Shown here: one piece after another, positions 1 to 64,000 of the stretch
Layout: each line of letters begins with the position of its first letter
Position numbering within the stretch: the stretch's first letter is position 1
Origin: Bifidobacterium asteroides
GTDB taxonomy: Bacteria; Actinomycetota; Actinomycetes; Actinomycetales; Bifidobacteriaceae
Direction of reading: 5' to 3'
DNA: 64,000 nt
Assembly: GCF_009683175.1 (NCBI RefSeq)
Contig: NZ_WKKW01000001.1
Location: forward strand, 558,001 to 622,000
The notes under the pieces: model-generated
The model's database searches: none
Seen by the model: only the letters and a program-made list of their open reading frames with translations
Told to the model about the DNA's origin: nothing
Translations under genes and position numbers: made by a program

Positions 1-50
1 GTCATTTCCTTGAACGCGTCGATGAGCTCGTCAGCGGAGAGCTTGGCCAT
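1..50 (-). CDS. rplL: 50S ribosomal protein L7/L12, N-terminal fragment (cut by window edge)
   Basis: Only the first 16 codons are inside the window. They read MAKLSADELIDAFKEM, a typical actinobacterial L7/L12 N-terminus (the dimerisation domain that binds the L10 stalk base). The ATG is at 48-50. The gene follows rplJ in the same direction with a gap of about 100 bases, the usual rplJ-rplL order, so the two are probably co-transcribed and L7/L12 dimers assemble on the L10 C-terminal helix. Identification rests on the short N-terminus plus the neighbour. Confidence 0.9.
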   Translation of the reverse strand, partial: MAKLSADELIDAFKEM

Positions 51-153
51 AATGGCTTCCTTTCATTTGTGGCGACCGGCATTGACTGGTAGGCCGATCA
101 CCGAACATCTTTTCTTGTATTTGCCGTATGAATCCGGGCCGATGGCCGTGGAC

Positions 154-675
154 TCAGGCGGCCTTTTCCTGCTTCTCGCGCAGGGCGTCGAACGTGCGCA
201 CGGCCTTGGTAGGCACAGCGACGAACAGGTTGGCGGCCTTGGACATGGTGCCCTTGAGCGCGCCGGCCATCCGGGAGAGCAGAACATCGCGGGATTCCAG
301 ATCCGCGATCTTCTCCATGGCATCCGCGTCAGCAACAGCTCCATCGATGAAGCCGCCCTTGACGATCAGTGCCGGGTTGTCCTTGGCGAAATCACGCAGC
401 GTCTTGGCGGCATTGACGTAATCACCCTTGACAAAGGTGATGGCGCAGGGGCCGGCAAGCATCTCATCGAGACCCTCGATTCCAGCCTCTTTGGCCGCAA
501 TCCGGGCTAGCGTGTTCTTCGCCACGTTGTAGGAAGTATCGCGGCCTAGCTTGTTTCGCAGATCGGCGACCTGCGGAACACTGAGCCCGCGGTACTCGGT
601 GAGGATGATGGCATCGGCGTCACGGAACTTGTCCGTCAGCCTGGCGACAGCCTCTTCCTTTTCGGGCCTTTTCAT
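154..675 (-). CDS. rplJ: 50S ribosomal protein L10
   Basis: A protein of 173 residues that forms the base of the ribosomal stalk, binding 23S rRNA and carrying the L7/L12 dimers. The N-terminus reads MKRPEKEEAVARLTDKF and is followed by the conserved EYRGLSVPQVADLR region and a KNTLARIA segment, both typical of L10. The open frame continues upstream to 795. The ATG at 673-675 is preferred because AGGAAGGA lies 5 bases before it and because the extra 40 residues do not look like L10 and overlap the leader hairpin. The C-terminal helix ends in EKQEKAA. rplL follows directly. Confidence 0.95.
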   Translation of the reverse strand: MKRPEKEEAVARLTDKFRDADAIILTEYRGLSVPQVADLRNKLGRDTSYNVAKNTLARIAAKEAGIEGLDEMLAGPCAITFVKGDYVNAAKTLRDFAKDNPALIVKGGFIDGAVADADAMEKIADLESRDVLLSRMAGALKGTMSKAANLFVAVPTKAVRTFDALREKQEKAA

Positions 676-730
676 GGCGTTCCTTCCTAGACAGACCTCT
701 GGAGGGAGCCGGACGACCGAGCTTGACAGG

Positions 731-760
731 CAAAAAGAAAGCCCTGCCGACAGGCAGAGC
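731..760 (-). terminator. Attenuator-like hairpin in the rplJ leader
   Basis: Read on the minus strand, CTCTGCC, a TGTC loop and GGCAGGG form a 7-bp stem (one G-T pair) at 741-759. A TTTCTTTTT tract follows at 732-740. This is a textbook intrinsic terminator lying between the rplJ promoter and the rplJ start, about 55 bases before the ATG. L10 leaders in many bacteria bind L10 or L10(L7/L12)4 to control this operon. The termination role here is inferred from the structure. Confidence 0.7.
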
Positions 761-869
761 GGAAAACAGGCCGCGAGGACCGATTTGAAACTCAACCTGT
801 GCTGGCTCGATCAACCGAACTTAGGAGACCCAAGGGTCCCGACCAACGGTCTTTGGTATGCAACGGCTA

Positions 870-898
870 ATAGTACACAGATAAACAAGGACCGTCAA
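870..898 (-). promoter_or_regulatory. Promoter of rplJ-rplL
   Basis: On the minus strand TTGACG (893-898) and TACTAT (870-875) are separated by exactly 17 bases, close to the housekeeping sigma consensus. The -35 box begins 3 bases after the stop codon of the rhamnosidase gene, so no terminator fits between that gene and this promoter. The predicted leader is about 190 nt. Confidence 0.75.
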
Positions 899-900
899 GT

Positions 901-3606
901 CTATAGATGCGGCACCATCAGATGGTGATGGCCGCAGGGCAGCGCATCCGTAACCAGGGATCCTGCTCTGCAACGAACGCCGGCCACCCGGCTCTCGGCA
1001 TCCAAGGCCTTCAGCATGATCGGCGACCCGTCCAGGAAGACCTCGACCTGAACCCCTGGTCCGACGCCGAGCACAGGAGGGAGGACCAAGTAACCCCGGC
1101 AGCCCTGGGGCACGGTCAATTCCAGATCGATATCCGGCAGGAGGACAAACCCTGGCCTGTTATCCACTCTTCCCGTGATCGTATAGGAGATATGGATGTC
1201 CCCCGTGGGCACGGGCATGGTCAGCTCGGCCCGGGCCAGGCCTCCGGGCTGTGGGGCGGCAAGGAACTCACGGTACCCGGGCTTCAAAGGCCGCAGTCCC
1301 ATCAGCCCGCTGGAAATCAGCCAGACAGGCGAGGCCCCCCAGGGGTGCGAATAGGTGGTGTTGGATTTGATCGATGGGTCCCAGGCCTCCATGGTGCCTC
1401 CAGCACCCTGGTCCAACATGTGCTTCCAGGTGCGCATACCCTCCCCTGCTGAGAGCAGAGCCAGAGCATCAGCTCCTAGGCCTGATCGATAAAGTCCATC
1501 CAAAAGCACGGCGGCCCCGTAGGCACTGCAGGCCATTCCCCTACGACGCAGATAGGCACCGACCTCCTCCAGTCGAGCGGGATCAGAGGGAGGCGCAAAA
1601 GCCAGCACAAAGGCCGAAGCATGCATGGCACAGTGATTGATGGCCGGACCGTCGGGACCGTCAAGCAGACCATCCCGGTAGGCACCAACCGCTGGATCGT
1701 AGAGCCGCTCGTCCAAGGCCTCTTGCATTTTCCGGGACACCTCTGCCAGACGGGCAGCTCGGTTACGACGTCCCAACGCCCGTGACAGACGAGCCATGGC
1801 TTTATAGGCGGCACTGGCCAGTGCGTTGATGACCGTGTTGACACGACCGAAGACATATCCATCACGTTCAACGGGCGGCCAGTCGACCAGGTCTCCATCC
1901 ATTTGGCTGGAGACGCCGGGGTCCTTGACAATCAACCCGCTGTCCTGGTCCAGATACCTGTCTGGCAGCAGTCCCATCAGCCGGTCGTACTGGTCTGCCG
2001 CCTGGGTCAGATCTCCGGTGTGCATCCAGGCATCGTGAACAGCCAAAATGCTGTAGAGGGGCCACTCGGTGGGCCAGGTTCTATTGGCGATCAGATAGTC
2101 CACGCTGTAACGGCCCAGGGCAGGCGCATCATCCAACACCATATGAGCCCGCTGCTGGATCCAGGCATCAGCCTCATAGGGAGCCCGTTCCCTGGTCCAG
2201 GAATCGACGTAGATGTCAGCGTTGAGTCCCCTGATGGTGTTTCGCCCCAGCTGCCAGACCTCATCCAACAGAGGCCTGTCGCAATGAAACCTGGCGTGGT
2301 CGTCATATACGGGAGCCTCAAGGCACTCTGCCCACAGGCCCCTGTCAGACAGGCTCGCCAGCAGCCCTTCAGGTTCGGATTCCGCCGACCATATCAGCTC
2401 CAGATATCGGAAGACCCGGATTCCCCAAGTCTGTGCCCGGTTGCGGCCAGGCTGCAGCCGCCAGCGATCCTGATAGACGTTGGAGGTGGCCAGGTGGTAG
2501 CGAACGCCACCTTGGCCGTCCAGGACCTCCCCGTAACGGACGATCAAGTCCAAATGTTGCGACAGATCCACCCGCAGACCGATGCCACCCAGCCGTACGG
2601 AGCCGAAATCCAGCAGAAGATGACCAGGAGCAGCATCCAAAACCCGACGAACATCCACCCGGGTCAGTCTGGTGCCATCTGCAGGAGCTGCCAGGCACTT
2701 GGAGAATGGGGGCCGAATCCGGACCTTGGGCCAGGCAGAGTCATCAAAGCCCGGGCCGGAAAAACCCCAGGGGTATCGGGACAGATCGATGTCCTCAGCC
2801 GGAGCCTGATAGTAGGTTGTGCCGATAGAGGCGCTGTCAGGAAATGCCTTGGCCCCGCTAATAGCCTTCCATTCGGCATCCGTGCCATAGTGCTCCACCC
2901 TGCCATCAGGCCGACCAACATCCAACTGGGCCTGGAAACGGCGGCCCTCCATGGCATATGCCACCACGCCCAGAACGTTCTGAGCCCCCGGACGCAAAAG
3001 GTCGGTGACCTCGTAACCCCTGTAGCGATCCTCTCCATCCAGGGGGAATACTGGACCACAGCCCAGAAACCGCCCGTTGAGCCATAGTCGATAGACAAAT
3101 TGACGCGCAGGCACAGTGCTGTCAGCGGTCGCATACAGGCTAGCCCAGAGGATCGGCCCCGGGGGCAGCCGGACCACACCACGCATCAGCGCCCAACCTT
3201 TGGCATTACCCTGAGAACCTGAGGGGTTCTTTTCGTCCTCTGCGGACCAAATGGCTTGAGCATGCCAGACCGGGCCAGGCCCCGTGCCAAAGGTGATGGG
3301 TTCAGACCCTATCAACCGACGGCCCTGTGCATCCAACAGAAGAACGGTCAGCCAATACCGTCGCGAAGGACCCATATCCGGTCCAGGGAGCCTGCTGCCA
3401 TTGAGCTCGTCCGCAGGTTGGATGCCGGTGTCTACAAGTATCCTCCCCTTAGGCTGCTCGAAGACTCGCACCCTGGCCAAACGGACCCTATCCGCCCAGG
3501 ACGGCAAAGTGTCCAGCCTCCACCTGACCATGGGCCTGAGTCCCGGTTCGATATCCACAGGACAATCCCGATCCTCGATCAACACCTGCAAAGGCTCACA
3601 GCCCAT
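901..3606 (-). CDS. Alpha-L-rhamnosidase, glycoside hydrolase family 78
   Basis: A 901-residue enzyme expected to release terminal alpha-L-rhamnose from rhamnosides such as plant flavonoid glycosides. It shows the N-terminal beta-sandwich region of Bac_rhamnosid proteins and a central (alpha/alpha)6 catalytic domain. Near residue 470 is the acidic motif DSWTRERAPYEADAW, where GH78 enzymes carry catalytic acid residues. Length is typical for the family. No signal peptide or membrane segment is visible, so it is probably cytoplasmic and acts on imported glycosides. The ATG follows a strong AAGGAGG. It is the last gene of a minus-strand operon with a DUF624 protein and ABC transporter genes, which suggests that the transporter brings in a rhamnose-containing oligosaccharide or glycoside. 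The exact substrate cannot be read. Confidence 0.85.
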   Translation of the reverse strand: MGCEPLQVLIEDRDCPVDIEPGLRPMVRWRLDTLPSWADRVRLARVRVFEQPKGRILVDTGIQPADELNGSRLPGPDMGPSRRYWLTVLLLDAQGRRLIGSEPITFGTGPGPVWHAQAIWSAEDEKNPSGSQGNAKGWALMRGVVRLPPGPILWASLYATADSTVPARQFVYRLWLNGRFLGCGPVFPLDGEDRYRGYEVTDLLRPGAQNVLGVVAYAMEGRRFQAQLDVGRPDGRVEHYGTDAEWKAISGAKAFPDSASIGTTYYQAPAEDIDLSRYPWGFSGPGFDDSAWPKVRIRPPFSKCLAAPADGTRLTRVDVRRVLDAAPGHLLLDFGSVRLGGIGLRVDLSQHLDLIVRYGEVLDGQGGVRYHLATSNVYQDRWRLQPGRNRAQTWGIRVFRYLELIWSAESEPEGLLASLSDRGLWAECLEAPVYDDHARFHCDRPLLDEVWQLGRNTIRGLNADIYVDSWTRERAPYEADAWIQQRAHMVLDDAPALGRYSVDYLIANRTWPTEWPLYSILAVHDAWMHTGDLTQAADQYDRLMGLLPDRYLDQDSGLIVKDPGVSSQMDGDLVDWPPVERDGYVFGRVNTVINALASAAYKAMARLSRALGRRNRAARLAEVSRKMQEALDERLYDPAVGAYRDGLLDGPDGPAINHCAMHASAFVLAFAPPSDPARLEEVGAYLRRRGMACSAYGAAVLLDGLYRSGLGADALALLSAGEGMRTWKHMLDQGAGGTMEAWDPSIKSNTTYSHPWGASPVWLISSGLMGLRPLKPGYREFLAAPQPGGLARAELTMPVPTGDIHISYTITGRVDNRPGFVLLPDIDLELTVPQGCRGYLVLPPVLGVGPGVQVEVFLDGSPIMLKALDAESRVAGVRCRAGSLVTDALPCGHHHLMVPHL

Positions 3607-3659
3607 TCCAGCAAATCCTCCTTGAGCCTGCTCTCAAATGCAACTTTCTTCATGAACCG

Positions 3660-4553
3660 CTATTGCCGGTAGTCCTGCAACGCAGTGAAGGAGGAGCCCT
3701 TGGGTCCAGCAGCCGGCAGTCCATACATGACCTGGACGCCTGGGTCCTCGCTCTCACGGGCCATCTGCCGGAAGAAGGGGTCAGCCTGCCACCGCACAGC
3801 TGCCCAGACCAGATACCAGATCAGGCCAGTGGCCAGAAGAGCCACCAGAATGGGCGAGCGCATCAGCCCCCAGACATACCCAGCCAGGATCGCCAGCGAC
3901 AGAACCAGCATGTACCAGCGGCGCACCGACAGGAGGAGGCCATTGACCAAGACCTTGCGGATGCGCGCCCGAGGATATTCCACCAGTAGCACCAGAGAGA
4001 CCAAGGCGGTCTGCACAAGGAGCAGCAGGCATACCAGGATTGGGAGGAACATGATCTGACCCCATGAGAGCTGTGACATGATCTGCAGATCATAAATCAG
4101 CGCGAAAGCAATGAACCCCAGAGGTAACCAAGTAGCCCATGACCTCAGGGCCAGAATCTTGTAGGCCCGCCAATATGCACGGAAGAACCCATAGACCGTC
4201 CCCGAATCCACATAGGGTTTCGCTATCCAATCCGGCAGAGACTGCCCACGCTCTATCATGGAATCCATGGCCTGCCGCCTGGCCCGGGCAGAGGCCGAGG
4301 ACAGGCCTGGATGATCGCGGTAGATAGCAAAGAGGGCGGCTAGACCAGGCGCAGACAGCACGGCTGCCAGCAGATAGGTCGGGAAGTACTGCGGATCTCT
4401 CAGAAAGATCAATACAGCAGCCAAGGGCAGCATCCCCAGCAGGGAGCAGCACCCAGCACCGAGCACCACAGCAATTGAGTTGGTGATCCCCAAGAGGGCA
4501 CGCATGGCGTAGCCCTTGGCGGGACGCCCCTGGTCGCCATCGCTTCCAGCCAA
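3660..4553 (-). CDS. DUF624 (YesL-like) membrane protein
   Basis: A 297-residue polytopic protein with about five or six hydrophobic segments (around residues 20-50, 60-80, 140-160, 170-195 and 215-255). The layout and context fit the DUF624/YesL family, which is frequently encoded beside carbohydrate ABC transporters and whose biochemical role is not settled. The frame opens with TTG at 4553, three bases after the stop of the upstream permease gene. An ATG 16 codons later (4505), preceded by AAGGG, is an equally good start. It sits between the permease and rhamnosidase genes and probably shares their mRNA. Confidence 0.65.
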   Translation of the reverse strand: MAGSDGDQGRPAKGYAMRALLGITNSIAVVLGAGCCSLLGMLPLAAVLIFLRDPQYFPTYLLAAVLSAPGLAALFAIYRDHPGLSSASARARRQAMDSMIERGQSLPDWIAKPYVDSGTVYGFFRAYWRAYKILALRSWATWLPLGFIAFALIYDLQIMSQLSWGQIMFLPILVCLLLLVQTALVSLVLLVEYPRARIRKVLVNGLLLSVRRWYMLVLSLAILAGYVWGLMRSPILVALLATGLIWYLVWAAVRWQADPFFRQMARESEDPGVQVMYGLPAAGPKGSSFTALQDYRQ

Positions 4554-4556
4554 GAA

Positions 4557-5456
4557 TCAGCCTTTCATTCCGGATGTCGCAATGCCGGCGATGAACTGTT
4601 TCTGCCCGATCAGGAAGACAATTAGAATGGGCAGAACCGAAAGGACCGAGCCGGTCATGATCATGGCAAAATCAGCATTGTACTGGGAAATAAAGAGCTT
4701 GAGGCCCAGCTGGATTGTGTAGAGCTTCTGGGAACGCAAGTAAATCAGCGGACCCATGTAGTCATTCCACGTATTAGTGAAAGTGATGATGGCCAAGGCT
4801 GCCAGGGACGGTCCCGACAGAGGAAGCATGATGCGCCAATAGATGCCGAACTCACTGAGTCCATCCAATCTGCCTGCCTCAGACAGATCCTCAGGTATGG
4901 TGTCGTAGAACTGTTTCATCATGAAAACACCGAAGGCTCCAAAGGCTTGCAGAAGGATGATGGACCATCGCGTATCGGAGAGACCGACGGCGGAAACCAG
5001 CTTGAACTGCGGGATCATGTAGGCCTGCCAAGGTACGGCCATGGTGGCGATGTAGATCAGGAAGAGGGTGGTACGCCCCCTGAAGGGGATCTTCGAGAAG
5101 CCATAGGCTGCAAAGGATCCAGTAAAGACCTGCAAGAGGGTCACAATAACAGCGAAGAAGATGGTGTTGAGCAACCAAGTCGTCATATCGGACTTGGTCC
5201 AGATGGCTACGTAGTTCTCCCAGTGCCAGACCGATGGGAACCACTTAATGGGGATGGCATAGACCTCATTGTTGGGTTTCAGAGAGGACAGGAACATCCA
5301 GAAGAATGGCAGGAGCACGAAGGCGGAGACAGCAATCATGGCCAGATACCCGATGATTGTGCCGACGATCTTGGCCGGGGGGACCTGCTTCTTGTTCCAG
5401 GGTATCTCCTCACCAGTAGGCGAGGGAACGGTTGCAGAGACTGTGTTGGTGGACAT
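4557..5456 (-). CDS. Carbohydrate ABC transporter permease, MalG/CUT1 type
   Basis: A 299-residue inner-membrane permease with six predicted transmembrane helices. The cytoplasmic EAA loop, EAGRLDGLSEFGIYW around residues 195-210, contacts the ATPase. The C-terminal NDYMGPLIYL segment is typical of the MalG-like subunit of CUT1 sugar importers. A polar N-terminus precedes helix 1. The start has AAGGAGG inside the last codons of the partner permease gene, so translation is probably coupled. It should pair with the neighbouring MalF-like permease and the lipoprotein. No ATPase gene is present here, so a shared multi-sugar ATPase encoded elsewhere is likely. Confidence 0.88.
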   Translation of the reverse strand: MSTNTVSATVPSPTGEEIPWNKKQVPPAKIVGTIIGYLAMIAVSAFVLLPFFWMFLSSLKPNNEVYAIPIKWFPSVWHWENYVAIWTKSDMTTWLLNTIFFAVIVTLLQVFTGSFAAYGFSKIPFRGRTTLFLIYIATMAVPWQAYMIPQFKLVSAVGLSDTRWSIILLQAFGAFGVFMMKQFYDTIPEDLSEAGRLDGLSEFGIYWRIMLPLSGPSLAALAIITFTNTWNDYMGPLIYLRSQKLYTIQLGLKLFISQYNADFAMIMTGSVLSVLPILIVFLIGQKQFIAGIATSGMKG

Positions 5457-5460
5457 AATC

Positions 5461-6450
5461 TCAGTCCTCCTTCAGGTTGTTGTACCAGAACTGGACCAGC
5501 GTGACCACCATGCAGATGGCCAGAAGAACCAGGGAGACGGTCGAAGCATAGCCGAAGTCACCACGTTCGAAGGCTACACGGTAGATATACTGCGCCAGAA
5601 CCAGAGTGCTGGTGCCAGGGCCGCCATCGGTCATAACCAGTGTCAGATCAAGGATCTTGAAGGATCCGATGGTCAGGGTGACCATGACGAAGAAGAGTGT
5701 GGGGCGCATCATGGGAACGGTCACATGCCAGAAGCGCTGCCATCCGTTTGTGCCATCAAGCTCAGCGGCTTCATAGAGCTCTGAGGGGATGGTCTGCAGA
5801 CCTGCCAGGAGCAGGATCATATAGTAGCCAACCTCACGCCAGGTGCCCACGACGATGACGGCAGGCATGGCCCAGGCCGTCGAGCCCAGCCACCCCGGGG
5901 GATTGCTGATGAAAAGCCGCAGGAAGGAGTTTATGGGGCCGGACTTGGGGTCGAAGAGCATTCCCCAAACCTGGGCCGCAGCCACTATGGAGGTGATGTA
6001 GGGGAAGAAGGCCACTGTTCTGAAGAAGGCGCGCCCGCGCAGCTTGGAGTTGAGCAGGACGGCCAGGGCGAAGGCCAGGACCAGAGTCAGGGGGATGTGG
6101 ACTATCGAGTAGTAAATGGTGTTCCACACCGAGGTCATGAAGATCTTGTCGTGGGATAGCCTGACCCAGTTCTTCACACCGTTCAAGACTGGGTTGCCGA
6201 AAGCCGACCACTTGGTAAAGGCTATATAAAAGAGCGTCAGGGTGGGCAGGAGAGTCAGGCAGATAAAACCTATGAAATTCGGCGATATGAATATCAAGCC
6301 ATTGCGCAGGTTCCTTCGTGAAATAGCCTTGGCGTTGAACTTGCCCTGCTTAATTTTGGGGGCTCGTCGCCCGCCGCCGGGCCCATGAGACCCCGTTTTG
6401 TGATCAGCGACCGCCTGTCGATCGTCGACCACACCGATTTCTTCTGACAT
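5461..6450 (-). CDS. Carbohydrate ABC transporter permease, MalF/UgpA type
   Basis: A 329-residue permease. A polar basic N-terminus of about 45 residues is followed by six hydrophobic helices. The EAA motif EAAELDGTNGWQRFW (around residues 230-245) is that of the MalF-like half of CUT1 importers. The ATG has TAAGGAG 9 bases upstream. It lies between the binding-protein gene and the second permease gene, all in the same direction, so the three form one importer. Substrate is inferred only from the rhamnosidase in the operon. Confidence 0.88.
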   Translation of the reverse strand: MSEEIGVVDDRQAVADHKTGSHGPGGGRRAPKIKQGKFNAKAISRRNLRNGLIFISPNFIGFICLTLLPTLTLFYIAFTKWSAFGNPVLNGVKNWVRLSHDKIFMTSVWNTIYYSIVHIPLTLVLAFALAVLLNSKLRGRAFFRTVAFFPYITSIVAAAQVWGMLFDPKSGPINSFLRLFISNPPGWLGSTAWAMPAVIVVGTWREVGYYMILLLAGLQTIPSELYEAAELDGTNGWQRFWHVTVPMMRPTLFFVMVTLTIGSFKILDLTLVMTDGGPGTSTLVLAQYIYRVAFERGDFGYASTVSLVLLAICMVVTLVQFWYNNLKED

Positions 6451-6528
6451 CTGTGCCTCTCCTTACTACCATCACGCGTCGTGGGTTTGAGCAGTCCCCA
6501 GCCGCTCTTACTCCAATTGGCTCAGTGG

Positions 6529-6564
6529 GAGGCTTCAGAACACGTATATGCATCCTGAAGCCTC
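6529..6564 (-). promoter_or_regulatory. Stem-loop between binding-protein and permease genes
   Basis: GAGGCTTCAG and CTGAAGCCTC form a perfect 10-bp inverted repeat around a 16-base loop, starting 16 bases past the stop of the binding-protein gene. No T-run follows, so it is not a typical intrinsic terminator. In sugar ABC operons such hairpins often protect the binding-protein mRNA and reduce expression of the permease genes downstream. That role is inferred. Confidence 0.55.
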
Positions 6565-6580
6565 CCTGCGTCACCGGAGA

Positions 6581-7939
6581 CTATTCGTCCAGCACGCCCT
6601 GGTCCTTGACGTTCTGAGTTGCCTCCTTGAGCCCATCGGATGGAGATTTGGCACCGGTCATGATCGAGGAGTGGGTGTCCTTGAGGATGGAGTTGATGGT
6701 ATCCGTGGCCGTGGCCACGGGGGCTTCCATCTTCATGTCGTGCTTGCTCCATGCATCCTTGGAGGCCTGGTCGGAGGCCATACCCTCAGGAGAGAAGAAG
6801 GTCTCGGTCACCTTGTCGTCAATGTAGGCGGGGGTGGTGGAGAGCTTGGCCAGTTCAAGAGCACCACCTTGACCTGTGGCCCACTTGACGAACTCCTTGG
6901 CAGCAGCCAGTTTCTGGCCGGAAGACTTGGAAGAGATTGCCAGACTGGTAGGGCTCCCGAAGGTAATCGGGGTCTTGGGCAGCTTCTTGTCGGGGTTCTG
7001 GGGAGCCGGAGCCATGCCCCAGCTGAACTTCTGGGCTTCGCCTGACTGTTGCTGACTGACAAGGGTGGCGGCGTACCAGGTGCCCATGGGCATCATAGCG
7101 GCCTTCTGAGTGCCGAACTGCGCTTGATACTGAACCTTGTTGGTAAATGAGGTGTTCCAGTCGATCGTATACTTGTCTTTCTGCCACTCCAAGGCCCTCT
7201 TATAGAAAGGCTCCATGTAGGAGAAGTCGGCCTTGAGGAAGGTGCTGTCTGCAGACTTGCCGCACTGTGCCAGAGCGAAGGACTGCACGACTGACTGCCA
7301 GTTGTGCATGTACATGGGGTAGACGCTGTTGGCATCGTAACCTGCTGCCGGCAGCTTCTCCTTGAGTTCCTTGGCAGCCTTGGCGTAATCATCCCAGGTC
7401 CACTTGGCGTTCGGCTCTTCAACCCCGGCCTTCTTGAACATGTCCTTGTTGTAGAAGAGCACCCAGGTATCACTGCGGTAGGGTAGGGCGAAGTACTTGC
7501 CATTGTGCTCATAGCCGTCCAGATTAATGTACTTGTTGCCCTGGTAGCTCTTGGCGATGTCGGAGATATCCGCCAGTCCCTGTGAATCTGAATAGGTGAC
7601 GTACTTGAGCATGTTCTTGATGGGGAAGACATCCGGCTGGGCACCAGAGGAGATATCTGCTGTCAGCTGCTTGTCATAGTCATCAGCGGAGTACTGCTTA
7701 ACGTTGACGGTCACGTTGGGGTGGGCTTTATGGAAAGCGTCAGCCAGAGTTTTGAACTCAGGGGTCATATCCAACGACCATCCTGCGAAAGTGATGGTCG
7801 TTTTGGCCTTGCTGTCGAATCCGTCACTACCCGAGGAGGCCTGCTTGCTTGAGCCGCCGCCTCCACAACCGGCCAGCAACATAATGCCCGCAGTGGTCAC
7901 CGCCAGAGCCTTGGTTACAGTTTTCACGTTCATGGTCAT
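6581..7939 (-). CDS. Extracellular sugar-binding lipoprotein of an ABC importer
   Basis: A 452-residue solute-binding protein. The N-terminus has a short basic stretch, a hydrophobic core and the lipobox LLAGC near residue 25, followed by a Gly/Ser-rich linker, so it should be a diacylglycerol-anchored lipoprotein on the outer face of the membrane. The mature part has the size and general pattern of family 1 (SBP_bac_1) sugar-binding proteins, including the TTITFAGWSLDMTPEFKTLA start. It is the first gene of the operon and is divergent from the regulator. ATG codons at 7939 and 7933 both have usable ribosome-binding sequence (AAGGAAAGGG). The ligand is unknown, with a rhamnoside suggested by context. 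Confidence 0.88.
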   Translation of the reverse strand: MTMNVKTVTKALAVTTAGIMLLAGCGGGGSSKQASSGSDGFDSKAKTTITFAGWSLDMTPEFKTLADAFHKAHPNVTVNVKQYSADDYDKQLTADISSGAQPDVFPIKNMLKYVTYSDSQGLADISDIAKSYQGNKYINLDGYEHNGKYFALPYRSDTWVLFYNKDMFKKAGVEEPNAKWTWDDYAKAAKELKEKLPAAGYDANSVYPMYMHNWQSVVQSFALAQCGKSADSTFLKADFSYMEPFYKRALEWQKDKYTIDWNTSFTNKVQYQAQFGTQKAAMMPMGTWYAATLVSQQQSGEAQKFSWGMAPAPQNPDKKLPKTPITFGSPTSLAISSKSSGQKLAAAKEFVKWATGQGGALELAKLSTTPAYIDDKVTETFFSPEGMASDQASKDAWSKHDMKMEAPVATATDTINSILKDTHSSIMTGAKSPSDGLKEATQNVKDQGVLDE

Positions 7940-8071
7940 CCCTTTCCTTCGGCGACAATGCCGGGGAAGAGGCCGGATATGGCCGACCCCTCTCTCGCTC
8001 CAGATTCATCACAGTCTCCAGGTGAACCTTTGTTGGCTTACCTGCCCATGAAGATTCCGAACGAACAAATC

Positions 8072-8088
8072 CAGACTAATTGGTCGGA
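8072..8088. promoter_or_regulatory. Candidate operator for the sugar locus
   Basis: GACTAATTGGTC (8074-8085) is a near-perfect 12-bp palindrome, with one mismatched pair and flanking CC/GG. It lies in the 300-base divergent spacer between the binding-protein gene and the regulator gene. AT-centred palindromes of this size are typical LacI/DeoR operators. Binding is inferred from position and symmetry only. Confidence 0.4.
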
Positions 8089-8239
8089 AAATGACCTGAA
8101 GAGTTTGTTGCAGTCTGTTTCCATCGCTCTTAGGCCATAACTCAGGTATACACTATGAAAGTTAGGGAAGCTAGAAATCGGAGATGTTGGCCGTCTTGAC
8201 TGCCCTCATCAGCATAGTAGCAAAGCATCGAGGCCGGGC

Positions 8240-9577
8240 ATGGATCAAAGAAAATCAGGGGCAGGGAGTAAAAGACAGGACCCCGCTGAGGGGTCCTTTC
8301 CAAAGCCCCCGGCAGCAGGATGGCTCCCGGCTCAGAGACGAGAGCTGATCCTCAACGCACTTCTTAGAGAGAGCGTAGTCAGAGTACCCTACCTGGCGCG
8401 GATGATGGGCACCACTGAAATAACAGTCCGAAGGGATTTGAATAATCTGGCCAGAGCTGGTCTCGTCAGACGAGTACGTGGGGGTGCCCTGGCGGTCAAA
8501 TCGCTGGATTCCCAAGGTCAATCTTTTGAATCGTTCACAATCTCATCCTCCAACAATTCTGACCCAGCCTTGGTTGGAATACCGGAGTCATCAGGCAGAA
8601 CGAAAGTCGCCTCAAAAAGGAAAACCAGAAGAAAGGGCAACCCACATCAAGCCAGCAGCAGTGGAAGCACCAACGGCAAAACCAGTGATGGTATGTCAAG
8701 CATCACCATGGATAAAGCCTCCAGCCAGGATAGAGAAGCGGTCGTTCGTAGAAGCCGAATCGGGGTGGCTCTGCCCGAGCCCAGCTTCATCTGGCCCTCA
8801 GTGAACGATGCCATCAGACGTATGGCGGCTGAGCAATTCGGACTGGAGGTCGTGGCCAAGGAAACCTCCTATGAGACCTTTCCTGAGGTAGATATTCTGG
8901 AAGATCTGGCCACTGATCCACAGATGCTTGGACTGATCGTGGCCCCAAGCATTGAACCGGATGTCGCGCCGGAAACCTGGCAATGGCTGACCGAGTGCCA
9001 ACTGCCAGTAACCATTCTGGAACGCCATCCGCCACAGTGGATGCCCGGTTTCTTCGACTCGGTTCATACCGACCATCCAGCCGGAGTCCGCCGGGGACTG
9101 CAGCACTTCCGTCAGCACGGCCACCACCGGGTGGGACTGGCTCTGGGCAGGACACCCACCGCAGGCGATATCGAGCTGGGCTGGCAGCTGATGATGCGAG
9201 AAGGAAACGGGCTTGAACAGACCTTCCTGCTCAAGGACAAGCAGCCATATGCAGCCGAGGATGTCGAGCAGATCGTCCAGACGATTCTCGACACACACAC
9301 AACGGCTGTCCTGGTCCATCCGGATTACCTGTCCATCGCTCTGGTCCCGGCACTGGGAAAACGGGGGTGCCGTATTCCCGACGATCTATCCATGATCACC
9401 ATCGATGGCTACACCAAGCGCCTGACCGTCCTGCGATCCTCGGCCCAGGATCTGGCATCCGCCGCTCTGCGCCTCCAGGTGCGGCGGATACAAGACCCGG
9501 ACCAGCGCACCGAGCACGCCTACATAGAACCCGCACTCATCGACAGGGGATCAGTTGCCGACATGGCTGACAAGTAG
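8240..9577 (+). CDS. Transcriptional regulator with DeoR-type HTH and LacI-type sensor domain
   Basis: A 445-residue regulator with mixed architecture. Residues about 30-90 are a DeoR-family winged helix-turn-helix (QRRELILNALLRESVVRV, then TEITVRRDLNNLARAGLVRR). Residues about 90-170 are a low-complexity Ser/Lys/Arg-rich linker. From about residue 175 (IGVALPEPSFIWPSVNDAIR) to the end it resembles the periplasmic-binding-protein-like sensor of LacI/GalR regulators, including the typical late segment IPDDLSMITIDGY. LacI-type sensors bind sugars, whereas standard DeoR proteins bind phosphorylated sugars through a different domain. It is divergent from the ABC operon and probably controls it, most likely by repression. 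The ATG at 8240 has GAGG upstream. Confidence 0.8.
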   Translation: MDQRKSGAGSKRQDPAEGSFPKPPAAGWLPAQRRELILNALLRESVVRVPYLARMMGTTEITVRRDLNNLARAGLVRRVRGGALAVKSLDSQGQSFESFTISSSNNSDPALVGIPESSGRTKVASKRKTRRKGNPHQASSSGSTNGKTSDGMSSITMDKASSQDREAVVRRSRIGVALPEPSFIWPSVNDAIRRMAAEQFGLEVVAKETSYETFPEVDILEDLATDPQMLGLIVAPSIEPDVAPETWQWLTECQLPVTILERHPPQWMPGFFDSVHTDHPAGVRRGLQHFRQHGHHRVGLALGRTPTAGDIELGWQLMMREGNGLEQTFLLKDKQPYAAEDVEQIVQTILDTHTTAVLVHPDYLSIALVPALGKRGCRIPDDLSMITIDGYTKRLTVLRSSAQDLASAALRLQVRRIQDPDQRTEHAYIEPALIDRGSVADMADK

Positions 9578-9749
9578 ATAGCGTCTCCCTATGGCCTGCA
9601 TGGAGCAACTGGCAAGCAGCTGCCCCAAAAACCGGTCAAGGCCAGAGTGGCCGCAATAACCATGTAATCGATGAATAACCAGCCAATGAATGCGCAAGCA
9701 AAGTCCGTCAACCCACAGCCAACAGCCTCCAACAGGCAAAAGCCCCTCA

Positions 9750-9766
9750 AACAGGGAATCCCTGTT
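9750..9766 (-). terminator. Short hairpin after mtnN, possibly a terminator
   Basis: AACAGGG and CCCTGTT form a 7-bp perfect stem with a 3-base loop, starting 10 bases past the mtnN stop. The following minus-strand sequence has only a weak T tract (CTTTT 8 bases on). It also lies between convergent genes and could serve either strand. Confidence 0.4.
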
Positions 9767-9775
9767 GGTCGGCAA

Positions 9776-10510
9776 TTAAAGTTCACGCACGATGCCCAGC
9801 ACCAGCCTGGCGGCCGTGTCGGCATATTCAGAGATGTCGAACTCGCGGAAAACCTCATAGTCGGTATCGGCGTTGTCGCTCAGAGCACGGATGACCAGAG
9901 CCGGGACCTTGTTGCGGGCCGCCACATGGCAGACGGCCGCCCCCTCCATCTCGACCGCATCAGCCCCGGTCTGCTCCTTGACCTGGGCGATCTTCTCCGG
10001 GCTATCCACAAAGTAGTTGCCTGTGGCAATGGTGCCGACGATGTGCTTGATTCCCATAGTATCCAGAGTCCGGCTTGCCAGATCCAGCAGGTGGGGGTCC
10101 GAGTGGAACTCCTCGGTTCCTGGGACCGACTGGGCCACCAACCGCATGTCCGTGTCCAGATAGCGCAGGGTGCCTCCAAGAACCACGTCGTTGATGTGCA
10201 GCTCCTTGTTCAGGTTGCCTGCAATGCCGGAGAAGATGACGGCCCTGGGATGGAAGGCATCAATCAGATACTGTGTGGTGGCGGCGATGTTGACGGTGCC
10301 CATGCCGCCCACGGTGGCAGCCAATCGAACCGGGCCCTGCGACCCATCAAGGGTGCCACATATGACTTTCAGTCCAGCATCACTGGCGTGCGGATCCTGA
10401 TCCGCCTGCTTCAGGCCTTGGCCAATCAGGGCCACTTCCTCGTCCATGGCTCCTATGACGACAACCGGCCGTCGATCTTCACCCTCCAGGGAACCGTCTG
10501 TTTCACTCAT
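9776..10510 (-). CDS. mtnN: 5'-methylthioadenosine/S-adenosylhomocysteine nucleosidase
   Basis: A 244-residue purine nucleosidase that hydrolyses methylthioadenosine and S-adenosylhomocysteine to adenine and the thioribose product, recycling methionine and clearing an inhibitor of methyltransferases. The N-terminal VVVIGAMDEEVALIG, the central GTIATGNYFV and the AVEMEGAAVCHVA motif are characteristic of MTAN; the MEG glutamate contacts the ribose. The first ATG is at 10528. The ATG at 10510 is preferred because AAGGAG lies 6 bases before it, but AGGTG upstream of 10528 makes the longer form possible. It is encoded alone, between the regulator and the DAHP synthase pair. Confidence 0.88.
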   Translation of the reverse strand: MSETDGSLEGEDRRPVVVIGAMDEEVALIGQGLKQADQDPHASDAGLKVICGTLDGSQGPVRLAATVGGMGTVNIAATTQYLIDAFHPRAVIFSGIAGNLNKELHINDVVLGGTLRYLDTDMRLVAQSVPGTEEFHSDPHLLDLASRTLDTMGIKHIVGTIATGNYFVDSPEKIAQVKEQTGADAVEMEGAAVCHVAARNKVPALVIRALSDNADTDYEVFREFDISEYADTAARLVLGIVREL

Positions 10511-10575
10511 GCCTGACTCCTTATCCATGATTTCACCTGCGACTGCGGCCCGACCAGCCTACTGCAAGCCATGAG

Positions 10576-11796
10576 TCAACGAGCCGTGCTACGACGACGT
10601 TCCACTGCCTCTGCCAGCTCCTTCAGCAGATCCTCAGTGTCGGGCCAGGAGATGCAGCGGTCGGTGATCGAGCACCCGTAGACCAGTTGGTCCAGCGGGG
10701 CCGGCTTCTGATTGCCGCCACGTATGAAACTCTCCATCATCAGCCCGGTAAAGCCCTCCTCGCCGTCGCCTATCCGCTGGGCCAACTCATGGACAACCTG
10801 GATCTGACGCCGCTCATCCTTGCCGGAATTGCCATGGGAGGCATCGATGAGCAGTCCGTGGGCAGCCGCGCTGTCCTTGGGCATGCGCTGGCGAAGTACG
10901 GCGAGAGCCGCGCGCACCGAATCCTGATCGTAGTTGGGGCCGGACTTGGAGCCGCGAAGGACCAGATGGCAGTCGGGGTTGCCCATGGTCGCTACGGCTG
11001 CGGCCTGACCCTCGTGGTCTATTCCGAAGAAGGTGTGGCGCTGAGAGGCCGCATAGCAGGAGTCAATGGCCACATCCACGCTGCCGTCCGTGGCGTTCTT
11101 GAAACCGATGGGCATGGACATGCCGCTGGCCAGCTGCCGATGGACCTGGCTCTCCGTGTTCCGAGCACCGATGGCCCCCCAGCTGACCGCATCAGAAATG
11201 TACTGGGGTGATGTAGGCTCAAGGAATTCAGTGGCCGCCGGAAGTCCGGCCTCCAGCACACCCAGCAGGATGCGCCGTGCCAGAACCAGTCCCTTCTGGA
11301 TGTTGTGGCTGCCGTCCAGGTCGGGGTCGTTGATCAGCCCCTTCCAGCCGACCGTGGTCCGGGGCTTCTCGAAGTAGACCCGCATGACAATCAGCAGCCG
11401 ATCCTTCAACCGATCATTGACGGCCGACAGACGACGGGCATAGTCCAGCGCAGCATCGGGGTCGTGGATGGAACAGGGGCCCACAATGACCAGCAACCGG
11501 TCGTCCCGCCCATGCAGGCAGTCCACAATCTCCTGCCGGGAGCGGATGACCAGGTCCTTGGCCGGTCCATCCAAGGGATATCGGGTCAGCATCTGCGCGG
11601 GCGAAGGCAGGCGGTCAAGCTCAAAGACCCGCCTGTTAACGATCCGGCCTATGCCTACCTCGTCCTCCCACCTGGGCACGTTCCCGGTCTGCAGGGGGTT
11701 GACGCCGGCCGCCAGCGCCTTGTGCACCAGTTCAACCTCATAGGCCTTGCTGGGTCGGGGCAGAGGCTCCTGTGGATCATCCTTCATCCCACTCAT
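10576..11796 (-). CDS. aroG: 3-deoxy-7-phosphoheptulonate (DAHP) synthase, type I, downstream copy
   Basis: A 406-residue enzyme that condenses phosphoenolpyruvate and erythrose 4-phosphate, the first step of the shikimate pathway. Type I (AroFGH) signatures are clear: IVGPCSIHDPDAALDYA, RVYFEKPRTTVGWKGLIND, SWGAIGARNTESQVHRQLASG, and a metal-binding DASHGNSGKD segment. About 45 N-terminal residues before the core are longer than in E. coli AroG. The ATG overlaps the stop of the upstream paralogue (ATGA), so translation is coupled. Which aromatic amino acid inhibits this copy cannot be told. Confidence 0.92.
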   Translation of the reverse strand: MSGMKDDPQEPLPRPSKAYEVELVHKALAAGVNPLQTGNVPRWEDEVGIGRIVNRRVFELDRLPSPAQMLTRYPLDGPAKDLVIRSRQEIVDCLHGRDDRLLVIVGPCSIHDPDAALDYARRLSAVNDRLKDRLLIVMRVYFEKPRTTVGWKGLINDPDLDGSHNIQKGLVLARRILLGVLEAGLPAATEFLEPTSPQYISDAVSWGAIGARNTESQVHRQLASGMSMPIGFKNATDGSVDVAIDSCYAASQRHTFFGIDHEGQAAAVATMGNPDCHLVLRGSKSGPNYDQDSVRAALAVLRQRMPKDSAAAHGLLIDASHGNSGKDERRQIQVVHELAQRIGDGEEGFTGLMMESFIRGGNQKPAPLDQLVYGCSITDRCISWPDTEDLLKELAEAVERRRSTAR

Positions 11797-12938
11797 GCCT
11801 TCATCCTTTCCCTACGGGCTTGCACGGCATCGGCCAGGATCTGCAGCAGTTCCTCGGTCCTGTCCCAGGCGATACAGGAATCGGTGACGGACCGACCGAA
11901 GACCAGCTGATCCAGTGGGGCCGGCTTCTGGTGACCGCCCTCAAGAAAACTCTCCATCATGATCCCCGACAAGCCCTGCTCGCCCTTGGCGAGACGGTCT
12001 GCCAGCTCCTCGACCACCTGGGCCTCGCGTACGGGGTCCTTGCCGCAGTTGCCATGGGCTGCATCCACAATCAGACCCCGGCATGCACCAGGACCCAGCG
12101 GTGCCTGATGCAGGACCTCCAGGGCGGACCGGACGGATTCCGCATCGTAATTGGGCCCATGACTGGAACCGCGCAGAATAATGTGGCAGTCGGGGTTGCC
12201 CATGGTCTCCGCAGCGATGACATGACCGTCCAGGTTGATGGACAGGAAATGATGCTCGGATGCCGCAGCCAGACAGGAATCGACCGCAGCCTCTACACTG
12301 CCCTCGGTCGAGTTCTTGAAGCCCATGGGCATGGACATGCCGCTGGCCAGCTCCCTGTGGACCTGGCTCTCCGTATTCCGAGCACCTATGGCCCCCCAGC
12401 TGACCGCGTCGGAAAGATACTGTGGGGTGATGGGATCCAGCCATTCTGTGGCCGCCGGAATCCCCTGGCCCAGGACCTGCCAGAGCACTTGACGGGCCAG
12501 ACGAATCCCCTTGCGAATGTTGAATGTTCCATCCAGGTCGGGGTCGTTGATCAGCCCCTTCCAACCGACCGTGGTCCTGGGCTTCTCGAAGTAGACCCGC
12601 ATGACAATCAGCAGCCGATCCTTCAACCGCTCATTGACGGCCGAGAGACGACGGGCGTACTCCAGAGCAGCCTCCGGGTCGTGAATGGAGCAGGGGCCGG
12701 TGATGACCAGCAACCGGTCGTCCCTGCCATGCAGAACATCGCGAATGGCCTGGCGGGAGTCCCGGACCAGCTCCATACGCTTCGAATCCAGGGGCCGCGA
12801 GCGCAGAAAAACCCTAGGTGCCGGGATGGGATCCAGCTGACGAATGTTGACATCCACTGTTTCGGGAAAGACGGCCGTATCGGCAAAATACTGCCGCTCC
12901 TCTTCCGGGATGATATCCGGTTCCTTGACGAATGCCAC
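11793..12938 (-). CDS. aroF: 3-deoxy-7-phosphoheptulonate (DAHP) synthase, type I, upstream copy
   Basis: A 381-residue paralogue of the adjacent DAHP synthase with the same core motifs (TGPCSIHDPEAALEYA, RVYFEKPRTTVGWKGLIND, GAIGARNTESQVHRELASG, DAAHGNCGKD). The open frame runs to 13184, but the GTG at 12936-12938 is chosen. It has GAGGAG 7 bases before it and gives the usual N-terminus (FVKEPDIIPEEERQYF); the sequence further upstream is not protein-like. The stop overlaps the start of the second copy by 4 bases. Two coupled type I copies probably give isoenzymes with different feedback control. The symbol is a label of convenience; aroF, aroG and aroH cannot be told apart here. Confidence 0.88.
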   Translation of the reverse strand: MAFVKEPDIIPEEERQYFADTAVFPETVDVNIRQLDPIPAPRVFLRSRPLDSKRMELVRDSRQAIRDVLHGRDDRLLVITGPCSIHDPEAALEYARRLSAVNERLKDRLLIVMRVYFEKPRTTVGWKGLINDPDLDGTFNIRKGIRLARQVLWQVLGQGIPAATEWLDPITPQYLSDAVSWGAIGARNTESQVHRELASGMSMPMGFKNSTEGSVEAAVDSCLAAASEHHFLSINLDGHVIAAETMGNPDCHIILRGSSHGPNYDAESVRSALEVLHQAPLGPGACRGLIVDAAHGNCGKDPVREAQVVEELADRLAKGEQGLSGIMMESFLEGGHQKPAPLDQLVFGRSVTDSCIAWDRTEELLQILADAVQARRERMKA

Positions 12939-13071
12939 GGTCGCTCTCCTCTCTGTCGCGCTACGACGATCATGCCCGAATTGCTTATGACCGCCCACAT
13001 CCGGGTCAATGTGGACAGTCCGTTCCCGCGACCCCTGTAGACCACGGGAGCGAACAGTCAGATAGGTAAGC

Positions 13072-14436
13072 TCAGGCCAAGGCACCCATGGGGTCCCAGG
13101 CGGGCAGCATGATGGCCTCCTGGTCGAAGGCCTTGCGATACTCCTCGGACAACATGGACTTGGGTACAGCCACCTCATAGACATACTGGCTGAACCAGTC
13201 GTCGCTCATGGTGAAGTAGCCCTTGTTGGCGATGTCCCCACCCCAGGAGTTCTCCACCCGCCAGCGGTTGGTGGTCCGACCGTCATCGGCCACGTCCACG
13301 CCCACGAATGCCATGGCATGGTTCTGGGCCGAGTCGCCGAAGCGCACCCGCTGCTCCTTGTCCATATCGAAGTCCACACCGTAGACCCGGCCGTACTCGA
13401 ACAGGTCGGTTGCCCACTGACCGGCCTTGCGGTCCATCATGGGGTGGCAGTCGGCGCCGAACCAGACCGGCAGACCCTGCTCGCTCATCAGACGACGGGC
13501 ACAGTCCTTCATGACCTCAACCGGGACATTCAGGTACTCGGTGGGGTCGCCGCCGGCCACGTTGCCCAGATGCTCGATGCCGATCTTGCGACCCTTGGGG
13601 TGCTCGGGGCGCGGATCGTCAACCAGGCAGACATAGTCCTCAAGCCCGGCATTCACATAGCGCTTCCAGAACTCCTGCGGGGTGATCCGCCCATCCCGGT
13701 GGAAGACGCTGTCCTTGTCGGTCCACTCCCAGTCGAAGCTGGTGGGCGGGGTGCCCAGATGAATGGTCAGGATACGGTGACCGGCCTCCAGGGTCCGGTC
13801 GATGATCTCATCGATTCCGTCCGGTTTGGCCACCATGTGAGCCGTGGCCTGATGGAGCAGACGACGCAGCTGATCGTTCATCTGGCTGGTGTTCTGGGAG
13901 GAGGCGGTCTCAGGATAGTACTGCTTGGGCACTGCGCCGTACTTCTTATAGATGTTCATGGCCATGATCCACTGGCCGCCATCGCCCATGGCATCGCCCA
14001 TCAGGAAGCGCATGAGCTGGGAGTCGACGGGCTCGCCCGCACGCACCAGAGCCCCCACGTCGCGCAGGAAGTAGTTGACGCGCTCAAGCTTGTCATAGTA
14101 CATGGCGTAGTTCTGGGACAGCTCGAAGTCGCCCATGGGGTTGGCGGTGCTTTCGCCGTCAATGTTCAGAGCCTTGCGGGCAACGAATCGAGCTACATTC
14201 AGCGAGCTGAAGAGCCAGCAGCGGCCCGAGTGCGCCTGCGAGGTGACCGTACCATTGTCGATGCTGACCGAAAATCGGTGCTGGAGCAGGCGGGAGCGAT
14301 TATAGTTGTGGGCCACTTCGTCAATGCCTACCTGAGTGACGGCGTTCATGGCGACGTGGTTGGCCTCGCGCTCATCGAAGGCGGTGCGCAGGCCCTCCAA
14401 ACGGGTCTGATCCAGTGGTGTCAGTGCTGATGTCAT
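13072..14436 (-). CDS. pepC: Aminopeptidase C (bleomycin hydrolase family, C1B)
   Basis: A 454-residue cytoplasmic cysteine aminopeptidase that trims N-terminal residues from peptides. The catalytic Cys lies in QAHSGRCWLFSSLN (around residue 70), the His in QNHAMAFVGVD (around residue 370) and the Asn in WRVENSWGGD (around residue 395), which is the C1B triad. Family members are hexameric barrels whose C-terminal tail reaches the active site; here the tail ends in PMGALA. Length matches PepC of lactic acid bacteria and bifidobacteria. It starts with ATG after AAGGA. The gene stands alone, with 111 and 133 bases on its two sides. Confidence 0.95.
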   Translation of the reverse strand: MTSALTPLDQTRLEGLRTAFDEREANHVAMNAVTQVGIDEVAHNYNRSRLLQHRFSVSIDNGTVTSQAHSGRCWLFSSLNVARFVARKALNIDGESTANPMGDFELSQNYAMYYDKLERVNYFLRDVGALVRAGEPVDSQLMRFLMGDAMGDGGQWIMAMNIYKKYGAVPKQYYPETASSQNTSQMNDQLRRLLHQATAHMVAKPDGIDEIIDRTLEAGHRILTIHLGTPPTSFDWEWTDKDSVFHRDGRITPQEFWKRYVNAGLEDYVCLVDDPRPEHPKGRKIGIEHLGNVAGGDPTEYLNVPVEVMKDCARRLMSEQGLPVWFGADCHPMMDRKAGQWATDLFEYGRVYGVDFDMDKEQRVRFGDSAQNHAMAFVGVDVADDGRTTNRWRVENSWGGDIANKGYFTMSDDWFSQYVYEVAVPKSMLSEEYRKAFDQEAIMLPAWDPMGALA

Positions 14437-14548
14437 ACGGTTTATCCTTGTTTCCTTTCATGCGGATGTATCTGCATCCCTGCATCCAGCATAGCGGGAA
14501 TCGGTCATCGAGGGTTCGCCTGGAGGAGGATGTGGACAACTGTACCTA

Positions 14549-15565
14549 TCAAGCCAAGGAGAAGCGCTGGGCTGCATTGACCACTGCCAGGACCACCAGG
14601 ACGGCCAGCCCAAGAGAGATCCAACCCTTATAGGTTCCGTGACGTGAGCGGTTGGCGCGCAGGTAGTCTGCCAGCTGTCCACGAATCAGCCAGAGGACGA
14701 CCAGTCCCCCAACCAGGCCCAGAATGGTCATTCCTTGGTTGATCATCGTGCCGGTGCGGGCCGGCACCGTCTGGGTCAGCCACATCATGGCGTCAGCCAG
14801 GACCAGGTTGTTGAAGATATGCAGAGCCATGGACCAGAGGATGGAGTATTCCATGGCGATGAAGCCCAGGACCAGACCCAGCAGGAAGGTGAACAGACTC
14901 TGGGTGATGTCCCCGTGCAGACAGGCGAAGATAAAGGAGGAGGTGACGATGGCGAAGGTCCGTCCGAAGGGTCTGAGCCTGCCCATGACCACGCCGCGCA
15001 GCAGGAACTCCTCGACGACGGGGACCATGATGGCCGTGTCCAGAGGCGACAGGAACCCGTGCTGGCCCGCAGCGATCTGGGAGGTGGTGGAATGGTAGAC
15101 CAGCCCCAGGGCCTGGGATCCCTGGTTGACCACCCAGGTGAAGCCCGTCTCGATGCTGCTGGCCAGCATGATCAGCAGGATGGCCCCGATCAGCACGGCC
15201 GGACCGGGATTGGTCCGAGCCCTGTACTGTACCGGGTTGGAGCCACGGCCGAGCAGGTCCTGGCCGCGAGTGCCGAAGAGAAAGACCAGCATAACCAGAT
15301 CGCCCAGCAAATCAGCTAGACCTGGCTGACGAGCAATGCCCAGGGCTGCTGCCACCGAGGGTAGATTCAGAACTCCCGCAATCAGATTGGCTACCACCAG
15401 GTACACCAGAGCATAAAGAGATTGCAGATCCACCCCACGACGCACCTGGGCACTCCATGAGCGTACAGGTCCTTCGGATGCGCTCGACCCTCTCTGTCTG
15501 CCCGCATCCGTCTCGATCGAATCTGTGGCAGACACATGTGATGATGCGTGCTGTGAATGCTGCAT
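14549..15565 (-). CDS. CPBP-family intramembrane metalloprotease (CAAX protease-like)
   Basis: A 338-residue integral membrane protein with about eight hydrophobic segments after a polar N-terminus of roughly 45 residues. The conserved CPBP motifs are present: motif 1 EEFLLRGVV (around residue 185), a second motif with FACLHGDITQS (around residue 220) and the third with SMALHIFNN (around residue 255). These supply the glutamates and histidines of the presumed metal site. Bacterial members act in peptide maturation, bacteriocin self-immunity or regulation; the target here is unknown. No bacteriocin-like gene lies nearby. Confidence 0.85.
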   Translation of the reverse strand: MQHSQHASSHVSATDSIETDAGRQRGSSASEGPVRSWSAQVRRGVDLQSLYALVYLVVANLIAGVLNLPSVAAALGIARQPGLADLLGDLVMLVFLFGTRGQDLLGRGSNPVQYRARTNPGPAVLIGAILLIMLASSIETGFTWVVNQGSQALGLVYHSTTSQIAAGQHGFLSPLDTAIMVPVVEEFLLRGVVMGRLRPFGRTFAIVTSSFIFACLHGDITQSLFTFLLGLVLGFIAMEYSILWSMALHIFNNLVLADAMMWLTQTVPARTGTMINQGMTILGLVGGLVVLWLIRGQLADYLRANRSRHGTYKGWISLGLAVLVVLAVVNAAQRFSLA

Positions 15566-15696
15566 GATGCTCTCCCAACCCTGTGACCTCTGGCCTGCAC
15601 CCTTTCACCACTGACTCTAGGCCACGGCAGCGGTTCGGATCGAGATTGACGCCCATGCCGGTTCGGCATGGGGTCACGCAATTTCCAGGAAGGATG

Positions 15697-15742
15697 GGAA
15701 AAAGAAAGGCCGGCTTCCAGATCATGCCTGCAAGCCGGCCTT
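15697..15742 (-). terminator. Intrinsic terminator of the coiled-coil protein gene
   Basis: AAGGCCGGCTT (15732-15742 on the minus strand) pairs perfectly with AAGCCGGCCTT (15706-15716), an 11-bp stem followed by TTTCTTTTT. It lies 22 bases past the stop of the gene at 15765. Confidence 0.88.
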
Positions 15743-15764
15743 GGCGAATATGGACGTTCGCTGA

Positions 15765-17468
15765 TCAGTCCCGATCGGTCGGGGTCACGTCATCGTTGAT
15801 GGGCGGAATGACCGTAGTCTCCTGGTCCGTGACCGCCTTCTCCACCTGTCCATCCTTGGCCTGGACGGATGCATCAGGCAGGACGCTCGGTGCCGGGGAG
15901 GGCAGGACCTGGGTCGGCATATTGGCCGAGGACCGGACAGCCACAGCTGCGCTGGCTTCATCTTTGGCATCCTTGACGGAATCAGCTGCCGCATCATCAG
16001 CCGCCAGGTCATCGGCCGGTTGGCTCTCTGCGACCGAATCGACCGAAGTCTGAGTGGCTTCTTCCTGGTTCTCGGTGACGGGCTGACCGACACCATCATC
16101 CTCGCTTTCGGCCTTCGGAGCAGGCACAGGTAGCGGATCCGCGGCAGGTACAGCATTGACTACGGGAACACTGGGAGCCTGCCCCTCGTCCTCGTCATTG
16201 ACCACAGCCTCATCGTGGAAGCCATCGAAGTTACCGAATGACTTGGAGAAGATGTTCCGCAGCTCGTCAACCCGGGAGGTGATGGTGGCTTCCCGGTGCT
16301 GCAGCTTGGTGATGTGGTCCTTGAGCCCGTCCAGTTCAGCCTGGGCGGCCTTGCGATGGGCCTCGACTTCGTCCTGGGCGCGCTGCTTGGCCTCCTCCAG
16401 CAGCTGGCTGGCCTTGCGTTCGGACTCCTCGCGCTTGAAGGAGGCGAACGAATCGGCATCCTTGCGGGTGGCCTTGGCCTGTTCAATCAGCTCCTGGGAC
16501 TCCTTCTCGGTCTTGACCCGCCGTTCCTCAAGGCTCTTGAGCAGCTCGCCCACCTTCTTGGTGGCATCCTCCTGCTGGGCGGCGATGTCGGAGCGGACCT
16601 GCTCGGCCTCGGCGTTCACCTTGGCCATGGTCTCGGCGCTGGTGACCTTGGACTCGTCCACGATCTGCTGGGCCTCGGACTTGGCCTTGTCGGTGATCTC
16701 CGAGGCCTGCCTGCGGGCATCATTCAGGCTCTTGGAGACCTGCTCACGCACGTCGGCCAGCTTTTTGTTGGCCTCGGCCAGGGCCTTCTGAATCTGATCG
16801 TTGGCATCCTTCTTGAGCTTGGCGATCTCCTCGTCGCTCTTGCGCCGCTTGTCGGCGATCTCCTTGGCGGCCTTGGCCTTCTGCTCGGACAGTTCCTTGT
16901 CCTGGGTGGCCTTGCTGGTGGCCAGCCGCTTTTCGTGCTCCTCGCGGGAGTTCTGCAGCTCCAGATCCAGGGCCTGACGGCGTTCCGCCACGACCTTGTC
17001 TGCTGCGGACTTGCTCTGCTCGCTCTGCTGCTTGGCGGTGGTGGTGACGGTCCTGGCTTCGTCGTTTGCTGCCTCGACGATGGACTTGGCCTTGGCGTTG
17101 GCCTCGTCCACGATGTGCTTGGCTTCAAGCTGGGCCTCGTTAACCAGGGTCGTCGCCTTCTCCTGGGCGGAGGTCTTGGTGGACGCCGCATCCTGCTTGG
17201 CGCGGTTGAGCAGCTCGGTGCTGGTCTGCTCGGCCGAAGCCAACAGCTGCTGGGCATTGGCTCCAAGGGAGGCGAAGGAGTTGCGCGGCTGTTCGACCTT
17301 GCGAGACTTGGCCTCCTGGAGTTCCGCCTCCAGCTTCAGAATGCGGTCATCGTCAGCCTTGATTTGCTGACGCAACCGGGCCAGATTGCTCCGCGAGGCC
17401 GCCAGGGCCTGGTCGACCCGCTCCTTGTCATAACCTCGCAGGACAACGGGAAACTGATCTTCGGCCAT
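15765..17468 (-). CDS. DivIVA-like long coiled-coil protein
   Basis: A 567-residue protein. The first 20 residues (MAEDQFPVVLRGYDKERVDQ) resemble the N-terminal membrane-curvature-sensing segment of DivIVA/GpsB proteins, which has an FxxxxRGYD-type pattern. Residues about 25-420 are almost entirely heptad-rich coiled coil, full of Ala, Lys, Glu and Gln. The last 130 residues are acidic, Pro/Ser/Ala-rich and probably disordered. Actinobacterial relatives (Wag31, Scy or FilP-like proteins) organise polar growth, so a cytoskeletal or polarity role is plausible but inferred. The ATG at 17466-17468 is preferred over GTG 17489 because AGAGGAG precedes it. It is monocistronic, with its own strong terminator. 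Confidence 0.7.
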   Translation of the reverse strand: MAEDQFPVVLRGYDKERVDQALAASRSNLARLRQQIKADDDRILKLEAELQEAKSRKVEQPRNSFASLGANAQQLLASAEQTSTELLNRAKQDAASTKTSAQEKATTLVNEAQLEAKHIVDEANAKAKSIVEAANDEARTVTTTAKQQSEQSKSAADKVVAERRQALDLELQNSREEHEKRLATSKATQDKELSEQKAKAAKEIADKRRKSDEEIAKLKKDANDQIQKALAEANKKLADVREQVSKSLNDARRQASEITDKAKSEAQQIVDESKVTSAETMAKVNAEAEQVRSDIAAQQEDATKKVGELLKSLEERRVKTEKESQELIEQAKATRKDADSFASFKREESERKASQLLEEAKQRAQDEVEAHRKAAQAELDGLKDHITKLQHREATITSRVDELRNIFSKSFGNFDGFHDEAVVNDEDEGQAPSVPVVNAVPAADPLPVPAPKAESEDDGVGQPVTENQEEATQTSVDSVAESQPADDLAADDAAADSVKDAKDEASAAVAVRSSANMPTQVLPSPAPSVLPDASVQAKDGQVEKAVTDQETTVIPPINDDVTPTDRD

Positions 17469-17612
17469 GGAAACACTCCTCTTCGCCACCAGGACATGCC
17501 GGCCCGTGACAAGAATGTCTTCGGTCCGGTGGATTTACCTCGACTCTACCCCATGGCAGGCCAAAATTCGCCGTCTGACCTGCCGCCGACACATTGGCCT
17601 TACATACCGGTC

Positions 17613-18341
17613 TCAGGCAATAAGAATAGGGCTGGAGGAGGGCCTGCGATAGTAGCGAATGGTCTCGTTGACCACCTCGCGCACAGCCTGTATCTGCTGG
17701 TTCAGGGGCAGGCCGCACTCCTGACCGCCGCTTTCGTTGACCAGGGGAAGGCTGACGAACCCGGCCAGGACATCCTTGTGTCCTGCGGCCCATGCCAGCA
17801 AGTTGTAGAAGAGCGCGTTGCAGACATAGGTTCCCGCGTCCGAGCTCAGCGTGGCGGGAATGCCACAGGTGCCGAAATCGTGCAGGATGGCCCTCAAGGG
17901 CAGCCGTGTCCAGTAGGCGGCCGGACCCTGGGGGTCGATGGGCTGACGGCTGGCCTCGCGGTCGTTATCTTGAGGCTCCTGCTCCCCTAAGTTCTCACGG
18001 TCGTCAGCGTCGTCCTCCTTGAGGTTGACGGCGCAACGCTCCATGGCGATGCCGCGAGCCCGACGCTTGAGACCTGTGGCGATGATGATATCGGGGCGCA
18101 CCCGCTCTATGGCCTCATGCAGTATGGGCCAGGCCTTGGCGAAGCTGACTGGCATGGTGACGGAGGAAATAGCCAGGTCCACGCCCTCCAAAGGGTCCTC
18201 CTCGGTGGGGCCGACAGGGCGCATGCCCTCCATGCCATGCTCGGCCAGAGCCTGTGAGACTTCATAGGAGGGGTTGACGTCAACACCCTGGTAATGGTCG
18301 TATCCGGCTACGATGACCTTGATCTGCTCCATGTGCCCCAT
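17613..18341 (-). CDS. Pyroglutamyl-peptidase I-like protein, catalytic His missing
   Basis: A 242-residue member of peptidase family C15, whose active members remove N-terminal pyroglutamate. Family landmarks are recognisable: AGYDHYQGVDVNPS near the N-terminus, Glu101 in ARGIAMERCAVNL, and Cys174 in SSDAGTYVCNALFYN. The segment that normally reads GFIHVP, holding the catalytic His, reads GFVSLP here, with Ser197 in its place. An acidic stretch of about 30 residues follows Glu101. The protein may therefore be inactive, use another residue (His188 is close) or have a new role. ATG codons at 18341 and 18332 are both possible starts. It lies 13 bases after ispD and is probably co-transcribed. 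Confidence 0.7.
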   Translation of the reverse strand: MGHMEQIKVIVAGYDHYQGVDVNPSYEVSQALAEHGMEGMRPVGPTEEDPLEGVDLAISSVTMPVSFAKAWPILHEAIERVRPDIIIATGLKRRARGIAMERCAVNLKEDDADDRENLGEQEPQDNDREASRQPIDPQGPAAYWTRLPLRAILHDFGTCGIPATLSSDAGTYVCNALFYNLLAWAAGHKDVLAGFVSLPLVNESGGQECGLPLNQQIQAVREVVNETIRYYRRPSSSPILIA

Positions 18342-18354
18342 GGTACACAGGGCT

Positions 18355-19164
18355 TCACCCCGCCAGGGAGCGCGCTATCCATTCAGCCATGGGCATGTCC
18401 GAGGGCAGGGTGATCTTCATGTTGGTCACACTGCCGGTCACGATGGCCACCGGCTCCTCGGGCAGGTGGTCCACCACGACCCGGGTGTCATCGGTGGGGT
18501 GGAAGTCGGGGTCCGCGGCGGCCAGGTCGTAGGCCTTGCGGAGGGTGCTGAAACGGAAGGCCTGTGGGGTCTGAGCCCTGAACATGTTGTCGCGGTCAGG
18601 CACCTGGCGCACCACCTTGCGTTCGCCCAGGTCGCCGGCCATCAGCATGGTGTCGGTCGAGGCCACGGCCACGGTTGCGGCGTTGAAGGCATCCAATGCA
18701 TCGATGCAGCCATTGATGGACTCCTGGCTGACGAAGGGACGCACAGCATCGTGGATGAGCAGCTTGGCATCCTGGGGGATCTCCGCATCAGCCAGGGTCT
18801 GCAGGGCCGCTTCGGTGCTGTCCATGCGCTCGATGCCACCCTGGATGACCGTGCGGACCTTGTCATAGGTGTCATCGCCCACAATGGCCTCGACAGCCTC
18901 CCGCACCCGATCGTTGACCACGACCAGGATGTCGGTGACCCGGGCATTGGACTGGAAGGCGTCAATGGACCAGGTGATGATGGGTTTGCCACCCACCTGC
19001 ACCAGCTGCTTGGGGTTGCTCTCGTCGAATCGAACGCCCAGCCCGGCCGCCAGAATCACCGCCACAACCGGCTGAATCTGCTCCTCCGACTCTGCGTTAC
19101 CCTGACTGACCTCGGACGGGGCTGCCGATGCTCTGCTCTCACTCATAGACTCAACGGTACCCAT
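18355..19164 (-). CDS. ispD: 2-C-methyl-D-erythritol 4-phosphate cytidylyltransferase
   Basis: A 269-residue cytoplasmic enzyme that transfers CMP from CTP to methylerythritol phosphate, the third step of the MEP isoprenoid pathway. The nucleotide-binding loop VILAAGLGVRFDESNPKQLV, the RVTDILVVVND segment and the LLIHDAVRPFVS motif are diagnostic. The first 32 residues are a polar extension absent from E. coli IspD; an alternative ATG lies at residue 7. It is followed closely by the pyroglutamyl-peptidase-like gene. Confidence 0.92.
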   Translation of the reverse strand: MGTVESMSESRASAAPSEVSQGNAESEEQIQPVVAVILAAGLGVRFDESNPKQLVQVGGKPIITWSIDAFQSNARVTDILVVVNDRVREAVEAIVGDDTYDKVRTVIQGGIERMDSTEAALQTLADAEIPQDAKLLIHDAVRPFVSQESINGCIDALDAFNAATVAVASTDTMLMAGDLGERKVVRQVPDRDNMFRAQTPQAFRFSTLRKAYDLAAADPDFHPTDDTRVVVDHLPEEPVAIVTGSVTNMKITLPSDMPMAEWIARSLAG

Positions 19165-19179
19165 ACGAAAACACAGATA

Positions 19180-19205
19180 GGTGCAGACCCGGCGCTATCT
19201 GCACC
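19180..19205 (-). terminator. Hairpin between pgeF and ispD
   Basis: GGTGCAGA and TCTGCACC form an 8-bp stem with a 10-base loop, followed on the minus strand by TATCTGTGTTTT. It could end transcription of the pgeF unit before ispD. Another GGTGCAGAT copy lies just upstream (19211-19219 region), so the stem has two possible partners. Confidence 0.45.
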
Positions 19206-19265
19206 GAACATCTGCACCCGAGGCCTGTTCCTGCTGCCAGGGGCAGGATCAATCAGCACACAACG

Positions 19266-20246
19266 TCAGTCATCGGCCAGAATGAGGGCCAGCATGCGAC
19301 CCTCCCCCGTCTTGCTGGCCAGCGAGGCCCGGCGGTGGGAGTACCAAAGCGGATTTTCCAGCGTACACAGTGGTCGCCGCAATTCCTCGAGACGCTTCGA
19401 CAGGGAGGGACCCTCGCTATCCTGGCTGCACAGCTCTTCCAGGTCCGGGTCCTGACGCAGGTAGCTGGTGGCGGCACCGACCCTGTGGGCGGAGTCTACA
19501 ATATTGGTCACTCCTGCCGCCTTCAGCTCCATCATGGCTGCAGCGGCGATGTCGATGGCGATTCCACCGAATCGGCATGGTCCGGATGCGCCGGGGAAAC
19601 GCTTCTCGAAATCATCGGCCAGTTCCGAACCCACCTGATAGCAATCCGCACAGATTCGAGGCCCCAAGGTTGCCACGATCCTGGACGGGTCGGCTCCCTT
19701 GTCGGCCATGGCCTGGACTGTTGCCGGAATGACTCCGGCAACCAGACCACGACGGCCGCAGTGGGCCGCCCCCATCACGCCGACCTGAGGGTCGGCCAAA
19801 AGCACAGGAAGGCAGTCGGCAGCGAAGATGCCCAGGGCCAGGTCACGCCGGGTGCTCACCTGAGCATCGGCCTCGCAGCGTCCCTGGGGCTGACCTTGGT
19901 CGGCATCCCAGACCCGGGCTGAGTGAACCTGGTCCACCAGAACTATGGGACGGTCCAGCTGGCGGCCCAAGGCCTGACGGTTGGCAGCCACCGCCTGCGG
20001 GTCGTCACCGCCCTTGCCACCTAGATTCAGCTGGGCATAATCGCCTGATGAGACCCCGCCCAGCCTTGTGGTGTAGACCACCTTGATCCCTGGTGCCAGG
20101 GCTATGGGAATGGTGACTGGGATGGGACGGCCCTGATCGTCAAGCGAGGACAGGGGGCTGCTGTCCAGCAGGGTTCGTTCCCGATCCCAGGCTTCGCTCT
20201 GAACGCCCTGGACGTTCTGCTCGCTTGGTTGGGGCTTGCGGCTCAT
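19266..20246 (-). CDS. pgeF: Peptidoglycan editing factor / multicopper polyphenol oxidase-like (YfiH family)
   Basis: A 326-residue protein of the YfiH/LACC1 family. Members are zinc-dependent purine nucleoside enzymes, and the bacterial one is reported to keep wrong muropeptides out of peptidoglycan. Signature segments are DQVHSARVWDADQG, FAADCLPVLLADPQ and GAAHCGRRGLVAGV, which supply the His/Cys/His metal ligands, plus GPRICADCYQVG. About 70 N-terminal residues precede the family core, a somewhat long leader. The start overlaps the stop of the aldo/keto reductase gene by 4 bases, so the two are co-translated. In many actinobacteria this family sits next to ftsZ, which is not the case here. 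Confidence 0.85.
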   Translation of the reverse strand: MSRKPQPSEQNVQGVQSEAWDRERTLLDSSPLSSLDDQGRPIPVTIPIALAPGIKVVYTTRLGGVSSGDYAQLNLGGKGGDDPQAVAANRQALGRQLDRPIVLVDQVHSARVWDADQGQPQGRCEADAQVSTRRDLALGIFAADCLPVLLADPQVGVMGAAHCGRRGLVAGVIPATVQAMADKGADPSRIVATLGPRICADCYQVGSELADDFEKRFPGASGPCRFGGIAIDIAAAAMMELKAAGVTNIVDSAHRVGAATSYLRQDPDLEELCSQDSEGPSLSKRLEELRRPLCTLENPLWYSHRRASLASKTGEGRMLALILADD

Positions 20247-21124
20247 GCAGTCGCCGCCCGGTTCAGGCGGTCCATCTCGTCCTCGCTCAGTCCCATGTCA
20301 GCCGCCTGTAGGGAATCCAGAATGGTGGCCGCCCTGTGAGCCCCGGGAACCACAAAGACGTTGCTGTTCTGGGACAGTTCCCAGGCTAGGACCACGCGCT
20401 GGTGGGAGACACCGCGCTCCCGAGCCACCTGCCGGAAGGCATCATAACGGGTTTCGTCCTTGGGCGCTCGGAAGCCTCCCAGGGGGCTCCAGCAGACGAA
20501 GGCCAAACCCAGTTCGGCCGCATGGTCCAGCTCCTGGCGGGAGCTGGTGAAGGTAGGCGAGAACTGATTCTGCACGGCTACGAGGTCATCGCCCAGAATC
20601 TTGCGAGCCAGGTCCATCCGCTCAATATCTACGTTGGAGACACCCAGGGCCCGGGCCACGCCCTGCTTGGCAAGCTCAGCCATGGCCTCCAGGGACTCCT
20701 GGTAGGGCACCTGCGGGTCAGGACGGTGCATATAGAGCAAGTCAATGGTATCCACGCCCAGGGCCTGAGCGGACTCCTTGGCGTGCCGGATCAGGCTCTC
20801 CGGCCGACCGTCCACAGCCCAGGTGGGCCGTCCGTCAGTGAAGTTGCGGTAGTGCCCAACCTTGGTGGCCACCAGCACGTCCTGACGGGGGCCCTTCCAG
20901 GAGTCCAAAGCCTGGCGAACCAGTCGCTCGTTGGTCTGTTCGGGGCCGCCCGATTCGTAGTATGACCAGGCGGTATCCAGATGTCGACAACCGGCATCCA
21001 GGGCCTGGTGGATGACGTCGATGGCCGTTGCCTGGTCCGGTTTGCCCTCGATGGACAATCCCATGCAACCCAGTCCGACCGCTGTCGTAGTAAAAGGCCC
21101 CAAGGCCCGCATCGACGATGTCAT
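20243..21124 (-). CDS. Aldo/keto reductase
   Basis: A 293-residue NADPH-dependent oxidoreductase with a TIM-barrel fold. Typical features are GLGCMGLSIEGKP near the N-terminus, the catalytic Asp/Tyr pair in HLDTAWSYYESGGPEQTNER, a Lys in VLVATKVGHY, and IDLLYMHRPDPQVPYQESL carrying the active-site His. The C-terminal half holds ALGVSNVDIE and a cofactor-binding ELSQNSNVFVVPG region. The substrate cannot be predicted. The ATG has GGGAG 8 bases upstream, and the stop overlaps the start of pgeF (ATGA). Confidence 0.9.
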   Translation of the reverse strand: MTSSMRALGPFTTTAVGLGCMGLSIEGKPDQATAIDVIHQALDAGCRHLDTAWSYYESGGPEQTNERLVRQALDSWKGPRQDVLVATKVGHYRNFTDGRPTWAVDGRPESLIRHAKESAQALGVDTIDLLYMHRPDPQVPYQESLEAMAELAKQGVARALGVSNVDIERMDLARKILGDDLVAVQNQFSPTFTSSRQELDHAAELGLAFVCWSPLGGFRAPKDETRYDAFRQVARERGVSHQRVVLAWELSQNSNVFVVPGAHRAATILDSLQAADMGLSEDEMDRLNRAATA

Positions 21125-21148
21125 GCATGTACTCCCGTCTTGTAGATT

Positions 21149-21175
21149 GAGGCCGGCTTCGACACCGCCGGCCTC
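21149..21175 (-). terminator. Stem-loop between the DUF2207 and aldo/keto reductase genes
   Basis: GAGGCCGGC and GCCGGCCTC form a perfect 9-bp GC-rich stem with a 9-base loop, beginning 27 bases past the DUF2207 stop. There is no T tract. It is plausibly a terminator or mRNA-stabilising hairpin for the lemA-DUF2207 unit. Confidence 0.45.
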
Positions 21176-21202
21176 CCATCGAGCTTAACTGGCGGCCCGG
21201 TC

Positions 21203-23467
21203 TCAGCGGCCGCCGAAGGATCCGCCACCGGAACCACCGCCGCCACCGTCGAAGGAGCCACCGCCGTCGCCAAACCCACCAATAACACTGCCAGAGCCGT
21301 TGCCGCTGGCCATGCCAATCAGGCCGCCAATCTGGTCGAGTCCCTGGGTCAATTGAGTACCCAAATCAATCACGCCACCTTGGCCGAGCGCTGAATTGAC
21401 AGCCAATGCTTCAGGGTCACTCAGGGAGGAAGCCGCCGCAACATCCTGGCTGTAAGGCAGGAAGGTCCAGTAGAGCAGGCTGCCGCGCGCATTGTCATTC
21501 AGCCAGTCGGAGTCGGTCAGTTCAGGGCTGGCCTGTGCCAGCTGAGCGACGACCCGGTCGCTTATGCCGAAGGCCGTAGCGTAAACCAGGTAACGGTCCC
21601 AGAGCACCAGATCCTCCACACCCCGGTGGCTAAAATCGCTGAAGTCAAGCAGATAGCGCCGAAGTCCCGACACCTGGCCGGCCATGGGCTGTCCATTCCT
21701 GCTCAGCACCCGCCAACAGTTATAGCGCAAGGAGAATGTCACCACAGCCACCAGAAGCATGGCCAAGAGCGCACGTACCAGTACGGTGCCCGGCAGGAAT
21801 CCGGCCAACAGAATGAAAGCAGCCAAGAGCACAGCCAGGAAGGCAAAGATCCCTACATTATGACGATAGGTGCGCAGGTCGGCTTTGTTGGTCTCATACT
21901 CGACAGCCTGGTAGAAAGCATCCAGGTAGGCCCTGCCATTATCGGATTCAGTCTTGGCGAAGAGCGCAATCATCTCATACAGGTCGAAGCGTTTATTCTC
22001 GGAGCCGATCATAGTGGAGGCACCTTCCAGCATGCTCAGGCAGGCTTCCTCGCTTGAGGACAGGGCCAGGGATGCTCGATCCTTGCTGCAGACCGGATTG
22101 ATGACCACCTCCATGGACTGCTGTTTGCCTTTGAGCAGCAAGCTCCTCACCTGGGTGGTCACGGATCCTTCGCCGAAACTCGCCCGGTCCTCATACTTGA
22201 CGGGAACAAGAGCGATGGCCCGCTTGGAGGCCAGGGAGAGAATGGTTGCTGACAATTGCCTGCCAATAGGGGATTCTCGGGTCAGCATCACATCGTTGAT
22301 AACGGCGGCCACGGCGGGTGACAGATCAGGAGGCTGACGGTAGTAGATGATATCGCCTTGGTACTGGGAGTCTCCATAATTGCGGAAGGACCGCCAAAGC
22401 ATCACTGCAATCAGCCCGATAGCAGCCAAGAGTACCAAGACGCCCGTCAAGAGTCCGATCCTCGCCCGTCTGGTCTGCTCAGCGTGCCAGTGCTCGTACT
22501 GCGGACGCTCTTGCCCAACAATACGGTCGCGTGCCGGCTGAGAATCGGTCCTGACCACCGAGGAAGTCCTCCCCGCATCGAAGAGCACCACCAAATCCAG
22601 ATGCTGGCCCGGCTTGATGTGGTCTGCGGAGAATCGGATACGGCTGTCATCCACCACCTGGTAGGAACCCCTGCCAGCGAAGTGCAGCCAGGCCTTCGCG
22701 TCCTTGCCCTTCTCCGTTCCTGTCTGCTTGGGCAGCTTGACATTGGCGCTCACATGCTCAACGGGAATCTGGTTGGTGTCTCCCACGGGCTCCCATTGGA
22801 ATTCGGCCACATCGGGATGGGCAGTGGTGACCCCGTGGAAGGTCATGTCGATGCGGAAGCGCCGACCTGAATCCTTGGTAGTCTGTGGAATGTTCCAGCC
22901 CAGCTCCACTTGGCATTGATTGCCCAGATCGCCGCAGGCGGACCCTTGGCCCGCATCGCCCGGCTTGTAGGATTTCAGCCTCCAGTCCGAGACCATGCCC
23001 ATATACCAGGTGCCGGCCCAGTTCTTGTCCCAGTCGTGAATGTACTTGACATCATCAGGATACTTTAGCGGGTTGGTCTGCCTATATGTGGAGCCATTAG
23101 TCAGGTCAGTAACGCTTACGTCGCTTATGCCGGTCAGCCGGTCAGGCTTGATCTGATAGCGCTGGTAGAGCTCCCGCCAAGGGCGTTTTTTGCCGTTGTC
23201 GTCCTCGCGGGAATTCATGGTGACAGTCAGGGTCTGACTGATACGCAAATCCCCATTATTCAGGACCTGGACATCATAATCCACCGAATCGTATACCAGG
23301 TCGGGACGATTCCTGTTGGAGATATACAGGACAGCGAGGCACGTCACCAAGGCTGCCACCAGAGCCAGCGCCAAGGCCCCGAGAAAGCGTGAGGTGCTCC
23401 AGGAGGGATGACCCGAGGCGGGATGTTTCGAGCCCGCCTTCCTGGAGGAGGCCGCTGGGGCGCTCAC
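21203..23467 (-). CDS. DUF2207 membrane protein with Gly-rich tail
   Basis: A 754-residue membrane protein. A basic N-terminus leads into a hydrophobic helix (around residues 29-49). A large beta-rich extracytoplasmic domain follows (around 50-330, starting DLVYDSVDYDVQVLNNGDL), as in DUF2207. Further helices lie at about 340-360 and 535-590. The C-terminus is a Gly/Ser tail ending GGGGGSGGGSFGGR, a hallmark of this family. It is translationally coupled to lemA (4-base overlap). LemA-DUF2207 pairs are common in actinobacteria and firmicutes, but their function is not established. Confidence 0.85.
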   Translation of the reverse strand: MSAPAASSRKAGSKHPASGHPSWSTSRFLGALALALVAALVTCLAVLYISNRNRPDLVYDSVDYDVQVLNNGDLRISQTLTVTMNSREDDNGKKRPWRELYQRYQIKPDRLTGISDVSVTDLTNGSTYRQTNPLKYPDDVKYIHDWDKNWAGTWYMGMVSDWRLKSYKPGDAGQGSACGDLGNQCQVELGWNIPQTTKDSGRRFRIDMTFHGVTTAHPDVAEFQWEPVGDTNQIPVEHVSANVKLPKQTGTEKGKDAKAWLHFAGRGSYQVVDDSRIRFSADHIKPGQHLDLVVLFDAGRTSSVVRTDSQPARDRIVGQERPQYEHWHAEQTRRARIGLLTGVLVLLAAIGLIAVMLWRSFRNYGDSQYQGDIIYYRQPPDLSPAVAAVINDVMLTRESPIGRQLSATILSLASKRAIALVPVKYEDRASFGEGSVTTQVRSLLLKGKQQSMEVVINPVCSKDRASLALSSSEEACLSMLEGASTMIGSENKRFDLYEMIALFAKTESDNGRAYLDAFYQAVEYETNKADLRTYRHNVGIFAFLAVLLAAFILLAGFLPGTVLVRALLAMLLVAVVTFSLRYNCWRVLSRNGQPMAGQVSGLRRYLLDFSDFSHRGVEDLVLWDRYLVYATAFGISDRVVAQLAQASPELTDSDWLNDNARGSLLYWTFLPYSQDVAAASSLSDPEALAVNSALGQGGVIDLGTQLTQGLDQIGGLIGMASGNGSGSVIGGFGDGGGSFDGGGGGSGGGSFGGR

Positions 23468-24054
23468 TGTCCGAAGTCCACAACGGGCGCCTGACGGCTA
23501 CCCTCGTCAGCCTGGAAGTACTGGGCCTGACGGAAGTGGAAGAGGGATGCGATGATGTTTGAGGGGACCGTCTCGATGCGGGTGTTCAACTTCTGAACCA
23601 CATCATTGTAGAACTGCCTGGCGTAGGCGATCTTGTCTTCCAGGTCCTTGAGCTGACGCTGCAAGTCCAGGAAGTTCTGGTTGGCCTTGAGCTCAGGGTA
23701 GGCCTCCGCCCGAGCCATCAGAGTGACCAGGGATTGACCCAGCCGTTGCTCAGCAGCGGCACGTGCCTGCATCTGGTCCCCGCCAGCCGTCTGGGCCTGG
23801 GCTTGGGCCACGTCGGCGCGGGCCTTGGTCACCTCCTCCAGGACGGTGGACTCGTGTGAGGCGTAGCCCTTGACCGTCTGGACCAGGTTGGGCACCAAAT
23901 CGGCACGCTGTTTGAGCTGGACGTCAATCTGGGCCCAGCCATTGGCCACGCGGTTGCGCAGATTGACCAGACCGTTGTAGATACCGATTCCCCAGATGAC
24001 CAGCAACACGACCAGCACAAGGATGATGATGAGCACGATCATTGATACGGACAT
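23464..24054 (-). CDS. lemA: LemA family protein
   Basis: A 196-residue protein with one N-terminal membrane helix (residues about 5-25) and a long helical domain. Family motifs are YNGLVNLRNRVANGWAQIDV, QLKQRADLVPNLVQTVKGYA, and a YPELKANQNF region followed by an EDKIAYARQFYND stretch. LemA proteins face the outside of the cytoplasmic membrane and are associated with metal-dependent proteases or DUF2207 partners; no enzymatic activity is known. Its stop overlaps the start of the DUF2207 gene (ATGA). Confidence 0.92.
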   Translation of the reverse strand: MSVSMIVLIIILVLVVLLVIWGIGIYNGLVNLRNRVANGWAQIDVQLKQRADLVPNLVQTVKGYASHESTVLEEVTKARADVAQAQAQTAGGDQMQARAAAEQRLGQSLVTLMARAEAYPELKANQNFLDLQRQLKDLEDKIAYARQFYNDVVQKLNTRIETVPSNIIASLFHFRQAQYFQADEGSRQAPVVDFGQ

Positions 24055-24085
24055 GCCATCATTCTCTCACTCAATTCAGAAGAGA

Positions 24086-24124
24086 CAAAAACGGGGACCC
24101 CGTCCAATGGAACGGGGTCCCCGC
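24086..24124 (-). terminator. Intrinsic terminator of pnp
   Basis: CGGGGACCCCGT and its complement ACGGGGTCCCCG form a 12-bp stem with an 8-base loop, ending in TTTTTGT on the minus strand, 13 bases past the pnp stop. It also precedes the lemA unit, separating the two transcripts. Confidence 0.9.
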
Positions 24125-24135
24125 ATCAGTGGGAA

Positions 24136-26916
24136 TCAGTCCTCACTGTCGAAGGGATCGAAGTCCCTGCGTACGCGGCGACGGGGACGCTCTGAGCGCT
24201 CCTCCCGGTCGGCCCGGTACTCGTCGTAGTGCTCGTCGGCAGCGTAGCGCGGATTCTCCCTGCGGCCACGATAGCCGCCACGTCCGGAAGAGCGACGCTC
24301 ATGACGACCGCCACGATCACCGCGGTCATCACGGTCGGCACGGCTGCTACGGCCGCGACGCTCGCCACGGCCACGGCCGCCACGATCCTCATCATCGTCG
24401 CGGGAGACCCGACGACGATCACGACGGGAGCCACGGTCCTCGTCCTCGAACCAGTCTCCGCCGTCCTCATAGTCACGGTCGCGGCTCTGACGACGGTGCC
24501 GGGGACGATCCTCCTGGTCCTCGTCGTCGTAGTAGCGATCATCACGCTCGGAGCGGGAACGGCGCGGGGCCTCATACCGATCCTCACGCTCAGAGGAACG
24601 GCTGCGGCGATCACGACGATCACGGTCACCACGACCGCCACGCTCACGACGATCGCCACCACGGTCACGACGGTCTGTGCGGCCGCCGCGATCACGGCCG
24701 CCTGCCGACTCCTGGTCCTCGAAGCCGGGGATGGCCAGAGAGATCTTGCCGCGGTCGTCCACACCCTGGACGACGACCTCGACGGTGTCGCCCTCCTTGA
24801 GGACGTCCTCCACGGAGTCGATGCGCTCACCGTTGGCCAGGTTGCGGATCTGCGAGATGTGCAGAAGCCCGTCGGTGCCAGGGGTCAGATTGACAAAGGC
24901 GCCGAAGCTGGTGATCTTGACCACCTTGCCGTTGAAGGTCTCCCCCGCCTCGGGCACGTGCGGGTTGGCGATCTGGTCGATGACCTCCTTGGCCTTGGCC
25001 GCTGCCTCGCCGCCCTCGGAGGCGATGTAGACCGTGCCGTCGTCCTCAATGGAGACGTCGGCACCGGTGTCCTCCTGGATCTGGTTGATCATCTTGCCCT
25101 TGGGTCCGATGACCTCACCGATCTTGTCGACAGGAACCTGGGTGGTGATGATGCGCGGCGCATAGGGGCTCATCTCGGCGGGCCCGTCGATGCACTCGTT
25201 GATGACGTCCAGGATGGTGGCCCGGGCTTCCTTGGCCTGCTGCAGGGCGGCGGCCAGGATGTCGGCGGGAATGCCGTCCAGCTTGGTGTCCAGCTGCAGG
25301 GAGGTGATGAACTCGGAGGTGCCGGCCACCTTGAAGTCCATATCGCCGAAGGCATCCTCGGCGCCCAGAATGTCGGTCAGGGTCTTGTAGGTGGGCCGAC
25401 CGTCGACCTCGCCTGTGACCAGGCCCATGGCGATGCCCGCCACAGGTGCCTTCAGAGGCACGCCGGCAGCCAGCAGGGACAGGGTGGAGGCGCAGACGGA
25501 GCCCATGGAGGTGGACCCGTTGGAGCCGATGGCCTCGGAGACCTGACGGATGGCGTAGGGGAACTCCTCACGGCTGGGCAGAACCGGGATCAGAGCGCGC
25601 TCGGCCAGGTTGCCATGGCCCACCTCGCGGCGCTTGGGCGAACCCACGCGGCCGGTCTCGCCGGTCGAATAGGGCGGCATCTCGTAGTTGTGCATGTAGC
25701 GCTTGGTGGTGGGCCCGGACAGGGCGTCGATGGTCTGCTCCATCTTCAGCATGTTCAGGGTGGTGACACCCAGCACCTGGGTCTCACCGCGCTGGAAGAG
25801 GGCGGAACCGTGTACGCGGGGCACCACGTCCACCTCAGCGGACAGGGTGCGGATGTCGCGCAGGCCACGGCCGTCGATGCGGTAGTCCTGGGTCAGGATG
25901 CGGCGACGGACGATCTGACGCTGGAGCTCCTTAAAGGCGTTGCCCAGCTCCTTGTCCTTCTCGGCATCATCCATGTCGGTGAACTCGTCGGCCAGAGCCT
26001 CGCGGACCTTCTCCTTGATCTCGTGGATGCGCTCCTGGCGGGGCAGCTTCTCCGCGATGGAGAGGGCCTGGTCCAGGTCGGCGTGTGCCACCTGGTCGAT
26101 GCGAGCATAGAGCTCGTCGGTGTACTCGGGGAAGAGCTGGAAGTCCTTGGTGGGCTTGGCGGCCTTGGCCTTGAGCTCGCTCTGGGCCTCACACAGAACC
26201 TTGATGAAGGGCTTGGCAGCTTCGAGACCCTGGGCGACCACCTCTTCGTCGGGCTTGATCTGGCCCTCGTCATAGATCAGGCTCCAGGCGTTCTTGCCGG
26301 CGCCTGCCTCGATCATGGCGATGGCAACATCCCCGCCCTCGACCACACGGCCGGCCACGACCAGCTCGAAGACGGCGCGTTCGCGCTCGCTCCAGCGGGG
26401 GAAGGCCACCCACTGACCATCAATCAGGGCCAGGCGCAGACCCGAGACCGGACCCTCGAAGGGCAGACCGGAAATCAGGGTGGAGGCGGAGGCCGCGTTC
26501 AGGGCCAGCACGTCGTAGGCATCCTCGGGGTTAACAGCCAGGATGGTCTCCACAACCTGGACCTCGTTGCGCAGGGTGTGTGGGAAGAGGGGGCGCAGGG
26601 GGCGGTCAATCAACCGGCAGGCCAGGATGGCCTCGTTGGAGGGCCGACCCTCGCGACGGAAGAAGGAGCCGGGGATCTTGCCCGCGGCGTACATCTTCTC
26701 TTCCACATCAACGGTCAGCGGGAAGAAGTCGTAGTTCTCCTTGGGGCTGGATCCGGCGGTGGTGGTGGACAGCACCATGGAATCGTCATCAAGATAGGCG
26801 GCTACTGCCCCATCCGCCTGCTGGGCGAGACGACCCGTCTCGAAGCGCACCGTGCGCTTGCCATATGATCCGTTATCGATCGTGGCTTCTACAGCCGTGA
26901 TTTCGGGACCCTCCAT
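24136..26916 (-). CDS. pnp: Polyribonucleotide nucleotidyltransferase with long charged tail
   Basis: A 926-residue 3'-5' phosphorolytic exoribonuclease. Domains in order are RNase PH 1 (around residues 10-150), the all-alpha domain (150-240), RNase PH 2 (320-550), KH (around 590-645, [19 protein letters not shown]) and S1 (around 655-725, [15 protein letters not shown]). After the S1 domain comes a tail of about 185 residues made almost wholly of Arg, Asp, Glu, Gly and Ser, so the protein is longer than E. coli PNPase (711). The open frame extends upstream to 27063, but the ATG at 26914-26916 has AAAGGAGGA 5 bases before it and gives the usual start. rpsO lies upstream, the classical rpsO-pnp order. 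Confidence 0.96.
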
Positions 26917-27072
26917 AGGGTTCCTCCTTTTGTCTACTGCTTGTTTACTACCTGATGTCAGGATGCTCGGCATCAACTTACTGCCGGATATCCTTCTACT
27001 TCGGTCTGGTCCTGCCGAACCCCGTGTCCGGCTATCTTCATTCCTTGCGGGCCAGCCTTGCATTCTCAGTTC

Positions 27073-27113
27073 GGCACCATCTTCTGCAACCCCATCCCGG
27101 GGTTAACGGTGCC
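27073..27113 (-). promoter_or_regulatory. Stem-loop in the pnp leader
   Basis: GGCACC (27108-27113) pairs with GGTGCC (27073-27078) around an inner AACCCC/GGGGTT stem. The structure lies between the rpsO terminator and the pnp start. In E. coli a leader hairpin is cut by RNase III and used by PNPase to control its own mRNA, so a similar role is possible here. Confidence 0.4.
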
Positions 27114-27125
27114 TGGTTCAGTCAT

Positions 27126-27156
27126 GCAAAAGCGCCCGAGCGCTAGGCCCGGGCGA
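27126..27156 (-). terminator. Terminator of rpsO
   Basis: CGCCCGGG and CTCGGGCG pair around a 7-base loop (one mismatch), followed by CTTTTGC on the minus strand, 12 bases past the rpsO stop. It is probably leaky, allowing some rpsO-pnp read-through. Confidence 0.65.
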
Positions 27157-27167
27157 AAGCATGCATA

Positions 27168-27437
27168 TCAGTGGCGTAGTCCAAGACGCTCCACCAGGGA
27201 ACGGTAGCGGTTGATGTCCACCTTCTTGAGGTAATCCAGCAACCGGCGACGATGGCCGACCATGAGCAGCAGGCCGCGACGCGAATGATGGTCGTGCTGA
27301 TGCTGCTTGAGGTGCTCGGTCAGGTCGGAGATGCGCTTGCTCAGCAGAGCCACCTGGACCTCGGGGGAACCGGTGTCACCCTCGTGGGTCGCGTATTCCT
27401 TGACGATTGCCTGCTTCTGCTCACTCGTAAGAGCCAC
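27168..27437 (-). CDS. rpsO: 30S ribosomal protein S15
   Basis: An 89-residue primary 16S rRNA-binding protein of the small subunit. The sequence is textbook S15: [20 protein letters not shown], then [36 protein letters not shown] and the final [11 protein letters not shown]. The start is GTG (27435-27437) preceded by AGAGGAGGA at a good distance. pnp lies downstream in the same direction. Confidence 0.97.
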
Positions 27438-27526
27438 GGCTCCTCCTCTTGCATTCTTCCGTTACGCGGTGCACCAGCCCTATGCTGAAGCGCTCTCGAT
27501 CCGCGGGCGAAACACGCCAAAAGTCA

Positions 27527-27554
27527 ATTATACACATTTTGCGGACCAAGCAAA
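27527..27554 (-). promoter_or_regulatory. Promoter of rpsO
   Basis: On the minus strand a perfect TATAAT (27527-27532) is preceded at 16-17 bases by TTTGCT/GTTTGC, a weak -35 box. The start lies about 80 bases upstream of the rpsO GTG. The rest of the 319-base spacer between rpsO and the DUF4176 gene (27438-27756) shows no other gene or clear signal. Confidence 0.6.
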
Positions 27555-27756
27555 CAGTGACGGAATCAGCAAAACAAAGGAAAGCACACCGAAGATTGGA
27601 TTGGCGCCAATGAGGAATGAGCCATTTCACTCCGATGTAGCGAAGATGTCGCACTGTGTTGCATGAACCGACCGTGATTTACCGTGTAGTCCTACCATAG
27701 GTTGTTAGAGAAGTTGAAGGAAGGCAACTTCATTCATCCACCGAAGAGGGCACCTA

Positions 27757-28086
27757 ATGAAACAATCCGAGCAGAACTCCATCAAACCAGAAGATACCAT
27801 TCTTCCTTTGGGATCCGTGGTGAAAACCAGAAGAGACCCGGGTACCCTGCTGGTCATCATCGCCCGCGCTCCGTTGACAGTCATGCATGGAACAACGGGT
27901 TACTTTGACTATGGTGCCGTACAATTCCCGTATGGCATGACCGATCCGGCCAAGATCATTTTCTTCAACCGCCAAGACGTGACGGAAAAAGTGTTCATGG
28001 GATATATCAACGCCGAGGAACGATCCTATGAACAAAGGTTTGATGAAGTCACCAAATCAACCTCCTACCCCCACCTTCATCTTTGA
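27757..28086 (+). CDS. DUF4176 domain protein
   Basis: A 109-residue soluble protein. The pattern LPLGSVVKTRRDPGTLLVII, then YFDYGAVQFPYGM, then FFNRQDVTEKVFMGYINAEE matches the DUF4176 layout: a glycine turn and valines at the start, a Tyr-Asp block in the middle and a GY-DEE-like end. DUF4176 proteins are small cytoplasmic proteins often found in type VII secretion or LXG/WXG toxin loci. Their function is unknown. The next stretch contains a broken glycine-zipper gene, which agrees with a decayed locus of that kind. The ATG at 27757 has GAAGAGGG-like sequence upstream. Confidence 0.7.
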   Translation: MKQSEQNSIKPEDTILPLGSVVKTRRDPGTLLVIIARAPLTVMHGTTGYFDYGAVQFPYGMTDPAKIIFFNRQDVTEKVFMGYINAEERSYEQRFDEVTKSTSYPHLHL

Positions 28087-28284
28087 TTCAGTTACCGGTC
28101 ACATAGGACATACTCGATAAAAGGGATAGAGGGGAGAAGACCAAAAACGACCTTGACGGATGCGTTGATGAAGCAACCGCCTAGGCCATGCAACTGAGCA
28201 CGTTGAACCGCTCTCTCATGGTCGGCGATTTTCTTCGGTTTTGAATCATTGAGCGGCATTGTTGATTCCTTCGGCACATACTGA

Positions 28285-28525
28285 CAACAGGCAGCTACCC
28301 AAGACGCTATGGCTCATGGCCTGATCACTGCCTCTGATGGTGTTATCGGTGCTGCAGCATGAGCTGCCGCTGGAGCAGTTGTGGGATTCAATCGCCCCTG
28401 CACCAGGTAGGATTGTAGGAGCTGGAATTGGTTTAGTCGTAGGATACCTCGGTACAGTAGCCGGCAACGCTTTTTACGACGATTCCGTCAATCGCGGGAA
28501 TGGAGATGACAGTGGGGCCATATGA
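28285..28525 (+). pseudogene. Broken glycine-zipper protein, C-terminal remnant
   Basis: Two frames on the plus strand read like parts of one protein. The first gives QQAATQDAMAHGLITASDG and then a stop at 28360-28362, after which AAAGAVVGF continues in the same frame. A shift then leads to PAPGRIVGAGIGLVVGYLG followed by TVAGNAFYDDSV, ending at 28525. Ala/Gly zipper helices of this sort (VGAGIG...VGYLGT...GNAFYD) are common at the ends of secreted toxin or LXG-type proteins. At least one in-frame stop and one frameshift interrupt it, and no start is visible. The family assignment is tentative. Confidence 0.45.
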
Positions 28526-28618
28526 AGGACAATCTATGGTAGCTTTCCCACTGTCTCCTGCATCGCCATGTGCGCGGCTCGGATTGAAACCGGGGATGAT
28601 ATTAGTGGGGGCGTACTG

Positions 28619-29944
28619 ATGTTGTACCTATTGATAGATGTCGCATTAGGCTCTCCGGCGATGCTGGTCTGGTTGTTTGTGTTGATGTCGTTCAATGCGT
28701 GGAGGTCGAGGCGGCTGATGGACCGCGTCCTGGCGCCCTACCTTCTGGCGCGGGGCCTGTGCCTGCAGACCTTCCAGGGGCATGTGTGGCGGCGGCGCGG
28801 CAGGATCGGCCGGCCCCGGCCCGGGCAGGTCCTGCCCCTGGGCTCCCTGGTCGTCCTGGCCGACGGGCCTGCCACCGTATCCGGGGCCTACAGAGGCACC
28901 GGATGGTTCGACAGGCTGGGAGAGGACGGGCTAGTGGTCCGCCTGGTCGGCCAGTATGTGCAGCCACCCGAACAGACCACCGGGTCATCCGGTCCATGGT
29001 ACGCGGGCAGGATCTGCTCCGTGGGCGGCGTTGCCTGCGGACCCGGCGTAGTTCCCGGGGGCGACGCTCCCCTGCCCGAGGTCGGCGTCGGCCACACCCC
29101 CGACCCCGGCCTGGTCATCTTCACCCAGGACCAGGTCAGCCTCCTGGCCTGGAAGGGACCCGACAACCCCGTCACCAGGCTCCTGCGCGCCCGCCAGGTT
29201 CGCGCCCTCGCCCGCGATCACCGGCGGGAGGACCAGGTTCGCCGCCGGACACGGCCGATGCCGAACTGGCACGCCAGCCGCCCCGCATGGTGGCGCTACG
29301 AAGCCATCGGCTTCCTGCCCGACCGGTTCACCCGCGTCTACTGGGACCGCGTCCGCAACCAGCCCGTTAAGGCCCCCATGCGCTACCGGACCCCGGAAGC
29401 CAGGGAATACAACAGAAGACACTACTCCGTCCCCTTATCCGTCATCGCGCTGATCGTCATCATCTTCATATCCGCCTTAAAAATAGCCCGCGCATGGCAC
29501 CGCTCCGAACCGTACCATCCACTCCAGGGCGGCGATGTCCTCCTGGGCATGCCCCGACGGACCACAGCGATCGTCAGCTGCGTCCTAGGCCTCGCCATCG
29601 GCGTCGGCGCATGGGTTTGGGCCACCCACCGGCAATTCCCCCAACACCAAATGACCCCGGCCAGCAGCCGCGAACTCCAAATCGCCCTCGACAATTACTG
29701 GATCGGCATGCGATACATCACAGGAACTACCATCCCCTACACCATGCATGTCCTCGGCTACAGCGTTTACATCCTGGTGCCGCTCATGCTCCTCACTGAT
29801 TTCTTCACCCTTCCCGAATGGGTCCATACCCTCATGGGCTGGCCCTTCGTCGCTCTGTTTGTGACCTGCGGGAGCCTAATCATCATAGATACCTCCTACG
29901 CCGAGCGGATAGCCAAACGCCTGGATCGGGAATTAGCCGAGTAA
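28619..29944 (+). CDS. Membrane protein of unknown function
   Basis: A 441-residue protein not matched to a known family. Hydrophobic segments lie at about residues 3-22, 290-306, 327-350, 378-402 and 408-425, so an N-terminal anchor, a soluble middle of about 250 residues and a cluster of C-terminal helices are likely. The middle contains VLPLGSLVVLADGPATVSGA followed by YRGTGWFDRLGEDG, which resembles the opening of the DUF4176 protein encoded just upstream; a distant relationship is possible. The ATG at 28619 (GGGGG 8 bases before) is preferred over 28568. Base composition is sharply GC-rich (28700-29400) compared with the AT-richer flanks. Confidence 0.6.
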   Translation: MLYLLIDVALGSPAMLVWLFVLMSFNAWRSRRLMDRVLAPYLLARGLCLQTFQGHVWRRRGRIGRPRPGQVLPLGSLVVLADGPATVSGAYRGTGWFDRLGEDGLVVRLVGQYVQPPEQTTGSSGPWYAGRICSVGGVACGPGVVPGGDAPLPEVGVGHTPDPGLVIFTQDQVSLLAWKGPDNPVTRLLRARQVRALARDHRREDQVRRRTRPMPNWHASRPAWWRYEAIGFLPDRFTRVYWDRVRNQPVKAPMRYRTPEAREYNRRHYSVPLSVIALIVIIFISALKIARAWHRSEPYHPLQGGDVLLGMPRRTTAIVSCVLGLAIGVGAWVWATHRQFPQHQMTPASSRELQIALDNYWIGMRYITGTTIPYTMHVLGYSVYILVPLMLLTDFFTLPEWVHTLMGWPFVALFVTCGSLIIIDTSYAERIAKRLDRELAE

Positions 29945-30104
29945 AGCCCATATGCATCAGCCCCCTCCCCCGTGGTCAATTGCGCTTTGGTCTTACGTTC
30001 GCACCTCTTGACAGCGTGCGGACAGGAATCAACCCAAAACCACAACTGACAGTTACCGACACCCATCGTGCAGCATATTCTGGTAAATTCAGCGATCCTA
30101 TGAT

Positions 30105-30821
30105 TCATGCCGCGGTGATGAGGCCTCCGAAGAGGACGATGGCGATGGCAATCAGTTCAATGATGAAGAACATGGACAGGGCCGACCAGCTGTGAGTCAG
30201 CGTGTTCCAGGGGGAATCCTTGCGCACGCAGACCAGGATGGCCACAAAAATAACGGCAAAGACCGCCACGCCCAGCCCGGCCGCGATGATGCCCAGATTG
30301 GCCGCGTTGGCCAGGATGGCCTGATGCTGGTAGACGACAAAGGTGCTGTACCAGAAGTTCATCTTGAGCAGACAGAGGCCGGCGATCAGCTGTTCGGCTG
30401 CCAGGCCCAGCACGAAGACCACCCGCCAGAACCAGGAGGACGACTCGATGATGGACATGCCGATGCCCATAAAGGTCAGCACGGTCACCGTCCAAGCGAT
30501 CAAGGCAATGCCACGCGGATCCAGAACCGAGGCATAGTGGAGCACGCCCTGGGTATGGTTGATGGCCAGCGAGCGCCCATATCCATAAGGAATGACGATG
30601 GCCAGGAGGATCGCCAGCGCGAAGATCACCCAGCGGACCGGGCGAGCACGGCGCTGCTCAATCTCAGCCAGAGAGTATTCAGAGTCCGGAATGGTCGCCT
30701 CAGGATGAGCCGAAACCTTGTTCACTGCGGTCGCCTCATCCGGATGCGGTTGCACGACTGCGGAATCCGTTGCCTCGCTTCTGCAGGATTCCGCGCCATC
30801 CGCATCGTCGAATTGCTCCAT
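30105..30821 (-). CDS. Multi-pass membrane protein of unknown function
   Basis: A 238-residue protein. About 60 polar, acidic N-terminal residues are followed by five hydrophobic segments (roughly residues 63-83, 95-120, 130-155, 165-190 and 205-235). No family is recognised. The open frame reaches 30860, giving 13 more residues. A TATAAG box near 30868-30873 would start transcription too close to that upstream ATG, so the ATG at 30819-30821 (GGAGG 11 bases before) is preferred. It is convergent with the unknown membrane protein gene to its left. Confidence 0.6.
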   Translation of the reverse strand: MEQFDDADGAESCRSEATDSAVVQPHPDEATAVNKVSAHPEATIPDSEYSLAEIEQRRARPVRWVIFALAILLAIVIPYGYGRSLAINHTQGVLHYASVLDPRGIALIAWTVTVLTFMGIGMSIIESSSWFWRVVFVLGLAAEQLIAGLCLLKMNFWYSTFVVYQHQAILANAANLGIIAAGLGVAVFAVIFVAILVCVRKDSPWNTLTHSWSALSMFFIIELIAIAIVLFGGLITAA

Positions 30822-30860
30822 CGGCGACCACACCTCCAAGTCCGCTACTCGTGGACACAT

Positions 30861-31172
30861 CGCCTACAAGCTTATACCGGGAGGCGCATCCGCACCCAGG
30901 AATACCCGGGCCGCGTCTTCTGCCCAACCGATCATGCGCATCTGAAAACCATAGCAATCCGTGTGCAAACACTCTGCTAGTCATCTGCAAAGCGGAAATG
31001 GGTGCCTTGAAGGCAGAAACAACTTTCAATCAGGACGCATCAATGCGATTGCTGGGACTGAAGAAGAATCAAACACTCATGTTCGAACCATGAAGCGGTC
31101 ATGGATGCTCCCCGGCGCTCCTATAGCGCTTCCTTTACTAATTGCAGCAATATATAGGAGCCCCGGGATGAA
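30861..31172. other. Gene-poor spacer
   Basis: About 310 bases without a convincing gene on either strand. The left end probably holds the promoter of the membrane protein gene (TATAAG near 30870). Nothing else is recognised. Confidence 0.5.
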
Positions 31173-31457
31173 TCAGTCGAACTGCCTGATGCCGAGGACA
31201 TCGTAGAAACTCACCTTGCTATTGCCGCCGAAACCAGCACCATAGTTCGTCCCATAGTATGTCCGATCCGACTGGATCATTTTCCTGTCCTCATCATCCA
31301 GCGAATCCCAGACCCGCCGTTCGGTCTCATCCATATCATCAGTAATGGGATAGCATGACGCGTAACTGTTGATCCGGTCATCAGGAATATGGTCATGAGT
31401 GGTGCAGGCCTTATCCTTGGATGCCATTTTTCTCATGAAATCCTCATCCATAGCCAT
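31173..31457 (-). CDS. Small acidic protein of unknown function
   Basis: A 94-residue soluble, acidic protein rich in Asp, Met and Tyr (MAMDEDFMRKMASKDKACT, later DRTYYGTNYGAGFGGNSK). No family is recognised. It is judged a real gene because AGAGGAG precedes the ATG and the composition is protein-like with no low-complexity shadow. It is the last gene before the old end of the CRISPR array, which starts 51 bases further on. Confidence 0.5.
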   Translation of the reverse strand: MAMDEDFMRKMASKDKACTTHDHIPDDRINSYASCYPITDDMDETERRVWDSLDDEDRKMIQSDRTYYGTNYGAGFGGNSKVSFYDVLGIRQFD

Positions 31458-31508
31458 TCATCTCCTCTCATATTTGTGTTCCTGAAGGGCATCATCCGAT
31501 GGCCCGTG

Positions 31509-34500
31509 GGATCATTCCTGCAGATGCGGGGAACACCAGCAGTATTTGTATACTCCTAAACTGTTGAGGTCCACTTCTTTGTATCATCCTCGCGGATGTA
31601 GGGAGCACAAGTTGGCAGTCCGTGTCGCGGTACGCTGATTGGGATCATCCCCGCAGATGCGGGGAGCACGTGTCGGAACCGAGCGGCAGTAGGAAATTGC
31701 CGGGATCATCCCCGCAGATGCGGGGAGCACCATTATATATACCGCCTTATCTGCCAAGAATTAGGATCATCCCCGCAGGTGCGGGGAGCACAACCAGGTG
31801 GCTAACCGGTTCAAGTGGAATCACGAATCATCCCCGCAGATGCGGGGAGCACAAGCGTCCCATGTGACGTTGCACAGGGAGATTGGGATCATCCCCGCAG
31901 ATGCGGGGAGCACAGCATCCATAAGATGGTCGTCGCCATCCTTGGGGGATCATCCCCGCAGATGCGGGGAGCACCGTGTTGATAAGACCCGCAGTGGTCG
32001 CCCCGTAGGATCATCCCCGCAGATGCGGGGAGCACTATTGGCGCATCACCTCGCCACGCGCACCACTGGGATCATCCCCGCAGATGCGGGGAGCACACCT
32101 CCTCGACAGTGATATGCAGTTGGTCGAGCGGATCATCCCCGCAGATGCGGGGAGCACCGGGACAGACCTTCGAGCAATGGGCCCAGACCGGGATCATCCC
32201 CGCAGATGCGGGGAGCACGCATCCGGCAAGATCGACACCTTCGAGGACGGCGGATCATCCCCGCAGATGCGGGGAGCACTGGATCGTATGCCATGCAGAA
32301 TTTTCGTAACGAGGATCATCCCCGCAGATGCGGGGAGCACTCTTTCCGCCAAACGGCTTTATCTGCTGACCTTGGATCATCCCCGCAGATGCGGGGAGCA
32401 CGTGGGCGTGGCAGCCGTCAAGGCCTTCATGGACGGATCATCCCCGCAGATGCGGGAAGCACGAACCACATTACTGTGTGCATTGCGGACAGCGGGGATC
32501 ATCCCCGCAGATGCGGGGAGCACTGCCGCGAATGAACTAAAGTTGAACGACCATAAGGATCATCCCCGCAGATGCGGGGAGCACTACCGGTATCCATGGT
32601 TTCCCCTTTCCTCGCCAGGGATCATCCCCGCAGATGCGGGGAGCACCCGGAAAGTACAGGATACACAGACTGTTCAGGAGAATCATCCCCGCAGATGCGG
32701 GGAGCACGCCGGCCTCTGGTGTTGTGCGCATCTGCCGTCCGGATCATCCCCGCAGATGCGGGGAGCACAGAATGATTTTCGGCAGATTTTCATACGCCAT
32801 AGGATCATCCCCGCAGATGCGGGGAGCACGCAAGCTGATGGAAGGCAGAACCATTAAAAAGGGGATCATCCCCGCAGATGCGGGGAGCACGAAATGAATT
32901 GTATACAGCAAACGATGCGAATGGGATCATCCCCGCAGATGCGGGGAGCACGCTGAAAAGTCCATCCGTCGTCATTACAAGGACGGATCATCCCCGCAGA
33001 TGCGGGGAGCACGATAATCTGGATTTGGACATGGAGGGACCGGAAGGATCATCCCCGCAGATGCGGGGAGCACTGTTCCGCATTCGCCTTATCAATTTTT
33101 GAGTCAGGATCATCCCCGCAGATGCGGGGAGCACGCGCCCGGCTTGATTGCGGATCGCATTCAAAAAGGATCATCCCCGCAGATGCGGGGAGCACCTTAT
33201 TTTGAGATTCGCGGAGAGACAGAAAATAGGATCATCCCCGCAGATGCGGGGAGCACTAGTCGGCGGACGGGGACACCCCGTACCCGGGGGGATCATCCCC
33301 GCAGATGCGGGGAGCACGATATGAGCCGGCAGAAAGACAAAGGAACGAAGGGATCATCCCCGCAGATGCGGGGAGCACCTCGTGGCAGGTCCTCGCAGAT
33401 CGGGCATTTGGGGATCATCCCCGCAGATGCGGGGAGCACTGGCACACCACCTTTCAGCAGATAAGCGGCCTAGGATCATCCCCGCAGATGCGGGGAGCAC
33501 AGCTTATCGCCGTCAGTCCTGTCCAAGTACTTGGGATCATCCCCGCAGATGCGGGGAGCACTCTATGCTGATCTGCCGGGGTCGTTTTGGCGGAGGATCA
33601 TCCCCGCAGATGCGGGGAGCACAGTGCCTTGGATACGGCCTGAGCTGTATCGAGCGGATCATCCCCGCAGATGCGGGGAGCACCCCATCATCCGATTCTT
33701 CATAGTGGGTGACTGCGGATCATCCCCGCAGATGCGGGGAGCACGCCTTGAAGGCTGCTCGTTCTGACATCCATACGGGATCATCCCCGCAGATGCGGGG
33801 AGCACGCAAATCACTTGTGAAATACTTCAATGTGTGCCGGATCATCCCCGCAGATGCGGGGAGCACTGCGTGCTGCCGCCGGAGAGCATGAGCGCGGTGG
33901 GATCATCCCCGCAGATGCGGGGAGCACGAAAATTCAGGTATCTCCCAGCTAGGCATGCAGGGATCATCCCCGCAGATGCGGGGAGCACACCAAAACCTCA
34001 CCAACTCATTTAGTCTCGGCAGGATCATCCCCGCAGATGCGGGGAGCACCAACGCCTATCTGCATTTTTGGTCGGCCAACGGGGATCATCCCCGCAGATG
34101 CGGGGAGCACATACCGGATGATGATACTCATCTCTACCACCCAGGGATCATCCCCGCAGATGCGGGGAGCACCCACCCGCTCACAAAAGCAGATGGACAT
34201 GTTGCAGGATCATCCCCGCAGATGCGGGGAGCACGTCTGGGCGTTGTAGCACCCCTGATAGGAAGTGGGATCATTCCCGCAGATGCGGGGAGCACGGAGG
34301 CAGGGGATGTGGTCATGTGGCGTGGCGGGGATCATCCCCGCAGATGCGGGGAGCACCGTCCCCCAAATTCCCATAAAACAAGATTCAAGGGATCATCCCC
34401 GCAGATGCGGGGAGCACGGTCGGGGAGCGTGGGCCGAGTCCCCTTGGTCCGGATCATCCCCGCAGATGCGGGGAGCACGTTTCGGTTCCTTTCGGGCTGA

Positions 34501-36381
34501 CTGGGAATGCGGATCATCCCCGCAGATGCGGGGAGCACGACTCGGCAGCCGGAGGCCCGCATGGCATGCTGGGATCATCCCCGCAGATGCGGGGAGCACA
34601 TGCTCACCAGACGGGTGTGGACCGGACTGCCAGGATCATCCCCGCAGATGCGGGGAGCACCCTCTAGCTGCAGAATGATCGAACTCGAACATGGGATCAT
34701 CCCCGCAGATGCGGGGAGCACGGTCTGCATGTCGTCACCACACTAAGTGTCACAGGATCATCCCCGCAGATGCGGGGAGCACTTATTTAGGCTATCCACG
34801 TATGACTTACAGGCATTAGTAGAACAGAGGATCATCCCCGCAGATGCGGGGAGCACATCTCCACTCCTACGGTGACGCTGGATGTGACGGGATCATCCCC
34901 GCAGATGCGGGGAGCACAATTTTCGATTGATAACCAAATCGATGAAGACAGGATCATCCCCGCAGATGCGGGGAGCACGTCTTATCAGAAGTTCCAGAAA
35001 TTGTTGAATCAGGATCATCCCCGCAGATGCGGGGAGCACTAAAACTGACCTCAGACCAACCCATATGCACCGGGATCATCCCCGCAGATGCGGGGAGCAC
35101 TCCTCCGTGAATGCATACCGTAGCTGACTTTCGGGATCATCCCCGCAGATGCGGGGAGCACGTAGAGGGGGCGACTCGATAAATGGCTGGCAAAGGATCA
35201 TCCCCGCAGATGCGGGGAGCACATCACAAGGAGGCAATCTCCCTTTCGCCGTTTGGGATCATCCCCGCAGATGCGGGGAGCACTGGTGGCTGGACGACAA
35301 TCCAGGTTCGGACAAAGGATCATCCCCGCAGATGCGGGGAGCACAGCACGGCCTTGTTGTTGTCATGCGTCAGGTCAGGATCATCCCCGCAGATGCGGGG
35401 AGCACTCAATCGTATCGCCGGAATGTATGTCAATCAACGGATCATCCCCGCAGATGCGGGGAGCACTCATCATGTACATCCGATCCGACCTAACATCTAG
35501 GATCATCCCCGCAGATGCGGGGAGCACCTTTCCTCTTGGCTACCCAGACTTTACCCATGAGGATCATCCCCGCAGATGCGGGGAGCACCTCTACGATACT
35601 GGTAGCCAGATCATCAATGGGGGATCATCCCCGCAGATGCGGGGAGCGCCGCCCCAACACTTGCCTCACAAGTTGAAAATAAGGATCATCCCCGCAGATG
35701 CGGGGAGCACAGCATGTCTTGCATGGTCTTTCGCAATGACTGAGGATCATCCCCGCAGATGCGGGGAGCACTATCACACGGCCCCTAGCAGTGAGTAGGA
35801 AAAAGGATCATCCCCGCAGATGCGGGGAGCACTGGCTGAGAGTAAATGTGACAATTGCGGCAGAGGGATCATCCCCGCAGATGCGGGGAGCACAAGTTGC
35901 TTAGTTTGGATCAGATATTGGTTAAGGGATCATCCCCGCAGATGCGGGGAGCACATTCACTCATTTTCTTCCCTTACGTTTGATTGAGGATCATCCCCGC
36001 AGATGCGGGGAGCACGTATACCTTGTTGGATCGTCCATGTCAAAATTGGGATCATCCCCGCAGATGCGGGGAGCACAGGCGAGCGGCTTCTGGAGCGTCG
36101 TCAACGGAAGGATCATCCCCGCAGATGCGGGGAGCACCCACCGGCGACACTGGCAACACCGCCACCTGGAGGATCATCCCCGCAGATGCGGGGAGCACAT
36201 TAGCTGCTGCTGTTGTAACAGCATCGGCAACGGATCATCCCCGCAGATGCGGGGAGCACATACTTGGCAGTAGTATTGTTATAAGTGTTAAGGGATCATC
36301 CCCGCAGATGCGGGGAGCACGACACCAGCGGCACCCTCAATCAGCGGCAGTGAGGATCATCCCCGCAGATGCGGGGAGCAC
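31509..36381 (-). CRISPR. Type I-E CRISPR array, about 80 repeats
   Basis: The repeat unit is 28 nt, on the plus strand GGATCATCCCCGC, then AGAT, then GCGGGGAGCAC. Spacers are mostly 33 nt, giving a 61-nt period that can be followed through the block. By start positions I count 78 intervals from 31581 to 36354, plus a degenerate repeat at 31509, so about 80 repeats and 79 spacers. Read on the minus strand the repeat is GTGCTCCCCGC...GCGGGGATGATCC, the usual type I-E form, so transcription runs towards lower coordinates from a leader next to cas2. The two lowest repeats (31509, 31581) carry several changes, as expected for the old trailer end. Single-base variants occur at about 31764, 31825, 32436, 34268 and 35622. 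Two spacers are over-long: 31537-31580 (44 nt) and 34783-34828 (46 nt). Confidence 0.98.
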
Positions 36382-36589
36382 ACTTAGAAATCCTTGCAAT
36401 CCCAACAATACAATAGACAAGATCTCCGATTTTTAATGAGTTTGCATTTCGAACCCCTCTTCTATTCCCTGTCTCAGTTATTACAATTCAGACCATCTAC
36501 ACTGAGATCCTTATCAATGCACTGGCCCAGTAATCAGTACCTGGCACTCATCGGCAAAACTCATCTGAAAAGTGCAGCCCCGCTTGGAC
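36382..36589 (-). promoter_or_regulatory. CRISPR leader
   Basis: About 200 AT-rich bases lie between the first (newest) repeat and the end of the cas2 reading frame, with no coding potential. Position and orientation make it the leader that should hold the array promoter and the site of spacer insertion. No clear -35/-10 pair stands out, so the promoter itself is not placed. Confidence 0.7.
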
Positions 36590-36973
36590 TCAGCTGGATC
36601 GCGAGCGCCGGAACTTTGCCGCTCGTCTGTACTTGCTTGCATTGCTCCAACCAGTTCGACGGTATCGGTTTCCACCACCCGCAGATCTGCCATCGCCGCC
36701 TTCAGCAGGCCTCTCCATAAGAGTCAATCCTTCACAGTCGACTGGGTTCCAATCTGAGCGATGCACCTTGAAACTCAGATGCTACTCATTGCGGGCAGAA
36801 TAGACCATGATGGCCTTTCCGGTTCGGATCTGCCCTGTGATACGTTCCCAAAGCCGGTCCCGGACCCTAGCGGTGACTTGGCCAACGAAAACTCCAGAGG
36901 CTATCTCTAGGAGCCATCGGGTCAAATCCCCGCGCAGGCCCAGTGGGCATGCCGTCAAAACAACGACCACCAT
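36590..36973 (-). pseudogene. cas2: Cas2 (type I-E) interrupted by an in-frame amber codon
   Basis: Cas2 is the structural half of the Cas1-Cas2 spacer integrase. The frame from the ATG at 36971-36973 reads 63 residues (MVVVVLTACPLGLRGDLTRW to MVYSARNE) and meets TAG at 36782-36784. Beyond the stop the same frame keeps perfect Cas2 sense: HLSFKVHRSDWNPVDCEGL, TLMERP, then a basic GWSNASKYRRAAKFRR tail, ending in TGA at 36590-36592 (127 codons in all). The family has Gln at the stopped position (NEQ-LSFKVH), so a single CAG-to-TAG change explains it. The start overlaps the cas1 stop (ATGA). Unless the codon is suppressed or this is a sequence error, Cas2 is truncated after about half its length and adaptation should fail. 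Confidence 0.85.
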
Positions 36974-37962
36974 CAGCTCATCCCCTCCTCTTCATCTGCA
37001 TAGGATCTCCCAGCCGGGACGCCGCCGACCTTCTCATCCCAGAGCTCCAGGGTCCCGCCCTCTTCATCAGAAGAGGAAGAAACAGGTGCTCCAAGCAGTC
37101 GTGGAATATCGCGAGCCATCCGTCGCATGAGCGAGAGGTCATAGACAGCATCACGCATGGCGTGCCGGGTGGCCGAGCCGATGTCGTCGGGCTGCTTTGC
37201 AGCGGTTTTAAAGGCTACAGGAATCGATATCTCGGCCTTGTACAGATCAGCCACATCATAGACAAAGGAGCGCTCATGGCCGACATGGACGAATCCCAAG
37301 CCCGGTGAACACCCAAGCGCCACGATCACCGAGTGAGCGATTCCGTACAAGCAGGTATGAGCAGCCGACAGGGCCTTATTGATCTCGTTGCCGGCATCGA
37401 AATCCTCGTGATCATAGGTTCGCTTATCCCAAGCTACGCCAGTCAGTTCCGACCAGTGACGGTAGACCTGTCGAACTCGGGCGCCTTCACGTCCACGCAG
37501 CTGCTGCATGGTACAAGAGCTGACATCTTCGTTAAGGAAGCGCATCTGATACATGGCCCTCGCCACAGCCAAACGCTTACGGGTGTTGGAGACCAAAGCC
37601 GCCTGCCTTTGTAGAAGGGCAGCCGAATGCGTCAGAGGACGGCCGAACGCGTACATCCTCACACCGCGCTCCCCCACCCATACCACGCTGGCACCGTTGT
37701 CGCCGATAACCACCATGGCCTGATGACTGACGGTAGTGCCGGGACCCAGCATGAGCACACCTAGATTGGCGGCAGGCAGCCGTATAGTCCCGGTATCCCT
37801 GGTAATCGCGATGGCATTGTCCTCGCGAGTGATAACACAGTGCTCGAAATAAGCGAACGAGAGCCTATCCTCGGCCCGCACCAGATCACCCAATTCAGGA
37901 GGGGGACTGCCGGGAATCTCGGTTCTCCCGGCAGCCCCCATAGACTGATGATCCCCAGTCAT
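36973..37962 (-). CDS. cas1: CRISPR-associated endonuclease/integrase Cas1, type I-E
   Basis: A 329-residue integrase that, with Cas2, inserts new spacers at the leader end. The metal-binding residues are recognisable: Glu159 in GREGARVRQVYR, His226 in GFVHVGHERSF, and Asp236/Asp239 in VYDVADLYK. The spacing (67 residues from Glu to His, then 10 and 3) equals that of E. coli Cas1 (E141, H208, D218, D221). The frame is open to 38031, but the ATG at 37960-37962 overlaps the cas6e stop (ATGA) and is taken as the start. The C-terminal 30 residues are acidic and Ser-rich. Its partner gene cas2 is broken. Confidence 0.93.
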   Translation of the reverse strand: MTGDHQSMGAAGRTEIPGSPPPELGDLVRAEDRLSFAYFEHCVITREDNAIAITRDTGTIRLPAANLGVLMLGPGTTVSHQAMVVIGDNGASVVWVGERGVRMYAFGRPLTHSAALLQRQAALVSNTRKRLAVARAMYQMRFLNEDVSSCTMQQLRGREGARVRQVYRHWSELTGVAWDKRTYDHEDFDAGNEINKALSAAHTCLYGIAHSVIVALGCSPGLGFVHVGHERSFVYDVADLYKAEISIPVAFKTAAKQPDDIGSATRHAMRDAVYDLSLMRRMARDIPRLLGAPVSSSSDEEGGTLELWDEKVGGVPAGRSYADEEEGMS

Positions 37963-38648
37963 CGGATCGGAGCCACCGTCAGCAACCCACAGCCGAAACT
38001 CTTGGCCCTGCCGATGCCCTGCCGCAGGCAACGCTGAAAAGCTTGAGCATCAGTTACACGAAGCTGTCCATCGAACTGGGCTGTAACCAAGGTGACCTTG
38101 CCGCCCCCGTGGTCGAACTTCTCCTTGCGGCGCTGGGAAACAAGGCAGGACGGCCCATGACCCTCATCCGAACTGCCTAGGAGGGCAAACCCGTTGCGTT
38201 CACTGTGCTTCTCCAGCCAAGACAGCTGATAATCCGCAGTGACATGACCCATCACCTTGCCGACTACTGCATGATTGGACCGTCGCCCCTTGTCCATATA
38301 GACCTGTCTGGCAGGATTGGCCCGGAGCCTGAAGGCCCACTCCTGTCCCTTGGCTATATGCGTGATCAAGGGCTCGTAGTCCTTCACCTCCCACTCAGCA
38401 TGGGTCGGCCAACCAGCCTGCTCAACAATATGGGTGAAGTCAGGACGCTCAGGACTCACCACATACAACCAGGTCGAGTCTCCTTCACGGGAGAAATCCA
38501 ATCTCCACAAGATACGTCCGCCATCGCCACTGCGTACAGCACCCGGCGGGAAGGACTTCTCCACGGCGGCATGAAGACGGTAAGGCGAGGCGATCAGTTG
38601 CTTGGCCGCATACCGCGCAGTGTTCAACGGCATTCTGGATATATACAT
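37959..38648 (-). CDS. cas6e: Cas6e (CasE/Cse3), crRNA-processing endoribonuclease
   Basis: A 229-residue type I-E Cas6 with two ferredoxin-like folds. It cuts the precursor at the 3' base of each repeat hairpin and stays bound to the crRNA 3' stem. Landmarks are the N-terminal YISRMPLNTAR, a candidate catalytic His in YRLHAAVEKSFP, a Lys/Arg-rich basic middle and the C-terminal Gly loop GIGRAKSFGCGLLTVAP. AGGAGG lies 5 bases before the ATG, with 9 bases after cas5e. The repeat stem CCCCGC...GCGGGG is the substrate expected for this enzyme. Confidence 0.93.
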   Translation of the reverse strand: MYISRMPLNTARYAAKQLIASPYRLHAAVEKSFPPGAVRSGDGGRILWRLDFSREGDSTWLYVVSPERPDFTHIVEQAGWPTHAEWEVKDYEPLITHIAKGQEWAFRLRANPARQVYMDKGRRSNHAVVGKVMGHVTADYQLSWLEKHSERNGFALLGSSDEGHGPSCLVSQRRKEKFDHGGGKVTLVTAQFDGQLRVTDAQAFQRCLRQGIGRAKSFGCGLLTVAPIR

Positions 38649-38657
38649 GCCTGCCTC

Positions 38658-39371
38658 CTAGAAAAACGACATTGGATCATGATCCGGAACGGCTTTAGTC
38701 CGCTGCTCGTCTGGGCCAGGACCATCCGGATTGGGGATTCTGTATCGGCAAACCGTTCTGACCGCATATCTGCGAGCTGCACCGAAACTCAGCGGAGCAT
38801 CTGCCTGTGAAGAGACAACCCCGTTGTCTTCGTCCTTGACACAGACCGCATCACAGACCACCTCCAGTCGGCAGCCCTGATGGCGCCTCTTGTACCAAGA
38901 AGCAGCCATCCAGGGATGGGTGCGCAGCGCCTGGTCCACACGGTCCTCCTGGACCAACCCAAGCGAGACCGGGTAATCCGGCGGGCAAGCCCGGCGACCC
39001 AAATATAATGGCCACCGAGGATGACGCAGAGCCTGGTCCAGACCTTCCAGAAGTGCAGAATCAGCGCCTAAAGCCACCAGGAATTTCGCATCGGATAAGT
39101 AGTACCGTGTGGTTAATGGCATGGCTTTGACGTTGACACCATGCTCTGTTTGCATGTCATTGACCAAGATGCCCGGTTGATCGATGCGGACACCGAAGCT
39201 GAGATGTAGCAGGTCCTCAATGTCGTCACCGCGTTGACGCCCTTGCGCCGAAGCAAGTAGACCAATCACCGCGCTCTTGGTGGGCTCCCGTTGTGTGGTT
39301 CGAATCGTAAAACGCGAGGAACTCCCCCAGGACTGCAAAGGACCCGACAATCGCAACAGCAATATGCTCAT
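38658..39371 (-). CDS. cas5e: Cas5e (CasD), Cascade subunit binding the crRNA 5' handle
   Basis: A 237-residue RAMP-fold protein. The N-terminus MSILLLRLSGPLQSWG and the following TTQREPTKSAVIGLLASAQG are strongly conserved in Cas5e. It caps the 5' end of the crRNA in Cascade and holds the Cas8e side near the PAM. It starts 2 bases after the cas7e stop with CAGGAG inside cas7e, so translation is coupled. Length and order are normal for type I-E. Confidence 0.93.
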   Translation of the reverse strand: MSILLLRLSGPLQSWGSSSRFTIRTTQREPTKSAVIGLLASAQGRQRGDDIEDLLHLSFGVRIDQPGILVNDMQTEHGVNVKAMPLTTRYYLSDAKFLVALGADSALLEGLDQALRHPRWPLYLGRRACPPDYPVSLGLVQEDRVDQALRTHPWMAASWYKRRHQGCRLEVVCDAVCVKDEDNGVVSSQADAPLSFGAARRYAVRTVCRYRIPNPDGPGPDEQRTKAVPDHDPMSFF

Positions 39372-39373
39372 AG

Positions 39374-40510
39374 CTACTCCTGCTGACCCAGCACACGCAT
39401 AGTCTCAGCATCCACCTGGCTGGTCAGATCCTTGAGACCGACAGACTCAGCCACCGGAGCCAAGTCCTGCGCTGACAAATCCGTGCTGATCGCCCAAGCG
39501 TGCACAGGCTGCTCATCATAGACATCCTGAATCCTGCGCAACTCCTCAACCAGCCTGCGGCCAGCGACTTGCGAGATAGGCCGGTCACGCTCGGCCACAA
39601 CCGGACGTTCAAAGGCTTCCACAGCATTAATAGGCTGGCTATCACGGAAGGCCACAATGCAGGTCTCGGGCAGAGTCCTGTTGGCATAGGAATTCTGCTT
39701 GCCGGTCGGCATGGACCGGATGAAAGCCTCTACGAAGACCGAAGCCACTCTCGCAGTGGCCTCCGCATTGCCGATCTGCTCCTGCAAGGCATCCAGGTTC
39801 ACGGTCGCGTAGCGATACAGTGTGGATGAGTTGAAACCGACGGAGTCTATCATAGCCGCACCGGCGTTGTCCGCTTCCGTGCAGTCATCAGCGGCGGTGA
39901 AATAGTCGTACTCAGGCTTGATGGCATCCACGGAGATGGCGTGAGCCACCTGAGCGCTGGCATCCGTATTCAGGTCAGGAGCATCAGCCAGCATACGGCC
40001 GAACAGGGCGATGTCGACCGCCTGCTCACCGTGGAAGACCGCCGATACTTCCTTCTTCATAGCCGAATCCGGAGCCTTGGCCAGGTCCTTTCCCTGATCC
40101 ATCCACTCCAGTGCGATAGTAGCCAGCTTGCCGATTTCGGTGTTGCCGATGAAGATCAGATATTGAGTGACCGGCTTGCCACTGGCTGCTCCTGCACGAG
40201 TGGAAGCGACGACCTTAACGCCAGTGGCCTGCAAGACCATAGAAGCGTAGTTTTCAGCCCGGTCCGCCGATTCAGGCCGTTGGTTAACCATGGCTTTCGC
40301 GATCAGCTCGACTGCATTCTTCGTCCGCACCCCCAACTGTTTCTTGTCCAGCAAAGACTTGAAGGTCTCGCGCATGGCCCGTTTCCAGGCCTGGCTGGAG
40401 ACTCGTGAGCGCAAGACACCGCCATACTGGGCGGTCTTGGGATTGCCTGTCTCGTCACGATTGATGTTGCTCGGCGGGACGTTCTGAACTGCATAGATAT
40501 CCATAAACAT
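39374..40510 (-). CDS. cas7e: Cas7e (CasC/Cse4), Cascade backbone subunit
   Basis: A 378-residue protein that polymerises along the crRNA, each copy covering 6 nt and flipping out every sixth base. The start MFMDIYAVQNVPPSNINRDE is diagnostic, followed by PKTAQYGGVLRSRVSSQAW and KRAMRETF. The ATG has AAGGAG 8 bases upstream. A 90-base gap separates it from cse2, the longest inside the subunit genes after cas8e-cas3, and it holds a possible extra promoter, which would fit the need for six copies per complex. Confidence 0.95.
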   Translation of the reverse strand: MFMDIYAVQNVPPSNINRDETGNPKTAQYGGVLRSRVSSQAWKRAMRETFKSLLDKKQLGVRTKNAVELIAKAMVNQRPESADRAENYASMVLQATGVKVVASTRAGAASGKPVTQYLIFIGNTEIGKLATIALEWMDQGKDLAKAPDSAMKKEVSAVFHGEQAVDIALFGRMLADAPDLNTDASAQVAHAISVDAIKPEYDYFTAADDCTEADNAGAAMIDSVGFNSSTLYRYATVNLDALQEQIGNAEATARVASVFVEAFIRSMPTGKQNSYANRTLPETCIVAFRDSQPINAVEAFERPVVAERDRPISQVAGRRLVEELRRIQDVYDEQPVHAWAISTDLSAQDLAPVAESVGLKDLTSQVDAETMRVLGQQE

Positions 40511-40530
40511 GGCTTTTCTCCTTAATATTC

Positions 40531-40558
40531 TTTATAAAAAGACCGGTGATCTTGTACA
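40531..40558 (-). promoter_or_regulatory. Possible internal promoter before cas7e
   Basis: On the minus strand TGTACA (40553-40558) and TATAAA (40531-40536) are 16 bases apart, in the unusually long cse2-cas7e gap. The match is moderate and there is no other evidence. Confidence 0.3.
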
Positions 40559-40600
40559 TATGTATCTGCTAGATGGCGAATCATTCGAGACGACCTGTCA

Positions 40601-41356
40601 TCATTGACCGTGCTGCTGGACCTCAGCTGTTCTCTTGGCCTTCTCACCCTCTTTCGTCTCCGCGGTCTTGTGTACGGCGTAATACTGCCGAGCCCAACGG
40701 TGAAAGACAGAGGCCCTCCGACCGGACAGCTGCAGCAGATAAAGATCCTGGGCGAAAGCCTGATAGTCCAGCTTCACATCCTGATTCCTCATCATCCTTA
40801 TCAGCGAATAAAGCTGATGCCGGATGCCGTCGAAATCAGGAGCATCCTCCATGATTTGTAGCCGTCGAAGAACCGGGGTGGCCTTGGAACCGTCCTGGTC
40901 AGCGTCAATCATGCGGCATGCGCGGCCGAAACTGTAGCGGAAGTGCTCGGATTGCGCCCGCTGCTTAGCCTCGGCGCCATTCCCTGTGCCCTTACGATCA
41001 GACATCCAGGCCATACCCTGAGATTTCGACTGCTGATGAAGCGCATACATCTGCAAGGCGGTGGCAATAGCCCGCGTTTCAGTGACTATGTTGGGGTCGT
41101 TGTCGAGGGCTGGGTTTCCCAAGGTATCCTGTGGCCAATCCTCATATAGATCAAACCCCACATTCATCCACCGCACCCTGCCATCGTCAATTCCTCGGCG
41201 CAGCAGAGCCAAATGAGCCCTGGCCACGCTGCTGGCCTGAACCGTGTAGGCGTACTGCAATTTTCCGATCCGGTAGTTGGCATACCGCCCGACAGCCTGT
41301 TTGCGGTCGTCGACTGACAAGACATGATTGTTCGTCATGGTGGCTGCAGTCATCAT
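40601..41356 (-). CDS. cse2: Cse2 (CasB, Cas11), Cascade small subunit
   Basis: A 251-residue, mostly helical protein that forms the dimeric belly of type I-E Cascade and stabilises the displaced strand. Cse2 features include RRGIDDGRVRWMNVGFDLYE, KGTGNGAEAKQRAQSEHFR and the FGRACRMIDADQD region before the basic helix LRRLQIMEDAPDFDGIRHQL. The C-terminal 20 residues are charged and probably flexible. The ATG overlaps the cas8e stop by 4 bases and has AAGGAGG 4 bases before it. Confidence 0.9.
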   Translation of the reverse strand: MMTAATMTNNHVLSVDDRKQAVGRYANYRIGKLQYAYTVQASSVARAHLALLRRGIDDGRVRWMNVGFDLYEDWPQDTLGNPALDNDPNIVTETRAIATALQMYALHQQSKSQGMAWMSDRKGTGNGAEAKQRAQSEHFRYSFGRACRMIDADQDGSKATPVLRRLQIMEDAPDFDGIRHQLYSLIRMMRNQDVKLDYQAFAQDLYLLQLSGRRASVFHRWARQYYAVHKTAETKEGEKAKRTAEVQQHGQ

Positions 41357-43110
41357 TGAACCTCCTTTTCGTTTGCGGTCTCGCCCTCACGCGAGGGAAG
41401 TGGACCTAGATATTTATTCAATTGGCTTAGGAATCTATCGAAGATCTGCTCAGAAGATCGGGCACCATTGGCCTTGGGCAGGAAAGACGGCGCCGGAGAC
41501 TGATTACGGTACTCACCAGCTACTGCAATCAGATCCCGATGGATGGCCTGGAACCAGTCATTACGGTAACGTTCGATGTCCTCTGAAGGACCGAACTCCG
41601 CAATCCTCTGTCTGAACAGCTGATCCAGGGAAGCATATGCACGCTCCTTGACGCGAGCTATTGCGGCATAGAAGCGGTCCTTCTGCGCTTTGTCGCCTGC
41701 AGATTGGTTCAATTGGGCAACCATGGAGTCCAGTGCCTTGACGGAATCCTCAGTACGCTCAACAACCTGAACCACCACATCCACGGCGGCAGCATCCAAA
41801 TGAAGCAGTTGAAGGTTTGCATCGAGCGAATCATCAATGGCATCCGAGAAGAAGCTGTTCTGCGGACCATAGATCATGCTCTGGGTATGAATGCGAGCCA
41901 TCTGCATCACTTTTCCGGACCCGGCATCATCCTGATTCCAATTCAATAGAGTCTCAACCCATCGAATAACGCCAGGCCGTGTGTCATCAGTCTGACCCGC
42001 ACCGTTGCTTCCCGCGCTGATCAAAGGTTGCAGCTGCCGCCAAATGGCCTTGTCGGAAGTGAATGTGACTGGCATGCGAGGAGCCGTCGGCAGGCCCAGT
42101 TTCTTCCGCAGGTTCTCGCTGCCGTAACGCCAGGCCGTCATAGGCTCATAAGCGTCCATGTTGTCAGCGCTGATGACATCGCCATAGCAGACGATGATGC
42201 CGACTACACGGGAACCTGAATCATCGGGCACCAACCTCACCCTGCGTGATTGCAGAGTGAGCATGTCCACAATGCCTGTGGGTTGATAGTCAGGATTCAT
42301 GTCAGGCCCGGCCGGCTTACGTTCCCAGGGCGCCAAATCACCAGGCTTGCCGAACCAGATATCATCATCCCCACGGCCTCGGGGATTGATCAAGCACCAG
42401 TTGAGCATCAGAGTGGCGAACAAGTTGTCCTGTTCCAAATAAACATTGCCCAAGGCGCCCAGCCAGCCGGTTCCCACCTTGGATTTGGGTGGATAAACCC
42501 TGTTGCGCAGAATATGGGTCTCCCCATCTACCGGCGATTTGATGCCTGCAGGGTCATAGGCCTGGAGAAAGACCAGCCATCGGGCGGCCTCAGGCAAGGT
42601 AAGCGAGTCCAGGTCGTTCTTGGCACGCATGGAAAAGAGAAACTTCTTGGGCTTAGGCACGTCAGCCTGAAGTTCGCCAATGCTGTCATATTCTTTATCC
42701 TCGGACGAGTAGGTCAATCCTGGCGTCTGGTAAAAAGGATGCTCCGGGTTGAACAAATCAAACCGGTCATGATAGCGCTCAAGGTAATCGTCAATTACTT
42801 GAGGGTCGAACTGCCCAGTCTGCCAAAGCGTCCACCACAGCTGCAGCAAAGCCGTCGGATCATCATCCCCGATCATGGGTTGATACCGCTGGGCATATGC
42901 CTGGTAGAGCACGGCTTCGACGGTTCTCAGGAGAGGCAAGGTCTGCTGAGGCATGTCACTTGAAATCTCACGGATTCGATGGGCCTCGACCAAAAGGTCA
43001 CGCAGGGAGACCAGGCCGACGCGTCCTTTCAAGTATGTAACCCTGATCCAGGGTTGCTCCAAGAGATTGAACGACGGCCGACCTCCGCCGGTCGCTCCAA
43101 CATCATTCAT
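41353..43110 (-). CDS. cas8e: Cas8e (CasA/Cse1), PAM-recognising large subunit
   Basis: A 585-residue large subunit of type I-E Cascade. It recognises the PAM, starts strand opening and recruits Cas3. The N-terminal FNLLEQPWIRVTYLKGRVGL and SLRDLLVEAHRIREI are typical of Cse1, as are LFNPEHPFYQTPGL and WLVFLQAYDPAGIKSP. The C-terminal helical bundle ends in an acidic tail. A 72-base gap separates it from cas3, and AGAAAGGA lies upstream of the ATG. It is coupled to cse2. Confidence 0.92.
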   Translation of the reverse strand: MNDVGATGGGRPSFNLLEQPWIRVTYLKGRVGLVSLRDLLVEAHRIREISSDMPQQTLPLLRTVEAVLYQAYAQRYQPMIGDDDPTALLQLWWTLWQTGQFDPQVIDDYLERYHDRFDLFNPEHPFYQTPGLTYSSEDKEYDSIGELQADVPKPKKFLFSMRAKNDLDSLTLPEAARWLVFLQAYDPAGIKSPVDGETHILRNRVYPPKSKVGTGWLGALGNVYLEQDNLFATLMLNWCLINPRGRGDDDIWFGKPGDLAPWERKPAGPDMNPDYQPTGIVDMLTLQSRRVRLVPDDSGSRVVGIIVCYGDVISADNMDAYEPMTAWRYGSENLRKKLGLPTAPRMPVTFTSDKAIWRQLQPLISAGSNGAGQTDDTRPGVIRWVETLLNWNQDDAGSGKVMQMARIHTQSMIYGPQNSFFSDAIDDSLDANLQLLHLDAAAVDVVVQVVERTEDSVKALDSMVAQLNQSAGDKAQKDRFYAAIARVKERAYASLDQLFRQRIAEFGPSEDIERYRNDWFQAIHRDLIAVAGEYRNQSPAPSFLPKANGARSSEQIFDRFLSQLNKYLGPLPSREGETANEKEVQ

Positions 43111-43182
43111 TATGATTGTCCTTTCTGCTTATTCGATTATTCATAAGTGGAAAATGCCTACACTAGCGAGGCACTGCAAAGT

Positions 43183-46100
43183 TCAGCTCTTTTCGTCCTC
43201 ATCGGCTTTCACACAAGTAAGCCCATCCTTACGGGTGTATCCGATAAGGTAACCATGTACAGTGGTGACAAATCTCCGGCGACCCGAATCAGATTTTTCC
43301 TCTTCCAAGACCAAAGGTAAACAGCCATCCAGCCAAGGAGATTGATGCCATGCATCAACACAGTCACTGGCTCGGAGCTCTAGTTCATTGATCAGCGCAT
43401 CAATGTCGTGACAGATGCGATCCGGCAGATTTACCGAGCAACGCAACACCACTTGCGCCAGCCGGTTTTCAGGTTCGGTTTTTGTGGGCACAGGAGCCCC
43501 GCAAGGTACTGTATCGCTTCCGATCCATGGCAGAAGTGCATACTCATCACCGCACCGGCGCAGAAGCACCACCTCCACCGAATCATGAGTGTCTCTGACA
43601 GCCTGTCTGGCTTTGGCTTCAGACCTGGCGTCCACAGTGCCTGTAAACAGGTCCACCAAGGTGTGAGACTGGTGCAGCAGACGGGCCGAATCTTTCATCA
43701 AATAGACTTGGGCCTTATCGATCTCTTTTGCATCCTTTTGGGCACGCTTGCGTACATCCAGCCGATACCGTTTTTGCCAGGCTTTGGGTATCAACTGTGC
43801 AATTGCATCAGAGTCATAAGCCGTGCGGACCAGCGGAGAGATGTCACCAGGAAGATGCAGCAAGCGGTGGGCGCTAACTGTTTGCAGACAAAGCACAGCA
43901 AGAGCTTCAAGCAGGGATGCCGGTGGATAGACGCTGTCTATATAGTCAGGAAATACTGGCCCATCCGCGTTCCAGGAGGCAATGCCTCGCAGATAGCAGA
44001 AGGCTTTCCGCAGACCAGCTGGACGGTCCCCCTCACCTTGTCCTCTGCGATGGCGATGCAGACGACCCATGCGCTGTAACAACAGATCGACCGGAGCTAT
44101 ATCGGTGACCATAAGGTCGAAGTCGATGTCCAGGGATTGCTCCAGAACCTGCGTGCCCACGACAATCAGCCGGTGAGGACGTCCTCCATTGGCTAGGGTT
44201 GCATCCGGACCAAGGAGTTCTCGGAGTTCTCGTTCGTTATCCATACGATCCAGGTCGATGAAGCGTGAATGCGTCAGTCTGACCTGGTCCGGACCAAATA
44301 CATTGGTCAAAGCTGCAGCAGTTTGCTGGGCACGGTCTACGGTGTCGCAGATCACAGCGGCGCAGCCACCTTCAGCCAGACGCTCGTGCAGCAAGTCTGA
44401 CAGATGCTCAAGATCGTCGTCGATGACACGACAATCGATGTCCACCGCACGACCCGAAGGATGCACCGAGCTAGTCCGGCAGGTCGTTCCAGACGTGTAA
44501 GTAATCAGCGGATAAGCATACAGGTCGTCAGGGTCCTTTTCCTCATTAAGGGGCTGCCTGTCACCCGGCTGTGAAGAGTCAGAAGCCTTATCATTACGTT
44601 GCTTGGAGTAGCGGTCAGCAAATGCCTCCATGCTTGCAAAACGACGCGGTGCAACTTGGGGGGACTGCTCCGCATGGTTACTCGACCCGCCGAGCACCGA
44701 GGCATACCCCTTAATATAAGCGTCCACCAGCTCACGTCGCAGCGATGCAGGCAGGGTTGCCGACAGAAGGATGACTGGGTTGTGGAATCCTCCCAACCAT
44801 TCCAGGGTCCTCTTGAGGTATTCACGCATGTAGGTGTCGTAAGCGTGGCATTCGTCGATGATGACAACTTTGTTGGCTAGAGCCAGCTGCCGCAGACTGA
44901 CGTGCTTCATCTGCAGAGCGGCCATGAGCACCTGATCGATAGTGCAGATCAGGAAGTTAGCCAGCACCCCTTTCTTCCTGCCTCTCAGCCAGTCATTCAC
45001 CACTGCCTCGGGATAGACGGCCTTTTGTGCACCAGAGCCTTGGAGGACATCCTCATCGAAGACTGATGATGTGGCCGAACCCTCGGCTGAAGTCGCCATT
45101 GACATGAATTCCCTGTTGAGAGCAGCTTTGCCATGTCTGAGCGAGGTGGATTTCTCAGAGCGTCCCTCAGGCTGAGGCAATCTATCGATCCAGCTCTTGC
45201 ACCGTGAGAACATGGCATCGGTGGTGGCCATTGTCGGCAGGGCCACGCAGACTCCTCCCCTGCCTGTTCGTTCCGCCAGGATTTCCGCACAGGCCAGGGC
45301 TGCTTCGGTCTTGCCTTCGCCCATGGGCGCTTCGATGACCATAATGCCTGGATCCTTGGTCGTTTCCGCCAAATGTGCGGCCTGCTCCTGGACTGGTCTG
45401 GGATTGGCACCTGCCGGCAGATCAAACCTGGAGGCGAAGCGCTCCCCTATGCTGATCTGCTCGTGAATCGGTTGCCACTTAGGAGACAGATCGAGATTAC
45501 GCCATCCGCGCTCCTGACGTGCCTTAAGACCAGCTCTTGTACGTACTGAATTCATCCGGTCCCAGGTCTGTTCGTCATAGCTCTTAGGGTTGAGCGGCAC
45601 CAAGGGAAATAGAGCATCGTCGCTGTTGCTGGCGATCCAGTCGGCCATAATGACCAGCCCCTCCAGCACAGATTCGGCATATATGTTTAGACACCTTCTG
45701 CTCAGCCGAGCGAAGTCATCATCACTAAGCTCACACTGCTTGGCCACGAATTCAATCAGTTGGCGCTGGACTTCAGCCCAGTCCTCATAACCCTGAGCAG
45801 TGCCCATCCGCACATCCATATCGGACTTGCATAGAGCCTGACGCGTAGGAGGCTGACCATGATGCCCTCCAACGACACAGGCATAGGATTCGGCCACTGA
45901 CTTGCTCCAATTCCGTACCTGCGTCAGATACGACTCCAGAATCCTTTGGCCCGCTATGGGATGGGTAGGATAATTGGTATCCGTAATCGGAACATCAGGG
46001 AACCGCAGACCAGCCTGTCTGGGCTTCCACTGCAAGGAGAGATCCTGCATACCAGGCGCATGCGTCAACGGCTTACTTTGGAAAACTGGGGTTGCCTTAC

Positions 46101-46350
46101 CGATATCATGGACACCGGTGATAAACATGCAGACTTTGCGAGCCAATTCCGGATCACCAACATCGCGGATGATGATCTCTCGGGTGCCCCGGGGCACCCA
46201 GTCACGCCAAAGATTCCTAGCCACTGCAGCGGAATCGCTCAAATGCGCGAAAACTTGTAGCCAGTCATCCTCGTTAAGCAGATTAGTCTTGCCCCACAGG
46301 GACATGGCTATAGCGTCCAGACCCAAGTCTGTTGGTATCACTCCGCTCAT
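43183..46350 (-). CDS. cas3: Cas3 helicase-nuclease, type I-E
   Basis: A 1055-residue protein that nicks and degrades DNA bound by Cascade. An N-terminal HD nuclease domain (HDIGKATPVFQ near residue 82, HPIAGQRILE, VVGGHHGQPP near 160) is followed by an SF2 helicase: Walker A GEGKTEAAL near 343, DECHAYDTY near 497, SATLP near 535, and the C-terminal helicase part with VGTQVLEQSLDIDFD near 725 and QRMGRLHRHRRG. A C-terminal domain ends the protein. HD and helicase motifs look intact, so interference should be possible. It is the first gene of the cas operon, and the crRNA-like element lies 130 bases before its start. Confidence 0.95.
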   Translation of the reverse strand: MSGVIPTDLGLDAIAMSLWGKTNLLNEDDWLQVFAHLSDSAAVARNLWRDWVPRGTREIIIRDVGDPELARKVCMFITGVHDIGKATPVFQSKPLTHAPGMQDLSLQWKPRQAGLRFPDVPITDTNYPTHPIAGQRILESYLTQVRNWSKSVAESYACVVGGHHGQPPTRQALCKSDMDVRMGTAQGYEDWAEVQRQLIEFVAKQCELSDDDFARLSRRCLNIYAESVLEGLVIMADWIASNSDDALFPLVPLNPKSYDEQTWDRMNSVRTRAGLKARQERGWRNLDLSPKWQPIHEQISIGERFASRFDLPAGANPRPVQEQAAHLAETTKDPGIMVIEAPMGEGKTEAALACAEILAERTGRGGVCVALPTMATTDAMFSRCKSWIDRLPQPEGRSEKSTSLRHGKAALNREFMSMATSAEGSATSSVFDEDVLQGSGAQKAVYPEAVVNDWLRGRKKGVLANFLICTIDQVLMAALQMKHVSLRQLALANKVVIIDECHAYDTYMREYLKRTLEWLGGFHNPVILLSATLPASLRRELVDAYIKGYASVLGGSSNHAEQSPQVAPRRFASMEAFADRYSKQRNDKASDSSQPGDRQPLNEEKDPDDLYAYPLITYTSGTTCRTSSVHPSGRAVDIDCRVIDDDLEHLSDLLHERLAEGGCAAVICDTVDRAQQTAAALTNVFGPDQVRLTHSRFIDLDRMDNERELRELLGPDATLANGGRPHRLIVVGTQVLEQSLDIDFDLMVTDIAPVDLLLQRMGRLHRHRRGQGEGDRPAGLRKAFCYLRGIASWNADGPVFPDYIDSVYPPASLLEALAVLCLQTVSAHRLLHLPGDISPLVRTAYDSDAIAQLIPKAWQKRYRLDVRKRAQKDAKEIDKAQVYLMKDSARLLHQSHTLVDLFTGTVDARSEAKARQAVRDTHDSVEVVLLRRCGDEYALLPWIGSDTVPCGAPVPTKTEPENRLAQVVLRCSVNLPDRICHDIDALINELELRASDCVDAWHQSPWLDGCLPLVLEEEKSDSGRRRFVTTVHGYLIGYTRKDGLTCVKADEDEKS

Positions 46351-46437
46351 TGTTCCCCCGTTCTCAGCTTAGCGATCCTGCCAATTGGACAACTTCGTTG
46401 TAACAATTTTTAAGCATAGCACATAGACTTGGAATAT

Positions 46438-46469
46438 ACTAAACTTATAATTTCATAATGTCACAAGTT
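46438..46469 (-). promoter_or_regulatory. Likely cas3 promoter and target site of the crRNA-like guide
   Basis: The strip is AT-rich, and on the minus strand TTGTGA (46461-46466) and TTTAGT (46438-46443) are 17 bases apart; other -10 boxes such as TATATT lie a few bases on, so the exact promoter is uncertain. Positions 46447-46467 match the guide of the miniature crRNA (46501-46521) at 17 of 21 bases. The two bases preceding the match are AA (46468-46469), the PAM known for similar 28-nt-repeat type I-E systems. Confidence 0.6.
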
Positions 46470-46479
46470 ACTTTATTTG

Positions 46480-46549
46480 CCCTGACTATTCAGGGAACAC
46501 ATAAAATCCTAATGACACAAGGGATCATCCCCACCCACGCGGGGAACAC
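46480..46549 (-). ncRNA. Miniature crRNA-like gene upstream of cas3 (repeat, 21-nt guide, degenerate repeat)
   Basis: On the minus strand 46549-46522 is one 28-nt repeat, GTGTTCCCCGCG/TGGGTGGGG/ATGATCC, identical to the array repeat at 23 of 28 positions and still able to form the 6-bp hairpin. Then come 21 bases (46521-46501), then a degenerate repeat whose first 8 bases are the same GTGTTCCC and whose hairpin CCCTGA-ATAG-TCAGGG (46495-46480) keeps the 6-bp, 4-base-loop geometry. Cas6e cleavage at both stems would give handle, guide and 3' hairpin, a complete crRNA with a guide 12 nt shorter than the array's. The guide resembles the cas3 promoter (see 46438-46469). Layout and target match crRNA-like RNAs that lead Cascade to repress its own cas genes in some type I systems. 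Transcription is inferred. Confidence 0.7.
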
Positions 46550-46566
46550 ACCTGAAAAACAGGCTG

Positions 46567-46595
46567 TATGTAGTCTACACGGTAGCCGCAGTCAG
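46567..46595 (-). promoter_or_regulatory. Possible promoter of the crRNA-like gene
   Basis: CTGACT (46590-46595) and TACATA (46567-46572) are exactly 17 bases apart on the minus strand. Transcription would begin about 10 bases before the repeat at 46549. Both boxes deviate from consensus, so this is only a candidate. The 217 bases between 46551 and acpS show nothing else. Confidence 0.35.
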
Positions 46596-46767
46596 CGCTT
46601 AGAGCGACGCATGTAATACATAGAGCTGACCGCATCTGAAGCCTTGAACCTTGAATTCGACTCCGATACGGTCAGAGCATCGCTCCACATGCCGAAGACT
46701 TCTATTTAGCTGCTTAACGTGATAACTAGGAATTAACGCCACATGCGTCACATGTCCTTGTCTAGTT

Positions 46768-47238
46768 TCAGATACGCCTGCACAAAAGTACAACCGCCGA
46801 AGCCATCGGTCCATCATGGCTGAGAGCGATGTGCCAGCACAACTGCACTCGATCGACCTGACCACCGGTTAGAGGCAAGGAATCGTAAAGCTTGGCTTCC
46901 ACGGAGGACTCTAGATTGACGCTCGGCCGACCTCGGCTGTCGTCCAGAATCTCCACCCCGCTCCAGGGGAAATCATCCAGATCATAGGGCGATGGCTCAG
47001 ACCCCAGGGCCTGCGACCAGGCCTTGAGCACCGACTCCTTACCGGCCCAGCGCACCGCCAAGTGCGCCGTTATGTCGTCACGCTTAAGCAGGGACCGCTG
47101 CCCGGCCTGCCGCCGCTCCCGTGGCGAGAACAAGCCCGTCATGCGCGTGCCCGGCATGGCCAGTTGCCGGCCGAACTCCTTCAGGTCGACCAGGTCATGT
47201 CCCAACCCCAGCACTTGTCCAAACCCGGCATCTTCCAT
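46768..47238 (-). CDS. acpS: Holo-[acyl-carrier-protein] synthase
   Basis: A 156-residue 4'-phosphopantetheinyl transferase that should activate the carrier domain of the type I fatty acid synthase encoded downstream. Family motifs are QVLGLGHDLVDLKEF (metal-binding Asp), FSPRERRQ, and HLAVRWAGKESVLKAWSQAL (catalytic WAGKE). The open frame extends to a TTG at 47274; an ATG at 47259 is possible, but 47238 gives an N-terminus of the usual length. It is separated from fas by about 4 kb of tRNA and accessory sequence. Confidence 0.85.
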   Translation of the reverse strand: MEDAGFGQVLGLGHDLVDLKEFGRQLAMPGTRMTGLFSPRERRQAGQRSLLKRDDITAHLAVRWAGKESVLKAWSQALGSEPSPYDLDDFPWSGVEILDDSRGRPSVNLESSVEAKLYDSLPLTGGQVDRVQLCWHIALSHDGPMASAVVLLCRRI

Positions 47239-47930
47239 AGGCCCGAGTATGCCCCTCATCGGCCCCTGCAGCAAATCATCCGGTCAGAAGCTTGAAGACT
47301 ACACAACCTATGGTCCTAATCAACAATCACTGCAATCGTGCATAAATGGCCCTAGGAAGGGATAAACCACAAGGAACAAGAGGTTAGCAAGAAAGGAAGG
47401 TATGGATAAGAATAGATAGAGTGAGAGTCTGCCATATCTCATAGAGTGCAGTCGGCAGCCTGCTTGGAAGTCAGCGGGCTGGGCCAACCGCACACAAATC
47501 ATTTAGGAACATTCAGCGCAGCAACTCAGAGACTCTTCGCAGGACCTGAAGCCACAGGAATCCAATCCAAGCGGCGATGAGCATACATTGTCCTCAGACT
47601 GCCACGTACCTGCGAACGGAGATACTGAAAACAGTAGCAAAAGAATCATGAGCAGCTAGACATTTATCAGGAGTTCAACTCACTCGGTCATGCTCTTATG
47701 CCTATGCTTGAATCTCGGCCAGAGCGGTTCACGCCTGGGTGCTTGTTTGGTCAGGAAGCACTGCGACCTTCTCCAGCTCGGAGTGGAGTTGCTTGAGCCT
47801 TTCGTTCTCGACGAGCAGCCGAGAGAATGTCATCATAGACAATGCAGGACTACGCTTGTCATACCGAAAATAAAAGCAAGAGAGTGGTGTTGAGAGAAGG
47901 GTAATAATGTCAATTTTATGATGGCGCAGA
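47239..47930. other. Gene-poor spacer
   Basis: About 690 bases with no convincing gene. One short minus-strand frame ends in a leucine-zipper-like stretch (LLVENERLKQLHSELEKVAV, 47745-47810), which could be a fragment of a longer lost gene, but its start and family are not identifiable. Confidence 0.4.
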
Positions 47931-48308
47931 GTGGCGTCGTACCTGCTTCGCATAGTATTGCCTGCGTCGTTGCTATCGCAGTTGGTGGGGACCATTGCAT
48001 TTGGAAGATCTTCGCAAGGCGGATCTACTCAACCCTGGATCGATTGCGCTTCTGTGGCTGTTGCCTGCGTTATTTCCGCATGGTCCACGCGCAATGGGCA
48101 ATCCTGGGCGCACCGTCTCCTCAAGCTTCAGGTATGCGATCAGAATTCCAACCTGCCTATATCCGGTCTGAGAATGGGCGTGCGGGAGATAGCGCATCTT
48201 GCTGATTTCGCATCGCTCTTCATTGGTTTTCTTTGGCCTTTATGGGATGGCAGAGGGCAGACCTTCGCCGATAAGATCATGGGAACAACAGTGACTAGAA
48301 AACAATAG
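47931..48308 (+). CDS. Short RDD-family membrane protein, possibly N-terminally truncated
   Basis: A 125-residue protein with the C-terminal layout of RDD-domain membrane proteins: one N-terminal helix (SYLLRIVLPASLLSQLVG), a middle helix, the NGQSWAHRLLKLQV segment that follows helix 2 in this family, then FASLFIGFLWPLWDGRGQTF and ADKIMGTTV at the end. The codons just before the GTG start (TGG CGC AGA) would continue the expected RR motif but follow an in-frame TGA. The gene may therefore have lost its N-terminus, or it uses the GTG. Function is unknown; some RDD proteins are sodium/proton antiporters. Confidence 0.5.
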   Translation: MASYLLRIVLPASLLSQLVGTIAFGRSSQGGSTQPWIDCASVAVACVISAWSTRNGQSWAHRLLKLQVCDQNSNLPISGLRMGVREIAHLADFASLFIGFLWPLWDGRGQTFADKIMGTTVTRKQ

Positions 48309-48426
48309 GCATGCCTGCAATACCGCGACGACGCCCTGTACCCATCGTGCAGGCATGCGAAAAAGATACGGCTTCCAGCAGCAAGCAAGCTGCAGGCATT
48401 AGTGCGCATGGCGCAGCAAACTATAG

Positions 48427-48732
48427 CTAGTTTTCATCCGTATCCTGCTGGCCACTATGTGTCTGCTTGACAATGGAGAACGCCGACCGTATAGCCACGT
48501 ATATCACCAGCAGTGCTATAGCGATAATCCAGTTAGTCATGGGAATCGAACCCTTAGGGCTACTCATGAAATGCAGGGAGACAAACCCCAGAATTATCAA
48601 CGCCAGGCATAGCAGAACAACAAAGACTGCCCGGCCAGTGGTCACTCCTTTGGGGAATAGACGAGTCACACACTCGACCAGGCAGATAATTGACAGCACA
48701 AAACCGATGGATGCCACAATACTCACTATCAT
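48427..48732 (-). CDS. Small hydrophobic membrane protein of unknown function
   Basis: A 101-residue protein with three hydrophobic helices (about residues 1-24, 34-56 and 64-84) and a polar C-terminus (KQTHSGQQDTDEN). No family is recognised. The open frame reaches 48765; the ATG at 48732 is chosen because helix 1 starts there, but the ribosome-binding site is poor for both. The neighbours are an RDD protein and intergenic DNA, with no operon. Confidence 0.45.
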   Translation of the reverse strand: MIVSIVASIGFVLSIICLVECVTRLFPKGVTTGRAVFVVLLCLALIILGFVSLHFMSSPKGSIPMTNWIIAIALLVIYVAIRSAFSIVKQTHSGQQDTDEN

Positions 48733-49208
48733 CACCCCGCCAATCCCTTGAACAATGCCCAACAACCATCAACACCGAGGGCTGCCAGCAGTGTCTTTCC
48801 TACAGTGTTCTCGAAATTCTTTCAATCCTTAAGGAAGCGGCAACTTTCTTGCCAAGCTTCATACCTCGTAATGCACCAAGCATACTTGACTGGATATAAC
48901 AACTCAATTAGCTTTCCATTCTTGGCGGACCGTTTTATCAACTGTTCAACCTGGTTGTAAGGCCCAGAGATGGTTCCAGTGGAAATACCAGTAGCCTCTC
49001 CCGTCCTGGACGATTACGATACCTATGCGACATCTGACAGACCTTGTCGCTGTAGTCATCCGAGCACCTCCGTGTGTACCCTAACGTGTACCCATTTAGC
49101 CCGTAAAGTGCCGAATACTGGGGAAGATTTCGCTCAGTCAGGCCCGATCCTGACCGCTCCAAGTTGTTGGAAAACCCGCCGAGAATGGCGGAATACCAAC
49201 GATAATCA
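48733..49208. other. Gene-poor spacer before tRNA-Gly
   Basis: About 475 bases without a gene I can support. A short direct repeat GTGTACCC-TAAC-GTGTACCC occurs at 49073-49092. Short frames on both strands lack ribosome-binding sites and family features. Confidence 0.45.
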
Positions 49209-49282
49209 TGGAGCGGGCGACGGGAATCGAACCCGCGTAATCAGTTTGGAAGACTGAGGCTCTACCATTGAGCTACGCCCGC
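49209..49282 (-). tRNA. tRNA-Gly (anticodon TCC)
   Basis: On the minus strand GCGGGCG pairs with the 3' CGCCCGC stem. The D-arm (AGCTCAATGGTAGAGC), the anticodon arm with CTTCCAA and the T-arm (GCGGGTTCGATTCCCGT) are all well formed, and CCA is encoded at 49211-49209. The anticodon TCC reads GGA/GGG glycine codons. It stands alone in the gene-poor region. Confidence 0.97.
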
Positions 49283-49559
49283 AAAGCCGTTGGCTCGGTA
49301 CAGAGCATAGCACATGGGCCGGCCGGAACATGCAGTAAATTGCTCATCCGAGGTTTAATTCACCGCGAAACCTATGTAGACATCTTTGGACCGAATCCCA
49401 GTGCGACATGGAGACCTGCGCCGATTACCCCTCCCCCCACGGATAACCGTGAAGATTCATACAGAAATTCTGGCCCTTGCCGGCCGAACTAATATCAGGC
49501 AATTCATCCACATTGAATAAAAATCCTCTCTCGCCAGTATCGCTTCATTGGGTATGCAT

Positions 49560-49648
49560 GGATCAATCCCGTGGATTCGAGGAACATCTTGCGTGTAACC
49601 GCGACTGCCTGAGCACTGCGGGATCATTCATGCTAACGCGGTAGACAC
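49560..49648. repeat. Relic of a type I-E CRISPR array (two decayed repeats)
   Basis: Two 28-nt segments, 49560-49587 (GGATCAATCCCGTGG...GAGGAACAT) and 49621-49648 (GGATCATTCATG...CGCGGTAGACAC), start exactly 61 nt apart, the repeat-plus-spacer period of the main array. The first matches the array repeat at about 20 of 28 positions. The second matches the solitary repeat near cas3 at about 19 of 28. The GGATCA start and AACA/GACAC end are kept and the hairpin is lost. Candidates one period further out on either side are not convincing. The surrounding 49283-50224 shows no gene. Confidence 0.55.
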
Positions 49649-50224
49649 TCATTACTGAATACTATGTAGGGAAAGAAAAAATAATCCGCAAGATCTTTCA
49701 TTTTTACAGAGCGAGGCGAATCGGACTGATATCAAGCCGCCATTCGATCTTGAAGAAAGAAAATAATAGGGAATTGACATTGACAGCGGCAAGTTCGCCA
49801 CGCACATCAGCCTCGTCTTTCGACGATGGAAATTCCACTATGCCCGAGCATCGATTGCAATGGCTGAAATCATGCGGACGATAACAGTATGAGCATTAAT
49901 TCTTCTGATACCATCTAAAGCAACGTCAACAGATATTTATTAAGCAGTTCTCAAAAACGAGAACAGCGGGAAACAAGTAGTTGGCCACAGTTAAGAAGGG
50001 AACTATAGCCAAACATAATTGCCGAGTAGTTAGCCTAAGTTCTTCTGCTTTGATTAACGAAGAGATGAGATTTGTTTGCAGATGAGGTCAGATGTCAGCT
50101 TGTTGCTGCGGAGCTAGCATCATAACCTATGCGACAACTTGTTCTGCTTCAGTATCGACAGATTGACCCTACCTAATTTTGGCAGCTTTTCATCTTGCAG
50201 CTCCTTCTCAAGAAAGGAAATGAA

Positions 50225-50380
50225 ATGATATTAGCCATTAAACATTTTCTGTCACTATGTTCAGATGACCTCAAGAACAATTGGGGCGAGCCAGATTACA
50301 TGAAGCACCTCGTTGGGGCTACGATATTCGGATTGTGCGGTGTAGCTTTTGGTGTCGCGATGTTCGTTTTATTTCCTTAG
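50225..50380 (+). CDS. Possible 51-residue single-span membrane peptide
   Basis: An open frame of 51 residues starts MILAIKHFLSLCSDDLKNNW and ends in one hydrophobic helix (VGATIFGLCGVAFGVAMFVLF). AAAGGAAATGAA precedes the ATG, a reasonable ribosome-binding site. There is no family assignment and no neighbour within 800 bases. Such peptides can be toxins, phage-defence or stress peptides, but nothing here decides it. Confidence 0.35.
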   Translation: MILAIKHFLSLCSDDLKNNWGEPDYMKHLVGATIFGLCGVAFGVAMFVLFP

Positions 50381-51201
50381 ACATGCACGATACCTTGCTG
50401 CAATATAGTTATATCTACGAGCGCAGCAAACACCGATGAGTGCGGTGTCTTTGCGGAAACGCCGAGTCAGTACGAGCTACCATTATTCACTGGCTATCGC
50501 TTCCCATCAGGGACACCTATCCGTGGGGCAACAATAATCAGTGAGGTTTAGACGACGACATCGTACACACACGGGCATGCCTGTCTTTGTTCTGAAAGAT
50601 AAAGCGGCACTCCTTACAAATCCCTCCAGTCAGCATAGGAACCTTCCAGTCCCTAGGCCTTGCCTCAGGCATAAGGACTCATGTCTAAGAAACCAACTCG
50701 AATAGGCAACTGGAAACAGGCGATCCCCTCAATGCAGTAAATCGCCCGATCCGACACCACCAACAACCAGTACCTGCGTCAGCTTTTAAGGGTCCCGCCC
50801 ACAGCATAAGGGGAAAAATATCGGCGTGGCTATGGTGGTCGGGCTTCTTGGCATGAGTATTATGGCAACAAACCTCAGCCGCAGGAATCCCATAGCAGCG
50901 GCCACTAACACTAACACTTCGCACGAGTAAGCGGCCGGACGACTCCCCCAAGACAAGTTCGGCCATTCGGGTGGCCCAGCAATAATCCCAAGTAAAACCT
51001 GGGCCACCCATCTACTTTTCTATACCTTTTCATGAATGGGGTCCAATCATGTTCAGGTTGTAAGGGCCGCCTGTCCCTCAAGCAGCTTTGAAGCAACCCA
51101 ATGCACGCCCTTCTTAATCGTACTGAAACCAGATACAGATCGTATGCCTGTGTGGGACAAGACAAGTGAAGGCCATAACCAAGCCTGACGTACCCAGAAT
51201 C
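50381..51201. other. Gene-poor region with decayed coding traces
   Basis: About 820 bases without an intact gene. On the plus strand, following an in-frame stop near 50790, a stretch reads IGVAMVVGLLGMSIMATN (50826-50880), a membrane-helix-like fragment with no proper start. A longer minus-strand frame across the same bases (50685-51011) has no family features and no start signal. Confidence 0.4.
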
Positions 51202-51233
51202 ATTTCAATCCACGCTCCCGTGAAGAGAGCAAT
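51202..51233 (-). repeat. Solitary repeat resembling a type I-C CRISPR repeat
   Basis: On the minus strand the 32 bases read ATTGCTCTCTTCACGGGAG followed by CGTGGATTGAAAT. The 3' end GCGTGGATTGAAA is the hallmark of type I-C repeats, and GCTCTC/GGGAGC keeps an imperfect hairpin. No second copy is found within a repeat period on either side and no cas genes of that type are present, so it looks like a leftover. Confidence 0.55.
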
Positions 51234-51271
51234 CACCCGAGTACGAGCAGTTGATGAGATCTATCCATAAC

Positions 51272-51304
51272 AAAAGAGGAGGTGAGCCGTCTGGCCCACC
51301 TCCT
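51272..51304 (-). terminator. Intrinsic terminator of fas
   Basis: AGGAGGTGGGCC and GGCTCACCTCCT form a 12-bp stem (one mismatch) with a 4-base loop, then CTTTTG on the minus strand, about 80 bases past the fas stop. Confidence 0.8.
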
Positions 51305-51385
51305 TGATCAGCGCAGTGATTGAACTCTCACCGATTTCCTATTTCCCACTGCAGAGAATAAGAAACCGACCAACTCAGGATGCTT

Positions 51386-54300
51386 TCAGCTCCGGTCGTA
51401 GTAACCGTCGGCACCCAGACGGGCCTGGGGATCCAGCAGCATGGCCTTCTCGACCTCATGGCCCACATAGCCGTGGCCATCCTCATGGAAGCGGCGGTTG
51501 TCGATGGGCTCATAGAGCGGGGCCCGACCCATGCGGCCCTCCTCCAAACGGCGCTGACCAGCGGCCAGACGGTCGTTGGCCCGGCGATGCCACTCGTCCA
51601 GGGCCTCCTGACCGGAGGTCTTGAGCACAGCTGCCTCGAAGGCTCCGGGGCTGACGATGACCCCGATACCGGAGACATGGCCGAAGCCCAGGGATGTGAC
51701 CAGTCCGGCCTTAATCTTGCCCACCTTCAGAGGCTGCTCCAGCCAGACCAGATGGTCGTCGCGCTTCAGGACCGGATCCACGCAGTCCAGGGAGGCATTG
51801 GCCGGGATGACCCCGGACCGGAAGAGCTGGGTGAGCCCGTTGATCTGGAAGATGCAGGCACCACCCTTGGCATGGCCGGTCAGGCTCTTCTGGGAGATGA
51901 CGTAGAGCGGGTTGCCGTCCGTCCGCCCGATGGCGTGAGCCAAAGTGTTATGCAACTCGGACTCGTTCGGGTCGTTGGCGTTGGTGGAGGTGTCATGCTT
52001 GGAGACCACGGCGATGTCGTCGGGGTCCACGCCCAGCTTGGCCAGCGAGCGCACCAGGTCCGAATCCTTGCCGCCCATGCCGGCAGCCAGAGCCCCCAGC
52101 CCGGGTGCGGGGATGGAGGTGTGGGCACCGTCCGCGAAGGAGTGGATGTACCCGACCACGCCAGCCACAGGCAGCCCCATGCGCAGGGCGATGTCACCGC
52201 GGGTCAGCAGGATGGTCCCGCCGCCCTGGGACTCCAGGAAGCCCCCGCGCCGACGGTCGTTGGCCCTTGAGAAGAACCGTGGCTGGATGCCCTTGGCGTA
52301 CATCTCGGCGGAGTCGGCGGTGGCGTTCATGTTGCCGAAGCCGATGACCGATTCCACACCGATGTCGTCGATGGCGCCCGTGACCACGAAGTCCGCCTTG
52401 CCCAGGGCGATCTTGTCAGCGCCCTCCTCAAGGGAGACCGCAGCCGTGGCACAGGCCGAGACCGGCTGGACCATGTTGCCGTATCCGCCGATGTAGGACT
52501 GCATGACGTGCGCGGCCACCACGTTGGGCAGGGCCTCCTGGAGGATGTCCGTGGGGATCTCCTTGCCCAGGAAGCGGTCCAGGTAGAGCTTGCGCATGGA
52601 GGCCATGCCGCCGAAGCCGGTCCCCTGGGTGGAGGCCACCTTGGAGGGGTGCACAGCCTGCAGGATCTCCACCGGGGTGAATCCAGCCGACAGGTAGGCA
52701 TCCACGGTGGTCACGATGTTCCAGAGGGCGATCTGATCCACGTCCCCGACCATGGAGGCGGGAATACCCCACTTGACCGGGTCGAAGCCCTTGGGGAACT
52801 GGCCGCCCACGGTCCTGGACATGGTGGCCCGGCGCGGCACGCGGATGCGGGAGCCGGGCAGGCGGGTGACGGTCCACTCGCCGGACTCCTCGTCGCGGGC
52901 GATGCTGGTGTGGTCAGGATCCTGGGCCACGTACTCATCAGCCATGTCCTTGGTGGGCACCGAGAAGGCCACGTCGTGATCCAGGAAGACGTCCACCTCC
53001 TCCTCGTTGGTGCCCTGGCGGTAGTCGGAGCCCATGCCGTCGTCGAAGGGACGAATGCCGGAGCGGGCCACCACCTGGTCGTGGTAGCGTTCGGCAATGT
53101 CCTGCTCTGGTACCAGCTCGCCGTCGGTGTCGTACCAGCCCGGCTTGGGGCTGTCCTGCCACTCGACCAGACCCATGTTCCAGGCCAGTTCGAGGACGGC
53201 GGCGGCGCTCAGGTCGACCTGGCCATCCGAGTGGATGCCCATCTCGGCCTCGAATCGGGTGCGGCCGGAACCCCAGGGACCCATCTCGCCGATGGAGACG
53301 ATGACGATCTGATCCTCGGGCCGAGCGGTTACTCCCTGCCAGTCCTTCAGGTCCACCGGGGCCTGAGCGGGCACCCGGGGTGTGGGCAGGGCTTTGATGA
53401 CCCGGCCCGGATCCTTGTCGGCATCTGCAGATGCATCCCCGGACTTTCCGGCTGGAGCCGGTGTCGACGAATCCTCATCCTGGGCAGCCTCAGCCTTCAG
53501 GGCCTTGAGGTCCAGCGGGCTGGAGCCCAGGCCACCGGTCAGGTCGGCCTTAAGCGGAGACTGAAGAGCCTGCTGGCGGGCCTGCACAGTGCAGAGCTCC
53601 AGCAGGGAATCAGCCATCTGCTCGGTGGAGTAGGTGTGGATGCCGTGGCGCTCCACCACCTTGACCAGCGGATCGTTGCCGCCCATGAGCCCGGTGCCCC
53701 GGACCCAGCCGATCAGCGGGTGGGCGAAGGTGACCCGGCCGGACCAGTCCTGCTCGGGGCGGGACCGGTTGACGATGGCGTCCAGGGCGGCCTTGACCTC
53801 CCCGTAGGCTCCGTCGCCGCCGAACATGCCACGGTTGGGTGAGCCAGGCAGGACCACATGCAGACGGTGGTCGACGTCGGTATCCGCCCCGATGCCGGCG
53901 AACCCGGCGATCTGGCGTTCCAGGCTCCAGAGCATGAGTCGGGCCTGGGACTCGAAGAGCCTACCAGAGTCGGCCATGGTCCCGTGCATGGCGGGGGCCG
54001 CGAAGGGCAGCAGCAGTGTGGGCTCGTAGGCGGGCTTGAGCACGGTGGTCGTGGCCCCCGTGGTCTTGCGCTGCTCATTGCCGACCCAATCGACCAGGGC
54101 ATCCACATCCCGGTAGCTGGACAGGTTGGCGGGCACGATCCAGAGACGGGCACCGCCTACAGCATGGCGACGATAGAGGTCGCGGGCCCAGATGACGGTC
54201 TGCGGCTTCAGGGAGTGGCAGACGGCGATGACCGTCGCCCCGCCTTCCAGCAGGCCCGCAGTCAGAGATCCCGCGATCGACTTGGGAGCCACGCCGGTGA

Positions 54301-57300
54301 CCACAGCTACATCATTAACGAATCGTGCGGCGGTCTGGTCCGAATCGGGAGGGGTCATGGCCTGGTCGGCGATGTCGCTGAAGACCCGGGCCAAATCCTG
54401 CTCGCCGCGGTTGCGCGCCTGTTCGGCGTACCAGACGGCCTGATCGTGCACCTCGCGTCCGGCTCCTACGAAGCTCAGGCGGCTGCGGTCATCATCGTGC
54501 TCGTGGTAGATGTGAGCCAGGTCCTCGCGGGCGCTGGCCCAGCGATCGTCGAAGAGGACGGCGCGCGAGGCCTCGAACCGTGGCGCCACCTGCTCGGGCC
54601 AGTCGCTGCCCAGTTCGGCATCGACTGCGGCCACAACGGCAGCATCCTCATTCTCGCCAGGCTGGACGACCGGAGGCTTAAGCCCCAGCTTGTCCAGGAG
54701 GAAGCGTGCGGTAGAGGCCAGCACACCCTCAGAGCCGGTCACCTGGGCTGCGAAGGCATCCAGGGCGGCGGAGTCGACCACGGCCCCGCCAGCAGCACCA
54801 CCTGCAGAGGGCATGGAGACCGTGACGCCTTGACGCTGGGCCACCTGTTGAACGGCCTCGTCGATCAGCGCATTGGCTGCAGGCACAGTGGAGACGGCTT
54901 CGGTGGGCAGGAGCGCCAGGTCGCCGCCACGCGAGGAGGCACCCTCACGGGTGTCCAGGACCAGGCTGGCCACGGTGGCCGAAACCCAGCCCGCACCCAG
55001 CTGCCAGACATCGGAGACCCGTTGCTCAACCTGCTGCAGCTTGAGGCCGGAGGGGCCAAAGAGGTCGCGGATGCGCTCACGAACGATGTCGGAGAGCACC
55101 GGGCCGAAGGGCCGATAATTGGGGGCCACCTTGTTCACCAGGGCGCTCAGGTCGGTCATGCTGGCTTCGGCTGCGCCATCCACGCTGGCCACGCCCAGCT
55201 CGGAGCTGATGTCCATCAGCAGCTGATTGCGCCTGGAGGAGACGCCGTTGGTCAGGGTGTCGGTGGTGTCGGTCTGCCCGATCTGCTCGGGACGGATCTT
55301 GGTGGAGTAGGCCAGCAGGACGGCGATGGCGTCCGAGGCCTTGAAGGGCAGGTCGGCTACATCAGCACCCGATGGACCGCCGGTCGCCGGGGCCGGAGCA
55401 GGAACCGAATCCTCGGATGCTGCAGGGGCCGGAGCCGGAGCTGGAGTCGATGCAGGTGCGGGCGCAGCAGCCTGAGCAGGTTCAGGGCTGGAGACCTGGA
55501 CCGGAGCTGCGGGCTCCTCCTCCACCGGAGCCATGGGATCGGTATCGGTCAGATAGACCCGGCTCTCGTCCCGGCCCAGGTTGTAGACGCTCACGTGGCG
55601 CTCGCGGAAGTCGGGCAGCTTCAGGGTCTTGGTGCCCAGGTTGGCCAGGGTGGGCGAATGGCCCAGCCCTACCTCAATCAGCTGCTCCACGCCCAGGCCG
55701 CCCTGCTCGGGGGCATCGAACATGATCGCCTGGGTCTCGATCCAGCGCACCGGGGAGGCGAACTGCCAGGAGAGCAGCTCGGTCAGCAGCAGACGGCCAA
55801 GCTTCTGGTCGTCGGCCGCATACTGGTCCCAGACCTTGGGATCGTCCAAAGCCTGTTTGATGCGTTCGGAGGGAACCACCTCCAGGATGGAGGCCGCAAA
55901 CTCCTTGGTCATCTGGAAGGGCCGTGCAACCAGGTTGGGTATGTAGCGACCCTCCAGGCGGGAGTAGTCGATGTGTTCGGGCAGCAGGGCGTCCAAGGTG
56001 TCGCGGAACTCGGGCACCCCCTTGCGCAGCAGTGTGGAGTGGAAGGGCACATCGATGCCGGGCACGTACATGAAGGCCGGCTTGCCGCCCGCTTCCTTTG
56101 CCCGACGGTTGGCGTCGGCACGCAGATACTCCAGGCCTGCGATGGTCCCGGCTATGGCGTACTGCTGGCCGGCCAGGTTGTAGTTGACGATCTCCAGGAA
56201 TTCGCCGCACTCCTTGGATACGGACTCCACATACTGCTTGACGCCGGAGTCGCCCACACCGAACTGGTTGGGACGCAGGGCGCCCATCCGGTAGTTGCTG
56301 CGCCCCTGCTCGTCACGTTCGATCAGGGAGTGCATAGTGGAACCACGGTGGAAGACCAGCTCCAGGACCGTCTCCAGGGACATGACCCCGGCGAAGGAGC
56401 TCAGGGCGTTGTACTCGCCCAGGGAGTGGCCGGCGAAATAGGCGGGCCAGATGTCCATGCCGGACTCGCGCAGGCGGGCGGTCTGGGCGAAGGCCACGGT
56501 GGCCAGGGCCACCTGGGTGAACTGGGTCAGGTTGAGCAGACCCTCCGGATGGTGGTAGGTGACCCCCTTGGCCGTCAGGGTGTGGGGGTTGTCACGCACC
56601 ACGGCCAGGATGGAGAACCCCAGCTTGCTGCGGGTCAGGGCATCGGCCCGTTCCCAGGTCTCACGGGCGGCCGGGGACTTGGCCCGCTCGTCCAGGACCA
56701 TGCCCTGCTGCTGGATTCCCTGGCCGGGGTAGACGTAGGCGGTCCTGGGGGCGCGGGCGATCGCCGTGCCGCGGGAGACCAGCTGGCCGTCGATCCTGCA
56801 GGTGACCTCCAGGACCAGGCCACCATGGCGGACCTTGCCCACACGCTCCAGGCTGATCTCCACCTTGTCGCCCAGCTGGACCATGCCATACATGTTGTAG
56901 GTCCATCCGGCGATCTCGTAGTGGACGCCCTTCTCATCGGTGGCCTGGGCCGCGTACTGGGCAGTGGCCGACAGCCACATGCCGTGCACCAGCGGCGCAG
57001 ACAGGCCGGAGACCGCAGCACCCCGCTTGGAGGTATGGATGGGGTTGAAGTCCCCGGAGGTACGTGCGAAGGCGGTCATGTCCTTGGGGGCGGTGACGGT
57101 GACGCGGCGCAGCAGCCTGCGTGGTGTGTCCACCGTGTCGGCGCGGATACCGCCGTACTCGGGAGCCTCCTGGGGCAGCTGGTCGCTGTAGGCGCGGCCA
57201 CGGATGGCGAAGCGCTCGACCTCGCGGGCCAGCACAGTCCCGTCCTGGGCGGCGTGGACCACATGGATGGTCACCACCCGGCCGGAGGCGGATTCCTGGT

Positions 57301-60300
57301 AGGGCTCGGCCCAGCTGGTCAGTTCAATCCGCTGGCCGGTATGCTCCAGCAGGCGCTTCTCGCTGACCTCCAGCTCAATCAGATGGTCCAGGTGGACCGC
57401 GTTGAGCAGTCCCTCGATGATAGGGAAGCCATCCACATAGACGGATCCCAGGGCCGCATAGATGGCCGGCCATGCCGGACCCACCAGGGCGTCGGGGGCG
57501 AAGCCTGAGGGGATCAACGCATCGGGCAGGGCGCCGCCGGTGGCCGCCTCATGATCGAAGCCCAGGTTGGATGCCAGGGTGTAGCCGCTGTGGGCCAGGC
57601 CGAAGGGATGCTCAGGGTCGTCGTCGTCCTTCTCGATGGCAGGCATGGCCTCCAGCTTGTCGCCGGTGATGGTGGTGTTGCCGATGCCGGCCGTATCGGC
57701 CAGCAGGGCGTAGACATCCTTGGGCAGGCGGCTGCGGTCGACCACCGGGAAGAGGCCGACCTGGTCGCTCTTGAGGGTCAGCGGCACGACGATGTCGCGC
57801 ACCGCATGCCGGTCCAGGCCGCCGTCGGGGTCGTCGTCCCAGTAGGTGTCCAGATGGATGTCCAGGTCGTAGTGCTCGCCCTGGTCGTCCTGGCCGGTGG
57901 CGGTGATGGTGTAGTTGGGGTCGTCCATGGCCGTTCCATAGGCCGGATTGGCCATCAGGTGGCCCACCCAGGAGATGTTGGGGCTGCGGCGGATGAACTC
58001 CTGCGCGTCAGCGGCGCCTGCCAGCTGGCTGTAGGCCTTGGCGGGGCCGTTGTCCAGGTCGCGCACCCGGTCTATGGCCGCCTGCTCGAACCGTCTCAGA
58101 ATGGAGGCCACCGGCTCGTCCACCGTGGTGATGCCCGCCACGGAGATGGGTCCGGGGATGGCCCTGACCGAGTCGGCGCCGTAGCGGGGGTCCTCGGACT
58201 GCCAGAGCTGATCCTGGCCCCACCAGCGCAGCAGATCGTTGTCGATGACCGGCACGAAGGGCATGGGCTTGGGGTACTCGCGCACCAGAACAGGGAACCA
58301 GGCCACATCGGTGGGCACCACCTTGAGTTCGGCAGCCTGGGGATAGGCCTCATGCAGCCGACGAAGCGCCTGCTCCGGCTCGGCCACATCCTGCCTGGAG
58401 GCAAAGATGGAGTCGAACTCGCCGCTCTGACGCTCGCAGACACGGGCCTCGATGCGCCGTAGCAGGTGCAGGAAGCGGTCGATGTAGGTGTCGTCGGCCC
58501 AGGGGTAGGCCAGGTCGGCGAAGCGCCGGGCCCAGTCCTGGTAGGTCATGGTCTCCAGATCGCCGAAGTAGGGCTTGGCGGTCTTGTTCAGGGCCTCGAT
58601 GATCTCCCCGCGGCGGGTCTCCAACTCCTCGGGATGCTTCATGACCCGGACCAGCAGGCGACCGCACTCGGCGGAGGAGTTCTCCATCTCGTAGATGTCG
58701 GCGTGCAGATGGCTCAGGCCGGAGCCCACGCCTCCCACGGACTTGCCGCTGGGCACCCACTTTTCACCCATGGGGGCGAAGGGGTCCGGATCGGGGGTGG
58801 AGGTGTCGATGCCGGGGGTGGCCACCAGAGCCCGCTTGATCTCGGGATTGGTGTGGGCCTCCTTGGCAGTCATGGCAGCCGTGCCGATCATGACGCCGTC
58901 CACGGGCATGTCCGGCAGGTTGTAGGCGCGGGACCACTGGCCGCTGATGTAGTCGGCCGCCCGCTCAGGGGTGCCGATACCGCCGCCGGCCACCAGAACG
59001 ATGTTGGGGCAGGCGCGGACCTCGGCATAGGTGGTCGAAAGCAGGTCGTCCAGGGACTCCCAGGAGTGGTGGCCGCCAGCGGCTCCACCTTCGACCTCCA
59101 TCAGAATATGGGTGGGGGCGACCTTGCGGGCGATGGCCACGACCTGGCGGATCTGGTCCACCGTGCCGGGCTTGAAGGCCACGTAGGGGAAGCCCTCCTC
59201 GTTGAGCTGACGGATCAGGGACACGGCCTCGTCCAGCTCGGGGATGCCGGCAGAGATGACCACCCCGTCGATGGGGGTGCCGGAGGCGCGCTTCTTGGGC
59301 ACGATGTGCTGGCTGCCGAACTGGAGGTTCCACAGGTAGCGGTCCATGAACATGGCGTTGAACTCGACCGTGCGGCCCTCCTGCAGCTGGTCCTCCAGCT
59401 GGGACACATGGCGGTCGAAGACCTCGGCGGTCACCTGGCCGCCGCCCGCCAGCTCGGCCCAGTAACCGGCGTTGGCGGCCGCAGCCACGATCTCGGGCTC
59501 CACGGTGGTCGGGGTCATGCCGGCCAGCATGACCGGGGGCTTGCCGGTCAACCTGCTGAAAGCGGTCTCCACCCGGGGACCTGCCGGTGTCTCAAGCAGA
59601 CGGGGGGCCAGCTTGGACCAGTCCTGGGTGCGGGCCGGATCCTCCTCCATGGTGGACAGCTGTGCGCGCCGGGCCTGGTTGGAGGCTTCGACCACGCCCA
59701 CGCCGGTGCCCTGGACCAGGTTGTCCACCAGCTTGCCCAGGGTCTCGCCCGGGCCCAGATCCACCAGCCAGAGGGAGGCGGCATCCTGCTGGTCCATGAC
59801 CTCCGCGATCCTGCCAGCCCAGTCGGCATGGTTGAGCAGAACTTCTTCAGACAGAACCCGTGCACGCTCGGTGTCCAGACCGCAGCGGGAGGCCCAGTCC
59901 ACGCTCAGATCCACGGCCTCCTTCATGAGCGGGGAATGGAAGGGCAGGGTCACATCCAGGTACTCCAGAACAGGTGAGAAGGCAGTTCCGCCACGGACCT
60001 TGTCCTCGCGCAGTTGGCGCTGGTGCTCGCTCTCCTTACTCGCTTCAATGGCAAAGGCGGCCAAATCCTCCGGATAGCCGGACAGGACCAGGTTGCGATC
60101 CGAGTTGGTCACGGCCACACTGATGGGGCCGCGAGCGCCAGGAACCCGGTCAACCAGAACCTCCACCTGATGGCGGGTGGCACCGCGCACCGACAGCATA
60201 GGGGTGGCCTCACCCTGGCGGTGGATGCTCAGACGACGGGCCTGGCGTGTGCCGGCCGCACCGATCAGCATGGCGGTGGCCAGAATCTGATCGATAGCGC

Positions 60301-60739
60301 CTTGGGCAGCCTTGAGAGATCCGGCAGCCTGGATCTCCTGGACCATGTGGACGCCGATGATGCCCTGGGAGTGCCCCAGCAGGGCCACCGGACGGGCCTG
60401 GGCTGCGTCGTAGCCCAGCTGGTCCATGTCCATGAGGGCGCCCAGCTGCACCAGGGCGATACCTGGCACGCTGACCGCCGCGTCTGCAGCCGGCCCCAGC
60501 CTGACCGGGTCGGGCCTGTAGCCGAACAGGTCCAACTGACGGCCATTGGTGGCCAGCAGGTCGGGCTTGACCCCCCCGAGCAGGTCGGTGGCCGCCGCCA
60601 TCCGCTCCCTCAGGGCCTTGTCGATGTCAGGATCGCCCTGCAGATCGGCCAGGGCCACGGTCCAGGGGTTGGACTGACCGGCGAACATGAGTGCATGCGG
60701 CTGCTCGGCGAGACGGTTGATAAAGAATGTACTGGTCAT
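51386..60739 (-). CDS. fas: Type I fatty acid synthase, single-chain
   Basis: A 3117-residue multi-enzyme that makes fatty acids from acetyl- and malonyl-CoA, with the domain order of bacterial FAS-I. The N-terminal acyltransferase has GHSQG near residue 122. The FMN enoyl reductase begins near 405 (PVMLAGMTPTTVEPEI). A MaoC-type dehydratase has SGDFNPIHTS near 1230. The malonyl/palmitoyl transferase has GHSLGEYNALSSF near 1436. A Pro/Ala linker lies near 1740-1790. The carrier domain's phosphopantetheine Ser is in NGVSSRRNQLLMD near 1833. The ketoreductase has VVTGVAPKSIAGS near 2153. The ketosynthase has the active Cys in VSACATAAVS near 2761 and the His in SLTGHAKGGA. No separate phosphopantetheine transferase domain is seen; AcpS is encoded upstream of the cas genes. 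It is transcribed with accD and accBC. Confidence 0.97.
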   Translation of the reverse strand: MTSTFFINRLAEQPHALMFAGQSNPWTVALADLQGDPDIDKALRERMAAATDLLGGVKPDLLATNGRQLDLFGYRPDPVRLGPAADAAVSVPGIALVQLGALMDMDQLGYDAAQARPVALLGHSQGIIGVHMVQEIQAAGSLKAAQGAIDQILATAMLIGAAGTRQARRLSIHRQGEATPMLSVRGATRHQVEVLVDRVPGARGPISVAVTNSDRNLVLSGYPEDLAAFAIEASKESEHQRQLREDKVRGGTAFSPVLEYLDVTLPFHSPLMKEAVDLSVDWASRCGLDTERARVLSEEVLLNHADWAGRIAEVMDQQDAASLWLVDLGPGETLGKLVDNLVQGTGVGVVEASNQARRAQLSTMEEDPARTQDWSKLAPRLLETPAGPRVETAFSRLTGKPPVMLAGMTPTTVEPEIVAAAANAGYWAELAGGGQVTAEVFDRHVSQLEDQLQEGRTVEFNAMFMDRYLWNLQFGSQHIVPKKRASGTPIDGVVISAGIPELDEAVSLIRQLNEEGFPYVAFKPGTVDQIRQVVAIARKVAPTHILMEVEGGAAGGHHSWESLDDLLSTTYAEVRACPNIVLVAGGGIGTPERAADYISGQWSRAYNLPDMPVDGVMIGTAAMTAKEAHTNPEIKRALVATPGIDTSTPDPDPFAPMGEKWVPSGKSVGGVGSGLSHLHADIYEMENSSAECGRLLVRVMKHPEELETRRGEIIEALNKTAKPYFGDLETMTYQDWARRFADLAYPWADDTYIDRFLHLLRRIEARVCERQSGEFDSIFASRQDVAEPEQALRRLHEAYPQAAELKVVPTDVAWFPVLVREYPKPMPFVPVIDNDLLRWWGQDQLWQSEDPRYGADSVRAIPGPISVAGITTVDEPVASILRRFEQAAIDRVRDLDNGPAKAYSQLAGAADAQEFIRRSPNISWVGHLMANPAYGTAMDDPNYTITATGQDDQGEHYDLDIHLDTYWDDDPDGGLDRHAVRDIVVPLTLKSDQVGLFPVVDRSRLPKDVYALLADTAGIGNTTITGDKLEAMPAIEKDDDDPEHPFGLAHSGYTLASNLGFDHEAATGGALPDALIPSGFAPDALVGPAWPAIYAALGSVYVDGFPIIEGLLNAVHLDHLIELEVSEKRLLEHTGQRIELTSWAEPYQESASGRVVTIHVVHAAQDGTVLAREVERFAIRGRAYSDQLPQEAPEYGGIRADTVDTPRRLLRRVTVTAPKDMTAFARTSGDFNPIHTSKRGAAVSGLSAPLVHGMWLSATAQYAAQATDEKGVHYEIAGWTYNMYGMVQLGDKVEISLERVGKVRHGGLVLEVTCRIDGQLVSRGTAIARAPRTAYVYPGQGIQQQGMVLDERAKSPAARETWERADALTRSKLGFSILAVVRDNPHTLTAKGVTYHHPEGLLNLTQFTQVALATVAFAQTARLRESGMDIWPAYFAGHSLGEYNALSSFAGVMSLETVLELVFHRGSTMHSLIERDEQGRSNYRMGALRPNQFGVGDSGVKQYVESVSKECGEFLEIVNYNLAGQQYAIAGTIAGLEYLRADANRRAKEAGGKPAFMYVPGIDVPFHSTLLRKGVPEFRDTLDALLPEHIDYSRLEGRYIPNLVARPFQMTKEFAASILEVVPSERIKQALDDPKVWDQYAADDQKLGRLLLTELLSWQFASPVRWIETQAIMFDAPEQGGLGVEQLIEVGLGHSPTLANLGTKTLKLPDFRERHVSVYNLGRDESRVYLTDTDPMAPVEEEPAAPVQVSSPEPAQAAAPAPASTPAPAPAPAASEDSVPAPAPATGGPSGADVADLPFKASDAIAVLLAYSTKIRPEQIGQTDTTDTLTNGVSSRRNQLLMDISSELGVASVDGAAEASMTDLSALVNKVAPNYRPFGPVLSDIVRERIRDLFGPSGLKLQQVEQRVSDVWQLGAGWVSATVASLVLDTREGASSRGGDLALLPTEAVSTVPAANALIDEAVQQVAQRQGVTVSMPSAGGAAGGAVVDSAALDAFAAQVTGSEGVLASTARFLLDKLGLKPPVVQPGENEDAAVVAAVDAELGSDWPEQVAPRFEASRAVLFDDRWASAREDLAHIYHEHDDDRSRLSFVGAGREVHDQAVWYAEQARNRGEQDLARVFSDIADQAMTPPDSDQTAARFVNDVAVVTGVAPKSIAGSLTAGLLEGGATVIAVCHSLKPQTVIWARDLYRRHAVGGARLWIVPANLSSYRDVDALVDWVGNEQRKTTGATTTVLKPAYEPTLLLPFAAPAMHGTMADSGRLFESQARLMLWSLERQIAGFAGIGADTDVDHRLHVVLPGSPNRGMFGGDGAYGEVKAALDAIVNRSRPEQDWSGRVTFAHPLIGWVRGTGLMGGNDPLVKVVERHGIHTYSTEQMADSLLELCTVQARQQALQSPLKADLTGGLGSSPLDLKALKAEAAQDEDSSTPAPAGKSGDASADADKDPGRVIKALPTPRVPAQAPVDLKDWQGVTARPEDQIVIVSIGEMGPWGSGRTRFEAEMGIHSDGQVDLSAAAVLELAWNMGLVEWQDSPKPGWYDTDGELVPEQDIAERYHDQVVARSGIRPFDDGMGSDYRQGTNEEEVDVFLDHDVAFSVPTKDMADEYVAQDPDHTSIARDEESGEWTVTRLPGSRIRVPRRATMSRTVGGQFPKGFDPVKWGIPASMVGDVDQIALWNIVTTVDAYLSAGFTPVEILQAVHPSKVASTQGTGFGGMASMRKLYLDRFLGKEIPTDILQEALPNVVAAHVMQSYIGGYGNMVQPVSACATAAVSLEEGADKIALGKADFVVTGAIDDIGVESVIGFGNMNATADSAEMYAKGIQPRFFSRANDRRRGGFLESQGGGTILLTRGDIALRMGLPVAGVVGYIHSFADGAHTSIPAPGLGALAAGMGGKDSDLVRSLAKLGVDPDDIAVVSKHDTSTNANDPNESELHNTLAHAIGRTDGNPLYVISQKSLTGHAKGGACIFQINGLTQLFRSGVIPANASLDCVDPVLKRDDHLVWLEQPLKVGKIKAGLVTSLGFGHVSGIGVIVSPGAFEAAVLKTSGQEALDEWHRRANDRLAAGQRRLEEGRMGRAPLYEPIDNRRFHEDGHGYVGHEVEKAMLLDPQARLGADGYYDRS

Positions 60740-60790
60740 GATGTCCTATTCATAGAGAGTTGTTGATTGCCGATAATGACGAGGTGAAGT

Positions 60791-62362
60791 TCACAGAGGC
60801 TGGTTGCCGTGGTGCTTGTCGTTGACCCTGACGCGCTGCTTGTCCGCCAGGAGGTCCATGGCCTGAATCAGGACCGGTCTGGTCTGCTCCGGGTCGATCA
60901 TGGCGTCCAGCTCGCCCATCTCCAGGGAGAGATTGGCGTTGACGGTGCTGGTTTCGTACTCCTGGGCAAGCTTGTTTCGCAGCTCATCCACATCCCGACC
61001 GGCCTCCTTGGCCTCCTGCAGGTCGCGCCGATGGATGATGTTGACCGCACCCTGGGCTCCCAGCACTGCTATCTGCGAGGAGGGCCAGGCGTAGTTGAGG
61101 TCCGCGCCGATGGCCTTGGAGCCCATGACGATGTAGGAGCCGCCGAAGGCCTTGCGCAGCACAATGGTGACCATGGGCACCTGGGCGTTGGCGTAGGCGT
61201 AGATGACCTTGGCCCCCCGGCGGATGATGCCGGCATGCTCCTGGTCCGAGCCCGGCTTGTAGCCAGGGGTGTCCACCAGGGTGATGACCGGCAGGTTGAA
61301 GGCGTCGCAGAGGCGGACGAAACGGGCCAGCTTCTCGGAGGATTCCACATCCAGGCTGCCCGCGTCCACCATGGGCTGGTTGGCCACGATTCCCACCGGC
61401 CGGCCTTCAAGGCAGGCGAAGCCCACCACGATGGACCGGGCATAGAGCTCCTGGACCTGGACCAGCTCGCCGTAGTCGACGATGGCGTGGATGACGTCCA
61501 GCACATCGTAGGGCTGCCGGTCGTTCTCGGGGATGACCGTGGCCAGTCGCTTGGCGGCCTGACGCTCGGCATGGCCGGAGATGAAGGCGTACCGGGGAGG
61601 CTCCTGTCCGCTGTTGGCAGGCAGGTAGGCCAGGACGGTCCTGGCATAGTCGATGGCGTCGGCCTCATCCTCACCCAGGTAGTGGGCCACGCCGGAACGG
61701 GTGTTGTGCACGTAGCCGCCGCCCAGCTGGTCCATACTGATGGTCTCGCCGGTGGCCGCCTTGACCACGTCGGGACCGGTGACGAACATGTCCGAGTTCT
61801 CCTTGGTCATGATGATCAGGTCGGTCAGGGCCGGGCAATAGACGGCACCGCCTGCGCAAGGGCCCAGGATCAGGGAAATCTGCGGGACGAAACCGCTGGC
61901 CTGGCAGGTCTTGCGAAAAATGTGGCCGTACTGGGTCAGGGCGGCCACACCCTCCTGGATGCGGGCACCTCCCGAGTCGATCATGGCCACGATGGGGACC
62001 TTGATCCGCAGGGCCATGTCCATGAGTCGGCAGATCTTCTCGCCCTCGGCCCGGCCCAGGGTGCCGCCCCGAACGGAGAAGTCCTGGGCGTAGACGCCGA
62101 CCTTGCGCCCATAGACCAGGCCGAAGCCGGTGATGACCGCGGAGCCGGCCCGGTCCCCGGCGATGTCGCCGCCAGCGAATCGGCCCACCTCCTCGAAGGT
62201 GTCCTTGTCGAAGAGCAGATCCAGGCGCTCCCGGGCAGTCTGCTTGCCCTTGGCATGCTGACGGTCACGGGCGTGCTCCTCGGCCTGCTTGGCCAGGGCG
62301 GCGGCCCGGTGGATGCCCTGGCGTACCGGCTGGGAGCCCAAGGTGGATTCGGTGACGCTCAT
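60791..62362 (-). CDS. accD: Acyl-CoA carboxylase beta (carboxyltransferase) subunit
   Basis: A 523-residue carboxyltransferase that moves CO2 from biotin to acetyl- or propionyl-CoA, making malonyl-CoA for Fas. The motifs ARERLDLLFDKDTFEEVG, VYAQDFSVRGGTLGRAEGEK, DSGGARIQEGVAAL and, in the C-terminal crotonase domain, FNLPVITLVDTPGYKPGSDQ and RKAFGGSYIVMGSK are those of the actinobacterial AccD/PccB family. The start overlaps the stop of the alpha-subunit gene (ATGA). fas follows after 51 bases. It is the only beta subunit seen here, so acetyl-CoA is the likely substrate. Confidence 0.93.
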   Translation of the reverse strand: MSVTESTLGSQPVRQGIHRAAALAKQAEEHARDRQHAKGKQTARERLDLLFDKDTFEEVGRFAGGDIAGDRAGSAVITGFGLVYGRKVGVYAQDFSVRGGTLGRAEGEKICRLMDMALRIKVPIVAMIDSGGARIQEGVAALTQYGHIFRKTCQASGFVPQISLILGPCAGGAVYCPALTDLIIMTKENSDMFVTGPDVVKAATGETISMDQLGGGYVHNTRSGVAHYLGEDEADAIDYARTVLAYLPANSGQEPPRYAFISGHAERQAAKRLATVIPENDRQPYDVLDVIHAIVDYGELVQVQELYARSIVVGFACLEGRPVGIVANQPMVDAGSLDVESSEKLARFVRLCDAFNLPVITLVDTPGYKPGSDQEHAGIIRRGAKVIYAYANAQVPMVTIVLRKAFGGSYIVMGSKAIGADLNYAWPSSQIAVLGAQGAVNIIHRRDLQEAKEAGRDVDELRNKLAQEYETSTVNANLSLEMGELDAMIDPEQTRPVLIQAMDLLADKQRVRVNDKHHGNQPL

Positions 62363-64000
62363 GCCTGCTCCTCCCCGCCCAGATCCAGGGTGACCAGGGT
62401 CTGGCCCGGATCAACCCCCTGGGCCACGGACACGTCGATGGTCTTCACACGGCCCTTGGCCGGGGCATAGACGTAGTTCTCCATCTTCATGGACTCCAGA
62501 ACCACCAGCAGGTCGCCCTTGTCCACCTCCTGGTCGGGGGCCACGTTGATGCGGGTGACCACAGCCTGCATGGTGGCCACGATGACCCCGGATCGGGCTG
62601 CATCCTGCCGGGGTGCGCCGGGCTCCTGATCGCGCAGCCCGCGCCCGCGCAGGGGCTGCCGGGGCCTCGAGATGCCGCCGTGGCCGCCGACGCCGCCCAT
62701 GCCTTCCAGCAGCGACTGGGGCAGGGCCAGCCTGACCCGCTTGTCGTCGATCTCCACGTTGTAGGTCTCCATGGGATCGCTGTCCCGGTCCTGTTCCTGG
62801 GCGGAGGCGCCGGAGACCGAGGCGGGCTGGCCGCTGCCGTTGGAGGCTGGCTCCACGTTCAGGTAGACCCGTTCGAGCCACTTGGTGGACACGTCGAAGG
62901 AGTGACCGTCCTCGGCGGTGAACTCGGGGTTGGTGAAAATCTTCTGGAAGAGGCCGGCCGGGGTGGGAACCCCGCTGATGCTCATCTCGCGCAGGGCCCG
63001 ACGGACCCTGGCCACGGCCGCCGGACGGTCCTGGGCGGTCACGATCAGCTTGCCCATCATGGAGTCGTCCCTGGGCGAGACCGTGTCGCCCACCTCCACG
63101 CCCGAGTCCACGCGGATGCCGGGGCCGGAGGGCCACTGAATCGACTCGATGGTCCCTGAGCTGGGGGTCAGGTTGGTGGCCGGGTCCTCGCTGGTGATGC
63201 GCAGCTCAAAGCTGTGGCCTCGGGGTGGAGGCGCCACGTTCAGGGAGCCGCCGTCGGCGATCCGCAGCTGCTCGCGGACCAGGTCCAGCCCGCAGACCTG
63301 TTCGCTGACCGTATGCTCCACCTGCAGCCGGGGGTTGACCTCCATGAAGTAGACATCGTCCCTGGGGGTGACCAGGAACTCGCAGGTGCCCAGGCCCACG
63401 TAGCCCACCGTGTCGAACAGGCGGCGGGAGAATCCCTCCAGCTGGGCGATCACGTCGTCGGACAGGAAGGGGGCCGGGGCCTCCTCCACCAGCTTCTGGT
63501 TGCGGCGCTGGACCGAGCAGTCCCTGGTGGAGTAGACGGTGAACTGGCCGTGGCTGTCTCTGCCTGACTGGGTCTCCACGTGCCGGGCCCGGTCCACGAA
63601 CTTCTCGATGAAGTAGTCGCCCAGGTCGCCGCCCTGAAGGGCATCGTGGTTCATGTAGAAGGTGCGCAGCTCGTCGCTGTCGTTGATCAGGGTGATCCCC
63701 CGACCGCCGCCGCCGTCGGCCTTCTTCATCATGACCGGATAGCCGTGCTCGTCGGCGAAGTCCAGCAGGGGGCGCATGTCGGTGACGGGCTCGCTCAGGC
63801 CTGGCACCACGGGCACCCTGGCCCGCTCGGCCACCTTGCAGGCGGTGATCTTGTCACCCAGCTCGTCCAGGACCTCCGGGGCCGGACCCACCCAGGTGAT
63901 GCCCGCATCAAGCACCTTGCGGGCGAAGGAGGAGAACTCGGACAGGAAGCCGTACCCCGGGTGGAGGGCATCAGCGCCGGCCCGGCGGGCGATGGAGACG
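62359..64000 (-). CDS. accA3: Acyl-CoA carboxylase alpha subunit (biotin carboxylase and biotin carrier), 5' end outside window
   Basis: The window contains the C-terminal 546 codons or so. At the edge the sequence reads ADALHPGYGFLSEFSSFA, the conserved start region of biotin carboxylases, so only about 60-70 residues are missing. An ATP-grasp domain follows, with KADGGGGRGITL, VEVNPRLQVEHTV-like FMEVNPRLQVEHTVSEQV, and an RITSEDPATNLTPSSGTI region. A linker of about 140 residues leads to the biotinyl domain, whose Lys lies in VVLESMKMENYVY about 30 residues before the end; ESMKM replaces the common EAMKM. It supplies carboxybiotin to the beta subunit encoded next. The gene symbol is by analogy with mycobacteria. 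Confidence 0.92.
   Translation of the reverse strand, partial: VSIARRAGADALHPGYGFLSEFSSFARKVLDAGITWVGPAPEVLDELGDKITACKVAERARVPVVPGLSEPVTDMRPLLDFADEHGYPVMMKKADGGGGRGITLINDSDELRTFYMNHDALQGGDLGDYFIEKFVDRARHVETQSGRDSHGQFTVYSTRDCSVQRRNQKLVEEAPAPFLSDDVIAQLEGFSRRLFDTVGYVGLGTCEFLVTPRDDVYFMEVNPRLQVEHTVSEQVCGLDLVREQLRIADGGSLNVAPPPRGHSFELRITSEDPATNLTPSSGTIESIQWPSGPGIRVDSGVEVGDTVSPRDDSMMGKLIVTAQDRPAAVARVRRALREMSISGVPTPAGLFQKIFTNPEFTAEDGHSFDVSTKWLERVYLNVEPASNGSGQPASVSGASAQEQDRDSDPMETYNVEIDDKRVRLALPQSLLEGMGGVGGHGGISRPRQPLRGRGLRDQEPGAPRQDAARSGVIVATMQAVVTRINVAPDQEVDKGDLLVVLESMKMENYVYAPAKGRVKTIDVSVAQGVDPGQTLVTLDLGGEEQA

Follow-up and report, generated by a model that had tools for sequence, protein, structure and literature searches.

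The window (the whole stretch of 64,000 nucleotides of Bifidobacterium asteroides DNA that was analysed) contains the full gene set of a type I-E CRISPR-Cas system including cas1 and cas2, in which the effector genes cas3, cas8e, cse2, cas7e, cas5e and cas6e are all represented by open frames, together with a CRISPR array and a separate repeat-bearing element upstream of cas3 (Table 1). Repeat matches number 81, the solitary repeat of this element included, and the encoded Cas3 is near that of B. mellis (98 percent in the best segment). The cas2e frame (36676-36973, minus strand) yields 63 residues (TIGR01873), being interrupted by an in-frame stop at codon 64. Acquisition of spacers by this strain may be compromised. 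The sequence that continues in frame past the stop resembles the usual end of Cas2e. When the array spacers were compared with three B. asteroides phages from the honeybee gut, 14 of the 79 found a match at no more than 8 mismatches, and the best phage match was preceded by AA for 10 of these 14 spacers (of the other four, three had CA, AG and AC, and in one AG and AC were tied); against these three phages a single shuffled spacer set gave 0 matches.

Table 1 Features of the type I-E locus and of the element upstream of cas3 (positions in the window)
Feature	Position	Strand	Remark
CRISPR array	31509-36381	-	typical 28-nt repeat, 33-nt spacer
cas8e, cse2, cas7e, cas5e, cas6e, cas1, cas2	36782-43110	-	
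cas3	43183-46350	-	presumed first repressed gene
Probable cas3 promoter	46413-46442	-	TTAGTA, 18 nt, extended -10 TGC-TATGCT (46421-46413); read by eye
Target (protospacer) CTTGTGACATTATGAAATTAT	46447-46467	-	upstream of cas3; protospacer positions 1-20 = 46447-46466
Target PAM AA + C (AAC)	46467-46469	-	AA = 46469-46468
Degenerate second repeat GTGTTCCCTGAATAGTCAGGGCAAATAA	46473-46500	-	6-bp stem CCCTGA/TCAGGG
Guide CTTGTGTCATTAGGATTTTAT	46501-46521	-	21 nt
7-nt handle ATGATCC of solitary repeat	46522-46528	-	
Solitary CRISPR repeat GTGTTCCCCGCGTGGGTGGGGATGATCC	46522-46549	-	28 nt; CreR-type element
Small hairpin directly upstream of solitary repeat	46551-46563	-	CCTG-TTTTT-CAGG

Element and target are all read on the minus strand, which is the cas3 strand, in the order small hairpin, solitary repeat, guide, degenerate repeat, target and cas3. 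A search of the 2.14 Mb genome at up to 3 mismatches recovers the solitary repeat a single time, and the differences between this repeat and the array repeat GTGCTCCCCGCATCTGCGGGGATGATCC are located mainly in the loop and stem. Throughout this work the base at 46521 is counted as the eighth handle base (position 0), so that 46520-46501 represent guide positions 1-20. Predicted folds of the element gave z values of -2.9, -4.2, -3.7 and -1.7, and the hairpin preceding the repeat shows one both-sided change, being CCTG/CAGG in the window versus CCTC-TTCTT-GAGG in three relatives. Considering that stem counts are few, and that the 2 stem pairs with a both-sided change were equalled by 58 of 500 shuffles, the support for structure is weak.

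Such an arrangement recalls CreR, a cas-regulating RNA of type I-B, I-E and V-A systems (Liu et al. 2023 Cell Host Microbe, PMID 37659410; as described in PMC13131331 and PMC12737573), in that a crRNA-like unit bearing a CRISPR repeat adjoins the cas operon and in that its guide is partly complementary to the presumed cas promoter region, next to a functional PAM. The initial annotation had stated that crRNA-like autorepressors are known in principle for some type I systems, which is correct but understated, CreR being an established class that according to PMC13131331 includes type I-E.

As claimed in that annotation, the guide and the region upstream of cas3 are identical at 17 of 21 positions on the same strand, with mismatches at positions 6, 12, 15 and 16 only in the register proposed, and the target is directly preceded by AA, the dinucleotide that was independently recovered from the protospacers of the array. 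Positions 6 and 12 are indeed among the bases flipped out by Cas7 in the Cascade complex of Escherichia coli, as reported in PMC5965380. The motif TTGTGWCATTA is found 2 times in the window (in guide and target) against an expectation of 0.01, and AAN-TTGTGNCATTANGA has one perfect match genome-wide, which falls in the cas3 upstream region; at up to 2 mismatches, this pattern gave 6 genome matches versus 6 in a reversed control.

The -35-like TTAGTA of the promoter proposed for cas3 is weak, and the target lies just upstream of it. The extended -10 TGCTATGCT is conserved in relatives, taking the form TGCTATACT in genome G010, where 11 additional nt, about one helical turn, separate the target from the -10. 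A promoter scan of the minus strand returned only GTGACA-17-TAGTAT (46464-46436), which overlaps the target, and did not report the preferred promoter. Between target and cas3 there is also a 17-codon ATG frame (46364-46417, minus strand), the ATG of which overlaps the proposed -10; it is open in G007 and G019 and not kept in G010.

The N-terminus of this Cas3 was matched in 9 of 27 genomes of the genus, four of which carry the element (the window's genome, G007, G019 and G010). Across these four, guide positions 1-20 are identical at 19 of 20, the sole variable one being position 17, where a T to C change in the G010 guide is accompanied by a C at position 17 of the G010 target. The target varies at 6, 12, 15 and 17 only and the PAM is invariant, against 14 variable positions among the 30 nt that follow the target and 13 among the 28 of the repeat; guide position 0 varies freely (C, G, T, C). 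The initial annotation had proposed covariation as a check on its reading, and in these four close genomes, few as they are, guide and promoter do not diverge independently and a both-sided change is seen at position 17, so that the guide-target match appears to be kept by selection, as would be expected of a CreR.

The next nearest cas3 loci, those of G020 and G022 (L003 and L004; 73 percent over the N-terminus and 76 percent over query residues 4-440), gave no element in the 450 nt upstream of cas3 or in the cas3-cas8e gap; a repeat-like stretch in these loci of B. polysaccharolyticum and B. mizhiense was rejected and read as coding sequence. As to the remaining three of the nine genomes, a guide match in G001 (L103), preceded by AG instead of AA and with no second repeat recognised, was left out of the counts, G006 (L130) shows only a match preceded by TC and lacks a second repeat, and G021 (L106) has no guide match in its cas3 intergenic regions. 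Three genomes without this cas3 (G003, G008 and G011) share homology with the window up to 46521, the base adjoining the solitary repeat, where it stops. The I-E locus of G003 is replaced (L142, from 6763 on) by a type I-C system (Cas3, Cas8c, Cas7c, Cas4, Cas1c), and its homology with the window, which breaks off at the last repeat of the array (31536), starts again at 46521, next to the solitary repeat, a pattern suggestive of a swap of the cas cassette between the repeats at its two ends.

The comparison was extended to 75 loci, mostly from Bifidobacteriaceae and Coriobacteriia, comprising the window, 41 named loci and 33 further loci (16 duplicates having been dropped). For each locus the 450 nt upstream of cas3 and the cas3-cas8e gap were searched: each handle-like motif counted as a candidate, and the 21 bases following it were compared with all sites in both regions, the PAM being left free and the score being the number of matches at the 12 read positions (1-5, 7-11, 13-14) with a threshold of at least 10. 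Repeat-guide-repeat candidates numbered 41, of which 35 (in 35 loci) match their own region at 10-12 of 12. Each of these 35 elements has a single top site, preceded in 35/35 by AA (AAC 28, AAT 6, AAG 1), a dinucleotide that accounts for 6.2 percent of dinucleotides in the regions and for about 15 of 284 chance-level top sites; a rerun in which ties were not broken in favour of AA encountered no ties among matches of at least 10. The covariation check thus extends to distant species, where dissimilar guides match their own cas regions. Of the 327 handle-like motifs that lack a second repeat, 41 score 10 or more, only 10 of them with AA, and part of these 41 is taken for elements with an unrecognised second repeat. 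Overall, at least one AA-flanked match of at least 10 was present in 45 of the 75 loci; none was found in the other 30, several of which are divergent or cut off.

Guides differ between species and rarely fit the regions of other species. In a guide swap with 26 dissimilar guides, preselected for a good match of their own, a score of at least 10 was reached in the own region by 25 of 26, in regions of other species in 4 of 650 comparisons, and by 10 of 5,200 shuffled guides. The 26-guide set includes one candidate (L006, handle GTGCACC) that proved false, and a Catenulispora candidate (L042; score 12, AAG, without a second repeat) was dropped by judgement before the tally of mismatches over 32 guides described below.

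For the 26 guides, targets were chosen with positions 1-14 weighted alike, and the mismatches are concentrated at position 6 (14/26) and position 12 (18/26), with none at 1, 4, 5 and 7, 1 to 3 at each of 2, 3, 8, 10 and 11, and 4 at 13; read positions are not perfectly kept, positions 9 and 14 having 7 mismatches each among the 26. Further along, position 18 has 19 mismatches, and 15-17, 19 and 20 have 10 to 12. When targets were instead chosen by ignoring 6, 12 and 18 (32 guides), mismatches at these positions amounted to 23, 25 and 23 of 32, against 16 of 320 at the remaining positions of 1-11. Because selection of the 32-guide set favours mismatches at 6 and 12, the 26-guide tally is the fair figure for these two, while position 18 lies outside selection in both tallies. 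The mismatch peaks at 6, 12 and 18 coincide with the bases flipped out by Cas7 in E. coli Cascade, in which the last handle base is likewise kinked (PMC5965380); the latter would fit the free variation at guide position 0.

The distance between handle and second repeat is 20, 21 or 22 nt in 35/35 elements (1, 16 and 18 cases), which makes these guides 11-13 nt shorter than the window's 33-nt spacer. Mismatches in the seed are negatively correlated with those at 13-17 (rho -0.60, partly forced by selection) and with those at 15-17, which lie outside selection (rho -0.54, p 0.006, n 25, unadjusted for kinship); among 32 dissimilar elements seed mismatches again go with fewer at 15-17 (rho -0.50, p 0.004, kinship unadjusted).

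With respect to placement, the position upstream of cas3 holds for the window but not for most of the group, where the usual site of the element is the cas3-cas8e gap (27/35), the remaining 8 being upstream of cas3. For the 27 gap elements the target is also in the cas3-cas8e region, on the opposite strand, and for the 8 upstream elements it is located upstream of cas3 in 6 and in the cas3-cas8e gap in 2; guide and target copies are on the same strand in 5 of the 35 loci and on opposite strands in 30. L107 and L031 represent the two loci with an element upstream of cas3 and a target in the gap. The L107 guide fits its gap with mismatches, within positions 1-16, only at 6 and 12, and behind the element come a hairpin and a T-run resembling an intrinsic terminator, so L107 may have a CreR gene that stands by itself and has its own transcript end.

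Twelve Bifidobacteriaceae loci have their target on the cas8e side and downstream of the element; in 10 of them the AA of the PAM is, on the complementary strand, the first TT of a TTNNNN-17-TANNNT promoter pattern, which is matched by 2 of 229 other TT sites in those regions; this -35/PAM pattern was framed only after inspection of the target data. In 16 Coriobacteriia loci (between L013 and L035) the target is found just after cas3, upstream of the element, and therefore the RNA may derive from the transcript that it would repress.

Taken as a whole, the element is very probably a CreR-type, Cascade-dependent autorepressor of the cas genes, as judged from sequence; that it is produced as RNA, loaded onto Cascade and acts in repression is what we infer from established type I-E and CreR biology. 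Other readings were weighed against this one. Operators may take the form of direct repeats that precede a promoter, and the two 21-nt segments, which are so arranged at the window's cas3, might be paired sites for a protein repressor of cas. Sites bound by one protein would be expected to be alike across species, and this reading is disfavoured because the segments differ, each guide matching its own site; in addition, mismatches peak at 6, 12 and 18, only 5 of the 35 loci have both copies on one strand, and the other copy proved to be preceded by AA in 35/35 although this had not been required (the handle beside one copy having been a selection criterion), all of which renders operators highly improbable. 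The least probable alternative, to which we attach almost no weight, is that the repeat is a remnant, left behind by an array or by a cas locus since lost, and that the match is accidental. The three genomes that lack this cas3 and keep the flank to the end of the same repeat (G003, G008, G011) speak in its favour, but guide and target are both gone with the locus in these same genomes, a match of such size is rare (as seen with the shuffled guides), and conservation of the guide contrasts with drift in the surrounding repeat sequence. Operator pair and array relic were both rejected on the basis of the guide swap, the conservation and the 75-locus survey.

A further possibility is that the RNA acts as a CreA-like antitoxin on a toxin encoded nearby (CreTA) instead of on cas; such a toxin might be a very small RNA or peptide from the 96 nt between target and cas3. 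The architecture is the same, CreTA being a mini-CRISPR with repeat-like sequences, a partial guide match and Cascade-mediated repression (PMC9458426), and the 17-codon frame, open in G007 and G019, could be such a peptide. However, the target in CreTA is a toxin RNA gene, whereas that in the window is the cas upstream region, which holds the sole perfect genomic target; the guide matches of related loci fall in cas regulatory regions, and the frame, the ATG of which overlaps the proposed -10, is not kept in G010. We consider a toxin-antitoxin pair very unlikely, if slightly less so because of this small frame.

For the favoured CreR-type autorepressor, the following course of events would apply. 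A short crRNA-like RNA consisting of repeat, 20-nt guide plus handle base, and degenerate repeat would be transcribed from the cas strand, trimmed by Cas6e and loaded by Cas5e, Cas7e and Cas8e to form a short Cascade. This complex would bind the AA-flanked target upstream of the cas3 promoter through positions 1-5, 7-11 and 13-14, thereby covering the promoter region and lowering cas transcription, with pairing too limited to destroy the chromosome. In E. coli Cascade an AAG PAM and about 5 seed bases suffice for binding, and interference requires far more extensive pairing (PMC5904413); given these thresholds, binding without destruction is expected from a 14-base partial match and a short guide. 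Repression would ease when array crRNAs compete for Cascade or when an inhibitor disables it. CreR repression is reported to respond to titration by crRNAs and to be lifted by anti-CRISPRs (PMC12737573, PMC13131331), and by analogy we infer the same for the window's system.

The likeness to CreR comprises a crRNA-like RNA, limited complementarity to a cas promoter and Cascade as the repressor, in the descriptions given by PMC13131331 and PMC12737573. The window's element differs in that its target is upstream of cas3, its guide belongs to the 20-22 nt class, and it is known here by comparison. Mini-arrays with standalone repeats (Shmakov et al. 2023 NAR) reportedly carry spacers partly complementary to cas promoters, that of cas8 in particular; most of the present family fits this usual target, while the window element targets the cas3 side. 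Workman et al. 2021 are said to have described autoregulation of Cas9 by a natural single-guide RNA in type II-A, which is likewise RNA-guided autoregulation of cas genes, there by Cas9 with a long tracrRNA form, here by a mini-array. A literature search, the coverage of which did not include Liu 2023 and Shmakov 2023, found no paper with both words CreR and Bifidobacterium; CreR in type I-E is already in print (PMC13131331), and the bifidobacterial element is not claimed to be unreported.

More tentatively, and with slightly less than even confidence, the elements may constitute a type I-E autorepressor family of Bifidobacteriaceae and Coriobacteriia that employs a dedicated short Cascade (guide of 20-22 nt, about two Cas7 fewer), in which the PAM of most Bifidobacteriaceae would be the TT of the cas8e -35, leaving the promoter unable to escape without self-damage, and in which total pairing would be held near a set point, a seed mismatch being offset at 15-17. 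The -35/PAM overlap, if confirmed, would represent a simple design that makes the repressor hard to escape. The 35 to 45 loci provide a natural record of the guide bases read by Cascade in living cells, and in a harmless gut genus with native type I-E systems the level of cas expression versus crRNA load and anti-CRISPR attack is directly testable. The findings suggest that type I-E systems in these gut bacteria have long been under RNA-guided self-control and that selection has preserved it.
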